From NCBI GenBank assembly GCA_030407085.1, contig CM059583.1:43617001-43681000 (forward strand): 64,000 bases of DNA. Reading direction: 5' to 3'. This DNA comes from Trichopria drosophilae. Lineage: Eukaryota; Arthropoda; Insecta; Hymenoptera; Diapriidae. Shown piece by piece: positions 1 through 64,000 of this stretch. Position 1 is the first letter of the stretch. Each line of letters begins with the position of its first letter. The position numbers and the translations under genes are program-made. A model generated the notes under the pieces. It was not told the origin of the DNA and did not search any database. It saw only the letters and a list, made by a program, of their open reading frames with translations.

Positions 1-858
1 GAGAATGATGTTAAAAAACCGTCGGTCCCGGCGTTAAAAGGTTAACACGATGTTCCCTATGCTCGGTTGTGAAGAACTCGCCTACTCTTATAAATCTATA
101 CTTTTAAAGATTTGTCGCAATTTTAACTTCTTATAAGAAAAAACAATCATTTAAATTCAATAATACGCAGGTACATTTTCTCAAAATCGGATGAAGATTG
201 AAAGAAAATTCCATTAACGTTTCTCAACTAACTAGGCCTGCCATTCTGGGTTATAGCATTAGCATGAGATATTTTTAAAATTTTTTATAGGTTAAGAATT
301 GTCAGTACTAACATTGTATAAGCATCGTATTTTATATATGGTAAATCATTTCTAAAATAAACTTGTGAATCAGTTCAAAACTCGTTAAGCATACACATCA
401 CCTAATTATAGACGGTGAGCTACAAAAATTCTAATGCTTTCTTTATAGATGTATATCCATTCTCCTTGAATGACCTTATCCGTGCACCTATTTTTAAAAA
501 ATTGAAAGAAAATAATTTCATATTTGAACTGAGAATCTCGCATAATAAGTAAGGATTCATATATAGAAGTTTCATATTTTTCTTCGAGTAGCTGGACGCT
601 AAAACAGTTCGTGCGTAAAGAAATGACTCAGTTTCAACTCCTAATTAGGACTAGACTTTGTTTTCAAGAGTGTAGAATTATTTGTGATGTATCACAGATG
701 AACGTGAGCGTTCTTTACCGAAGATTCTTATTATATAGTAGACCAGGTTGTTGAACTTATAATCCTGCCCAACCACCAGGAAAGATAAATCAGCGATCAC
801 ATACGCTGAAAAGATACTTTTAAAATCCTTTCACTAGTCTAATTAATGTCAATATGCA
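1..858. other. Intergenic, nothing recognised
   Basis: AT-rich sequence without supported ORFs or repeat structure. Confidence 0.5.
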
Positions 859-885
859 TTATTTATTTATTTATTTATTTATTTA
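859..885. repeat. (ATTT)n microsatellite
   Basis: About six to seven uninterrupted ATTT units. Confidence 0.9.
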
Positions 886-1004
886 TAATTATAGCTAAAT
901 ACGATTCAGATACTCAACCTACGTTATACAAATTATAAATTCAGGTATTATTTTAATGTAGAGAAAAAATCACTGAAAATAAGTTGTTAATTTTATGAAC
1001 TTAC

Positions 1005-1100
1005 TGAAAATTCTTAGTGAATTTGACTACTTTTTTATTTCCAAACATTTTTCAATAGGTCTTCAAGAAATTCGTGTAAGTTGTATTAGGTCATAAAGGT
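1005..1100. repeat. Solo arm of the 36.5-kb inverted-repeat family
   Basis: The stretch from TCTTAGTGAATTTGACTAC through AATAGGTCTTCAAG to AGTTGTATTAGGTC aligns by eye with both arms of the element at 36518-36795. No matching second arm is found nearby, so this is a partial copy. Confidence 0.45.
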
Positions 1101-2599
1101 GTTAAATCAACTAAAAAGTATCATTAGAGGATTCAAATTTTGGATGTTCAATTGTCTGCATTAAAAAAATTACAGGAGTTTAATTATCCATTAATAAAAA
1201 AAGGGTAAAACTTTTGTATTTTTTGCTGCTAATTACGAATATGATCAGAAAAATCGTCAATCAGCCGCATATTGAAGTCGCAATTTTGAAAAAACATCGA
1301 AAAAAGATGATTTTTGCTAGATTATTCAATTTATTTTGAAAAATATTAATGTTATGAAAAATATTTCCAATAAGAAATGTAGTAAAATTCTCTATAAAAA
1401 AGGTTATAACGTTTTGTCATAAAATCAACGGTATAGCCGTAAGAAAAGATCGAACATGGGACATCCGGACATAGGATGCAATGGCCGTAGACAGATCTTA
1501 GGCAACATTGAGAAGAAAATTGCCAAAAACTTGGGAAATATGTATTCTTCTCAATTTTTTTCGAGCTATTAGAATATTGGGATTCTGTTGAAACCACTTG
1601 AAATTTTTGAAAGGTGGCCAATATATTTGAATTTTAAGAAACAATTTTAGTTATATATCATACATCATTGTAACGAACGACCCTAAAATGGCGTCCTCAA
1701 TGAAAATTCGGGACAACTTAAAAACTGCGAGTGTGTGGACACTATCGATATTTGATCGACTGCGGTATCCCCCGTGGGTTTTTTTCCAGAAAAGTGGTTT
1801 TCCCTACACCATTACACACCCGGATGGGGATACCTCTTAACATGAAGGTGTCCTGTTAGGTAAATTGTGTAAAGCCCTTCAAAATGGTAAGGATCTCGAT
1901 AAAATTGTTGTAATTCGAATATTATAATATCGATGCGTGATATGTTTTAATTGATTTGAATACTCGAAAGATTGAAAAGTCATTACTAACAATAAGATAC
2001 GAAAAAGTGACGACCGGTCAGGTTTTCCGCATCGCGATTGGGTCTTCAACGCGGGATCGGAATAACTTGAAAGTATGAAATCTCGACCGATCAAATTGTG
2101 TGTTTCAAGCCCTTCCACCACTCGTTAACTGTGAGCTTTTAAAAAAAATGCTAGAAATGAAAAATTTTTAGAATTCATTGAGAAATGCAGTAGAATTCGT
2201 TTAAATGATTTTTTCAGATATTTTTATCAAACTGAAGGCTGGATCTTAATTTTCCTTTGGAAGTCTTGAGGAGCGACCTTGAAATTAGTAGAATGCGTAC
2301 CTTTCAATCTTTTTCAACTTCCATTTTAATACAAAATAGTTGATTGAAATTGAAGCAAAAAAAGTTTGGGCATTACTATGTTAACCATTGAGCTACAGAA
2401 AAGTCGTCATTATTTGTTTGATACGTTTTAGGGTGAGCCTGTAAAACATATATACTGTGTTTCGTTCTTTATATAATATATTTTAATTGCTCAATAAAAA
2501 CAATATGATTATAAATATTTTTATTTTTAATACTATTATTATTTTAGGGCAATTTTTAGGCCAGTTCAAGTTCTTAAATTTGCAATATTTTCGAAAACA
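1101..2599. other. Intergenic, nothing recognised
   Basis: AT-rich. The short minus-strand ORFs (1352-1621, 1879-2121) have no recognisable protein features. Confidence 0.5.
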
Positions 2600-2930
2600 A
2601 CGAGACCTTCCGAAGGTACCAAAGATTACGCAATGCACTCGGGACGTCCTCGGTGTAGCGGCGATAATTCCGAGTCATGGCAAGTTCCATATAAGAACAT
2701 GCCCATGGTGGGCTTTCACGTTCGCCCACCGGCGTGTTCTTCAAGCTCCACGGACACGTCGCGGATTTTTTAACCTGACGCTGCCTCCTGCCCGACTGAC
2801 TCAATTCGCCTCCGAATAAATGAGGCACCAGCTGACTCATCCAATACACCAATAGATTGGAAATCCCGATTTCCGTCTCTTGCGACCACGAATGTTCCAG
2901 AAAAACTTGTTTCAGGGGTTTAACCAAATA
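2600..2930. other. GC/CpG-rich island of unknown role with a strong hairpin
   Basis: Markedly higher GC and CpG than the surrounding kilobases. Both strands carry open frames of about 110-117 codons across it, but neither translation resembles a known protein; open frames on both strands are expected in GC-rich DNA. It includes two TGACTCA-like AP-1-type strings (near 2793 and 2835) and a long hairpin at 2693-2741. It could be a promoter, a non-coding exon or a structured RNA. Confidence 0.4.
2693..2741. other. Long near-perfect hairpin
   Basis: AAGAACA (2693-2699) pairs with TGTTCTT (2735-2741). The inner TGCC pairs with GGCG, including one wobble, and GGTGGGC (2707-2713) pairs with GCCCACC (2724-2730). 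One three-base bulge (2704-2706) and a 10-base loop remain. That makes about 18 pairs in 49 bases, exceptional for this AT-rich window. Confidence 0.6.
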
Positions 2931-3984
2931 CTTTTTAGATGTGCGCGATAATTGGATAAATTGATTCGTTTACGATTGTACAACTTTTTTAAACCATAAT
3001 ACTGTTTGTTATAAATAATAAAATGGACGGTACTGTTCAAGATTACACTTAAAGACCTCATAATACCAATATTTTTATGAATTTTAAGGTATGTTCTATC
3101 AACCCTAGTAAAAATGTAACGATAATATTTCCAGGAGGGAATTGAATTTACCTTCCATAAATAAGAAAAGTCGATATTAGTGTATTACACCAACATTTTT
3201 TCGATTTAATTTTTCCCTGAATTGAAAATACGTTTGACATTAATAATTTTACAATTGTTTAATGAAAACCAATTATTGAAAATGATAGCTTGAATACGTC
3301 AAACCGCTTCAATAATACGTTTCCGATATTTTTCTGTTTACGATTTACCATTTTCATGTTCCGCCATAAACTTATTGTCATTTTCATCCAAACAAGATCA
3401 ATTGAAAATTACTAGGTGACAATGACGTTTGAAAAAATATCCCGAAAACTGCTTATGTCAATGCTGACAATGAACTATGGAGACCATGAGCTGCTGTGGA
3501 AAACAAGGAAGTTAGAATTTTGACCTTTATTTTTTTTCTTTCATTTATATCGCTGGATAATACATTCGAATCGAGTCAAAGTCCATATTACAAGAAAAAA
3601 TTTTATTAAATAAAAAAATTAATCAAATTTGATGTTCTTCTAGAATAAAAGTATGCTCTGTCAGGTATTAAAGGAAGAGCAACTTTCATAACGTTTTGGC
3701 ACCACTGTTTTTTAAAGTAGCTAGAGGGTTGTCCTTAAATAAACCACGTTACGATTTTTCTGGTCATTTTTGTCCCTACCGCCCCACGTAATACCATGCA
3801 GACATCAACCTGCCCCTCCCCCCCTGTCAAATGTTGCGAAACATTTGAAATGTATGTAAAATTTAAAATATTTCAGTAAAGCATATGTAATATATCGCAC
3901 TTATGATGTGACTGGACTTTATTCGCCAGATATAGTTTGCTAGTCAGAATTTCCTCGGGCAAAATCTCCCCGGGCGGCCATATT
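2931..3984. other. Intergenic, nothing recognised
   Basis: AT-rich, with a short C-rich patch at 3776-3830. No gene signal. Confidence 0.45.
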
Positions 3985-4116
3985 CTTTTAGGTACTATTA
4001 GGGGTATATGGAGTTCTAACTCGTAAGGTTAGTTTTAGAGTACGCATATGCTTTTAGGCATTATTAGAGATAGGCGGAGATCTGACTGGTTAGTTAGGTT
4101 AGTTTCGAGACGTTAC
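3985..4116. repeat. Two diverged ~66-bp tandem units
   Basis: CTTTTAGGTACTATTAGG (3985) recurs as CTTTTAGGCATTATTAGAG (4051). Each is followed by a GGAG-TCT-AC-TCG/GG-TTAG series, with a spacing of 66 bp. Confidence 0.6.
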
Positions 4117-7100
4117 CGTTTCTCCGTTTCTCCTATTTTACTATATGAATTGTGATCTAAAATGATTCCTGCAACAAAAACCAGGGTCAAATAGTCTGGC
4201 GCCAAAACGGCGGGGCCAAAACGTGCTGTACCCATATATTGGTTGAAGGGGGGAGGGGGTCTCCTAATGAAATTTGTTCGTGTTTATGAATATCATTTTA
4301 AATATTAAATGTTTGAATACTTTCGTCTTCTGGGACCTTTACTATAAACCTCGTCGTTTAATATGGCTGTAGCCGATGTTTTTTAAAGAAGTACCCTTAT
4401 TCGGGTCTGCAATGGCATAAGGAAACCAACAGTAAAAACGAATAATAGAAACTATATTTGTTGGTAAAATCTACGTCGGGCACCGTTAATTTCTAGCGTT
4501 CATTGCATTCGCAACAATATACACGGAACATTACTTTTTGAACATGAAAAATTGAAATGACGCATAATTCTATTTTTTATGGATAAAAAACGACCAAGAA
4601 AAAATACGATATTTTTCATCTTTAGTAAATTGCTTGCCAATTTGAAATGAATTGTAGTAGAATAACGAAACTAATGGAACTTGAAAAGTATGCTTTTTAC
4701 CTTTAAAATGGTAGCCCAACCATTTTTGTGCGCCATTTCTTACCTTTTTTTATTTTCTTATTATCTCGAAGACTAAGAGCGATATAGAAAAGAAAAAGTT
4801 AAATAAAAAATACTCTTCTTTAGGTAGAAAATATAAAAATAAAAACCATTTTTCGTCATTTTTTTTTGGTAATAGATTTTCTATTATTTGAGTTGACGTA
4901 CCTAATATTTCCTATCTTTTCCAAATCATTTATCTGGAATAGCGATTTTTTTCTTCCGCCATTTTCACATTTTCTTCCACTTTCTTTCGCGTATTTGCGT
5001 CAATTTTGTTTTTACATCTTTTGTCTTTAAAATTATACGAATTAAATGAAAATGTCATTGTTGAAAATATAAATTAAAAAAATGATGGAAAATTAAAAAA
5101 TTACCAAACGCAAAATAATGCTTCCCTCTTTGTTCTGTACATTTACATTTCCTTCTTCACCACATAGATGTTAAATATACTTGACGAATAAAAGTTAATT
5201 TTGTTTAAAAAATATGAATACTTTTTTGTTGTTGTTAAGAATGATTATGGATGTTCACTCCCTGCATACATTGTTTTTGAGATATGGCCAACGCAAAATA
5301 TTTGTTAATTTTTAAAAATTTTGAATTTTAGCAACTTTACTAATTATCACGATTTGTTTAATCTACTTATTAACAAACAGTTGGAGTAATTGATTACATA
5401 ATTATACTCGTACTTATATTCACAAATATTCGTATTGTTTAGATGACCACGTAATATGCACATGCGACAACATATGCAAACAAGTCAGAAAAAGAACGTG
5501 GGCCGAGATGCGGTCGACGTCAAAAAGCAGTTTCTTTACTCAAGGTTAAACATGATTTTATGTTTTTCTTCCGCGCTAACTCGTCTACGACCTAACGACC
5601 GATTTGACATTTCCCAAATAATGGATCGTTTTTTTGACATTTTTTTGTCATCGATTCATCGAACATTCCAATTGACAAAATATTTCCTCTAGGTGAGTGT
5701 CGTATCATTATACCAATAAAATCACGCAATAATCTATTCGTGGAGTTAGCACATTATGTGTGGGACAATATCGATCGCTAGATTATTTCCCCGATATCCA
5801 TTTCGGGCATGGATTATAAAGCATAGTCTGACTCACACAAGCGTCTTACTACTAGTGTCGGCAGATGACATTATCATAAATGTCTTCCTGATGTTCATAA
5901 TTTTCTTCTTTGTGTACAAGGCTCGTTTCCTATGTTAGCTTCTTGTATTTTCATTATTGGATTATGTAAACATGTAAACAATAAGTGTTTAGACATTCAA
6001 GCAATGATACTTGTAAATCCGATGCCTTCCGTTATACGATATCCCCGATTCTAACTGCTTGCACGTCAAAATTGTTGATATTTTAATTATCATTTCAGTA
6101 TTTTTAATGTAACACTATAAAACGATTAACATCAAAATGTTTAAATTATATATTTCATCGTATAATATTAATTTTTTGGCACATATTTGTCTCAAGTAAA
6201 TAATGGATATAATAAACAGCGTGAAGTTATCTAAATGCACATAATAAAATATTGTTGAAACCCTATCTTCAACCCTTCCTCTTAACTTCTACCAAATGAA
6301 AAATCTTAGTGATTTAAGAAAACAATTCCCACTACTTTTTCATAAAGATTCTTCAAACATGCCTGAAGGAAGTAAAACGTTATCCCTATAGTTTTACTCC
6401 CACGAACATGTGTCAATGCCCGATTAATCCATCAAGCTAATAAACCGATTAACACCGTTAACTTTTTTGTAAAAATCTTAAGCTACATCTAGATCTTGTT
6501 CAAGTTACAGTTTCATATTAAAATAATGAAGAGAATTAAAAAATTTAAATTGGATTAAGTTCAGGACTTTAATACGTGGGAGTTAATTGATGTACTGAGT
6601 TGTTTATATAAGCCTATAACCTAACAATATTCATACATCAAATCTTTACGGAACTTAAAATCTACAATGTTATTTACACTGCTGTTTTACAGTAGAGTGT
6701 AAATTATTTTTATTACGCAACTTTATTTATGTATTTATATTTACCATATATTATGTTTAGTTTACTATATAATTTAAGTACAGTGTTATGAGAATTACTG
6801 TGGCACTTGTGTATAATGACTAAGATGGTATTTTGGTCCATTAGTACAGTCCAATGGAATTTAACCGATCGTCAACTTCGATCTCTGAAAGAACCGGTCA
6901 CATGGCAATAATTACAGCGTCCTGCTATGCCATATAGGGTTTAATTGCTTAATCTGTAGAACTTCAATAAAACCATTTTAGTAACGATTCATTTCAATGA
7001 TTTTCTCAACAATTTTTATACAATTTCAACTGTTTTATTGAAACAGATACGAATTTAATGTCGACCTATTTTCAATAAATACAGGTATAGTTATTTTATA

Positions 7101-8143
7101 CTGACCTACGAACATGATCTTGGCTTACACATTGTTTCGGATCACCGGACTTAGACAATAGGAATTATTCAGTTTTAGGGTTTGTCTGCTGACACACCTG
7201 ATTATTTTTATCGCAATTTTTCAGTGACATAAAAATATTATTATGCCGTTTCTTGCGTAATCGACAAATTTATTTTGTATTCCACTTATAGAAAAATCAA
7301 ATAGAATTGGAAGCTTTTGACGAAATTAGTTTAATAACTAATTATTATTATTTTGTTAACTTTTTTCGTCATTGTAGGTGCGTTTCCTATATTTTGCAGT
7401 TATTATTGATTGAAATGTATCTAAATTATTGAATATTTTACAATAATAATTATATATAAAAAAATAATGAATACTCTTGTTTTAGCCTACGATATTCAAC
7501 ACAAATGATAGCATCTTTTAAACAGTGTTCTAAATCGCAAACTCGAATAAAAAGAAGCTTCTGTACAAATGTCAGCCTCGGACGCGAATTTGATTTGACT
7601 TAATTTGCATTTCTGATGCTACACATAGATACAATTTTTGTTGATTTTCTTCAATATCGTTGGATTGTTTCTAGATACATCGAGAATAGCTTCAATAAAA
7701 ATTTCAGCACCGGACGTGAATTTGTATGGCTAAAACTCCTATTTTTATTTGTATTATATAATTTGTTGATATATTGTTTATAGGTTTTTTATTTTTTCGA
7801 AAATTATTTCTGAAATGGGTGTAAAGCTTCGTTCAAAATTACCGATCGATACTTCCATATACTATTCAATTATGTTCTATTCTTTGGCTGTTCTCAAACG
7901 ACTGCTCTTTCGACTCTTACGCAAACTTGAGCATCATTATTTTTTATATATTTAATATACTTTTTTTTTATTTTCGCATTAATCCTCATCTCCTTAAATC
8001 AATGCGTCATTTTGTTTGAAATTGTAGAAAAAATCATGGAAACAAAATTTTGTTAACAGTTAAATGTACACAAGACAAATTCTATTACTCAATAAATAAA
8101 AATGTAGAACTTATAACCTACAAAAGACTGAATTTACAAAAAA
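4117..8143. other. Intergenic; one possible splice donor near 5692
   Basis: Mostly AT-rich and featureless. Around 5456-5692 composition is slightly more balanced and ends with CCTCTAG then GTGAGTGTCG, a good donor match, so a non-coding exon is possible. Two loosely similar segments near 7540-7590 and 7690-7735 share 'CGGACGYGAATTTG'. No recognisable protein. Confidence 0.3.
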
Positions 8144-8204
8144 CATTGACGTTTCGACCTGTAAGGAGCCCTATGCAGGTATAATGATGCTTATCAGTGA
8201 ATTC
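8144..8204 (-). other. Degenerate hammerhead-like sequence of Penelope-element type
   Basis: Read on the minus strand it runs CTGATAA, then a helix ACCTG...CAGGT closing a loop, then CGAAACGTC. This is the order CUGANGA, stem II, GAAAC-GUC typical of the minimal hammerheads at Penelope-like element ends. The first core has A for the invariant second G (CTGATAA in place of CTGATGA), and stem I does not pair cleanly, so it is probably inactive. A 9-bp inverted repeat (TTATAACCT at 8111, AGGTTATAA at 8213) brackets it. Confidence 0.35.
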
Positions 8205-10840
8205 AACAATGGAGGTTATAAGGCCTCCATTTTTATTTATTGATTGACATAAACAAAATTTTGGTAAAATTACGATTGATTCAAAATTAGAAGAGGAGAT
8301 GCTTTTTTAGGTACCTTAAATATGCTGGCATTTGTGTAGTCCGAAACACCCTTGTATTTGCCAAACATATTTTTTGTTTGTAAATGTGTATTTTCTGGGT
8401 GAAAAAATCGATCGGTATACATGTAGTCGTATACAGATAGGCAAAAGTTGGGCATTATGCCATAGTGACGTAAACGGGCAAATAAAGTAATTTATTTTTC
8501 CTAGGGAAAATAAAACGTGACGTCAGAATGGGATAACGATCGCTAATTCAATATGACACCGTAACCATCATATCATATAAAATATCGTACATTCCACGGG
8601 CTATAGATGCTTTCGTAACTTATTTGATGTTCCAAACGCGTTACGAAAAGATTCATTTTTACCCCTTGGTGTGTACTATGTAAAAAATGTAAATATAACC
8701 GTACATTAAATTATTCGGTGGTCATCTACACTACAGGATCAGCTTTACTATCATTGATATCTAACTAAGTGGAAATCTGTGGCAGTAACAATTACCATGA
8801 TATTGAATGTTATGGCATATTTATCATCTGATATTATCATCTTCAGTTTTGTATCTTAAGATAGTAACTAATAAAATACAGATTCCAATCTAGACATGCT
8901 GTACACGTAGAATTAAAGATGGCAACCTGTAACTTCATTAGGATTCTCGATACTTGAATCTACAAGTTTTCTTTCGCGTGAAGCATCTTTGAGAGTTGTA
9001 GGGTTTCAATTAAAATTCATGCCATTTGCTACTTAGTAAGCAGTGCTTAAGAAGGCAAAAGCAGACTGTACAAGCGCATTTGGCAAGTAGACGCCTCATT
9101 GCGATTGCCCAAAGGAAATCGGGAGATCGTTTGCCTGTGCTCAGCAAGGTTCTTTGTAAAGCAAACTTAACATTGCTAAAGGCAAATAATAATATATTTA
9201 CGTGTACATGCATAATTCACTTTACGAACGTATACATTATATTGCACAACGTATTACGGTGCGAACTCGTCGTTGCAATAGTCGTTAAGATAATCGAACC
9301 TCAATGCAGTTCATTTTCCATCAAGATATATGGCGAATTAATCGATCTTATTCTTGCGCTTGTAAGTACACGTTGCGCTATTTCGCCATTCATAAGTCGA
9401 TTGTAACTATTTAACGAGCGCTATACCTATATCTTGAAGAAAATGGAAGGTAAATACTTTAGCCTCACTCGTCGGGCTCGGCATAATGAGAAAATATTGA
9501 TGGAAATAAGTATTGTTACCTTTCTTGGCATCATAGTACGGTAGTTCTGTAGTTCATAAAATTTTTGTAGTAACCTGATAATTGTCTTGCGGTCATGAAT
9601 CAAAAGAAAACGTAAATCCTGCACTAAAATGAATACAATAAAAATCTGAATCTTTGTCCGCAATTTCGAATAAATTCTTATAAAGTATAAAAAATTCGAA
9701 CCTATGTTTTTTATTTTTACTTTTCATCTGCATTATACCAGCTGGATGTAACAATTTTTAAGGAAACAGTAGATTTTTCATGATAATTTCAAATCTATAC
9801 TATTGTTTTAAATTCCACGAAATCAATTTGGCATAAAAGTTAATGTCAACTGTCGTTGCAAATTAAAAATCTAGGTTAACACAAAATAACCGTACAATAA
9901 TTCCTTATTAATGTATTCGTACTTTTGTTAACATGCATTAAAATATGTTTTGTAATGAGTTTTAAATCCCTTAATCCACTAACGTCCAGAATGTAGGTTT
10001 TCTGCTGTACAACTTCCACCTCGTATTACATACTGAAATCAATGTACGGTTACTTTAAGGTATATTTTATTTACTATCGGCGATACTCTTTCGAATGGTG
10101 ACATCAAAATTAAAAACAAGTAAGTATTTACCTATAATTTTGCTAAAAATATTGCAAAAAAATGATTTTTAAGGATATTTTTGTTTAAATTTAAATTTTT
10201 ATGTTTATACCGGAGTGTCTGTTACCAGAAAAGTGCGTAAAATGGTACTTAAACAATTTGAACTCAAAACATGTTTGCCGTTTATCATTTCTTCTTAAAA
10301 CATCGAAGATCGCGGCATATTTAAAGAAGTTTCGGTGGTTCTCATATGCAAGAGTAAAAAAAATAGAGATAAACTGTATATTTCCTAAGTGTGGATACGC
10401 TGATGGAAAAACTAAATTATTGAAAATCAAAATGAATGTCTCAATATAGCGGACATGTCCACCTACCAATAACACAGATAAAAAAATGTCTTTTGGCCAC
10501 TACACTAGTATATTATGTATTTTCGCCACCCGAAATCCTAGAAGTCAGAATAGTCACAATGGCCCTAGTTTTTGAGCTAAGCCTTCCCGATTATAAATAA
10601 AAATTTATTAACCTGAATGGTAAGAATTTGAAGAATAAGTAATAGAATCATATTTAGAGACATTTTAAACAATAAACTACCGTTGCAGGTTACCTACTGT
10701 CATTTTTGCAGCAGAGATATTTTTTCTTGCTATCGGTTACATTTGACATTTTTAGGTAGTATTGCTTTCACTTTAACCTACATGTAAATGAAAAAAAATA
10801 CGTATTTTAATATCAAATAATCATTAATTACACACCACAT
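8205..10840. other. Intergenic; more balanced composition at 9020-9400
   Basis: The 9020-9400 part has open frames on both strands, without ATG support on the plus strand, and no recognisable protein. It may be a non-coding exon or regulatory block. A perfect CRE palindrome TGACGTCA lies at 8518-8525. The rest is AT-rich. Confidence 0.3.
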
Positions 10841-11846
10841 CAAATTTTAATCAAGTCAGTTAAAAAAAAAAGCAGGTGATCCTTATAAATTTTTTTACGC
10901 AGATTCCGAATCTAAGATTTGAAATGGTCCATCACGTCAGGAATTTTTGTAACATTAGGTTAAATTGACAAAAATCGACCATTTTGGTAATTTTTGTAAA
11001 TTTTTTGAGGCTTGAGATAATCATCGTGTTAATTTTCTGAATTACGGATCGAAAATCGTATAGTACCACTCTTAAAGCTTCAGAACACATTCTTTCCAAA
11101 TTGTGGAAGGATTTAAAAAAAAAAGTTATGTAGTTTCAAAATTGTTCTATTTAGTGAAATATGCACCTAAAACTATAAAGGCTGAAGCATACAAGAAAAG
11201 TAGTAATAACATAACAGTAACACATTTTTCCAGATCACATGGACATACACTCGGACGCCTTCTGCTCATGAACGAAAAACTTTAGAACATTTAGCAACAT
11301 TATTTTCAACGAAGACACCTGCAATTATTTCTTATATTACAAATTGTTTCTCAATAATTCGTTTACACAATTTTTTTATCACAATTGTGTTTTGTGATTC
11401 AAGTAATTTTTCTATTTTTTGGGATAAAATTGGTTTAAAAAAACTACATGTAAAAGATGTAATGTTTGTCGAGTTGATGTTTAAAAGTTTTTCACATGAA
11501 ATGTGTTAATGTTGTGTAATTAGCACGTTTCTTGTACTTTTCAGCCTTTAGTTATATATGCATATTTCATTAAATGATAATATCTCAAAAGTACATAACT
11601 TTTTTTTTAAAACTCGTTTCCAAAAATGTATTTTGAAGATTAAAAGTGGCACTATGCGATTTCGTAAATAAATAATATAACATTTTGGTAAACCACAAAA
11701 AATTCATAAAAATGTCCCAAATATCCGTAATTTAACGTATTGTTACAAATATTGCTGTTGGCACATTTTGGATGTCAGTTTCAGTTTCTCCGTCGAAAAA
11801 TCGACAAGAACCAACCCTCTTTTTTAACAGACTTGATTAAAATTTG
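10841..11846. repeat. ~1-kb foldback element
   Basis: Outer ends CAAATTTTAATCAAGTC and GACTTGATTAAAATTTG are exact inverses. Further inward, landmarks such as AAAGTTATGTA, GTGAAATATGCA and AAAGGCTGAAG on the left recur inverted on the right. Arms are about 400 bp, diverged, around a short centre near 11240-11500. No coding frame. Confidence 0.65.
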
Positions 11847-14800
11847 GCAAACCTGTGCTATTATGTAGTCATAATATAGTCAAGAAAATATATTTCAATA
11901 CAAGTTTTCAAATAATACTTCATAACTCGTATAAATATTTTATTAAAAATCAATGATTATCGAAGTTATTCATCATAAAATTAACTAAAATATTAATTTA
12001 TTTTAAAGAAACGCAAATCAAGTTTATTAAAAATTGCTGAAATGGTATCATTGACTCAATATTTGCCGTTTTTGAGTGACAAAATTCAATAACCATGTTT
12101 CAATTTATATTTTAGAAAGTTATATACTTTAAATTTTTGTTAAAATGCAACAAAATATAATATTTTTTAGAGGAACAATCAAACAAATGAAGTTTAAAAA
12201 CTAATCTAGTAAATTGCACGTTTCTAATTTACAATAAAGATGAACAAATTCTTTGTGGAACTTATCATTTTCCTTTTTCCTTTTACTACAGCCTGTTGAT
12301 AAAATAGTAATTTTAAATCGTTCCGCTCCCAATTGATGCTGTAAACAATACAGAAGTACATTTTTCCTATTTAATTTCATCTACTACTCAAAAATGTCAA
12401 AAATGACCACAAAGGCGGTGAAATTTTCGCTACTCCGAAGTCGTATAATGTACATAAAAACTGCAAGTTTGGTTATATTAGCCGTCTGTCAACATGATGT
12501 CATGCGCATGGAGCCGGGAAGAAATCTAAAAAGGCACTGAATATACCACTTTATTCCATGTTTAGTATGAAGAGGGAATGAGAAAAAAGTATAATTTAAA
12601 GTGTTAAAAAATAGTTCACAATTTTCAATTTTGAAAGATTTATTTAAAATATTAATTTCAGAACGCAGTAAAGTAACTAATGTCTTCGACATTGATATTT
12701 AAAATAGTTAAAACTAAAAATGCATAGAATCTATGCATTTGATTAAAAGTTTTGAGTAAGAAAGGCTGGTGTATGAAAACACGAAACAGTTTCATATTAA
12801 TTGTCTTGAATTGTAAATTTGTTATAAAACAATAAATTCATTGTATTGTTGTCATTAATTTTCCACATTTAAATAGTATTAAAATTACATATCTATTATA
12901 TATAATAGGATAACTGAAACGACTAATACCTCATCTTTCATACTGTTGTAATTTGTGGACATTACGAAACACAATTACGGTAAAGTTATGATATAATTAG
13001 AGGTTTGATCCACACTCCTTTCAATAAATTTGATTTAATGTTGCATACATAATCTTTACTTTTTAAATAAAATTGTTTCTTGGAATTGTATATCATTTAA
13101 TTTCATACTTATTTCCCATTACCAAATAGTCATTTATCAGACTTGAAATTATGGCCGAAACAAAAACATGTTAATTTAAACCAAAATTTCCGTGTTAATG
13201 TATATTAATGTGAACTTATTTTCAAAAGAGTTAATATACAAACTTCGTCCTTCGGAACTCTTTTTTAACTGAAGATATTCCATACAAATACGGAATTTCA
13301 ATGTCCTGAACTCGTCCTTCGCAAAATTCGAAACCGATTAGCATTTCATCGATTGGTTTTTGGTTACATCAAACAGTTCATATGAATGTACACGTACCAC
13401 GTGATAAAACGTAAAAGCGATTGCCTGTCAGAAAGTCCCTGACATTCACTACTCTGTCGAGGTTGTCATCGCCTCGTAAATACCGTCATGCATTTGTGCT
13501 GTAGTAAATGTACTTAAGATGGTATTTTCCATTCAATTCTGCTACCTTGTAAATCTATTAGCTGTTATTTTAATATAAACAATATGTATACTGTTATAAA
13601 AAAGCCAACGTAATTTTATAATTGATTTCTCACTATGTAGATTTCAAACACTTATTAATTTAACAATTCGTATATGACAAAATAGTATCGTTGTTCTAAT
13701 TGCTAATGAAAAAAGAAAGAATTACATACTTAGGCTTGTAAGTGGCAAAATGTTTTAATCAATACTCTAATCTTGTACTATAGCCTTGAAGTAAAATACG
13801 AAACAATTACATATTTTACAAAAGGTCATTGTAGCCGAGGAACAATGATATTTTTTTTTAGATTTAGCAACATTTATTAACATTGTAACTTAATTGATGT
13901 ACAGATGGTCCAAAAATAATACAATCAATAAATAAAATTCAATTTCATGCTGAAATATTTGCATTCAAATTTGGAGTCAGCGACCACAAAAAGTTCCAGG
14001 AACAAAGTTTACAGTGATTTCATACGGGTCCGTTGACTGAGTACACGCAAATGATTTTCGATCTCCATGATTTTGAAAAAAAATCGAATTTAGCAGCAAT
14101 TTTTTAGCCAAAATGGCATTTCAATTTTTGCACTACTTCTATCTTGTAGCTCAAACATATTTGACGCGATATTCATATATATCTGAGGTATTCTAATGCG
14201 TGAAATAATAAAAAAAAATAATGATAAATGAAAAAAAAAAATCCTTCAAAATTCCTGATTTTTGTTAAATAAATGCTCGTAATTTTGTTATTTTTAAATG
14301 TGCGCCATTTTTTGATACACCATTTGAAAGAACAAGGTCTGAGCAATAAAATACATTTATTCCAACATTTTTTGACTACGCTTTACTACTAAAAAGTAAA
14401 AAAATTAATTTACGTTAAATTTATGTACATTTGAGCCTTAAAGAGTTAAGCACAAAGAGAGAAAAAAGAACTAATGGGACCACAAAAACCGATAGAAATG
14501 GATGTAATATATAATAATAATATAAAATTAACATCGTGAAGAGTGATTGACTGTACGTTAATTCTGAATATTGTAAAATATAGTATACAATACCTATTTT
14601 TACTATAACCAGAGGTTATTTTTGTTTAATAAATTTTATTACGTGCATTTCACTATTCACGAATGTTTGAAGTTACTATACTTAACTGAGAAACTACCAT
14701 AGATTTGAGGTTATGATTTCTTCTACTGAGAATATTTAACTACTGGGAAATAGTAAACGGAACAATATGGCCTTAGTTACTATAGCGTATTTTAGTTAAT

Positions 14801-16072
14801 TTTACTATTTCTTGTAACATGGTCTTTCATTTTATAATGTAAATTTAACTACATTTTTCTTTCTGTGCAATAGTTTTTTATATGTGAAACTACTAAAATT
14901 AAATTATTTAAAATAAGATTTATTTAATTGTGTTGTCCTATATTTTCCAGTGTTTGTATTTTATTCGCCACTAAATCCATTGTATCCTTTGATTTATATC
15001 ACAAAATCTGAGTTATGTGGCATTAACGACTATTACAGTGAAAAATAAATAATACGATTACAGAGTGTCATCATATCTTTCTTTGCGGTGTTATCGTTTA
15101 ATTGTCATCGATATCAGAAAAATACTAGATTTATAATTCCTTCCGAGAAGTTTAAACATCTATATTGATGTAAAAATATCATAATCCATCTCAGGATAAA
15201 TTTGCAAAATTGCATAATAATATTTTGAAGCTTTATTACGCAATGGTTTATTTATACATGGATTGGTGTGTAACCTTTGGAGTGTACCGAAAATGACTAA
15301 CGGCTACATAAAACATTCTACCTACACGGAAATTTTTTATGTAAAAAAAGATTATAGTAAATTTAATATTGAAAATATAATAATTGTCGTTGATATATAC
15401 ATATTGTCACATACAGAAAGAGAATGTTGAAAAATGTAAAGTATAAACTTTGTCACAGCATACAGTAACCATCATTTCTTCAGAAAACAAAATATCAGAA
15501 TCTAGAATAATAATTCTTGAAAAAGTGCATATTTTAATTATTATTAACTTTATAATCTTACTTACATTTAAAACAAACCAGCAGAATAAATTTTCTTAAA
15601 TCCGAATTAGTTAAAAATTACTAACATACTTAATGAATGTATTAGTATTAGTATTGTTCTTAAAATTCGACTCATTTTTATTTGTTCGACTCATTATTAT
15701 TATTTTAATAAGAAGTATAATATTTAATTACTGTATTTACGGGCAGAGAATATTTTATTTATTATTATTGTTTGTATACTATTTCTATGCAAACTGATTG
15801 TTTATAACACATTTTATTTAATTATATTCTACAATAATTTTTTTCCACGAATATTACAAATATTTATATTAAAAAAAAGAAACATTTCTATGTTCTATAG
15901 TATTTCATTATAATGAATACAAAAATATTTTTGGTGAATTACTTTTCAAAGATTTTTAATGTCGCAATATTTGGTTCCTTAAATTTGTTAACAAAATAGT
16001 ATTGATTCGAAATATAAATAACACTTTAATGTTGGAAAGGAGGTTGCAGTTGTATCGCAAAGTTTTATTTTC
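11847..16072. other. Intergenic, largely featureless
   Basis: Very AT-rich. A mixed-composition patch at 13230-13500 contains an E-box (CACGTG near 13400) and two 'TCGTCCTTCG' strings (near 13245 and 13312). A 10-bp hairpin AAATGCATAG/CTATGCATTT is at 12718-12740. A stretch at 14640-14880 resembles 25542-25740 (ACTAC / TAGTTAATTTTACTAT motifs), suggesting a decayed repeat pair. No gene seen. Confidence 0.35.
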
Positions 16073-16708
16073 TTAAGGTTATTAGACCCCAAGGTATAGT
16101 AAATATAAATATTTAATACGTTTCTAAGAATTTAATTTTCGGTAATAATAACATTGTTGAAGGGAGAATATATTATTGCTCTTGAAAAAAAATTGAGACT
16201 AGCACAAATAATTTGTTAGAAACTTTTGTTACTGACTTAAACTGTATTTTTATGGCTATTTAAACATTTTTAAAATGAAGGATTTTGAAGGAATAACAGC
16301 TTATTTTTTAAAGAGAAAAATTCTCCACAAATTTGTTAGTTGGTCACTAAAATTCTTCAGAAATTGTGAAAAGCAATATCTTTTTTAATTACATAGAAAT
16401 ATTTTACGTTAGCTTCAGAAATTTGTAAAAAATCGTACTGTAAAGTACTAGAGAATCTTTTCCACAACAAAATAAGCCATCATTGATTATAATTCATTCA
16501 TTTTTAAAAAATTCTTATCTGGCAAAATGAAGAAAATTTGAGTCTTTAATAAAAATTATTTAACAATTATTTTTCCAGATTTTGTTTAAAGAACAGTAAT
16601 GCTTTGTCTCCTTGAACAATATCATTAATAATGAAAATTAATTTATTGAAAATGGTATTATATATCTTTTCCAAACATATAGCATACCTCTGGGTCTAAC
16701 TACCTTTA
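16073..16708. mobile_element. Old copy of the TTAA foldback element
   Basis: It begins TTAAGGTTATTAGACCCC and ends GGGTCTAACTACC then TTTA. Internal landmarks (CTTGAAAAAAAATTGAGAC, CAAATAATTTGTTA, AATAAGCC, AATTTGAGTC) match the better-preserved copy at 26362-27032. Diverged, non-coding. Confidence 0.65.
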
Positions 16709-17120
16709 TACCCTGACGAAAATTTGCCTAATTGTCAAACTATCAACAAGATTTACTACTGTAAGTAAAAGGCAGAAATATATCCACCTAGATTCCTAAT
16801 TCCTAAAACAACTCTTGATGTTTTTTAAATTAAATTTTCGGCTATAAAAGTGCAAAAATCTTCATTATTGGACACATTAGTATAAATATATGTAGACCAG
16901 ATGATGCTATATGCTTCATTTTTTAAACATTTTTTACAATCTATCATCAGATTCGTATAATTACCAATTCCAGAAGCTCCCGGATATTGAGTTTCAATCT
17001 ATTTCATTAATTTCTTATGTAGATGTTAAAGACGATGTCATATATCAGGAATGAAAACAACAACCATTTTTAAAAACTTATTTCAAAGATTGTTAAAAAG
17101 AATGACCTGTTAATTTAAAT

Positions 17121-17655
17121 TTGGAAAGATTTTGAAAAATGGCCAAACAGATCTGATACTGCCTTATTTTACTCAAAGAACATCATTTCTGCCCAATGTT
17201 TTGACCGTATAATTTCGGTCCTCTTCAGAAGCAACTTTTATATTGTTTTATATTGTGCATATTATTACTTAAATTATTATAAAAAACAATCTCATATCAT
17301 AGTTATACTTAGGTTTGTTTCAACATTTGTATATTCCATATTTACTCGGCATTTATCACATGTTTATTTATATTTGGATTTCTAATAATTTGAATTGTGT
17401 AGATAAATATATATATTTCATGTATAACGTCCTCAGTTCAAATATAACCCCTCGAAGAATAGTTCAGTTTTTTTAATCTGGCGAATTCTATTTTTTTTTA
17501 ATTCGTATTTGTTGCATATTATTTTTAATATTGATTTTTAGTCACTGAAGAGGGCCGAAATTATACCTTAAAATATTGGGCAGAAATTATGTTCTTTGAA
17601 CAAAAAAAAAGACCATGTTCAGAACGGTTTGGTAATTTTTTAACATCTTTCCAAC
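17121..17655. repeat. Inverted-repeat element with CTGAAGAGGnCCGAAA arm ends
   Basis: The left arm (about 17121-17234) is the reverse complement of the right arm (about 17541-17655), with landmarks TTGGAAAGAT, CAAAGAACAT and TTTCTGCCCAAT. In each arm the inner end reads CTGAAGAGG(A/G)CCGAAATTATAC, on the minus strand for the left arm and on the plus strand for the right arm. The ~300-bp centre is AT-rich and non-coding. Confidence 0.6.
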
Positions 17656-17816
17656 ATTTTTAAGTAGTTGTTTCTTCTTTATAATTCTTATTTTTAAATA
17701 ATTTATATCATATGACGAAGATTTGTGTCTAGCGTAGTTGAAGGGGTTGAAAACATTCGGAGTTAGTAAATTGACGTTAGTTTTATTTTGCATTTTTAAA
17801 CGGATCAGGGTGCTTG

Positions 17817-17985
17817 TCGAAAAACCGACAAATTAAAAAGCCAACATGTCAAATAACCAACAGTCATAAAGCCGGCAATCGAAAAGCCGACACTTTGTCG
17901 GTTGTTTATTGTCGGCTTTTCGATTGCCGGTTTTTTGAGTGTCGTTTTTTTGACCTGTTGGATTTTTAATTGTATGGTTTTCACC
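17817..17985. repeat. Imperfect palindrome built of ~16-bp GCCGAC units
   Basis: The core arms 17872-17891 and 17911-17930 are perfect 20-bp reverse complements with a 19-base loop. Flanking sequence extends the palindrome imperfectly to about 170 bp. Each arm is itself a series of short units of the form AAAA(G/A)CC(G/A)(A/G)C, spaced about 15-16 bp. Confidence 0.75.
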
Positions 17986-20880
17986 CGCATCTATCAACCC
18001 GTACTTCCATCGCGTATGTATTTATTTTTCTTTTCTCATAGAAAATATGCTGTACACGAAACCGACGGAAATTCAACTCAATTTATTTTTAAACGTGGGA
18101 CAAATTTTAAAGGTACCTTTTAGCATTTCGGAAAGGGCACACAGTTCTATCGATGTGAAAAGTGTTTTTTGGCTCTTATATTTCAGGCCTTAATGGAAAC
18201 GCTGAACTGATAAGAATTGTAATTTCAGAACCAATTCGTTTGTTCTTTAAAGGAAATTTCATTAGAAAAATAACTGCTTTATTATTTTTTGCATCGAATC
18301 ACTTTTATTCGTGAAATTTCTGTTTGTATTTTTTTTATATTTTTACTCGAAAAATTTACCTTTCGGTTATTTTACATTCTTCACTAATGTTTCAAAATTC
18401 AAAATAAATGATTTTTGGGAAAACTACTGTTCTTTATTGTTACTGCCCCCTTAAATATTTTAATTTGGTATTTTAAAAAACTGCATTGTAATAAGATTAG
18501 CTTCAGTTAATTGAGGTGCCAAGTTAGAACATAAATGTGCTATAAGTTAATTACGTTAAACCGCAATTAAAATAAAAATGTATTATGTACATACTCTATA
18601 TATTTTTTATCTTTAAAACCTGTAACTAGTCCACTAGTTCAAAACTTTACAAGAGGCTTAGTGACCATAGCCTAGGTATAGTTGTATACTAAGCAGGAAT
18701 GTTATTATAAATTTGATTTGGTATTTTATTATAAATCACGTATATTGTTGTTATTTGTATTGTTAAAAACATAATATTGGTAATTTTAACTACTGTAAAA
18801 TTCTCGTTTAATCATCCTTAAACTCATTTTCCCCAATTCGTAATTTATTGTACCAGCTTTAGAAATTTACACGATCAATGATTGTTTTACAAAACCTTGA
18901 CTGCATTTTTCTACTCTTATCTGGATCATACTTATTGTAATGTCATCAATTAAAAATGTATAATTCGCTGCGATTGAATTAACTGACAATGTGCAGAAAT
19001 GCACAAAAAAATAAAAAATGCTTTCACAGGTAAATTTTCTGCTATACGTTAAATATGAAAATTAGGAGAAATCTAACGAACGTTGAATAATTTTTAATGC
19101 TAAAAGTGCGACAATATAAATTGAAGTCTTGTAACTGTTGATGTTGTAATTTGAGTAAATTATGCAAGCAATGGAATATCTGACAGGACATATCATGTGT
19201 TTTTAGTTCTCTAATATTTTTCGTAAATTGCAATGACCATTTAGCCCTATTATTTACATTTACTAATTTTTAATCGATTTTTATATTAATTCCCCAAGTA
19301 TTATGTTTGACTTTCAACTTAAGCATGCCTATAATTTCGAAAGCAGAATACTAACTACAATATTTAGAAATGTATTGAATTTGATATTGTATCAAATATA
19401 AAATAATAAATTAAAATCATGATTTCCGAATTATGGAAGTTTCAAACGACTAAACTCCTAATTTGGATACATAATAAAAATGTTCAGAATTTAAGAAACT
19501 CTTTATTTATTGTAAAGTCTGTACTAACAATAAAAAATGTAATAATTATATTTTGTATTTTTAATCTGAAAGTACATTGTCTCAAAAGTATAATTTCTGT
19601 TATTAACGTAGATAGAATTTTTTTTTGGTTGCTCCGACTGTTTTTTTTTTTTGGTACCTGTCAAACTTTAAATCGATCTTAACACACTTTTCAAAGTCCG
19701 TGTACATTCTATATCAGATCGACGTTCCTTTTGAAATTTTGTACTCATTCTACACACATATCCGGAGGTGACACTGTCCAGGTTTTGTTTTTGTGTCCTT
19801 ATGTTTAAGTTTACAGCACAAAATGCACCGATTTTTTATAAGAAAAATCTGTATTTTTTTGTTACTTCAAAGTTTTACAACAAAATTTAAAAAAAAATTT
19901 TGTTCCTAGGTGCCTCAGAAGATTGCTCGCCATTTTTTTGGTAAAACAACTAGGTTTAACCACAATTTCGTAACAATCATAGAAATTTGCCTATTTTGGA
20001 TCAAATTAACTAACCTCCAAGCCTTAGTATATATCAGCCTATTGTTTATATATTCAGTCATACTTCCAAAATATTGCTTTAATAGGCTGTAACGTTTCAT
20101 ATGAAATTACGAAACATGAATTGGATTTTTCTTATTCAATTAATTACAATTAAACGGTAACTAAATAGAAAACTAAAATTTCATAATATTTCGATTTTAA
20201 GGAAAATGGTTTAGTTTAAATTAATTCTTAGTTATAGTCATACACCCGTGTAAATATATTATCAGTTCAGATTAAGATTTACTATAGATACAAAATTAAA
20301 TTAAATCTGAAACAAGATATAGCACAATCTAATACATGTATCAAGATATGACATTAGATTATTATAGCTTCTTTCTATCTAGTTAGATGTAAAAATCTCT
20401 GTAGATGCCCATAACCGAGATTTAATTGGATCTTATATCAGATGATTTGATCTCGTTAAACAAAACGTTTAATCGTTTTGCTGTCACGGGTTATTTAATT
20501 GAATTCAAAAATTACTTTATTGTGTATTAATCCGGCATCATGCGTCAGTTTATTTACTTAATAGTATTTTATATTCTTATCTTTACGACTAATCCATTGC
20601 ATTATTTATATGTCTTGATTTAGTCTAACTTAACTATGTAAATTTTGTGTTATATTTTGAGGTAAAATTCTCTCACGAATAAAAAATTTAATTTATTTAA
20701 AAAATTGAATTAAAAAAATTGTTTATCTAAACAAGAATATTTCAGGACTGTTCAAATCATCCCATTAAGTTATTTAAATATAACAACAAAATATTCCTGT
20801 CATGAATTATTTTCAATTACTCTAAAAATATCTCGTGTCATTATGTGCACTAAGTTAATTCTATTTTTAAACTTCATTCC
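17986..20880. other. Intergenic, nothing recognised
   Basis: AT-rich. The short ORFs are random in composition. Confidence 0.45.
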
Positions 20881-21480
20881 GCTTTCGGAAACAGGCGTGT
20901 TGTTCTCCAAGAACACCGAGATTATAGATTTACGTCAAGTACTTACTTCTGACTTTAGTAGAAAAAACTGAATGAAAAAGGCACGCTCGAACAGTCGTTT
21001 CGTCGAATAATCGTTTTCAATTCGATTTCGAGTTCGGTAAAAAAAAAGATTTTTCGATGGCACCAGGCATTAATAGCGAATGATCGACAAATTGTCGGAG
21101 CACGTTTCGATCGCGAACGTTTCGCGTTTCGTCGCACAACTGAAACTGCGGTTTAACAAGGCTCGCAGCTCCGCAAAACAGATCGCACACGTGCGCAAGG
21201 ACCCTACCACTACTCCACCGATTTATCTCCACGCAAGCGCAGCCGATCATCTTTAAATGAGCGAAACAATGAATGCGTTCGTCGCTTTTCCGCCTTTCCT
21301 TTTGCATAATTAGATTCGTGATAACTACACCGCCGATAAATTGTCGGCATAAATACCTACATTTGCCTCGTTCCCTTGTTAACCGATTTCTGTTTAAGCA
21401 TGTCGATTGTATCGGATCGCACTTAACCCACTAATGCTCCAATGAAAGACTTTCCGTTCGTGACATGTAACTAATTCAGA
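20881..21480 (-). promoter_or_regulatory. CpG-rich block, candidate promoter / first exon of a minus-strand transcript
   Basis: Strongly enriched in CpG and GC compared with all neighbours. On the minus strand it ends in a good splice donor (AGAA then GTAAGTA; the GT lies at 20945-20946 on the plus strand). A 96-codon minus-strand frame crosses it (21307 down to 21017) but resembles nothing I know. The rest of such a gene would lie to the left, where I see no exons, so this is tentative. Confidence 0.35.
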
Positions 21481-21639
21481 ATACCATCACTATTCTCCAC
21501 AATGAAAAATTTGAAAAAAATTATCTCTTTTGTTCACGTGATCATCTAATCGCTATTAACTTATTAACGCCTGAATTGACATTTTTTTACTTCAATTTCA
21601 AACAAGTATTTTGTGTCGAAATCAAAATTGAAATAGTAC

Positions 21640-21905
21640 TTTTCGGTCCTAGGCCGTAAAGTTCAATTTTACGGACCAAGTGGAGATTGTGCGCCTGAGG
21701 ACTGACAATCTCCAAACCGAGGTCGTAAAATTTTACGGCCGAGGAGCGAACACTATTTTTTGATACACTGTTCGCAAAAGTAGGCACTTTACCGACTGTT
21801 TTTAGTCCGTAAAGTGCAGAGATCAGTCCGTAAAATCACACTTTACGAACTAAAAGGAGTCCGTAAAGTGGCTACTTTACGGACACGTGTATCAAAAAAT
21901 ACCTT
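21640..21905. repeat. CGTAAA palindrome cluster, copy 1
   Basis: At least seven CCGTAAA/TTTACGG modules. These include a perfect 11-bp palindrome GTCCGTAAAGT (21859-21869) with ACTTTACGGAC (21874-21884), and a near-palindrome GGTCGTAAAATTTTACGGCC (21721-21740). ATCAAAAAATA follows the last palindrome; TTTTTTGATACACTG occurs earlier at about 21756. Confidence 0.7.
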
Positions 21906-22213
21906 TACTACTATTTTCGAGATTGCTATTCAAGATTAAAATTGAGAACACTCATTTTAATCTGGCCCCCTACTATCATAGGTACGCAGTGTATACTACG
22001 TTTATTGGATATCTCAACCATAGGATTACACGATTTATGAAAGATTTTTCCGTATTTTTCATCCGTGAAACTACATTTGAACAACTTTTTTTTTGTATTT
22101 TTGATGTGATAAGGGTTTATATTTGTCAATATAGTATATTTAGTAATTTTACTGTTTTTGTTTTTATTTTAAACACTGTTTTTTTACGTTTAATTCAATT
22201 ATTGTTACTTATG

Positions 22214-22335
22214 TTTTCGGGGTCGCTTATTCCGAACCCGATATTAAATTTTTAAAATTCAAAATGGCGGATCCAATATGGCGGACAAAATTTTAAAAAT
22301 TTCAAAAATTTCGTGAAACAATCAGCGACCCCTAG
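22214..22335. repeat. GGCGGATCC foldback repeat, copy 1
   Basis: GGGGTCGCTTATT ... AAAATGGCGGATCCAATATG ... ATCAGCGACCCC. The ends are inverted relative to each other. Related copies are at 42944-43278 and 45273-45612. Confidence 0.65.
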
Positions 22336-22859
22336 AACTATATGTACCATACGTTTTGAAATAATTAGTATATCCCTTGAAATGTGGGTCTCAAAAGGTT
22401 AATGTACTTTAAAGCAGCTGAAAATGAAGTGTCCCATCTCACCCGAACTTACTCTCTCAATAATATTTCATCTAAAAAATATCTAAAAATTGAAAATCAT
22501 TATTTCAAATTAAATGATATACTCCTGTATACACAAGAATACTCACAACGTGAGATTTAAATTTCTTAGTTTTCTACTGCATTGTGATGTATAAAATCTT
22601 ATCCTCAGTAATTTTTGTTGAATGGGAACTTATTTAAAAGTAAATTTAGTCATTTGAAATGTTTATTGATCTTATAAGTTCGCTCAAAATCATAAGAAAC
22701 GGATATTTTAGTATCAGTTACAAGAAACATAAAATTCATTGATCAAATATATAACACTTATTTACGCCCGTGATACAAAGGTAATTTTTCGACTCAGAAG
22801 CTGTGAAATGGCAGTTTTTAAAAATGATGTTTAGCAAAATTTGAATCCAATACATGTAT

Positions 22860-23590
22860 CACGAAATGATAATTTTATGGCCCGAAAAGAGACATAAAAT
22901 GGCCCTTTCACGCCTCCGTAGTCGAAATAGTTATTTTTTAAACATGGGCGCAAAATAGGGTTTTATCCCTTGACGACAATGCGCAAGGGACGGTTTCTTC
23001 AGGGTGAAAATTCTACACCTGAGACCGAAACATTAAATTGAGTTTTTTGATACAGTGTGCGAAAAGTACGGCTTTCAGCTCGGCTCCCAACCCTCACATT
23101 TGTAGAAAAAACTTTTACGACCTTGCATCGAAAACTACTATTTTGTGCCTAATGCCTACTACGTCAAAAACAGATTTTCGGTACTATAGCCGTAAATAGT
23201 ACATTACTCAATGAGGGAGGTATACGATTTTTCTTTATCGCCGGGAGGACAAGCGGCATCTCGCGGAGGAAAGTTGCTGCTTTTCTTCCCGGTGTGAAGA
23301 AAATGAAATTTTACGGATCACGTGTGCCATGAATCTGCGCTGTCAAAAACATAATCCATACGGACTAAATGCAGTTCGCATTTTACGGACTAAAAGCAGT
23401 CCGTAAAGTGTCAACTTTACGGATACGTGAATCAAAAAATAATGTTCGACAAACGTAAAGTCTTACGGCCTCATGCGACCCAGTAATACTCGGACCTGCT
23501 CGGCTGATCCTCGTACGCTGGTATCGCATTCGAGCCGTAAAATCTTGTTTTACGGCCTTGTATTGGAAAATACTATTTTTTAATTAGATA
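22860..23590. repeat. CGTAAA palindrome cluster, copy 2
   Basis: It contains the palindrome TCCGTAAAGT (23400-23409) with ACTTTACGGA (23414-23423) followed by CGTGAATCAAAAAATA, as in copy 1 at 21859-21900. It also has further TTTTACGG and CCGTAAAA modules and a TTTTTTGATACAGTGTGCG string near 23043. Confidence 0.65.
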
Positions 23591-25541
23591 TATGTGTGCT
23601 TTTTTTAAAGACATTTTTGTGTCACATGTAGGACCATTTTCAGAGCTTAAATTATTTCCAGACCCTCTGGTCAGAGTCTTAAATGTGACACCCAAATTCT
23701 TACTCAGCATTTTCGTCTAAATACACTGAAAACGAGACTTAGTAAATTTCACAACTTTGTATTATTCGAAATAAGTTAAATAAGACTTTAAATTGACTTC
23801 GTTAGTTGCATCCACTGTCCTAAAGTTGTTAAAATAACTAAGAATTATTGATTACTGTCTGACTTCTTGATTCGAATTTGTCGACACCCACTTTCCCGAA
23901 AATGCTATTCCCGACGAAGTTTTTATTATAAAATCTCTTCATTACAAATCTAAGTAGTCATAAATAATTATTATCGTTTTTTATTTTTCATATTGTTGGG
24001 TTATAGGTGCACTTTGTTGTCATCGGAGCATGCATCCCAGTGTTCAAAAAGCATTTAAATTTAAAAAATGTTGATTGCAAAATTATCGGAAAAAATTGTG
24101 TAGTGAATTTCGATTCGGGGAATGTACGGGTACCAATGAAATTGGTAGTTGAAGTTAATTATTTCATAACGTAAATTTAAATTTCTTAATTTTCTACTAT
24201 AGGATATACTGTATAAAATTTGAATTGGTATTCAAGATTAAAAAATGTGATACAAACAGTTAGATTTAATTAGAAGAATCTTTAATAACTAAAGTATTTT
24301 CATTACATTATTGACAAAATTTCAGTTAACATTAACTTGAATAATAAAGTAATATATAAAATAAAGTTATATATTAAAAATTATGTACAACAAGATGAAT
24401 GAAATAGGCAATATTTTTAGTACTGCCATATTTACTTCCTAACAATAGTATTAGACACATTTTTTTAGGATTAAATTAATGGATCTATGTAATTACATAC
24501 TAACAAAAGAATATAATAAAAAGATCCTTCTCCGTCCATTTCACTATTCATTATATTTCGTAAGATTCAAGTATTTAAAATCAAATACAATTCATTAATA
24601 TATCATTTATTAGTCATATTTTTCAACCAGAATGTACCAGTTTATATTGTACGACCGGATTCGAGACTTATTTACGACCTCTATATTTCGGAACCTCGTT
24701 GTTCTTGAAACGTTCGTCTTCCGTTCCGGTTATGGTAAAAGGACACATTTAATGTTCGTTCTAAAGGGCAAGTATATATTGTGAAGTACATTCGGTGTTA
24801 ATCGTGAAAACATGAATCGTGACGTCATACAAAAAATACGCAATCTTGCAAGAGTCATGTTAAAAATAGATTGTACGCATAAACTAAAATACCAAATTTT
24901 GTTGAAAATTTATGCAATATTATTTCATATATAATTTTCAGTAGATTGTTATTAGGTTAGATTCATTACTATTGAATGATACTTTGTGGCCTTTCTCATT
25001 CTTATGAAATTGTTATTGTTTACTCTGTTACGAAATTCATGTAACGTGCAAAACTGTTATCTCATCTAAAATTTTAACTATTTAATTTAAATTCACATGG
25101 TAAAAGTATTAATGAAATATGAAATTAATATCCATTTTTTATTCTCATTCATTTTAATGCAACTTAAATTTACTACTTTTAACTATTAACTTCCTTAGCA
25201 TTAAAATTACTATATTATATTATTATTGATATTACGTATAGGATGGCATTAACTGGTACTTTAAAGAGAAGGGATGTGGAATTGTGTAACCATATTCCTT
25301 TTCTCGTGTTTGATATTTTATATATCTTAGTACGAATTATTTTAATTGTATATCACAGAATTGTAACTCGTAATACAACTATCAATTGTAAGATTCGAAG
25401 CTGGAGATATAGTATTATCTTTAAGCGGAATTGCACCAATTTATACCAAAAATATCAACTCTATTTACATGAACATTCGAGTTGTGTAGTTGATGCACCA
25501 GAAAAAAATATTAGTACACTCAACTAAATATTTGGCCATGC
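23591..25541. other. Intergenic, nothing firm
   Basis: AT-rich. The 24630-24830 patch is more balanced and ends with a perfect CRE palindrome TGACGTCA (24820-24827). A 94-codon frame at 25243-25527 has no recognisable features. Confidence 0.35.
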
Positions 25542-25887
25542 ACGGAAAAAATGAAATAGTTTGAACTACTGAATATAGTACAGCCATCGATCTTAGTTAA
25601 TTTTACTATCTAAATAATAACTTTGATAAATTAGGTAGCCAAGCTTACTATTGCAATAGTAAAATCAAGTAAAAAACGCAATAGTGCCAGATTCTACTAT
25701 TTAGATGATAAACTCAACTATTTATTTTTTTTTGAAGTTATAATTAAAAAGTTAAGCACTAATTTGAATAGAAATAAGTAAATATAGCAAAGTATTTGTT
25801 GCAATTAATCATGTATTACGTATTACATTGTTGGTTGAAATCTGTATATTTGTATATAATACCCTTTTGTATCATATTTTTTTACTA

Positions 25888-26089
25888 CACTGTAAATTTC
25901 TTAAACTGAAAGTTGAGCCACTTTCGTATAAAAGTGATTTATTCACTATTTTTAAAGTGGAAATTTCAATTAACTAATGGTGGATGGAAATATGCCACTC
26001 TAATAAAGCGAAATTTCCATTTTAGAAATAGTGAAAAAGTCACCTTCAGCAGAGAGTGGCTCATCTGTCACTATAAGAAATTTAGAGTG
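25888..26089. mobile_element. ~200-bp hairpin MITE with TA target duplication
   Basis: The terminal inverted repeats CACTGTAAATTTCTTA and TAAGAAATTTAGAGTG are flanked by TA on both sides (25886-25887 and 26090-26091). The arms pair along most of their length (GAGCCACT, ACTATTT, GGAAATTTC). TA duplication suggests mobilisation by a Tc1/mariner-type transposase. Confidence 0.75.
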
Positions 26090-26361
26090 TAATATTTTGA
26101 TAGTATTTTCTAGACATGTTTTCTTACCAATCAATTATTTTATTGCCTATTTATTAAACAATGTTGTTATTACATACCTTAATTAAGTTCTATGTTTTAA
26201 AATACATAAATTAAGGTTAGGCCTAAGATATGATTTGAAAGCACTTTTCTTAAAATAATTACATAAATTTTATATCCAAGTTAGTTTATATTAAATATTT
26301 CAAAATTAACAATTTTGTTAATTCTAAAATAGTGTGCTTACTTCTGAACATTTTATAGACT

Positions 26362-27032
26362 TTAAGGTAGCTAGACCCCAAGATATCATATGTTTGCGAA
26401 AATAATTTAATAACACTTCCAGGAATTGAAGTTTTATTATACATGATATTGTTACAGAGTTCAAGCATTATTATTCTTGAAAAAAAATTGAAACTTGCAA
26501 AAATAATTTGTTAACCAACTTTTCTTAGCGACTCAAATTTTCTTCTTATTTTCATTCAAAACTTTTCTAAAAATGAATGGATTTCAATGAATGACGGCTT
26601 ATTTTTTCAAGAAAAAGATTCTCTACAACTTCACCGAATAAATTTCTCAAATTTTTTGCCTGATCACTGAAATTATTCAGAAAAGTTAAAAAATAATATA
26701 TATTTTTTTTAATAATTCGAGATATTTGACCCTAGTTTTAGAAATTCAAGAAATTCATTCGGTGAAGTTGTAGAGAATCTTTTTCTTGAAAAAATAAGCC
26801 GTCATTCATTGAAATCCATTCATTTTTAGAAAAGTTTTGAATGAAAATAAGAAGAAAATTTGAGTCGCTAAGAAAAGTTGGTTATCAAATTATTTTTCAA
26901 GTTTCAATTTTTTTTCAAGAAAAATAACGCTCGAACTCTGTCACAATATCATGCACAATAAAAATTTTGTTCCTGGAAGTGTTATTAAAATATTTTCGCT
27001 AACAATTATATCCTGGGGTCTAACTACCTTAA
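26362..27032. mobile_element. TTAA-flanked foldback transposon, well-preserved copy
   Basis: TTAA at 26362-26365 and 27029-27032 brackets a 663-bp element. Arms of about 283 bp (26366-26650 and 26745-27028) are almost exact reverse complements, beginning GGTAGCTAGACCCC and ending GGGGTCTAACTACC. The ~95-bp centre is AT-rich. No ORF. The TTAA duplication fits piggyBac or Kolobok superfamilies; which one is undecided. Confidence 0.8.
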
Positions 27033-29269
27033 TGCACACCTTTTGAACTAATATATTTATCCAATACAAAACAATAAAAATATTTCTACTAGAATATTAG
27101 TTTGACTTTCTCTAATGTATAATTAGCCCGTACTAATATCGTTACTATATATACACATAGATAGTCGCGAACTATAAAATTTAAATTTGCATTATTTCTC
27201 GATTTTCAATACAGACATAAGTGGCCAAAATGGTATATTTCGTTTGCAATTACTTTAGGTATATGAATATTTATGTTCCAGCTCGGTTTCGTTCATTACA
27301 TAAAAAGGTACATCAAATTTAATTTAACACAAATAAGTGGCATTTTATAAATTACAAAAATTGTATTTTATAAATTGTATATCCATTCTAATCTGACTAA
27401 AAAATATTCTTATAGTTAAAAGGTATTTTCATTATGTTACTAAGAAAATTCGATTCCGTATAAAAATAGTAAACGTTTTTGATAGTTCAGAATAAATGCA
27501 CATAATTTATTTGAAATAAAGCAAATATATTTCGTAAGAGGATATTTTGTCAAGTTACAAGAAAATTTTGATAGTACTTATATAACATATAAGAAATAAA
27601 AAGTCAATTTTAATTAGTAATTTCATCACCATAAAAAATAAAATGATCAAATAGTCAAATGAAGGTGAGTAATCGGTATCTTTTTTTGCTTTTTAGTAAC
27701 CTTTAAAATGATACAGTTTATAATTCACTTTTAAGGTCTACCTCGGCCTTATGTCAGATTGGCTCGGACCCAAAATGGACGGTGGAAGGACATTGGACAA
27801 GAACGTGAAGGGTGCGTAGGATGCGAAATAAACATATATGCACGCCCAAATTTAGTTAGTGATGTAAGCTGCGTATAATATATCTGTATATTATAAAGTT
27901 TGAATACTCTTAATTGTTAACAAAGTGGAAAATAGATATTAGTTCCGCAATTTCCCAAGGCATCTGACTTTGTCAAAGACCTGTAATTACAAATACCAGA
28001 TATTAATGAGTGCATAATAACTTAAATAAGTTTTTTTTAATGTTTATGTTCTAATCCGTGTGTTTTCGTCAAACAAATTTTTTAAACAAAATTTGAGCGA
28101 TAAAACGTTAATGATTAGACGTTAATGAGGAGAAAAGAATAATTTAACAACAAAAGAAAATAAAACTACCTAATCTTTGTAACAAAGAAAATTAGCAATT
28201 TTGAACAAATTTATATAAAAAGTAGCTAATTAAAAAAAACATTACTACGTATGTCTAAAACATAAAAATCTATTATGATTATGAATGTCTCTCGCGTATG
28301 ATTTTCTACAGAATTTGAGATGAAAATTATGTTAAAATATGAAGAAAATATACCAGAGGAAACAAAATCCCTTGATTTTTTTGGTGGGAGACTATGTCCA
28401 ATTGATGCTCTGATATCGGGAAAATAATTGTGTTATTCAAAATGCGTTATAGTGCCAATATCCCCATGTTTTGTTAATTTTTGTAGTAATTATACATCTT
28501 TGCACAGACAAACCATATTTTGGAAGTGTTGATGTATATAGTAAGATAAAATGAACTAAAACCTAGGAAAGAATGCAATGAAAAAATAATAAAATTAATA
28601 ATACTTAGTATCGAAAAAACTTGTTTCTGACAGGTTTTGATTCAGTTCATTATTAAAAAATCGTTACCCTTTGAAGGAATTTTTTTCAAGGCTATGAAAT
28701 GAATAAAAGTAATTGTTAATTACCTTTGGTACAAGTTCGAAATTTCTGGTGAATCTATCAGACAATGTGCATTTATTATAGCCTGATGAGAAAAAAAACA
28801 TAAAATTTTAATTCATTAATAAAATAAGAGGAATCAAGTATTTTTCTTTATAGCTTTATAAATATAAATGGGCTTTATTTTAAGTGAAAGCATTCAGACA
28901 AGGTTATTCACGGATTGCTATACAGTACCCTAGGGAAATAGATATCTTATATGGAGAGATCTTATATGGAAAATTGCGGACAATCTTTGTCAGGGTTGTG
29001 ATAGAAATTCCAAAGAACTAATATTTTTGTATTAGTCAGATTTTAAATCAAAGCATTGAATACGTAATGTTTACATTAAGAAAAGGCTTCCAACATATTT
29101 TCAGTACGTGTGTATGTAATCGGGTCCTGAATGGATGTTTTTTCGAACGATTGTAGTAGTGAAATGCAGTTCCAAACAGTATTCAAACTGGCATATCTGA
29201 CATATAATGAAACATTTAAAACTGCAAAGACAAAGTCATCATCGCCAGACCTGTACGAGTAATTTATAT
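27033..29269. other. Intergenic; GC-richer patch at 27737-27880
   Basis: The patch has a ~48-codon open frame without ATG and a second short ATG frame. Neither resembles a known protein. It may be an exon fragment or regulatory sequence. The remainder is AT-rich. Confidence 0.3.
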
Positions 29270-29950
29270 ATCATATATTTGGTTTTGATGGCTTGCAAAC
29301 CGGAAACAACCTCACATGTTCAAAAAAAAACAGAATATTTCATGCGTGGACGCAGTGTTTGGTCCGAACGATACTAGCAACAAATTATTTAATCAACTAA
29401 TGATGTATTTTATTCTCTAAGCATGTACGAATAATTTTAATATAATTTAATTGTTTTGATGGCTCTTTAATTCGAAAGTCCTTAATTCGAAAAAATACGT
29501 GATATTTCGTACGTGGGCACATTCTTTGGCCCGAAAGGTAATAGCAACAAACTATTTAATCAACTAATGATGTTCCACCAGTATTTTAAGTTCAGTACAA
29601 ATGGTTTTGATGACCGGCAAACCGGAAGTAAAATCCTAAATATCCTGTATTATTTCGAATTTAGGGATTTTATAGAGGAATTACTCGTAGGGATCTGGGG
29701 AACAATATGATATACCATTAGTTAATTAATTATTTTGTTGCTAGTGCCTACCTTTCGAACTAAAGACTGCGTTCGTGACCGAAATAACACGTTTTTTTTT
29801 TCGAATTTAGGACTTTACTTCCGGTTAGCTACCCATCAGAACCATTTATAATCTACTTAAAATACGCATAGATGCTTAGAGAATATTGTGCGACCTCACT
29901 GGTTGATTAAATAATGACCGACAGTTTTGCACAAATCTATAGATTTTCGA
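29270..29950. repeat. Two direct and one inverted copy of a ~167-bp repeat
   Basis: AGCAACAAA...TTTAATCAACTAATGATG occurs near 29376 and 29543 in direct orientation. Around 29710-29920 the same series (CTAACTAATGG, AGGTAGGCACTAGCAACAAA, CCGGAAGTAAAGTCC) is found on the other strand. Confidence 0.65.
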
Positions 29951-30017
29951 CGCTGGCCAGTAATTGGTACGTGATCAGAAATAGGTGCAATGGTATTTAG
30001 ATCCATTTTTCTTGGAG

Positions 30018-30205
30018 CAACAAATAAGCAACAAATTCTTATGCGTTTAGTTTTCTATCTTATCCGGCCTATACTTGTTTTTCAACTATGGCTTTGGTAT
30101 CTTTCTTTTAAACCAGCCAACCCTTTGGTTTTTCTAAAAAATATAGGAGCAACAAAATTCCCACTGAGGCAACAAATTAGCTACAAAAAAGCAACAAATT
30201 TTCCA
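30018..30205. repeat. Short GCAACAAATT iterations
   Basis: GAGCAACAAATAAGCAACAA, GAGCAACAAAATT, GGCAACAAATT and AGCAACAAATTTT occur within under 200 bp, probably derived from the adjacent repeat cluster. Confidence 0.5.
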
Positions 30206-30339
30206 CCGAGTTTGGTTTGATTTTGATGACTTTTGTTTTGCAGCGAAGTACTCCGTACAATCAAGTAAATTTTTGGAATCTTTTATTAGATTGCTCGAAA
30301 AATGCAATAGTGAAAGCTATCCCACCCAGTGAAAAATGT

Positions 30340-30620
30340 AGAACTATTTTCAGTGCTAAATTATTACTGATTGCTGAAGTGAGTCAGTATTGATGTGGTA
30401 TTTATTGCTAGTGCTATGTTATGGCATTAAATAATTATTGCCACAGAACAAATATAAGAGGTACCCTGCAGTTCGCTACCAGCAACATACTGACACACTA
30501 CTAATTGTCAGTATTCATATTAAACAATGAATCAGTACTAATAGAACGGCCGTTTCTGCACCCATGACCTATGTAGTACTATCAAAGTCGGTTCAGTACT
30601 AACAAACAGGTCTAATGAGT
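30340..30620. repeat. CAGTACT-rich segment, copy 1
   Basis: Multiple (T/A)CAGTA(C/T)T strings and their variants, similar in texture to 32940-33200. Confidence 0.4.
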
Positions 30621-31249
30621 AATATTTTAGTAAGTACAAAAGGGTTGAATCAATAACGGGTTTACATTGTTTTTCTGAATTGACCCGGTAGTAATCCAAG
30701 ATAATCTGAACAAATCTGAAATATTACATACCTTACAATAAATAAAGTAAATTGCTGGATTTGTTTAAAATGAAAGTAACAAAATGATTTTTTAAAATAA
30801 TAATATTGGCACAATTTACCATCTCCAAATTTCACGCTAGCCAAGAAATTCAATATTTGATATGTGATAACTCGACGAGACCCATTTTTTTGAAAATAGA
30901 TATTTTGGGTATAGATGACTAGGAAAAAGACAAGGAATACGATGTTCTGCAGCGTACTATGGTTTAACTTTTATCGGGAAAGTCGTACCCTAAAAACAAA
31001 ACTTACATTTTCTTGACTCAATTTTGTTTAATAAAACTTTCGCGAAAAAATATGACTACTCAGTTTGGAATGATCGAATTCGATTGAATATAGGTGCTCA
31101 TTTTACTCGCAAGAACCCAAAAGAATATGAAACGTAATTGCTATCAATTTTAGAACGTTCCGGAAGAATATTTTTTCAGCTATTCTTGAAAAAGCAGTTG
31201 GATATATGAAACTGAAAGAATTTTGTTTTCCCATTTGAATTCAATGTGA

Positions 31250-31456
31250 AATTTCAAACTACCACGGGGATATTTTAAAATTGAGATATAGGGCTGACTC
31301 TATTAAGGTTTAAAATGTTTGTTATTTTTTTTTGTAACTGAATTGTAGGGTTAGGAACAAAAAATTTCGACCTTGCTAAAATAACGACCACCCTAATATA
31401 TATATTTATTATATCTCAATTTGAAAATATCCCCGTGGCAGTTGCAATTTAACATT
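31250..31456. repeat. ~205-bp element with ~45-bp inverted ends
   Basis: CCACGGGGATATTTTAAAATT at the left and the inverse AATTTGAAAATATCCCCGTGG at the right enclose a non-coding centre. Confidence 0.65.
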
Positions 31457-32939
31457 GCAATAAAAGAACGATTCGTTTAAACGTATAATATTACGTACTA
31501 TAATATGACACAAGTATGCAAAAGTGATTTCCAACTTTATATATAATATAAGATGGAATTGCATAGAACTTTTAAAATCTGTCTTTCAAAAATTTGAAAA
31601 TTATTTTGTATGGCACCTTAAGCAGCAACATACCATTATATTGCTAGGGCCACAAAAAGAAAAAAATGTGGCAACTTAAATACTTTTGTAAATACAAAAA
31701 AAAACCGTAATTTTAATTAATAGCGTTTAGAAAGTTCTACGATCAATTCTAGATCATACCTATAGTGAAGTATTTTTTTTAAATCAATAATACGATAACA
31801 GAAATGTTTGCAAACATTCCCTGGACAAAGACTTATCTCAGAATGAAAGGGCCTAATATTCATCATTAAGAAATTGAACAGTGTTGTAGAGTTTAAACTT
31901 ATGACGGTAGATCATATCTAGTATATCGTTTTAAGGTTTGATGATAAGGTTTTTGAAAATGTGTATTTACACACAACTCGTGGTATATTTCCCGTGCGTA
32001 AAGTTTCCATTCGTGAGTAAAAGTTCAGTTTACATCTTTCATATATGTAATATACTATTTTATAGTGTTCATGTGGGTGTTCAGCGATCTGGAAACTCAC
32101 TAGGTACAAAATTTTAAGTTAATCGGATGTAAGAAAAATTTGCTCCGAAAATGGTTAAATACATTATTGAAATAAATTATTGAAACAAATTATAATTGCA
32201 CAGCTGAGGTGGAAATTGATTTAAGAGACCAAATAACCACTATACTAGTACATTACGCAACAAGTGTGTAAAATATGTGTTTCCCGCACTCGTCGGGTTT
32301 GTGGTCCTAGCGTTGCGAATCGAATTTTGCGCACGGACTTAGGAAAAAATATTTATTTCACATGTAAATATTATACAATCCTCAGACAAACATATATCCA
32401 GAATTTTCAAAAGAATGTCACCAAATAAACCGCTGTGTTGGATATTGTACATAAAAATACTAATACTGTATCTTTAAAGTACAAACATTTTGTGCACTTT
32501 TTATGCATTTTCTGTTGCCGAAAACATCACGTTTTTAAAAATAAATTCGCCAAAATAGTTTTTTCATCAATTTTAGCAGCGCCATTCGAAAGAGCACCCT
32601 TGAAAATAGCCGACAAGATACTTTTCAAATTTTTTGTTCATCTTCTTTGAAATGTTTTACGGCATGGAAGTTGGTAACCATGCAAAAAGTAGACTTTGGG
32701 CGTTAATGGGCTATAATTGCTTCATTTTTTGTTAAACAATACAAATGGTATGAGCAATTCCATATAGCAATAAGTTTTCTACGCTCGATTATAACTAACA
32801 CTTGTTCAATATAGTTGCAAGCGTTTACTCAATGTATCATTGTCCGCATAATGTATGTACATAAATAAGATGAAAATCAAATTAAATATCTGTAATAATT
32901 CGTCATAATTTTAACGATATTTTTACTTTATCCACAATG
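31457..32939. other. Intergenic, nothing firm
   Basis: AT-rich. A mixed-composition stretch at 32270-32345 shares CACTCGTCGGG with 9466, perhaps a dispersed repeat fragment. Confidence 0.35.
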
Positions 32940-33200
32940 TGTCACTGTTACACTAGTGTTAGGTCAGTACTGCAACGGAAGTGCTACTTACCGAGGGCAA
33001 TAACTTCGACAATAGGTACTGTAGTGTTAGTTGCCAATAATAATACACGCAGTACTAAAGGCCGACAAACAGTAGATATCAGTACTAGAAGGCAGTATTC
33101 CGCGACTACGGTAGTCAGTACTGAACAGAGTTAGTAATGGCCCAGTATTAGTGGTACTTAACCTCCGGCGAACTGTACTAGGTCAGTACCGCACGCCGGT
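32940..33200. repeat. CAGTACT-rich segment, copy 2
   Basis: About seven CAGTA(C/T) strings within 260 bp (GTCAGTACTG, GCAGTACTA, ATCAGTACTA, GTCAGTACCG and variants). Less AT-rich than the flanks. Non-coding. Confidence 0.5.
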
Positions 33201-36200
33201 TATTTTTTCTTAGAAATTTCTACCTGGTTAGGATTATCAGAATAAAAAGAATACAATTCTGTAATTTAAACATGGGGTTGACATGATTACATTAACTCAA
33301 AAAAACGAATAATATGTACAACTAGTCAATATATTTCTAACACTAAAAATAGAACAAAAATACAAATGTTTAACTTACCGTCTCGAAAATATTAAACAAT
33401 ATCCGACATTGCTAAAGTTCAAGTTTAAAAAATATTCATAAGTACGTACTTTGATTAATATTTTCTGATATCTTTGGATTACAGCAGTTGAATTGCGGTT
33501 GCATAATTTATAGAACAGTAGTATGAAGAACTATTTTTTTAGTTAAACAGTCGAATCTTACTCAGGTATTTAATTATCAGTACATAAATACATCTTCACG
33601 CCAAATGCATAACAAATGCGAAACAAATGCAAAGCATTCTACGTAAAACCGAATTGCGCTGATAGAACATCATACCCGAGTAGATTCAGGCCCTGATCAG
33701 GGTGTAACACGTAGTTGTAAATGTCAAAAGTACAGTTAGTTTTCCTTCCACCCCTGAAAAATGTATCCCTCAGATGGTATAGTTATATCTCGACTATAAT
33801 TCTGATGGCACCATTTTATCAGTTTACATTTTGAATTTATATAAATTAACGCCGAGAATGTAATTATTCTTTGCAAAATATAATAAAATAGATTGGAAGA
33901 CTTGACGAACTAAATACATTAAAAATTAGTTAAATCTACTGAAATGTTTTTTTATAAACTGAAAATCAAAATGTCGTTTCTTCAAAAATCAAGCTTTAGA
34001 AAAGTTGATTTATAAATTGTTGAAAAAAGTCCAATTTTCCCCTCTTTTGTCGAGAGAGATAAGCAATTTGCAAAAATCGATGATAATTACACACCTTCCA
34101 CCGAGATTGACGGGCATAAATCGCGGTTTATCTTCATCGCTAACTGTTATATCGATTGTCAGATATCAAATATTCATAAGACGAGTGTCACCGCTTCGAA
34201 CGCTGTATGAAATCCCCCTAGCACGAAATGCATAGATCGCAATATATGTCAAATCAATAGAATTACCTTGGTAACATCGAGGAACTTTTGCAGTAAATTG
34301 CTAAAGTGCAGTTTGCTTACATGTGCAGTAACTCACTTAACACTTCGAGTGGTCAGTTATTGGTGCACCAAGGTAGAGGATTCTACTGTCGAGGTATAAC
34401 GCATAAGACCCGATGTGACAATTTTGGCCATTCGTTCGCCAACTTAGTGACATCTTATATAAAGTAAAGGTAATGGGATAAAGTATAATTACTTATAATT
34501 AATTACGGTGTTGTATGTTGAAGAATGTATTAAGTTAGTAAACAAAATTAGAAAAATTTTGTTCAGTTTCGACGTCGGATAGGACAAATGATAGCCTCCA
34601 GTACCTTATAGAAATAAATTTAAAACAACGTATAGCATATTCCAACAGAATAATTTATAAAAACCAAATCTATAAAAAATAAGACATGCACATAAAATCT
34701 TGATACAGTTCGAAAAAGAAATTAATTTTCAAGAATAAACTGATCTTTTATCAATAGATACGCGATGTAAGAGATCCTGATCATTGTCCAGGAAAGTGAA
34801 ATTATCGTTATTATCTCATTTATGACCAATCTATTCTACAATGTTTGTCATTAACTTTTTGTAGTTAAGTTCGTTCCAAAAAAAACTGCGTTTTGGAGAC
34901 CAAAAAAAAGAACATTTTCTTGATTTTATTTTGCAGATACCGTATGTTCTCTGTGATTTTAATAAATTGTACATAAAAGTACATCATTCGAATAGGATCG
35001 CAGAATTTTTTCTAAACATGTGTCAAAAATTTAATAAATAAATAAAAAATATGCTGTAGTGGACGATTCCCAAAAACTACGTTTACATTACTGATTGTAA
35101 GTCAATTTTTATCTAAAAAAAAAGGCAACGTTTGTCTTTTAGTATGTAAGTGTCGTTTTTTGTAAAGAATACTATTTTTACAGTAAACTTCGAACACGTA
35201 CAGATTTATAAAGGAAGTTGAAGGAGTCTAAATGAATATTCCTTATTTCAAGGATTATGCGATCATATCTGAAAGAAGTATACAAAATTTCCAGAAGATC
35301 GGTTGATCAAAGATTCGAAAAAAATACTTCTACCGATTACTTAATTAAAAAAAGGGATTTTGAGAAAAACGCGTATAAAATATCTGATGATAGGGTTCAA
35401 ATAATACAATGGACTTAAAATAATAAAAAATAACTTAGCTTTTGATGCTGAAAACCCCGCATAATCTTTTAAATTGATAAAGTATTTACTTACCTCAAAT
35501 ATTTTGTTGATAAATTAACACATTTTTGCTGGTTTCTCAGAACAACATAAATCGAAAAATAGTATAATAAGACCGTAAAATTAGACGATCTTAATTTTTT
35601 TAAAAGAACTATGCTTTCAATTTCCATAATCGAACTATAATATACATGTGATTATGATCGTTGTTATGCTCATTATATTTTTGCATAAATTCGTTTATTA
35701 CACGTGGTTACTGAGTTTCACATTCGGAATGTACAAAATTATATTAATTTTCTACTGGTTAAATAGTAATGTTCTAGTACACTGAAAATTTTACAACATT
35801 GTTAACAGATCTGACAACTTGAAATCTATAATTGTAATTAATTATTACTTTCGACATTTTTGTGAATAGAACAAAATTTATATTGCTAGTCATTTTTAGA
35901 TGAAATAAAGATAAGTTTCTTCATAATTAAATTATTACAAAGAATACAAAAATGTTTTCATTATTACCATATAGTATCTGAAGTCGGAATCAAGGATTAG
36001 TGTAAAAAAAATTACAAAAGTAAAAGTGTCAATTAAAAAAATTACAGATTAAAAGCAAACAAGAAAAATTGTTGTGCAGACTACTCTAGTGTAATGTTAC
36101 CGATGATTTTGAGACCCAAATTTGTTAGAAAGACACAAAACCACGCATTAAAGGTAAAACAGTAAACGTCTTTTGCAGAAACATTGAGCTATCGTATTTC

Positions 36201-36517
36201 GTGGTATTATTTTCCCATTGAATTCGAATCTGGACCTTTTCAGATTTTCAAACTGGCTTTGAATTGAATTGAAATTGATTTTTTCGATAAAACTAAAAAG
36301 AATAACAAAAAAATCGCATTAAAAGAAAAAAGGAAAATGTTTGGTCAAAACACTGTCACAGCGTTTTCTCATTTATTTGTTTATTCAAAATTCGAATGCG
36401 AAGTTAAAGTCACAGTCGTTCAATACAATGACGAATGCTTAGACAATTATATTCCGGTACTGCACTTTCCTCGAATGATCGACGTAAAATTCTTTTTACG
36501 TTTTTGATCTTTCTTCG
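33201..36517. other. Intergenic; mixed-composition patch at 34050-34440
   Basis: The patch includes a 76-codon frame (34005-34235) with no recognisable features. It could be a regulatory block or non-coding exon. The rest is AT-rich and featureless. Confidence 0.3.
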
Positions 36518-36795
36518 AGTCTTAGTAAATTTATTTATTTTGGAACTATTCAAAGTGTTTCAGTAGGTCCTCATTGAATCTTTATAAATTGTAGTTACGC
36601 CATAAAGGAGTGAAATCAACTGAAAATAAAGTTAGGGGCATGTAATTTTGGTAGTTCATTCCACTAAATTAAAAATGTTTAGTCGATTCAATTTCTTTTC
36701 GGTACTAACTGCAATTTATAAAATTACTCCGAGGACCTGCGTTGAAATGCGTTGAGTAGTTAAAAAGTAGTAAAATTTACTAGGAATTTTTCTGG
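36518..36795. repeat. ~280-bp inverted-repeat element
   Basis: The left arm (TTAGTAAATTT..., AGTAGGTCCTC, ATAAATTGTAGTTA) and right arm (TAACTGCAATTTATAAAATT, GAGGACCTGCG, AAATTTACTAGG) are imperfect inverses of about 80 bp. A partial copy lies at 1005-1100. Confidence 0.6.
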
Positions 36796-39700
36796 ATATT
36801 TTGTTAGTGGTATTAATTTAGAGGAGCAACTGGGGTTTCCTTTTTATCATATTAGTATATGTCCCTTTGAGTTTATTGCACAGTAACGCACTTGATCTTA
36901 AATCGGTCTAAACACTGATACTAGGACATCAATATTATTTAACTAATAATTATTCCCTTAAATAAATATACCACAGGTAACTGAGTTATTCCCAATTAAA
37001 AAACCAGTTCATTTCATTACTTTTTTTTCAACTTCCTAATGGTGATTGAGTTTGTCAAGTAGATTTTTTTCAATGAGGTACATCCATTTTTAGCCTCCAG
37101 CAGTATGCCAAATTGTGGCATAAAATTTGTTTAACATATTGTCATCAGTTTGTCTTACATTAGATTTGCATTCAATAACCCCGTAAATACTAGGTAACGA
37201 GTTTCAAACGAATGATAAAATATTTATTTTGAAATTTCGTTTTGTTACGTGACATAACAGGTCGAGATGGCTACTATAGTGATGACGACTATATCTGCCA
37301 AACAGATTTCAAATGTGCAAAATCTTTAGTATTAAACAAAAATTATTATGTTTCTTTAAGAATTAAATAATATTAAAAAATGTCTGAGGGAAATGGCCTA
37401 CAGTTTTCGGGCTTTCTAGTGCAAATTCGCAGTGTTGTCATTCACATTTTTACGTGGACTCTTGCAGCTACGGTGCAGAAACGGCGTGATCGTCCGAAAA
37501 TATGCCATAAAAGTCGGGAATACGTCATAATATTGCACCATTCTATCAGTTTGAACCTCGAAGTTAGTGCGAAAAAAAATAAATGGACAAATTACACTAT
37601 TGTAAGCTTTATGTTTTTTTTAAGTATCTGAGCCCATCTGATGTCATTTTGACTTATGATATATTAGAGTCTCAAACAAAATATTTTTTTTGTGCACCTT
37701 GATTCGATTATGTGCGTTATCAATTCCATTAATCATTATGGGAAAAAAGTGTTTTATAAAATACAGTGTTATATCAACATCGTTTAAAAACTAATTAATT
37801 GAACTCTATTTATTAAACAAAAACCAAGCAATGTCTTAAAAGTTCAAATTCTTTATTGAAAAACGGTGATCAAGAGACGAACAAAAATCAGAAAAATGTT
37901 AGGCTGCTACTGAATTTTTGTTGTTATAAGTTTATTTATTTAAAAAATTAACAGTACAGTGCCATTTGAAGTAAACTAATCTTCATGTGATTTAAAATTT
38001 AAAAATATTAATTGGTTTTTATTTATCTGACAAATATGCAAGAATTCATAAAAATCATATAAAAGCTTTTCTTTTATTATAAAAACAAACACCATGTTCT
38101 GTTTCATTTGTACATCCGAATTAAACCTATATCAAGGTTCTTATCAATTGTTTTAGATCGTTGGATTTTAACATAAATTACTTATCCACTGCACAATTAT
38201 TGTTGCATATTTCCGGGGCAATTGTTCCGGTTATTACTTTCTTTAGAAATTACGAAGTTTTACGTGAACTATTAACATACTACAAAGACTTTAATTTCTT
38301 GACCAAGTATTGAATACCCACCAAGAATGGTTTCAAAGATATAAGTAAAATGCACTGAAAACTGTTACCATGTCCACATTGGGCGTCTATAATCCTTTTC
38401 AAACATGAAATGTACATAAGTTTTAGTTTCATGAAACTTGATGTTAAATATTGACAAATGAAATTAAAAGAAGTAAAAAATACCAATCAATTGTAAAATA
38501 AAAGATTCATGTTCAAAGAAATGTATATTTTGTCATTTATTAAATTTTGTTATTACAATAATATGTTAACAGAATTTCATCACATTTTATAAATATCTCG
38601 CGATGACGTCAATGACAAGTAAAAGAAAAAATTATGATGGTCTCTCATTCTCATTTCTTTTTGTAAACTTGAGTTACCATTTTCCTTGAAATTTTTGTGA
38701 TATAAAGCTAATTGGGGAAAAAATACCGTGTATAGAAAACGTTCAGGAGACATTATCCGTAAGAGGAGTGGATACCTACTGCCATGCAAAATTCAAATAT
38801 TTTTAACGACATATTTTTAACAAAAATGTAAAAATTTTCAGTTTAAAAAAACCGCTTATGCATGTTCCTGGTTTCATACATTGTTAAAAGGAAACACACT
38901 ACATTTAACGAACATGTGCTGGAGGCACATTTCAATTCAGACTTGAGAAGATTTTTAATGTCAGACCTTATTAAATTGAATATAAACAAAAAGTGTTGTG
39001 TATGTACCTTGATAGAGTTTCATGTATATTATATCCCCTAAAAGTAGATCCCTGCAACTGCATGGAAAATCACTGTAAAAGTTAATTTAATCTACAGTAC
39101 CCCGATAGAAATTCGGTATAAATATTGGTCAGTTGTTTGTAAATAAACTTGTGTACTGGTCAGTTTGTGAGAAATATAGGCCAGTTTATCATACAAAATG
39201 GAACAAAATCATGGATTGTTTTTTATACCTTTTACAGATAAACTGTGGACATTTTCTGATCTGTTTCTGCAAAAAGGACTCGAAAAGTACGAATATTCAA
39301 CACGAAACAACCTAATAATTTTTCTATCTAGTTTCTAGACTATTTAGGTAATATTATGTAGATGTTTTTTTAACGATAACTTAAATAGTCTGGGCACTTT
39401 TAATGCAGTTTCAGTGCATTTTTTATCCATTTTTGTAGATTTGGAATAGACGTTTTTGAGCGTGAATATTATTAGGAAAAAGATTAAACTTCTTCCAGCA
39501 ACTTTAATATGAGTATAATAGTCATCATCATTCTTATCGTCATTATCACCACATCATCGTCATCATTACTGCTACTGTTATTATTTTCATTAACATTTTC
39601 ATCAATTACTTCGTAGGAGTGCTCAGCACAGACTCATAGGTTTTCTTCATAATTTTCTTGAAATGCTTAATATAATTTAATATGATACTATGGTGGCTAC

Positions 39701-40782
39701 CTGCAGAAAACAATATCATTATTGTAAACGGACGGGAAAGAGTGATCTTATTACCAAACCTATACAATGCAAACGTGGGATGCACACCAATCCAAGCCAA
39801 GCAAATATTCGAGAGATACTGATTATTGCCTTCTAATTTAATAACAACGTACAATATTTCCAAGAACCAAGGGATATGAAAAGAATAACAACTGTGAAAC
39901 GTAAACAACATATGCTAAGGATTGTAAACAGTTCGCTGCATGCGTTCTTCCACATTTATTTCATACATATTTTGAATAATTTAGCTGAATAGTTGTTATA
40001 CAGAATTTTTTGGCAAATCTGTAAACAGTTTTAATCCATTTAATTATATCCACTATGTAGAGAGTTTTGTCACAAAATACTGATATTATGATGTGTGTCT
40101 AGGTATTGCCTGATTTATACAACATAGCGGGCCTTCAATGCATACATATGACAAATATATTTTTCATCTTTTTGAAATTTCATGCACATGTAACTGAATA
40201 TTAGGAAAAGCACATTAAAAATCATGTAAACTTAGTTGATATGTACATTCTTAAACGGCATTGAAATTTAATGAACACGTACAGTAAATTATTTAATTTC
40301 TTTATGCGTGAAACATAACAAAATTACTCTGAGACTTATGTTCCTGCATATTCATCAAAATTTCATGTAATTTTAAGAGTTTACTTCATGATATAGGGTA
40401 GCCACTTACTAAAATAATTAATGTTCTAATAGATACTATCTCCAAAAACAACTTATTTTTATTTCAAGTGATTTGGATAAATTTTATTTGTCTTAACAGA
40501 CATTCTGAATAAATCAAATCTGATAATAAAATAAATCTGAATAGTAGGCGATAAAACTATATATAATATAATTTTGACTTATTTTTTCCTCTCAGAAGAT
40601 GATGACAGGCACAGATGCATACAAAACAGGTTTTTTAAGTTTAGTACCTTTTTTAAATGCCACAATAAGAAAATTCAATTTGACTTTTATTTATACGATT
40701 TTAATATAACTATTTTCAATGTTAAAAATTCTACGGTATTCCTCATTTATAATCCCACAACTCGCGGACCGTATTGCAGTCC
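36796..40782. other. Intergenic, nothing recognised
   Basis: AT-rich. Contains a perfect CRE palindrome TGACGTCA (38604-38611) and a TCATCA-type simple-sequence stretch at 39522-39605. Short ORFs are not supported. Confidence 0.45.
39522..39605. repeat. Cryptic TCATCA/TTATCA simple-sequence stretch
   Basis: Irregular ATCATC, TCGTCATTATC and ATTACTGCTACTG trinucleotide-like iterations. Confidence 0.55.
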
Positions 40783-41510
40783 GTATTCTACATGAAATTT
40801 CAAGCAAAAAAGTCCTTTGCCAAAATTGGATCCGATGCATACAATTTGATTGGCGCTTTGTTGAAGTTTAGAACAAAAAATGTACTCTTTTTAAATAACT
40901 TGTCTTTTTTTAAGTTATCTTAACAACATTAAAAAAATGCCAAGTTTTGAGGTTTTAGGCGATTATCTAATTTCGATAAAGCGCTAATGAAACAATACTA
41001 TGATAAAGTCGTAGCTCTTGAAAAAATGTACAATTTGACCCCTAATACGAGTCGATACAATAAAAATAGAGCCTAAAAGGACCCTCTGAAATTATATGAA
41101 ATTAAGGGGCTCTTTTTGAGCTGAATTTTCATAAAATCTCATTGGATTAGAAGTTAAATTGTTCATTTTTCAAGGATTGTTCGTTCTACAACTTCCTCTA
41201 GTGGTATTTCATTAGCTATTTATCAAAATGAGATAAACGCGAACCCCCCAAAAATGTGCATTTTTTACTTTTTTTATGATTATAGCAAAAGAAATATTCA
41301 TTTTAGGATAAAGAACCTCAGAGATGAATGTTAGAGTTTAAAACTGACTTTAAAATAAGCATAATTTTGTTGAGATAACTTAAAAAAAAAAAACAAGTTA
41401 TTGCAAAAAGAGTGATTTTTGTTCTAAACAATGGCTTGTCAATCAAATTGTGGGCATCACATCTAATTTTGGTACAGGGTAATTTTTTGCTTGAAATTTC
41501 ACGCAGAATA
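40783..41510. repeat. ~730-bp almost complete palindrome (foldback element)
   Basis: The ends GTATTCT..TGAAATTTCAAGC and GCTTGAAATTTCACGCAGAATAC are inverted. Paired inner landmarks are TTTAGAACAAAAA, AATAACTTGT, AAGTTATCT, GCTAATGAAA and AGGGTCC/GGACCCT. Arms meet near 41090. The left arm lacks about 110 bp present in the right. Non-coding. Confidence 0.7.
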
Positions 41511-42943
41511 CATACCTCAAATTCGGTCTTGTTTGGTAGAACGAAATTTATTTTATTATTAAATTTTTAATTATTAAATTTAAATGTTTTGGTTCTTGTT
41601 AGAATTTTTGTACGGGAATGTCTGATGTGGATCAATATATGAAATATTCGTCCGTATAGAATTTTATTGAAGTACAAGTATGTATACAATACTAGCTGGT
41701 ATACGAAAGTAGATTTTAATGTAAATTGATGCCTGAAAATGCACGTAATTGAGACAGAAACAGTAATGCCTCATTCCATATGATACGACAAGTTCATCTC
41801 TACAAATACACAACTTTCATAATGCGAGATGAAAATGTAGAACGTGAAAATTGAATAATGTAAATTTATTATGTATTCTTAAAAATTATGTTCAAATGAA
41901 TGTGATGATTGAAAATATCTTTATGAAGTTTTATTTTGATTTGTGATTACATTTCGATACAAAATTACATTTTTTATGAATTCTGCAAATACCGATCTGG
42001 TTACCTTTATACAGTATAATTAGCAGAAAACGAGAACATTTACTGCCCAAGTTTCAACCAATTTTTCTACTACTTTGTTGCATTTCGGAGAGTAGCTACA
42101 CTTTATAAATTTAACACTTGATTTTTCCAGTTAACTTATTAACGGAGAGGCATAAAAATAAAACAATCTTAAAATTTTAAATAAATTTAATGTAAAAGTC
42201 AGAACGTTGAGATTAAACCATATTGCACACGAGACTTAATTCCCAAGAAAGCTGACTTTTGCTGTGGACAATTTTTTATGTGAAATTTATTTTCATATAA
42301 TTTCGAAAGTTTTATTTATTTTTTGATAGATTAGGTTAGATAATAATATGTCTAGTTTAGCATAGACGTTTTTTAATTTAAAAAAGTTAAATTAACCTTT
42401 TAAGTCCCAAATGTGTACAATTCGCACACGGATTTCAGCATAGTTTTATTTATACGATAACAATTTTTGAAAAATGGAAACATATATATCCTACTAGTTT
42501 TAAGATCGCTCTTTCGATTGGCGCTACTGAAATTTTCGAGAAATGACGTTTACCACTTTTTTTTACATTTTTTATATTGATAAAAACGCGATTTTTCAGC
42601 CACAGTTTTTTTAAAATGCATTTTTAACTCTGATATCGTTATTTTTCCGATCACCTTCTAACCTATCAGAAACGTGTTCCCGATTGTTTTAGTTTAAAAT
42701 TATACATTCACATATTTTGATATAGATGATGTAGATGATATAGATGATTTTGATATAGAAGACGAGCTCTTTTTCCATTTCCTATATAGAACCAATATAA
42801 CTATAAAAAAAATAATTTTCTCGTTTAGTGTTATTATTATAATTGTTATTAACAAATAAAATGGAAAAAACGGCGTTTTTTTTCGAATAAATTCATTTTT
42901 GCAAACTACACAAGGTTTTTTTTTTACTATAGATTTATTTATA
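41511..42943. other. Intergenic with a short GATATAGAT microsatellite
   Basis: AT-rich. Near 42716-42765 are irregular GATATAGATGAT repeats. Nothing else recognised. Confidence 0.45.
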
Positions 42944-43278
42944 CGGGGTTTTGGGGTCGTTGATTACGAATCCGATGTTAGTTTTACCAAATTCAAAATG
43001 GCGGATCCAATATGGCGGCCAAAAAAGTTTTAAATGCCTTATTTTCAACAAAAGTTGTTACTCGGGGGTTTTGGGAGTCAGTATTTTGAATTTTCAAAAT
43101 ATGACTTCAAATTCGTAATCTCCGGCCCCAAAAACCCCTGAGTAACAAAATTTCAAGCGAATCCGATGAACTTGAAAAATTCGTCCGTCATATTGAATCC
43201 GACATTTTGAATTTTTAAAATCTGACTTCAAATTCGTAATCAGCGCCCCAAAAAACTCCGGAATAACAAATTTCAGCT
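42944..43278. repeat. GGCGGATCC foldback repeat, copy 2
   Basis: A forward unit (GGTTTTGGGGTCGTTGATTA ... AAAATGGCGGATCCAATATG) is followed by inverted units (TGACTTCAAATTCGTAATC, CCCCAAAAA). At least three units with alternating orientation. Confidence 0.65.
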
Positions 43279-43959
43279 ATTTTCCATGTAAAGAAAAATG
43301 TATGCCGCAAAGGGTTAAAGGGTTAAGAGACTCTTGTAATTCCTCCGATGAATTAATTTATAAATAATGTTCATGATTATGTTATCCCATTAACGCCCAA
43401 GAGTACATGATTTTTCATTCTGGTTGCACGACTTTTTTAGAAACCAAACCATCCATCGAATTAGACGTCAGTTCATATTCAAATGTTTTCTGGGTTTCTC
43501 TTCAAGATTAAAAAAAAGATCTCACTCCATCGATTTTTAGACATATTAAATGTAAAAGGTGAAAATTGAAAAAGTATCATTATTGGGTAAAAACGATATT
43601 AATTTTTTGTTCTAGAAAAGAATAAAAAGTAACAATAAAAATGTGAAGTAAATTAAGATTTACTTTTTATGATATCAATACATTTTATACGTTGTATGCC
43701 CAATCGTTCCTCTGAAGGAGTGATATTAAGATTTTATCAATGAAATTATTTTATAATATTTCTGTGCATTTTCTATTAAGACCAAACTAACATGTTCAAA
43801 AATACTTAAAATTGCTACAGTATCAAAATTTATGATTTGTATAAAAAAAATAAGTTAATTAATTACTTCTCAAAATAAGAAAAGCAATATTTTTGCTCTT
43901 ACTTAAATATTACCACGATTAACACGATTTGTTTGTTGGTACAGTTTGATTTTTATTTT

Positions 43960-44210
43960 AGGTATTCGGTGGGAAGAGCAAAACTACATAAACTGTACAT
44001 TATCTCGTCACTCGAGATGATCATCTACGTATCAAGTATACCTCATAGGCTTTCCCCTCCACCAAAGGAGAATTGTGACTCTGAATGTATTAAACGAATC
44101 GTCTGAACGAAGTTGACTCAGTAAGGCCGCTTAAACACAAGGCAGTCGTTTTCCATCCTTTGTCGTAGAAAGAAATTCCACATTTTACGGATGAAAGTGA
44201 TTACAAAAAG
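43960..44210 (+). other. Candidate non-coding first exon / promoter region of painless copy 1
   Basis: This block is clearly less AT-rich than its flanks, has no long open frame, and ends in a strong splice donor (AAAAAG then GTAAGTCAG, 44211 on). The first good acceptor before the coding ATG of copy 1 is TTTACTAG at 46258-46259, which would make a ~2.05-kb 5' UTR intron. A CTCAGT initiator-like string lies near 44118. This is inference from composition and splice signals only. Confidence 0.45.
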
Positions 44211-46259
44211 GTAAGTCAGTAAAACATATGACCTAGATAAACTAACTTATTTGGAACTTTAAGGGGCAATTAACTTTTATAGAATAACAATTGCAACATC
44301 AGTTTTATAGAATTTTCGGTTGAAGGCTACGGCGTTTCCGCTGGTAAATAATCTACAACGTGTTGCAGATTAACGAATTCAAGTTTCGAGCACGAAAATG
44401 TGCATTTTTATTACATTGAATTCAATAATAATAAATATTAATACTTATATTAGATTGTAAACAATTTTACTGTACTAAACGTGTCGAAGTAAATGACAAT
44501 TATAATCTCATTTATCTCATTAAACTTTTTTTAAATAATATCAATAAACAGTAATAAGTGATTTTCTTCATTTGTTATATATTTTTATATCGAAGATAAA
44601 TTTGTTAACTTGGGTAACAGCCGATGACGACGTGCCATGTAATAAGTAAAATTATTTTTTAATTCGAGTGTACAAAATTTATGAAATATGAATTGTTATA
44701 GTATTGATCGAGATGCTTACTTCTTAAAATCATTTCTTTTATTAAGAAAAATTAGTACTGACAAAAAATTTAAATATACAATTTATAAGGTATACAGAAA
44801 TTGTCACTTTTAACTTTATTATTAACGAACTATATGTGACTATACTTTAGAAAACAGAATAACCAACAATCAAACTGCACTATCATTTTCAAAGTGCAAA
44901 CGTGCAATATACCTACTTACATGTCTAAAGTACCAATTTATATTTCACGGTTTGGCAGCTGTCTGTGGTGTTTTAGCACACAATCTTATTCCGTTTAAAT
45001 ATACGTTTAATTAAATATTTTGATAAATAAAATACCTTTATGAATCTGCATAGATTTATTTTTATTGTTTGCTAATAATTTGCTAAAATTTATACTAATA
45101 CCATTAAATATTAAATAATTAAGAATGAAATAATGATTTACTTAATAACTGCAAATTGTATTGATATGTAGTTTTTGATAATAAGTTGAATATTTGATAT
45201 AATTTCAAAGAAACTGCCCAAAATGCCAAAACAAAAATTGTGTTAGATTTTAATAATACTTCGAATAGGTAGTTTTTTTGGGTCACTGATTTCGAATATG
45301 GAGTCAGATTTTGGAAATTCAAAATGGCCGATCCAATATAGCGGACGAATTTTTAAACATCGAAAAGAATCATTTCAATCTTGTTACTATGGGAATTTCG
45401 GGGCCGCTGATTATAAATCTGCTAATGATGAAAATTTCAAAATGGATATAGTTGAAACACAAATTAAAAATAACGAGTAACAAGTTTTAAGCAGAATGGT
45501 TCGACTTTTCAAAAAGTGTCCGCCATATTGGATCAGCCATTTTGAATTTCCAAAATCTGACTTCTGATTCATAATCAACGACCCCAAAAACCTATGAGTA
45601 ACAAGTTTCAAGCTGTTTTAGAAACTTTTTATGCAGAACTTGAGTGAACACAATGTCATACTTCATTACGAAAATTTTGAAAAAATCGTGAAAACTATAC
45701 CGTCGTATATTTTTGTCTTGGACAGCGTCATCGTATTCAGTACACCTTCGACTGTCTAAAAATGAATTTGATTTTAATTTACATAAATTCCAGAATTTGT
45801 TAGTCTAATTTATACCATGACGAAGATTTGCGTTTTTCCGGCAGTCTGGGAAAAGTACAAATGACGAAGATCTTCGTCGTCGGTATTCAAGGAGTTAAAG
45901 ACAATAAACGACTAAACTCATTATAGATATACTGAAATAAGATCGTATACAAAAATGTTTATACCTAAAAGTAATATGATGCAGTTATATGAATTTGCGT
46001 ATAAATAGTTCATTCAAAATAAATCTCTTCACATAAACCATAATAGACTTGTCATGGAATTGATCATGATATCATCAATCAAATAACATTTTTATCTCTA
46101 AAACTTTATCTCTATTCTGGAAATTCATCAAAACCAAATGAAGTGAAATTTGATCTCTGATCAGCTATTCAATAATATTTATTCAGGTTAATGTAAAATA
46201 TATCATTGAGATTAATATTTTCATCTATGTAATAATTATATTTTTATGTTATTTACTAG
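44211..46259 (+). other. Probable 5' UTR intron of painless copy 1
   Basis: AT-rich sequence between the candidate donor at 44211 and the acceptor at 46258-46259. It has no coding potential that I can see. It contains one copy of the 'GGCGGATCC' foldback repeat (45273-45612). Confidence 0.35.
45273..45612. repeat. GGCGGATCC foldback repeat, copy 3
   Basis: The left arm GGGTCACTGATTTCGAATATG ... AAAATGGCCGATCC and right arm CCATATTGGATCAGCCATTT ... AATCAACGACCCC are good inverses. A third partial unit lies in the middle (GGGGCCGCTGATTA). Within the probable 5' intron of painless copy 1. Confidence 0.7.
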
Positions 46260-46267
46260 GAATCAAA

Positions 46268-49073
46268 ATGACACCAGAAGACGAAGTGCTGCAACTGCAG
46301 TTGTTGCACGATCCAAGCGTTGCACTCTACAAACGACTCTTAAAAACCTTCGAGTCTCGTGATCTTATTTCATTTGAAAGGCTTGTGGATAGAGAATTAC
46401 AGAAACATCCTCCAACTTTTGATATAAATTATATTTATGAACATCCGACAAGCAAAACTTTCTTGGATATTGCTTGTAGCAATGGCTGGCCAGAATTTAT
46501 CGAGTTCCTCGTGCAAAATGGCGCCGATCCAAATAGACTCAACAAAATTCACAATCGAGCACCAATACACTTTGCAGTTGAAGAAAATCACGTGGCAGTT
46601 CTTGAAAAGTTGCTTCAAGATCCTCATATCGATCCAAACATTGAAGCAGGATCGAATACTGGGGTAACTCCGCTTCACATCGCTGTCAAGCATCAGTATT
46701 TCGACTGTGTCAAGTTATTGCTGAATGCTGGTGCTAGTCCGAATATTCCAAATAGCAGAGGAATGACGCCGTTGCATTTGGCAGCAACATTAAAAAATGG
46801 CCTTATGGTTCAATTTATCATGGATAAGAGTGACTTCGTTGATGTTGATAGTTATAGAGATGCTAGAAACAATACTGCCAGGGAAATACTTAAGAAAAAC
46901 TTTCCTGACCTCGTCTTACCTGCAGTTACAGAACAAAAAATTGATGCGAATCAATTTCGAAGTTACTTGTATGCCAATCATGAAACAAAATTTCTAGAGA
47001 ACCTTGAAAAGGTAAGTTTTTTAAGTTTGATTTTCGATAGTAAGTAATCTACAAATAATGGTTATAATTTCAGTATTTACCATGTATCTTTTCTGTGATT
47101 GTAGGTAGAGTATGCGTCTCTTCCAAACAAAAGGGAACTATTAAAAATAGCGGCAAAAAATAATTTAATCGCAGCTTTTACGGAACTTATGAGAAGAGGA
47201 TGCGATCTGGATGGTACGACTCTCCAGGAAATTGCGGAAGAGGCAGTCAGAAGAGGTCACTCGGAAATCTTGAAAGTATTGCTGGATGTTGATAGGACTC
47301 TGGCAAATAAATTACTGCTTCCTGCTGCTAGAGAATTAGGAATGCCATACCGATCTGGACCAAAGCGTGTCGATAACCGAGTAGCCTGTTTGAAACTTAT
47401 TTTGGATCAAGATCACGTGAATGTTCGGTGCGAAGATGGTGAGTTATATTCAATAAATCGATATTAATTAGATTCTTCATGCATAACCCAAACATTGTTT
47501 TTCAGACAAAGGGAATACTCCATTACATTATGCTGCCAGAGCCAAGTCACGGGAAGCCTTGGACCTTCTGCTAGAAAAAGGAAGTTACATAGGTCACATG
47601 AACCATTTTGGTATACCACCATTAGCTCACATTTCGCCAGAAATTTTGTCCGACTATTTCGATAGTTGCATTGAAAGCAAAAAAGAGCGCCAAGATGATT
47701 TTGAGATAATCTTTAAGTACCACTGTCTTGTTCCGCACGCGATAAAAAGTAACAGCGAAGATACTTTGATCGAATCGCAAGCAAAAATAAACTCTGGCAA
47801 TATACACGGCGAAACTGATGTTCTCAGCTATGTGGCTCAACATCGATCTTTAAAATTCGTTTTGAAACACCCACTCATATCGTCATTTCTCTATCTAAAA
47901 TGGCAAAGGATGAGATACGCTTTTTACGTGAACTTTCTCTTTTATTTATTATTTTATCTCATTTTTAACGCGTATATATTGATCACGACATATGGTTTGT
48001 CGAATAACTTACCTGTGAACGGTACATCAAATTCCACTGAAATTCAGGATGTAGGATTTCGATACATAGATTTACTATTCACTTTAACCTGTATCGCTCT
48101 TATATTGCTATCTATTCGAGAAATAATCCAATTTATCTCATCACCTTGTAACTACTTATCAGGTTTAGACAACTGGCTAGAGATAATATTGATCATTTTT
48201 GGATTCTGTGTGTTGTGTAATGTTGGTCCTCAAATAGGAGCACTGGCGATACTTTTGTCTGCTTGGAAACTTGTGGTCCAAATTGGACAACATCCTAAGA
48301 TGTCAACAGGAATCGAAATGTTCAAGACGGTTACAAGAAACTTCGTAAAATTTTTGTTTCTGTATATTTTTCTTATAATAGCATTTGCTTTGTCGTTCTT
48401 CATGCTATTCCGAGACGCTGATGATCAAAACTTCCCTGACCCTGGACATTCCCTGTTCAAAACAATCGTAATGCTAACTGGCGAATTCGAAGCTGGCGAC
48501 ATTCCCTTCGTGAAACATCCTGGTTTCAGTCATTTAGTATTTGTTGGATTTATATTTCTCATTGCTATTGTTCTGCTGAATCTGCTGACTGGATTGGCAG
48601 TCAGTAATATCGCTGAAATTCTGGCTGAGGCGGAATTGGTTGGTCTGATCTCCAGAACTCGATTAGCTGCTTACGCCGAGAACCTTGCCATTGGTACGTC
48701 CACTTTTCAAAAAACTCACGATTGTTGTTTCTGCTCATATTTGCCGATTAATAAATTACGACTAAGCCCCTTCCGATTTGTGGCAAAGAAAGTTCTATTA
48801 TTCCCACAGTTCTTACCACACGAAACTTTAAGCGTTAAGCCGTTTAAACACAATGAACTAGTCATCGGCGGAAAGAACCAAAAGGGGCGAAAATGTATGA
48901 AGTTGAAAATGGATCCTAACGTAGTAGAATCGGCAAAAGCTATTATTGTGCTTCGTAATCAAACCTCGAACGAAGATAAAGTTCAAAAAGAATTTGAGGC
49001 TGTGAAACTTAGACTATCTCGTGTTGAGGAGTTGTTAGAAGCATTTTGTAATAAACAATCAAATGTAAATTAG
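46268..49073 (+). CDS. pain: Painless-type TRPA cation channel, copy 1 (complete, 3 exons)
   Basis: Complete channel gene of 881 codons. Exons are 46268-47011 (ends in phase 0, donor GTAAGT), 47105-47438 (ends in phase 1, donor GTGAGT) and 47506-49073 (TAG stop). The introns are only 93 and 67 bp. Ankyrin repeats are visible at residues ~62-175 (TPLHIAV, TPLHLAA, 'ASPNIPNS') and ~362-400 (GNTPLHYAA). S1 is at ~498-521, S2 at ~546-566, S3 at ~582-600, S4 at ~603-617, S5 at ~641-661 and S6 at ~702-726. The pore signature MLTGEFEAGD is at 682-691. Two N-glycosylation sequons (N531, N535) lie in the S1-S2 loop, and the last ~30 residues look like a coiled coil. Length and signatures match Drosophila Painless (about 913 aa), including the phrase 'LISSFL(Y/F)LKW' before S1 and the post-ankyrin 'DSYR...FP.L.LP' segment. 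The expected role is a plasma-membrane cation channel in nociceptive neurons. The start ATG sits 9 bp after a plausible acceptor (46258-46259), so a non-coding first exon is likely. Family assignment is secure; the exact orthologue is not. Confidence 0.95.
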
Positions 49074-50240
49074 TTCGTGTTAGTATCATATGCGACGAGG
49101 TTATCGAATGTGTTCATGTATATTTTCATTATTGATGTAAATGATGCTAATTTCATTTATTATTATAAAAGTTACGTAGAAAATAGTCCATGTAAGAAAA
49201 AACATAAATATCACTATAAAGTATAACAATCATGGAGTTTCACAAACAGTCATAAAGGCATTAAAACCATCTGAGAAACCTATTTATGTACTGTTATATG
49301 GGTTACACCATTTGCCAGCAAGTTACGGTACATTGGAAACATTTTTATTTCTTGTACATATGTTAAAACTATGTAAAGTTTTACTGAAGTTTGTGCCTTA
49401 ACGCAACGTTCGTTCGTGTTAGAAACTTTTAGTGATCTGTTCCGATACTACTCTCTCTACTACATTATGCAAGACTGTCGAAATTTCTTTTGAAAAAAGA
49501 AAGGAAATTCTTTTAGGAATTTTTTAAGAAGCATTATGATTTAAAATATGAGTGATTTTGAATCTTTTTGTAAATGTTACTACTAATATTGCCCTGTAAG
49601 ATTTATAGGTATATTGAACTTTTATATTAATTATATTGTACCATATTATCGTTTTCATCTGCTCATAAAACAAATACCATTTTTTACTCATTTGAAAATT
49701 TTTTTATTTACATAATGGACTGATGCTTTTATACACTTTTGTCAGTTTGCAACTAAGTCTAATTAATACGAAAAAAATCTTTGTACAAAAACTAAATTAA
49801 CAATTTATGGCAGAAATAAGTATCGTGCCTTTTGAGATTTTATGACTTTTTGATGATTAGAATTAACTTCTCCCAAGTTATTAATTGTTATATTACTCTT
49901 ATAGGACGTATAGTTTATATATATATGCAAATTTCGTTGTTAAATCTTCGATCACGTAGTGAAATATTATATATTTAAGTTTTATACCTTCGAAAAACTC
50001 ATTATAAAATGCAAATATGTATATTTAAAAATTATTTGCAAGATTATTAACTTTCCTGAATGTAAATAATTTTATGAGATAAATACAAGGTGGCAATTTA
50101 TTAAAGTACGTTTCTTAAATTGCAGACATGTTACTGTTAATTTTTTATTTCTCCACATCTTTCTAGTGTAATTATTCTGTGGAATCATCAGCAATATATA
50201 TCCTGTGCAAAATCTTATATTAATAAAATTGAATAAAGAT
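49074..50240 (+). other. Probable 3' UTR and polyadenylation region of painless copy 1
   Basis: The sequence after the stop codon is AT-rich and non-coding. The first clear AATAAA hexamers I noticed are at 50222-50227 and 50232-50237, which would give a 3' UTR of about 1.15 kb. Shorter variants with non-canonical signals cannot be excluded. Confidence 0.3.
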
Positions 50241-52053
50241 ATATTATCATATAAGTTGTAATAAATTATTCAATTATCTCCCCAACATTGTTATTAAAAC
50301 ACTTTAGAAGCTACTTAATGCGTAAACTTACCTAGATTTTATTATCTATAATATTTTTTTTATTTTTTAAAATATAATTAATGAATTGTGAATAGATGTT
50401 TTATGGACGAGTTTGGGAAACTTAGTAACGATAAAGCAACTTTTGTTAGAGTGAGAGATAAGTTCTCTTAAACTATCAGAAACTGATCCGTTCAATAGAT
50501 GTGATGAAAATTAAAAACTTTACTCATTATTTTTTACACGAGTTTTTATTACGAGGAAACAGTTACTTTTATACGTTCTCCTAAAACTAATCTTTAAAAG
50601 AATATTAAACTACGAAAGAGGCCTTTTGCAGTAAAAAAAGTGTCACATATATGTAATAGTATCATGTAGGCGGAAAAATATATTTTATTTAATTCATATC
50701 ATTGTCATATGTTCCTGAGTATAGATTCGTAGTACCGAGTAATTAAAAATTATCATGACTATATTCAAGTAATAAGTCTCAGTCCTAGTTTGTGGCCTCT
50801 TTGCAAATGTATTTATTCCATGTATTTTTTTAAATGATTCCAAAAATTATGACCGAAACATGAAAACGTGTACCACTCATAACCGTTGTTTGAAATGATG
50901 CAAAAAAATGTCTGATTCTGGTTCATGAAATATCCTTACTTCAACATTTGAAAATATTAATAGGCAGAGTTCTTTCCTGCAAAAAGTATTACAATTTGAG
51001 GTTATGAGGATATTGAAAATGTACAATTTTTAACCAAATTTTTTTGGCTATAGTTGTATTTATTGATAATGTAAATTGTGAGTGCAGATTTGCATTTCAA
51101 GACTTCATATATTTCGTCAATGTCCATTGTGTAATATTCAATGTGTTTTTCCCATTTACTCGGACTTAAAAAATTCGCTTTTCAAATAAGTTTATTGTTA
51201 ACTAATCCGTAACAGAAAATTTGCAAAATACTGCATTCTTCTCTTAATTAGTACAATTGTATATTAAGTAATAAGTAATTGAAACATTACATATTTTAAC
51301 GTTAACATTAATTAAATTAATTTTTTTAAGTAGTTTGGCGTATACTAGATTGAAACGTAAATCTGATTTGAAAATATACAGATTACTTGCCTTTTTTAGC
51401 ATAATACTCGATTGTATGCGCCGTGAATAAACACATGAAACGTTATGTAATCAGCATTTGCGGAAATCACGTAAACGCTTATTCTATATCGGTTCATGGT
51501 CACCGTGAATTATTTTCAACATTTATATGGGCAAATCCTCGATACTTTTAACTTGCAATAGTGTTTGCAAAAGTGTGCACGTTTCATTTTTAAACTCATT
51601 TTATTGACAATCTATTTTTCCATTAATAATAAAAATTAGTCATTTTTCAAATGAAATGATAAACAAGTTTTCTAAAAAAAAAACACTTGTCTTTCAATCT
51701 AATTGAATATAGAACATTGAAACTAGATTTGTTAATTCAGTTTTCGAAATTTTCACTTTTAATATGAATTTTTGTATTGAAGGAATTTTTACATAATCTT
51801 TGAATTGTAAATAATCAGGAGCCCCGAGTAAGAAATCAATTGAAGTGAAATGGAGTTGGTTGGAAGGCTATTTTTTAAACGGGAGGCATTTGCAATTTTA
51901 TAGTTCAAATTATTATGAAAACCTTTTCTGACTTCATGTCATTTTTTAAGGGATTTTAGTGTACAAAAAATCGTTCACATTTAAACGAAATGAAAATAAT
52001 TATATAAATAATCTGACGTTAAACAAAAATTTATTTTTTAGAATATGTAAAAC
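50241..52053. other. Intergenic spacer, nothing recognised
   Basis: AT-rich sequence between the probable 3' UTR of painless copy 1 and the hammerhead-bearing repeat. I see no convincing ORF, RNA gene or repeat structure. Confidence 0.5.
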
Positions 52054-52838
52054 TATTCCTTATTAGATATTTGCTTGGGATTACGGTTCAAATACACGAA
52101 AATAAATAATAACATATAATGTTTAGATCGAGCTTCGATATAAGCTACTTAATAATTAAAATGAAATAATTGAGAGACCTAAAAATGTGAAATTTACCGT
52201 CTCTGAAACGATGATCTATGGAAATGGTATATGACCAATTTAAAAACGCAATTTGTTAATGGTTTCAAATTCCCTCTAACGGTAAAGAATGAATCAAAAT
52301 GCCTATTTGTTAAAAAATACGTTTCGTCCCAGTGCTATGCAACAAAAATTACAATTAATTAGTCACTGGGTTTCCTAGAGAGATGTGCATTGTGTAGTGA
52401 CATTACATTACCAAAATAATGCATTTCTCTCAATATCACTATATTCTAAAAAATCCTTCATTTTTAGATTATAGTTAAAACTTCATTTAAAATACTATCA
52501 TTACGTATAAGACAGGGCCCTCCGTAGTTTTACTGACGAGTCCAGCGGAGGACCTGGGACGAAACGTATTTTTTAACAAATAGGCATTTTGATTCATTTT
52601 AACAAATAGGCATTTTGAATCCATTGAAACCATTAACAAATTGCTTTTTTAAATTGGTCATATACCATTTCCATAGATCATCGTTTCAGAGACGTAATTT
52701 TCACATTTTTAGGTCTCTCAATTATTTCATTTTAATTATTAAGTAGCTTATATCGAAGTTCGATCTAAACATTATATGTTATTATTTATTTTCGTGTATT
52801 TGAACCATAATCTCAAGCAAATATCTAATAAGAATTAT
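52054..52838. repeat. Inverted-repeat element carrying the hammerhead ribozyme
   Basis: The left arm (about 52054-52332) is the near-perfect reverse complement of the right arm (about 52554-52838). Both contain, in opposite orientation, the GGGACGAAAC 3' part of the hammerhead. The central ~220 bp holds the ribozyme's 5' half and is single copy. The right arm contains an extra short direct duplication (AACAAATAGGCATTTTGA, near 52575 and 52600). A ~28-bp segment just inside the left arm (from 52334) recurs outside the right arm (from 52875). No reverse transcriptase or other ORF is present. The layout resembles the paired or inverted terminal repeats of hammerhead-bearing Penelope-like elements or retrozymes, but that assignment is inference. 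Confidence 0.75.
52502..52568 (+). ncRNA. Type III hammerhead self-cleaving ribozyme with predicted kissing loops
   Basis: All conserved hammerhead elements are present in order. Stem III 5' strand is TACGT (52502-52506), then the cleavage-site base A (52507, a GUA triplet). Stem I pairs TAAGAC (52508-52513) with GTTTTA (52527-52532), with one G-U pair. The core CTGACGA is at 52533-52539. Stem II pairs GTCC (52540-52543) with GGAC (52557-52560), and AG/CT (52544-52545 with 52554-52555) can extend it past a one-base bulge. The core GAA is at 52561-52563, and the stem III 3' strand ACGTA is at 52564-52568. The C15.2-G16.2 and A15.1-U16.1 pairs are in place. Loop I contains CCTCCG (52519-52524) and loop II contains CGGAGG (52546-52551), which are exact complements, like the loop I-loop II contact of natural fast-cleaving hammerheads. 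The predicted cut is between 52507 and 52508. Hammerheads of this kind are known from retroelements and satellites. Activity has not been tested. Confidence 0.87.
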
Positions 52839-52902
52839 TTAAATCAAAGCGGTTAAGAAGATGTTTATACTGTTGCTATGCAACAAAAATTACAATTAAT
52901 TA

Positions 52903-54789
52903 TGTAAAACTATTATTTATAGGTACACCCTAAAATTGAGTATTTTTTCATTATTTCAATTGTACTGAAGATGAAAAATAAATTTAAATCACTATAAGAT
53001 GGCAAGTTATTTTTTATGTTATAAAAGAAGCATATAAAATGTTTAGAAACGAAAATAATTATAAGATATTCACATCTTAATATTCAAAAATATAAAAACA
53101 TACTGATAAATGCTGTATAATGATGAAATTCAAAATCAGATGTATTAAGCGAATACAATAACAAGTTCGCTAGAACGTTTGTAAAATTGTTTTTAAAATA
53201 GTAATAACTTCTTATGACTTTTTGTAAGTTTTCTCAGGTGTCATTAATTCGAAGGAAAAAAAAACTTTCTTTGAAAATGGAAAACAAATCAAATGTGGAC
53301 GATTTCACGAACAGGCCATTTTGTTTTTCATGCAGACCATTAATTAATAATGAATAAGAGTGTTTTAATCAGTTTTTAAACCAGATTACGAGTATCTTTG
53401 ACACTTAACCCTTTTTTGTTCAAAATGAGAAAAGCCGGTTCGTCAACTTCAGCGCAGTTTCTCCAGTAAAAAGATTTTTTTTTTTAAATTTTTAAATAAT
53501 CTCTTTCCTGCTATTTTCAAGTATGCTTTATCGATTAACGATCAGAAAATTGCAAAAAAACAATTTATACCAAAGCTGTTCAAAATGATATAAATATACC
53601 AAGATTTTTAGGTCTATTTTGAATATTTTTTACAATTTTCTCTACTGAAACGGGTTGCTATTGTTGAATATAAATAATAAAACACCTAATTTTTTAGAAG
53701 CAATGGCCGATTCAAAATTGACTCGCAACGATACAAATGTATTCAAAATTATTAATTCTTTGAAATGGAGATCGTAGAAAGTTTTTTAAGTATGAAAATG
53801 ATCATATAAATATCAACTGGTTATGTACAAAGATGGCCACTGGTACAAATCATCAATATAAAACTTTCTATTTCCTCAATTTTAAGGATATTTATATTAA
53901 TTATGTTCAACAATTATGTTCACAACTTTTTACGTATGCATCTCATTGATTGTAACCAGCATCAGTAGAGAAAATCGTGAAAAAAATACCAAAAGATCAG
54001 GCTTTTTTTTTAATTATTTTATACAAAACGTTTGTATATTAATCACTTTTTTGTCAGGAATCGATAGAGCGCGATTAAAAATAATAAGAAATAAAAATAT
54101 AAATGCATTTTAATCCACAAATAATATTTGTAAATAGTGCAGTGTTTTTTATAAGTTTAAGCTTACAAAATAATTGTCGAATATCAAATAATTTCAATAT
54201 ATAAATAAAATTTTTATACAAGAACTTAAATTAAATGGATAAATTTTGATGGTATGTAATGATGGTTTTTTAGTTAAATTTAATGTTATGTGAATAAATT
54301 AATTCTGTCCCTATCACGACTCTGTGGGGAAGTCAATATTAAACTAATAAAAAAAGGGGTTTCGTTATTGATATTCACAGATGTTTTACTTTTTTAAACA
54401 TTTTTTGTCGGGCGCAGTTTTTATGCCAATTGGGAAAAACTCGTTCGTCCATTCCATACTGTATACATTTTGTTTATGAACAAATTTTGTTTATGGATAG
54501 AAAAAGTAGTCTTCATTTCAGAAAATTAAATTTGAATTTTTGAATTTCAAAAATAATGAAACACATATATATATTAATATATGTTAATTTTCATTTACTG
54601 AAATTCAGATGTGTATTCCTTGAGTATTTCATAATAAAATACTAAAAAAGATCCAAAACACATTATACTCAAATTACTGTATACAAAAAAATGTTTTGAA
54701 CTGAACGGGAAGTATGACCCACATGCATGTATTTTCTTGAAGCACAGTCTGAACTTGAATATACTTTAACGTGAAAACGTTCATGCAAT
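52903..54789. other. Intergenic spacer, nothing recognised
   Basis: AT-rich with long A/T homopolymers. The short ORFs have random composition and no domain resemblance. Confidence 0.5.
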
Positions 54790-54980
54790 AGACTCCATCT
54801 TTATATGGACAACAGTAACCATGAAGAGCGAAAGGCGGAATGAAGAGGTTCAGTCTGCTCGACGAGTTCTTAACTGTGCCAAGAATGCTCCGATATTGTT
54901 CTCTTCATATAAAAATCTGTACAGCGGTCTCAGATGACAGTGAAATATGAAGGAAACTATCCGAAAGTAAACGGACGTAG
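54790..54980 (+). other. Candidate non-coding first exon / promoter of painless copy 2
   Basis: A patch of more balanced base composition contains a TTCAGTC initiator-like string near 54860. It ends at a possible donor (ACGTAG then GTAATT, 54981). The acceptor could be AATAACAG at about 56773-56780, 11 bp before the ATG of copy 2. Inference from composition and splice signals. Confidence 0.3.
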
Positions 54981-55439
54981 GTAATTTCAACAATGTATTC
55001 ATTAACACGTGTTATTTAAAAAAATGGTGTGAAGTAATTTTATTTCATTGAATGCAATTTAAAAGATGCAAAAGTGTCATAAAAAAGTCTTAAGAAATAC
55101 TTTAAGTTAAATCTTTAGCATACAAATCTTAAAAAAAATAGTTTTTATATATAGGATAACCTTTAAAACTGAAATTCTAGTCTTCAATTGTTTGTGTTTA
55201 AATGAATTGACACTTCAAATAATTTTAACCAAAAGTGTTTACGATAATTTAACGATATATTATTACATATATAGTGTGCATTCTTTAAAACATGTGTCAG
55301 TGAATATTTTCAATGCATTTGTATATACCGTCAGTCAGAAGTTAGATTAGAATTTAAATTTAAGAGGCTTCGAGTGTTCCACATGTGCGTAAAAAAAATT
55401 AAACAAAAATGTAAAGTGATATTTGTTTGGTTTAAAGTC

Positions 55440-55549
55440 CTCGGACTTCAAGATGACATCACCCTCGTTCTACCAACAGTTTCTATGGTCTGCCGGCCCG
55501 CCCACGCAATTTCTCTGCTGTCTGATTTTGGACACTTGTCGAAGATAAG
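55440..55549 (+). other. Alternative candidate 5' UTR exon of painless copy 2
   Basis: GC-richer block ending at GATAAG then GTAGTT (donor at 55550). It contains a 31-codon open frame (ATG at 55453, TAA just before the donor) that would act as an upstream ORF if transcribed. It competes with 54790-54980 as the first exon; both could be used. Confidence 0.3.
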
Positions 55550-56791
55550 GTAGTTGCTGTCTTTTAAAACCGGTAAAATATTATTTTTATTTTACGATGT
55601 TTGTGAATGAATCTGTATATCCCAACCAAGGATGCATTTTAGAAAAAACTTGATTTAATAGAATTGAAATATTTTTTACAATTATTATATTATAAAATAA
55701 TATTTTATCCGTCTTATGTAAATTCAATTTTTAATTTGAAGTGTGTTTACAGTTAAGAAATTTCATACGTTATTGAGAAATACTATATAATTCAATAAAT
55801 GTAATTTAAATTAACAAAATCCATGGCTATTATGGAGTAAGATGATTTATTCTTAATTTTACGTAGCTGATTAATTCAACAGAATATAAGATAATTTCTA
55901 AAAATATCCCCGCACATTTTGACTGTTTCTGTTACAATTTCTTGAGAGAAAAGAATATTTAAATCCGAAAAATAAAAGATTGCTTTACAAAAAAAGTAAA
56001 TTTTCCTGATACCATTCTTACTATATTTTTGTGAAACTGTCATTTTTGAATTGTGGTGCTAGATTAAACAAAGCTACTTAATACTAAACTTAAGTATTAG
56101 AAACTATGAAATTATTTTGTCTGTGGTATCTATTGTTATTTCCGAAACTTATGTATTTTCGAAACTTACTGAAAAATATAGTTACACGCATATTAAATTA
56201 AAATAAAACAAATGTCAGATATTACATTTGTTTACAGCATTCATTAGAGTATATTTCGAGCAATAACATCTTGATACATATTTCAAAATATTATACACTT
56301 TTTGAACACCATTACATATCAAATTTTCCCTTTTTTTAAATTAATTTTTAAATTTACACTGAACAAAAATATATTGAAAGACAATACTTTCTCATGACTT
56401 ACATGAATCTAGCATAACATGCAGATGATCAAATTTCACATTCAAATAAATTGGCAATTTAATTTTTAATGCTTTGTAGGGAAAAATATTCCAAATTCAA
56501 AATTTGTTGACAAACGAAATACTTTTTTGAAACAACTTCACAATAATTCTATAATATAGAGATCAATAAGTTACCTATATAATTAGAATATATGATTGCA
56601 AATTATGCGGGCCGGTAAAAAATATAATTTTGTAACAAAAGTTTTGCATGAAGGTACACAGCTCCTGTCAAGCATAGAATTCTGAGTCCGCCGAATACGA
56701 GCGTATGCAAATGTTTACAGCATAATTATATTTTCCGAAACATGAAACATTTTACTAATTAGCAAATACTCAAATAACAGTTGGACCAAAA

Positions 56792-59700
56792 ATGACCACA
56801 ACCAGCGAAGGTGTCCGTTTACAAATGTTAGCCGATAGAAACATGGTCATCTACAAGCCTCTACTGAAGGCGTTGTTATCCGACGACAAAGCCACTTTTG
56901 AGAAACTTCTTAAGAAGGAAATTCGGAATCGTCCAAAGACTTTTAACATAGACTATGTGTTTACACATCCGTATCACCGAACGTTTCTGGATATAGCCAT
57001 TTGCAATGGATTGACTCAGTTTATTAATCTTCTACTGGAGCACGGTGCCAATCCTAACAGAGTAAATGAAAACCATAATCGCGCGCCAATTCATTTCGCT
57101 GTGGACTGCAAAAAAGTGGAATCCTTAAAAGTGCTCCTTCAAAATCCATCGGTGAATCCAAACATTGAAATGCAAGTTGGCTCCGGAATAACAGCATTAC
57201 ACTTAGCGGTGAAAAATGGTGATCTTGAAAGCGCTCGTCTTCTTCTGCAACATAATGCAAGTCCCAATATTCCCAATTCTAAAGGTGTTTCCGCCATGCA
57301 TTTGGCTGCCTCGACAAAAAATCGAAAAATGGTTCAACTGATTTTTGAAATGTGTCCTGTCGTCGATATCGACACATTTTTAGGGCCAAGGAGGATACCA
57401 GCGAGGGAGTACTTAAACAACTATTTTCCAGACATACCACTCCCGCCAAGAAGAGAGTTGATAGTAGATCATAATTTACTGCATTATTATTTGCAAGTTA
57501 ATGACGAGAAGAATTTTCTAGATGCACTGAAGGTAATTACCATAAGTTCTTTTTCACCTATTTGAAATGCCGATGTCTTCAGAATCAAAACAGATTCTGA
57601 CACATTATTCGTAAACTAAATAGATTTTAAGTTAACCAAAAACATTTGACTACATTCTGGCCAGGAAGAACAAAGAAAACTAGTATTCAAGACATAAAAA
57701 AAAAGTTCTGAATATAAAGACGTGCAAACAATGTCTATGAGCAAACAAATTTGACTATACTTTGGTACAATAAATTCAACACAATGAGTTATATTACAGA
57801 ACTAAATATTTTTTTATACTCTATTAGAGTTCCGTTCAATTTCTTGTAATATTTCGAAAACTTAAGACTACAATACATTTTTACAATATCTTAGTTTTAC
57901 ATTAGTATTCACTTTTGATTCATACGCTTATATAAATACCTAAGCCAGAAAACGTTATTTATCTGTCTTATTGTTATATTTTATATTAATTATATTTACT
58001 TAATATAATACTGATTAAAAGCAAAAATTGTCTGACTTTCTTGGCTCTTAGATTGAAAAAAAACAATCTCAATTGTATTATTTAAATTATGATAGTGATT
58101 CTGTTCTGAAAATGATTTAGTTGTAATTTTTAAAAGAATACAAAACAAATTAAAATGTAATTTCTTTTAACGAAGTCAAATAACTCCTCATTGAGAAATA
58201 TTCAAAGCTCGTATCAGTTTTACCTTTTTGTATGTTATCGTATAATAATATACGTCTTGTTTCTCGAAAAATTAATAAATATTTCAGCAATAAGTACACT
58301 TTCAACAATGCTCATTTCTACAGGTTGTAGATTATAATTCTTTAAAAAACAGAAAAGGATTACTGAAGACAGCAGCGAAGAATAATTTGAAACAAGCGTT
58401 CGAAGAAATTTTGAAGAAAGAAAGTATTACTGACACGGAAACGCTGATTGAAGTCGCCGAAGAAGTGGTAACGATGGGGAATCCTGAGATTATTCGGCAA
58501 ATTTTAGACTATGACGGATCTATTGCAAATAAACTGGTTATAAAAGCTTGCGCGGAGTTGGACCTGCCCAGTAAAACAAACTCAAAGAATGAAAACAACC
58601 GTTTGAGCTGCTTGAAAGTGATCTTAGAAAACGATAACGTTAATGTTCGTTGCGAAGATGGTGAGTCAAGTTCAATATATCAAGTAATTTCCTTTGTAAA
58701 TAATTGCATTATCGTCCATTCTATGTACATTTACATATAATACGTATACATATACCTGGACGCCTATTTTCCGATAAACGGGAAGCGTATTTTTATGGAT
58801 TTATAATGGACGTTTAGTGAACGAACATATGTGGTGGTTCATAGGATATCCATTTTTCGACATTAAATTGGTCCGTTTCTGGACATATAATGGACGTCCA
58901 ATGTATGGACCCAATTAGCACATGTACATCCTATTGATTGTCCATTATACGTCCACTGAACCGCCGCGTACATACATAGCACGTCCAAATTACTTCCAAA
59001 TATTGTACCTTAAATGGATATTTATTTTTTTATTGTAATTAAGTCTATTTTCGCTCAGTTTGGTCCACAAAAAAGTTGTGCAAAACAAATTATATTTGTC
59101 TCGATGACTCGTAAATTAGAAAATTTGTGTTTGTACTTCAACGCTTCATAATACAAGAAAAGTCACGTATAATTGTATTTTTTCATACTTAACACAGTTT
59201 TTTATGGGGAACTTTTCTGGACTTCAAGGTATTAATATTTAAAAAGTAAAAATATTTTGAGACTCGTGACCAACACTTATCGCTGAAACTTTGTGGTCAG
59301 GTTGCGTACATATAGTCGAAGCTATCGAAGTGGTTTAAGCGACTTTAACTGGATATAGAACGTGCCAGACTTACTTAACATCAGGTTAATCAGATGAAAA
59401 TTTTAGTGGAATGTAATGTAGAATGCAGTACTCCTTAATTGCAAAAAAAATTTAAAAAAAATATCGTCATGCATATATCAAATGTGATTCCGTTTGTATA
59501 AAAGAATGCATTATTAGCACTCCAGTAAGTTGGATATTTATATATATTTATTTGAATGGTTCTGCAAGTCATTTTTAAATCTGTTAAGTTTTTGCACTAA
59601 AATTACCTTCCAATTACTATGGCTTCTCTGATTCGTTGCTGCAATCCTTTCAAGAAAAAGGGTCTTGCGTCAATACTTCAGAATAAAGAATTTCGTCATA

Positions 59701-62700
59701 TTACTCACGAGTTATGTAATAGGCTTAATCTAAAATCTGATATATGGTTAGGCAAAGTAATTTGTAATTCGTGTCGATTAACGACATCATCTAAACTTTT
59801 AAGCGTTCCGATCGATGATACTTCGTCGTCAAGGCCCGAAATATCTCAGGGTTCTGGAAATTCTACTCAGTCTCATGAGACTGAGAATGAAATAGGGGAA
59901 ATAGAAATGGAGGAAGAAATAGACAGTATGGATAAAACAATTAGTGATGAAGCTGCTCTAACAAATTTAAATAAAATCCTCGAACTCTTACATGTTTCTC
60001 CCATTTCAAGGCGGAAAGATCGCAGGTCAAAAGCTGCCGAAAAGAGTAAAATAATTGAAATAAAACAGAGTCTTGATCGCGAATTAAGAAAAGTTTTTAC
60101 AAAAGTACGTCCTGTTGATGATGATATACAAGTCATAGTTGATGAATTAAAAAAAAAATAGCATTAGCGGATCGTAATTCTGAGAAAATAACATTTTCAA
60201 CCATGGTACCAAAATCATGGAAAGTTCGACGTATTCAGAAGGAATTTAACGTCCCGTAATGTTTAAAAACTGAATGGTATATAAATAACCAATATCTAAT
60301 GAGTAATCGGAGGAGTAGTGATAGCACTCCGCACTGCACCTGAAGCGCGGCTTAGCGCACCGGCGAAAGCCGGAGTTGCGCTATTTAAAAAATTATATCT
60401 CGAAAACGAAAAGAGTCTCCATCAATTTTTTTTTTGAATGTAAGCTGAAAGGTTTTTCTACAAAATGAGATGTCGAATTTGAAAAAAAAAATATGCGTTT
60501 TGTGCAAAAATTTAAGTTGAACATTTTTTTGGACCATTTTTTGGTCAAATTAAGAAGAGAAAAAAAATTGTCTTATTTTTAGATAAATGCGCGTATTCCC
60601 ATTTAAATGCGATAATTAGACAAATCGATATCGTAATTTAAAGAAATTCAGTGAATATGACCTCACGTCCGCCATTTTGAAAATTTTGGAAAAATATTTT
60701 ACCACGTTATTTTCCACGCCTATGCCTATCAAATATTCGATTTTCGTTGAATTCCGCAACATCGACCACAACTTTGATATTTTTGACATGGAATGTCTCA
60801 CAATGAAAGTTGTACGATATATTTGGACCTCAGGCAGTTAAATCTTTTCGACCCGAAGTCCGGAATTTGGACATAACTTAAAACGCTGTAACTTTTGTTC
60901 CAAACTTCGTTACAAAGAATTAAAATAATTCACAATCGTTAGATTAGAACCACCTCTTTCAAATCCCTTGATCAGAATCTGCCGGCGATCTCAAGGAACA
61001 AAGTTATGATCATTTTTTTTTTTTTTTTTAATGCTGATTTTTACAACGTTTCTTCTCAAGAATCGCGTTTTTTTTGACATTGCAAAGCGTAATGGTGACG
61101 ATTGCAAAGATATTAATCGCGTCTTTTTATTTCGCCCTTTCTTCTTCCATCCGAATTTGTGCAAAAAACAAAATAGTGGCTTCAAATTGTAATTTTGTCT
61201 CATCATGATTCTTTCATAACCTCAAATTAGTGTTATATTATTATAATGAGGTGTTGCCGATTTTTCGTCTAATTTTCACTCAATTTTCGATACTTTCAAT
61301 AGCTAAACAATTTATTATGTGAACGTTGTCTGCTTTCCCTATTGAGGTTATGAATGATTCATGATGGAATTAGGTATTCACAAATGAAAATATAATTACT
61401 TTTCGATATGATACTGAATCTAGCAGCCGATTCGAAAGCCGCGTATTCAACAAAACAAAAGAATAGCAACTTTTTCGTATAATACAGAGGTAGACTCCCA
61501 AAAATGATGCAACTATATTTATCTACAAATTCCCAGAGTAAAAAAAAACAAATAACGTTTAAACATTGCTGTATTCCATTAATGAACGAGCCGAGTAATT
61601 TCACGGATATCTCACGATTGAAAAGATGTTCGGGATTAAAATTTGGTTGAGATTATCTTAAGGCTATTAGGAAACAATCCCGTGCTGCAAAAATAATTAA
61701 AAATTCTGACTATTGTTTATTACAGTATAATCGTCGGTGTACGGGAGAGGGGGCATGGTACTGATAGATTTCTTCATATTTCGCGATTAAAAAGATGTTT
61801 GGGGCTGAAATTTGGTTTAGATTATCTTAATGCTATTAGCAAACAATCCCGCGCTACAAAAATGATGAAAAAAATGCTGACTATTGTTTATTACTGTATA
61901 AATGGTGAGTGTGCCTGAGAGGCGGGATGGTATCGATATATTTCTTCATATCTCGAGTTAGAACAAATGTTCGGGGCTGAAATTTGGTTGAGATTATCTT
62001 AAGGGTATTAGGAAACGATCCCGCTCTGCAAAAATACTGAAAAAAATGCTTACTATTTTTGGGTGTTCTACCTCTGTATTATACGAAATAATTGCTATTC
62101 TTTTGTTTTGTTACGTACGCGGCGTTCCGAATCGGCTGCTGCGAATCGGCTGCTAGATTCAGCGTCATCTTTTTAATCACAATTTTCCACGATTACAACC
62201 GTTACATGGTCAAATAATCGACATTTGGGCGAGAAAATGCAAAATTACAACTTGCAGATGCTATCTCGCAGGCGCCATTTTCTTAAAAAAAAAAATCTGA
62301 CGGGAGAAGAAAGGGTTAGTAAAAAAAAAAGGGCGATTAGTAGCTTTTTCAATGGTCACCATTGCCTTTTTCAAAGTCAAAACACACGATTCGTGCGAAG
62401 AAACATCGAAAAATTAGTGTTTATTTTTGTTTAAATGATCATAACTCTTTTCTTTGAGATCGCCCGCTGATTCAAATCACGAGATTTGAAAGGGGCGTTT
62501 CAAATCTATCGATTTTGACTTATTTAACTTTTATTTAATGACGTTTGGAACAAAAGTTATAGCGCTGAAAGTTGTGTCCAAATTCCGGACTTTCGGATCG
62601 ACAAAAGTCCAAGTTAATTCTAAAATTATCTACAGCACGGTATCTATCTAAAATGTATATATTCTATATAAAATATTTATGTTAAAACTGAAAGGCCAAG

Positions 62701-64000
62701 CTAAACAAAAATTCAAAGTCGAGTTTATCGCCATGTAGTTACGGGCACCCTGGAAACGCGACCGATCAGACATTCGCTACAGATTTTCTGCTAGTTTTTT
62801 TTTTTAATATATACTTTGAAAATATGAGTACTAATCTTCCAACTATAATCATTTTAAATATTTTTTTAATTAATTAATTAATGTTTTACGTTTTTTATAG
62901 ACAAAGGGAATACACCACTGCATTATGCTGCCCGAGCAGGTTCTGAAGAAGCGATGAATCTTCTCCTTCAGAAAGGCAGTCACATCGGCCACGTAAACCT
63001 TTTCGGAACACCGCCACTTGCCCACATCCCACCAGATGTCCTATCAAATTTCTTGGACGAATGTCTCGAAAGTAAAGTACAACGAGTAGACGATTTCGAG
63101 ATCATTTTCCGCTACGAGAATCTCGTCCCTCACGAGAAACCCGTAAACGACGAAGAACTGAACCCTCTTAAAAAGACAGGGTCTCCCAGCCAAACGAACG
63201 AAAGTGAAACTCTTCGTTACATATCGGAACACGAATCGTTAAGACATTTATTGCGACATCCAGTGTTATCGTCGTTTCTGTATTTGAAATGGCATCGAAT
63301 TCGTTACTGTTTTTATGTAAATGTAATTTTTTATATACTTTTCTACGCAACTTTTAATGTATACGTAATATCGACAGTTTATAATCCATTCGAGTCGTAT
63401 GAGACTGACAACGCAAGTCGAGGTATCGACGAAATTATTACAAACGTGGAAAGTCGTATTTCCAATCCACTTTACCTAATCGCCTTCGTTTTCGTGATGA
63501 TTTTAACTTTATTGGAAATGTGCCAGTTCGTCTCCTCTCCCTGGGAATATTTTAACAAATTCGAAAATTGGCTGGAGATTTTATTACTCGCATTGGGAAT
63601 TTGGGTGATGCTAGGTGCCGGTCCCCAAGTAGGAGCCATCGCCATTTTGATATCCGCCTGGAAATTGGTGGTCCTTATCGGTCAGTACCCTACGATGTCC
63701 GTTCATGTCCACATGTTTCGAACTGTTGCTCGAAACTTTTTGAAATTCCTGGTACTATACGTGTTCCTGATAATTGCCTTCGCCATGGCGTTTTTCATGG
63801 TTTTCAGAACTGGAGAGAATGAAAACTTTCCTCATCCAGGTCTCTCCCTTTTCAAGACGATTGTCATGCTCACCGGAGAATTCGATTCCGGCGACCTGCC
63901 ATTCGTTGTATACCCAATACTTAGCCATGTCATATTTTTAGGTTTCGTCTTTTTTATCGCTATAGTAATGGTGAATCTACTCGTCGGATTAGCCGTTAGC
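56792..64000 (+). CDS. pain: Painless-type TRPA cation channel, copy 2 (3' end beyond window)
   Basis: Second painless paralogue, same strand, starting about 7.7 kb after the stop of copy 1. Exons are 56792-57532 (phase 0, donor GTAATT), 58324-58660 (phase 1, donor GTGAGT) and 62901-64000, which is still open at the window edge; 726 codons are visible. The introns are 791 and 4,240 bp. I read exon 3 codon by codon and found no in-frame stop. Ankyrin motifs include TALHLAV, 'ASPNIPNS' and GNTPLHYAA. The pre-S1 phrase LSSFLYLKW, S1-S5, the pore MLTGEFDSGD at residues 682-691 and S6 to NLLVGLAVS are present; the C-terminal cytosolic part is missing only because the window ends. Intron positions and phases equal those of copy 1, and the pore falls at the same residue number, which shows a duplication of the genomic gene. 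The exons look intact, so it is probably functional. Exon 3 is more GC-rich than its surroundings. It may be annotated elsewhere as 'painless-like'. Confidence 0.94.
57533..58323 (+). other. Intron 1 of painless copy 2
   Basis: 791-bp intron between a GTAATT donor and a CTACAG acceptor, phase 0. AT-rich, with no internal feature recognised. The matching intron of copy 1 is 93 bp. Confidence 0.85.
58760..58990. repeat. Dispersed repeat with TATAATGGACGT modules
   Basis: The 11-12 bp module TATAATGGACGT occurs directly near 58802 and 58886, and inverted (TCCATTATACGTCC) near 58940, with further GTCC/GGAC half-modules. The layout suggests the remains of a small hairpin transposon in intron 2 of painless copy 2. 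Confidence 0.5.
58991..59618. other. Intron sequence, nothing recognised
   Basis: AT-rich part of painless copy 2 intron 2 with no open frame or clear repeat that I can identify. Confidence 0.5.
59619..60259 (+). pseudogene. Degenerate transposon-associated gene of an insect-wide 'CCNPF' family, inside painless copy 2 intron 2
   Basis: An ATG-initiated frame of 180 codons begins MASLIRCCNPFKKKG and carries a Cys pattern (C7, C8, C33, C49-x2-C52) suggesting a small zinc-binding N-terminus. A Ser/Glu-rich linker and a basic, helical segment follow. From memory this resembles the start of an abundant, unnamed, transposon-linked protein family in insects; I could not search to confirm it. The frame stops at TAG (60159-60161) directly after a run of ten A (60149-60158). 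One frame over, the text continues with a recognisable family-like stretch (MVPKSWKVRRIQ) up to TAA at 60257-60259. The copy is therefore frameshifted at the homopolymer and 3'-truncated, because the family's proteins are several times longer. It lies on the same strand as the host gene. It is unlikely to be functional. Confidence 0.6.
60353..60383 (+). other. Stable nested hairpin with GNRA tetraloop
   Basis: Outer stem TAGCGCA (60353-60359) pairs perfectly with TGCGCTA (60377-60383). Inner stem CCGGC (60360-60364) pairs with GCCGG (60369-60373) across a GAAA tetraloop (60365-60368), with a three-base bulge AGT (60374-60376). It is a GC-rich island in AT-rich surroundings, just downstream of the decayed transposon gene. 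It looks like a transcribed structured RNA or element end. It lacks the hammerhead CTGANGA core. Function unknown. Confidence 0.6.
60842..62613. mobile_element. TTAA-flanked foldback transposon with internal ~170-bp tandem repeats
   Basis: The left arm (about 60842-61510) and right arm (about 62060-62613) are imperfect reverse complements along most of their length. Matching landmarks are the outer 'AGTCCGGAATTTGG', the middle 'AGTTATGATCATTT' and the inner 'TCGTATAATACAGAGGTAG'. TTAA stands at both outer edges (60838-60841 and 62614-62617), as for piggyBac or Kolobok insertions, though chance is possible in AT-rich DNA. The centre (about 61600-62060) is a diverged tandem repeat of ~2.6 units, with unit starts near 61621, 61790 and 61962. 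No transposase frame is present, so it is non-autonomous. It accounts for over 40% of painless copy 2 intron 2. Confidence 0.75.
61600..62060. repeat. ~170-bp tandem repeat, about 2.6 units
   Basis: Each unit carries a GATGTTYGGGG-like start, ATTTGGTTGAGATTATCTTA, and AACAATCCCG followed by a TGACTATTGTTTATTAC-like stretch. Spacings are about 169 and 172 bp. It forms the centre of the foldback element around it. Confidence 0.7.

Follow-up and report, generated by a model that had tools for sequence, protein, structure and literature searches.

A type III hammerhead ribozyme in a retrozyme-like repeat of the wasp Trichopria drosophilae, probably mobilised by Penelope-type machinery

Our results suggest that the window, the whole 64,000-nucleotide stretch of Trichopria drosophilae DNA that was analysed, contains a retrozyme-like, non-autonomous retroelement that was probably mobilised by a Penelope element and that carries a type III hammerhead ribozyme in its 541-nt unit. 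Taking its sequence together with the covariation seen across families, the motif was confirmed as an intact type III hammerhead. The motif is conserved and covaries, the insertions have a tandem, inverted and two-site anatomy, and target duplications are present at about half of the loci.

The motif (Table 1) has the features that define a hammerhead: the CUGANGA...GAA core, a UH cleavage site and three helices. All the invariant positions claimed by the sequence-only reading are in place (CTGACGA, GAA, the GUA triplet and the pairs A15.1-U16.1 and C15.2-G16.2). That reading had described stems of 5, 6 and 4(+2) bp. The helices are there, with small corrections: stem III has 5 bp (TACGT/ACGTA, pairs verified on the window sequence), stem I has 6 bp including one G-U (TAAGAC/GTTTTA, sister copies having mostly GTCTTA), and stem II has 4 bp (GTCC/GGAC) plus AG/CT past a bulged G. 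Since stem III is open and stems I and II are closed by loops, the hammerhead is of type III. Loops I and II had been called perfect complements; CCTCCG and CGGAGG are exactly that, and the pairing extends even further (CAGG..CCTCCG with CGGAGG..CCTG).

Table 1. Coordinates of the hammerhead and of the element that carries it (positions of the window)
Feature	Position	Strand	Remarks
Type III hammerhead ribozyme	52502-52568	+	Predicted cut 52507/52508; motif read from sequence, sister copies
Stem III, 5' strand TACGT	52502-52506	+	Pairs with 52564-52568; compensatory changes across families
A17, end of the cleavage triplet GUA	52507		
Stem I, 5' strand TAAGAC	52508-52513	+	Pairs with 52527-52532; compensatory changes across families
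Loop I, AGGGCCCTCCGTA	52514-52526	+	CCTCCG at 52519-52524 pairs with 52546-52551
Catalytic core CTGACGA	52533-52539	+	CTGANGA kept in 46/51 copies
Stem-loop II, GTCC AG CGGAGGAC CT G GGAC	52540-52560	+	Loop II at 52546-52553
Core GAA	52561-52563	+	GAAA at that place in 50/51 copies
Non-coding unit with hammerhead, 541 nt, 29% G+C	52333-52873	+	Period borne out by sister copies in tandem
First 29 nt of the unit	52333-52361	+	Identical to 52874-52902
Start of the next unit, 29-nt head-to-tail overlap	52874-52902	+	Runs up to 3' end site 2
Inverted arm, second, 5'-truncated unit copy	52059-52332	-	Inverted repeat with 52554-52840
Target-site duplication TATGTAAAACTATT, 14 bp, left copy	52044-52057	.	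Exact direct repeat found by script
Target-site duplication TATGTAAAACTATT, right copy	52901-52914	.	Exact direct repeat
3' end site 1	52830-52847	+	Unit positions 498-515
3' end site 2	52890-52907	+	Positions 17-34 of the following unit

A chance resemblance to a hammerhead, held to be very unlikely when the motif was first read, can be practically dismissed. CTGANGA occurs 23 times in the window, and one of these occurrences then has GTCC..GGACGAAAC. The strict pattern CTGANGAGTCCN{4,30}GGACGAAAC matched once in the window and in none of 100 shuffles, with no match on the window's minus strand. Across the genome (a 936-Mb assembly), the strict core pattern gave 1,462 exact matches (730 + 732) against none for the reversed pattern, and the covariation described below also argues against chance. 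Note that the loose pattern CTGANGAN{10,40}GAAA, with 12 matches in the window against 3.9 expected, is by itself no evidence. The family pattern had no match in viral contigs, and blastn against phages found none. What speaks for chance is the Rfam score. The Rfam/Infernal check proposed in the sequence-only reading did not return a match above the cut-off, an outcome that this reading had counted as a possible refutation: at the gathering cut-off nothing was matched over the window, and the permissive search gave a sub-threshold Hammerhead_1 match of 24.4 bits against a cut-off of 34, covering 52527-52577 only (E = 0.0022 for the 901 bp searched, 0.16 for 64 kb and 4,227 families). The gathering score, below which the window motif lies, is a curated cut-off and no defining property of hammerheads. 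The RF00163 search across the genome matched nowhere, and neither did its controls.

Loss of the core and of the loop complementarity in sister copies had been set beforehand as a ground for rejecting the motif, and both turned out to be conserved. The DNA query 52140-52800 gave at least 139 matches in the genome, a floor because 39 of 335 candidates were scored. The window and 38 other loci in which the match spans the hammerhead make up 39 loci, a sample with selection for the ribozyme built in, from which 51 ribozyme copies were aligned (window included). The core is intact in 46 of the 51, GAAA is present in 50, the UH site in 47 and all six loop pairs in 42; every feature is kept in 29 copies, and 42 satisfy a looser catalytic standard. 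Moreover, the 67-nt ribozyme diverges by 0.019 on average, compared with a median of 0.060 for 67-nt windows around the unit; its divergence is thus about a third of that of its own unit and ranks 20th lowest of 541 windows. Within the window's family no pair changed on both sides, that is, no compensatory change was seen.

These copies bear on whether the ribozyme is a relic, once useful and now carried by inert satellite-like repeats that are conserved only through their youth. In agreement with this, one stem I base of the window copy is unlike that of the other copies, its unit has a duplication absent from the majority of copies, the element lies between ion-channel genes and away from any recognised Penelope ORF, and 9 of the 51 copies fail the looser catalytic standard. 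We consider the relic quite unlikely, in view of the threefold lower divergence of the ribozyme relative to the remainder of the unit and of another family with many copies at 99-100% identity, which points to recent spread.

As regards the surroundings, the hammerhead element sits between two painless-type TRPA paralogues, part of a tandem group of this channel gene (46154-49073, 56759-58740 and probably from ~62943, plus strand). The ORF at 47487-49073, the one for which homology was searched, has painless channels as its best matches, with hymenopteran names among the 120 of 206 matches listed. Elsewhere in the window there are a long hairpin at 17836-17966, with a weak MIR1319-like match below cut-off, and a tandem repeat at 61607-62057 (172-bp unit, 2.6 copies).

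Covariation was analysed across other hammerhead families. From the first 100 listed strict-pattern matches, 40 loci were fetched, picked for differing loop II sequences. A script read a type III structure in 33 of the 41 sequences (the 40 loci and the window), and a type I reading was found in none of 20 loci and the window. Among the eight that fail the script's criteria, L068, L077 and L087 were near misses by eye; among the 33, six are doubtful or damaged, with an uninterrupted stem III of 1 bp (L082, L085, L099 and L104) or 2 bp (L069 and L078). When 40 sequences were aligned on stems I-III, with the loop pairing left out of the fit, 84 cells had double compensatory changes against 27.9 in shuffles, none of 500 shuffles being as high, and 90.3% of cells were paired against 79.3 in shuffles. 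The compensatory changes fall in stem I, stem III and the extension of stem II. Note that GTCC/GGAC of stem II was fixed by the search pattern and that the test speaks to stems I and III. In the AG/CT extension, the second pair is not general across families, 25 of its 35 cells being unpaired.

The loops also match each other family by family. The pairing energy of loop I with its own loop II averages -16.0 kcal/mol, compared with -6.1 over 884 cross-family pairs, and with 14 family representatives none of 20,000 permutations matched the own pairing (mean longest Watson-Crick run 7.2, against 3.8 permuted). Like the sister copies, this cross-family pairing supports the intact type III interpretation. 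The Watson-Crick run is shortest, at 3, in L078 and L100, reaches 12 at most and has a length of 6 in the window; an unbroken loop I-loop II helix of 9-12 bp, G-U counted, is present in 14 of the 33 structures, and uninterrupted Watson-Crick runs of that length in 6 of the 14 representatives. A separate observation is a box like CGCTAGAGGGA, about 50 nt past the ribozyme and common to otherwise differing families (L067, L070, L077, L084 and others); 15 of the 40 loci have it with at least 9 of 11 letters, some of the loci having been covered in part.

The sequence-only reading had taken the loop pairing as the tertiary contact behind fast cleavage, which is one candidate role. The complementarity could instead mainly serve an inactive hairpin, made of stem III and a long loop helix with the core in the apical loop. 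The ribozyme would then be off in the mature circle and cleave only during transcription or in multimers. We give this model somewhat less than an even chance; it concerns the mechanism and is compatible with the retroelement reading. It draws on the folding predictions: the bare motif is predicted to fold at lowest energy (-22.3 kcal/mol) into a rival hairpin in which stems I and II are lost, the window's hammerhead secondary structure being at -7.3 to -8.3, and for most of the 33 sequences the minimum-energy fold is the loop helix, usually with stem III, stems I and II being open (dot-brackets read by eye; L078, L082, L085, L092, L100 and L105 fold otherwise). In addition, the 9-12 bp runs in six representatives exceed the need of a short kissing contact, and loop pairing in one plant satellite hammerhead is reportedly called an attenuator in the title of Miller and Silver 1991. 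On the other hand, the folding program does not compute pseudoknot energies. Because covariation extends to stems I and III, selection acts on the active fold as well. Moreover, stem I-stem II pseudoknots were predicted in about 40% of hammerheads according to PMC3088659 and raised activity in the cases that this source reports as tested.

The unit itself is non-coding: when circularised, its longest ATG ORFs are of 26 aa (+) and 48 aa (-). The inverted arm begins at the 3' strand of the hammerhead's stem II and abuts the start of the 541-nt unit, and the last 2 nt of the 29-nt overlap belong also to the right target duplication. The two arms of the window differ at 52569-52625 because a 26-bp near-duplication there is missing from the inverted arm, as it is from most sister copies. 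The 5' ends of inverted arms cluster near unit position 293, possibly an effect of the window unit's own duplication; this clustering was left out of the argument. Two successive insertions, with the 29-bp repeat as a second target duplication, were considered and rejected, the sister copies showing ordinary head-to-tail continuation. At these sister loci the units follow one another head to tail with circular permutation, and the insertions measure 411 to 2,733 bp, with up to ~5 units. At L019 the first four pieces alternate, alternate pieces being identical and neighbours differing at 5-7 sites, and the last two pieces differ from their counterparts by 2-3; this fits a dimeric template or a later duplication of a dimer.

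A second family, with a 536-nt unit, has the same head-to-tail anatomy (at least 187 matches, 150 listed; 39 of 663 candidates scored). Many of its copies are 99-100% identical to the query, and one locus has arms of 1,789 and 4,389 nt (~8 units) at 98-99% identity. A further hammerhead family is seen at L107 (1201-4607 of C1:65935500-65941500), with a tandem unit of ~1,449 bp whose copies are 99.6-99.8% identical and adjoin long open frames.

At 19 of the 39 loci the insertion is flanked by a direct repeat with a score of 10 or more, compared with 1 of 195 displaced controls; at the other 20 loci (score below 10) no target duplication was recognised. The 3' ends of the insertions cluster at two sites, 55-62 nt apart, the stretch between them being a tail-like extension. 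In the first family, the two arms of two-armed loci use opposite sites in 18 of 20 cases, the same site in none and neither in two (L023, L033), and 19 one-armed loci are split 11 and 8 between the two sites. In the second family, opposite sites are used in 16 of 20 two-armed loci and the same site in 1, with no call in 3; its 19 one-armed loci end at site 1 in 1 case, at site 2 in 15, and elsewhere or uncalled in 3. Pooling both families, opposite sites are used in 34 of 40 two-armed loci (same 1, other or uncalled 5). Note that the data of each family served to define its own end-site windows and that ends were taken from BLAST tables, to about +-10 nt. Measured from the core, the sites lie at ~+307/+369 in the first family and ~+301/+357 in the second.

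The copies could be products of LINE-type target-primed reverse transcription with twin priming, and not of Penelope, as the duplications of mostly 13-15 bp and the inverted 5' arm would allow. This explanation seems unlikely to us, because the arms of 34 of 40 two-armed loci end at opposite members of a fixed pair of 3' sites, which is, to our knowledge, no feature of twin priming, and the window copy is without a poly-A 3' end. The anatomy expected of a Penelope-type insertion, direct and inverted copies with a tail at one arm, was found in 18 of the 20 two-armed loci of the first family and in 16 of the 20 of the second.

With respect to the template, the inserted segments cross the ribozyme cut junction 50 times (the loci having been chosen for holding the ribozyme), one of 60 segments starts within 12 nt of the cut and none ends there. 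This makes a circle, or a multimer left uncut, the probable template, and not a cleaved linear monomer.

Possible mobilisers are present in the genome, where GIY-YIG gave at least 142 matches (150 of 1,521 candidates scored). One locus, L114 (C3:74901500-74911300, minus strand), has three tandem Penelope-type copies with a period of ~3,102 bp, 99.4-99.7% identical, two of them with open frames of 807 and 831 codons. Upstream of the frame there is a CTGAAGA..GGTCGAAAC stretch that looks minimal and, by its letters, is possibly the published minimal Penelope hammerhead. In 20 Penelope-type loci, among them those that overlap L114, neither Rfam nor a custom model found a hammerhead, blastn of the unit against them at E 0.01 gave no match, and 47 other hammerhead loci likewise had no match to them. 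The resemblance of the tail to one Penelope tail was not significant (55 of 1,000 shuffles as good), and blastn of L114 against the whole window gave no match. Since no significant sequence is common to the unit and the Penelope loci, it is the insertion anatomy that links the element to Penelope. Note that the window has two CTGAAGAGGACCGAAATTATACGGTC-like stretches in opposite orientation, at 17186-17228 (-) and 17545-17586 (+), that resemble CTGAAGAGGACC..GGTCGAAAC of the L114 Penelope copies, with GAAAC damaged, and are perhaps a decayed Penelope repeat pair.

We propose that the element works like a retrozyme and inserts like Penelope; self-cleavage, circles and the identity of the enzyme are what we infer. 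Head-to-tail transcripts would cut themselves at the predicted site, and the cut RNAs would religate to unit circles or stay multimers. A Penelope-like RT/GIY-YIG endonuclease, supplied in trans, would cut the two target strands mostly 13-15 nt apart, and reverse transcription would begin at two RNA sites ~60 nt apart, one per target strand. The cDNA would run round the circle or along the multimer, giving circularly permuted, partly tandem and often inverted insertions such as that at 52058-52900.

Compared with known systems, the wasp element has something of each. Like the metazoan non-LTR retrozymes described by Cervera and de la Pena 2020 (PMC7229834), it is a short, A+T-rich, non-coding unit with a full hammerhead and no LTR, occurring as dimers to multimers with target duplications of more than 4 bp; in that description, however, the retrozymes have type I hammerheads and repeats of 150-450 bp, whereas the wasp element has type III and units of ~535-541 nt, and is set apart also by its inverted arm and two-site 3' ends. 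It shares type III and a several-hundred-nt unit with the plant LTR retrozymes, whose RNA intermediate is circular in the accounts of PMC7229834 and PMC7761336. These have LTRs and a 4-bp target duplication, in contrast to the wasp element, which has no LTR, a 14-bp duplication at the window and low G+C. With Penelope-like elements, as presented in PMC11167929 and PMC3846280, it has in common tandem and inverted copies, a one-arm tail, target duplication and a hammerhead in the repeat. PMC3846280 reports an optional 'tail' of 31 bp, present at one of the two inverted pLTRs, and PMC11167929 describes for lizard Penelope a tail bounded by two RT start sites; tails of 30-40 bp are given there, against an inter-site spacing of 55-62 nt in the wasp. 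Unlike the wasp unit, whose longest ORF has 48 aa, an autonomous Penelope has an RT + GIY-YIG ORF, and the Penelope hammerheads portrayed in PMC7761336 are minimal type I forms without helix III or loop contacts, whereas the wasp ribozyme is a full type III. The element does not fit the description of metazoan retrozymes (hammerhead type, repeat size), of plant ones (LTRs, target duplication) or of an autonomous Penelope (ORF).

Type III hammerheads are mostly a plant and subviral form, according to PMC7229834 and PMC7761336. The sequence-only reading had called this form unusual in an insect; unusual it is, but not unique, since PMC7936874 describes it in termite and dipteran genomes and in HDV-like RNAs. 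The hammerheads of that source, from termite and toad HDV-like RNAs and from termite and dipteran genomes, are likewise type III, with a first stem I of ~5-6 bp and Watson-Crick pairing of loop I with loop II; they differ in an extra helix I hairpin and a 4-nt GCCR/YGGC contact, the wasp hammerhead having no extra hairpin and 6-12 bp of loop pairing in intact copies. The structure search reported there found no such hammerheads in some hymenopterans, and a literature search on type III hammerheads in Hymenoptera, with thin coverage of subscription journals, found none beyond that negative result. The likeness to the termite forms raises another possible origin, in which the element derives from an infectious circular RNA, HDV-like or viroid-like, of the sort that carries type III hammerheads in termites, and is a decayed DNA copy of it. 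We regard it as highly improbable. The 1,462 pattern matches fall in several families, one of which has copies 99-100% identical to the query; the insertions have target duplications and two-site ends; and no ORF exceeds 48 aa and the strict pattern is missing from the window's minus strand, whereas an HDV-like agent needs a delta-antigen ORF and a ribozyme on both strands, neither of which the wasp element has.

Beyond the preferred reading of a Penelope-mobilised, retrozyme-like element, we tentatively suggest, at well under an even chance, an undescribed class of animal retrozymes, with several families and more than 1,000 type III hammerheads in one hymenopteran. In these, a loop helix of up to 12 bp would be the switch between cleaving or ligating and storing, and circles would be copied round by a Penelope RT from two fixed sites, one per cut strand. 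The covarying loop helix, longer than the published pseudoknots with which we compared it, makes contact versus switch directly testable. An insect genome full of type III hammerheads is relevant to the source from which HDV-like and viroid-like agents acquired theirs. Finally, the two-site rule suggests a way for Penelope elements to use both ends of a single target break, and the many natural insertions, some of them nearly identical, can be used to study it.
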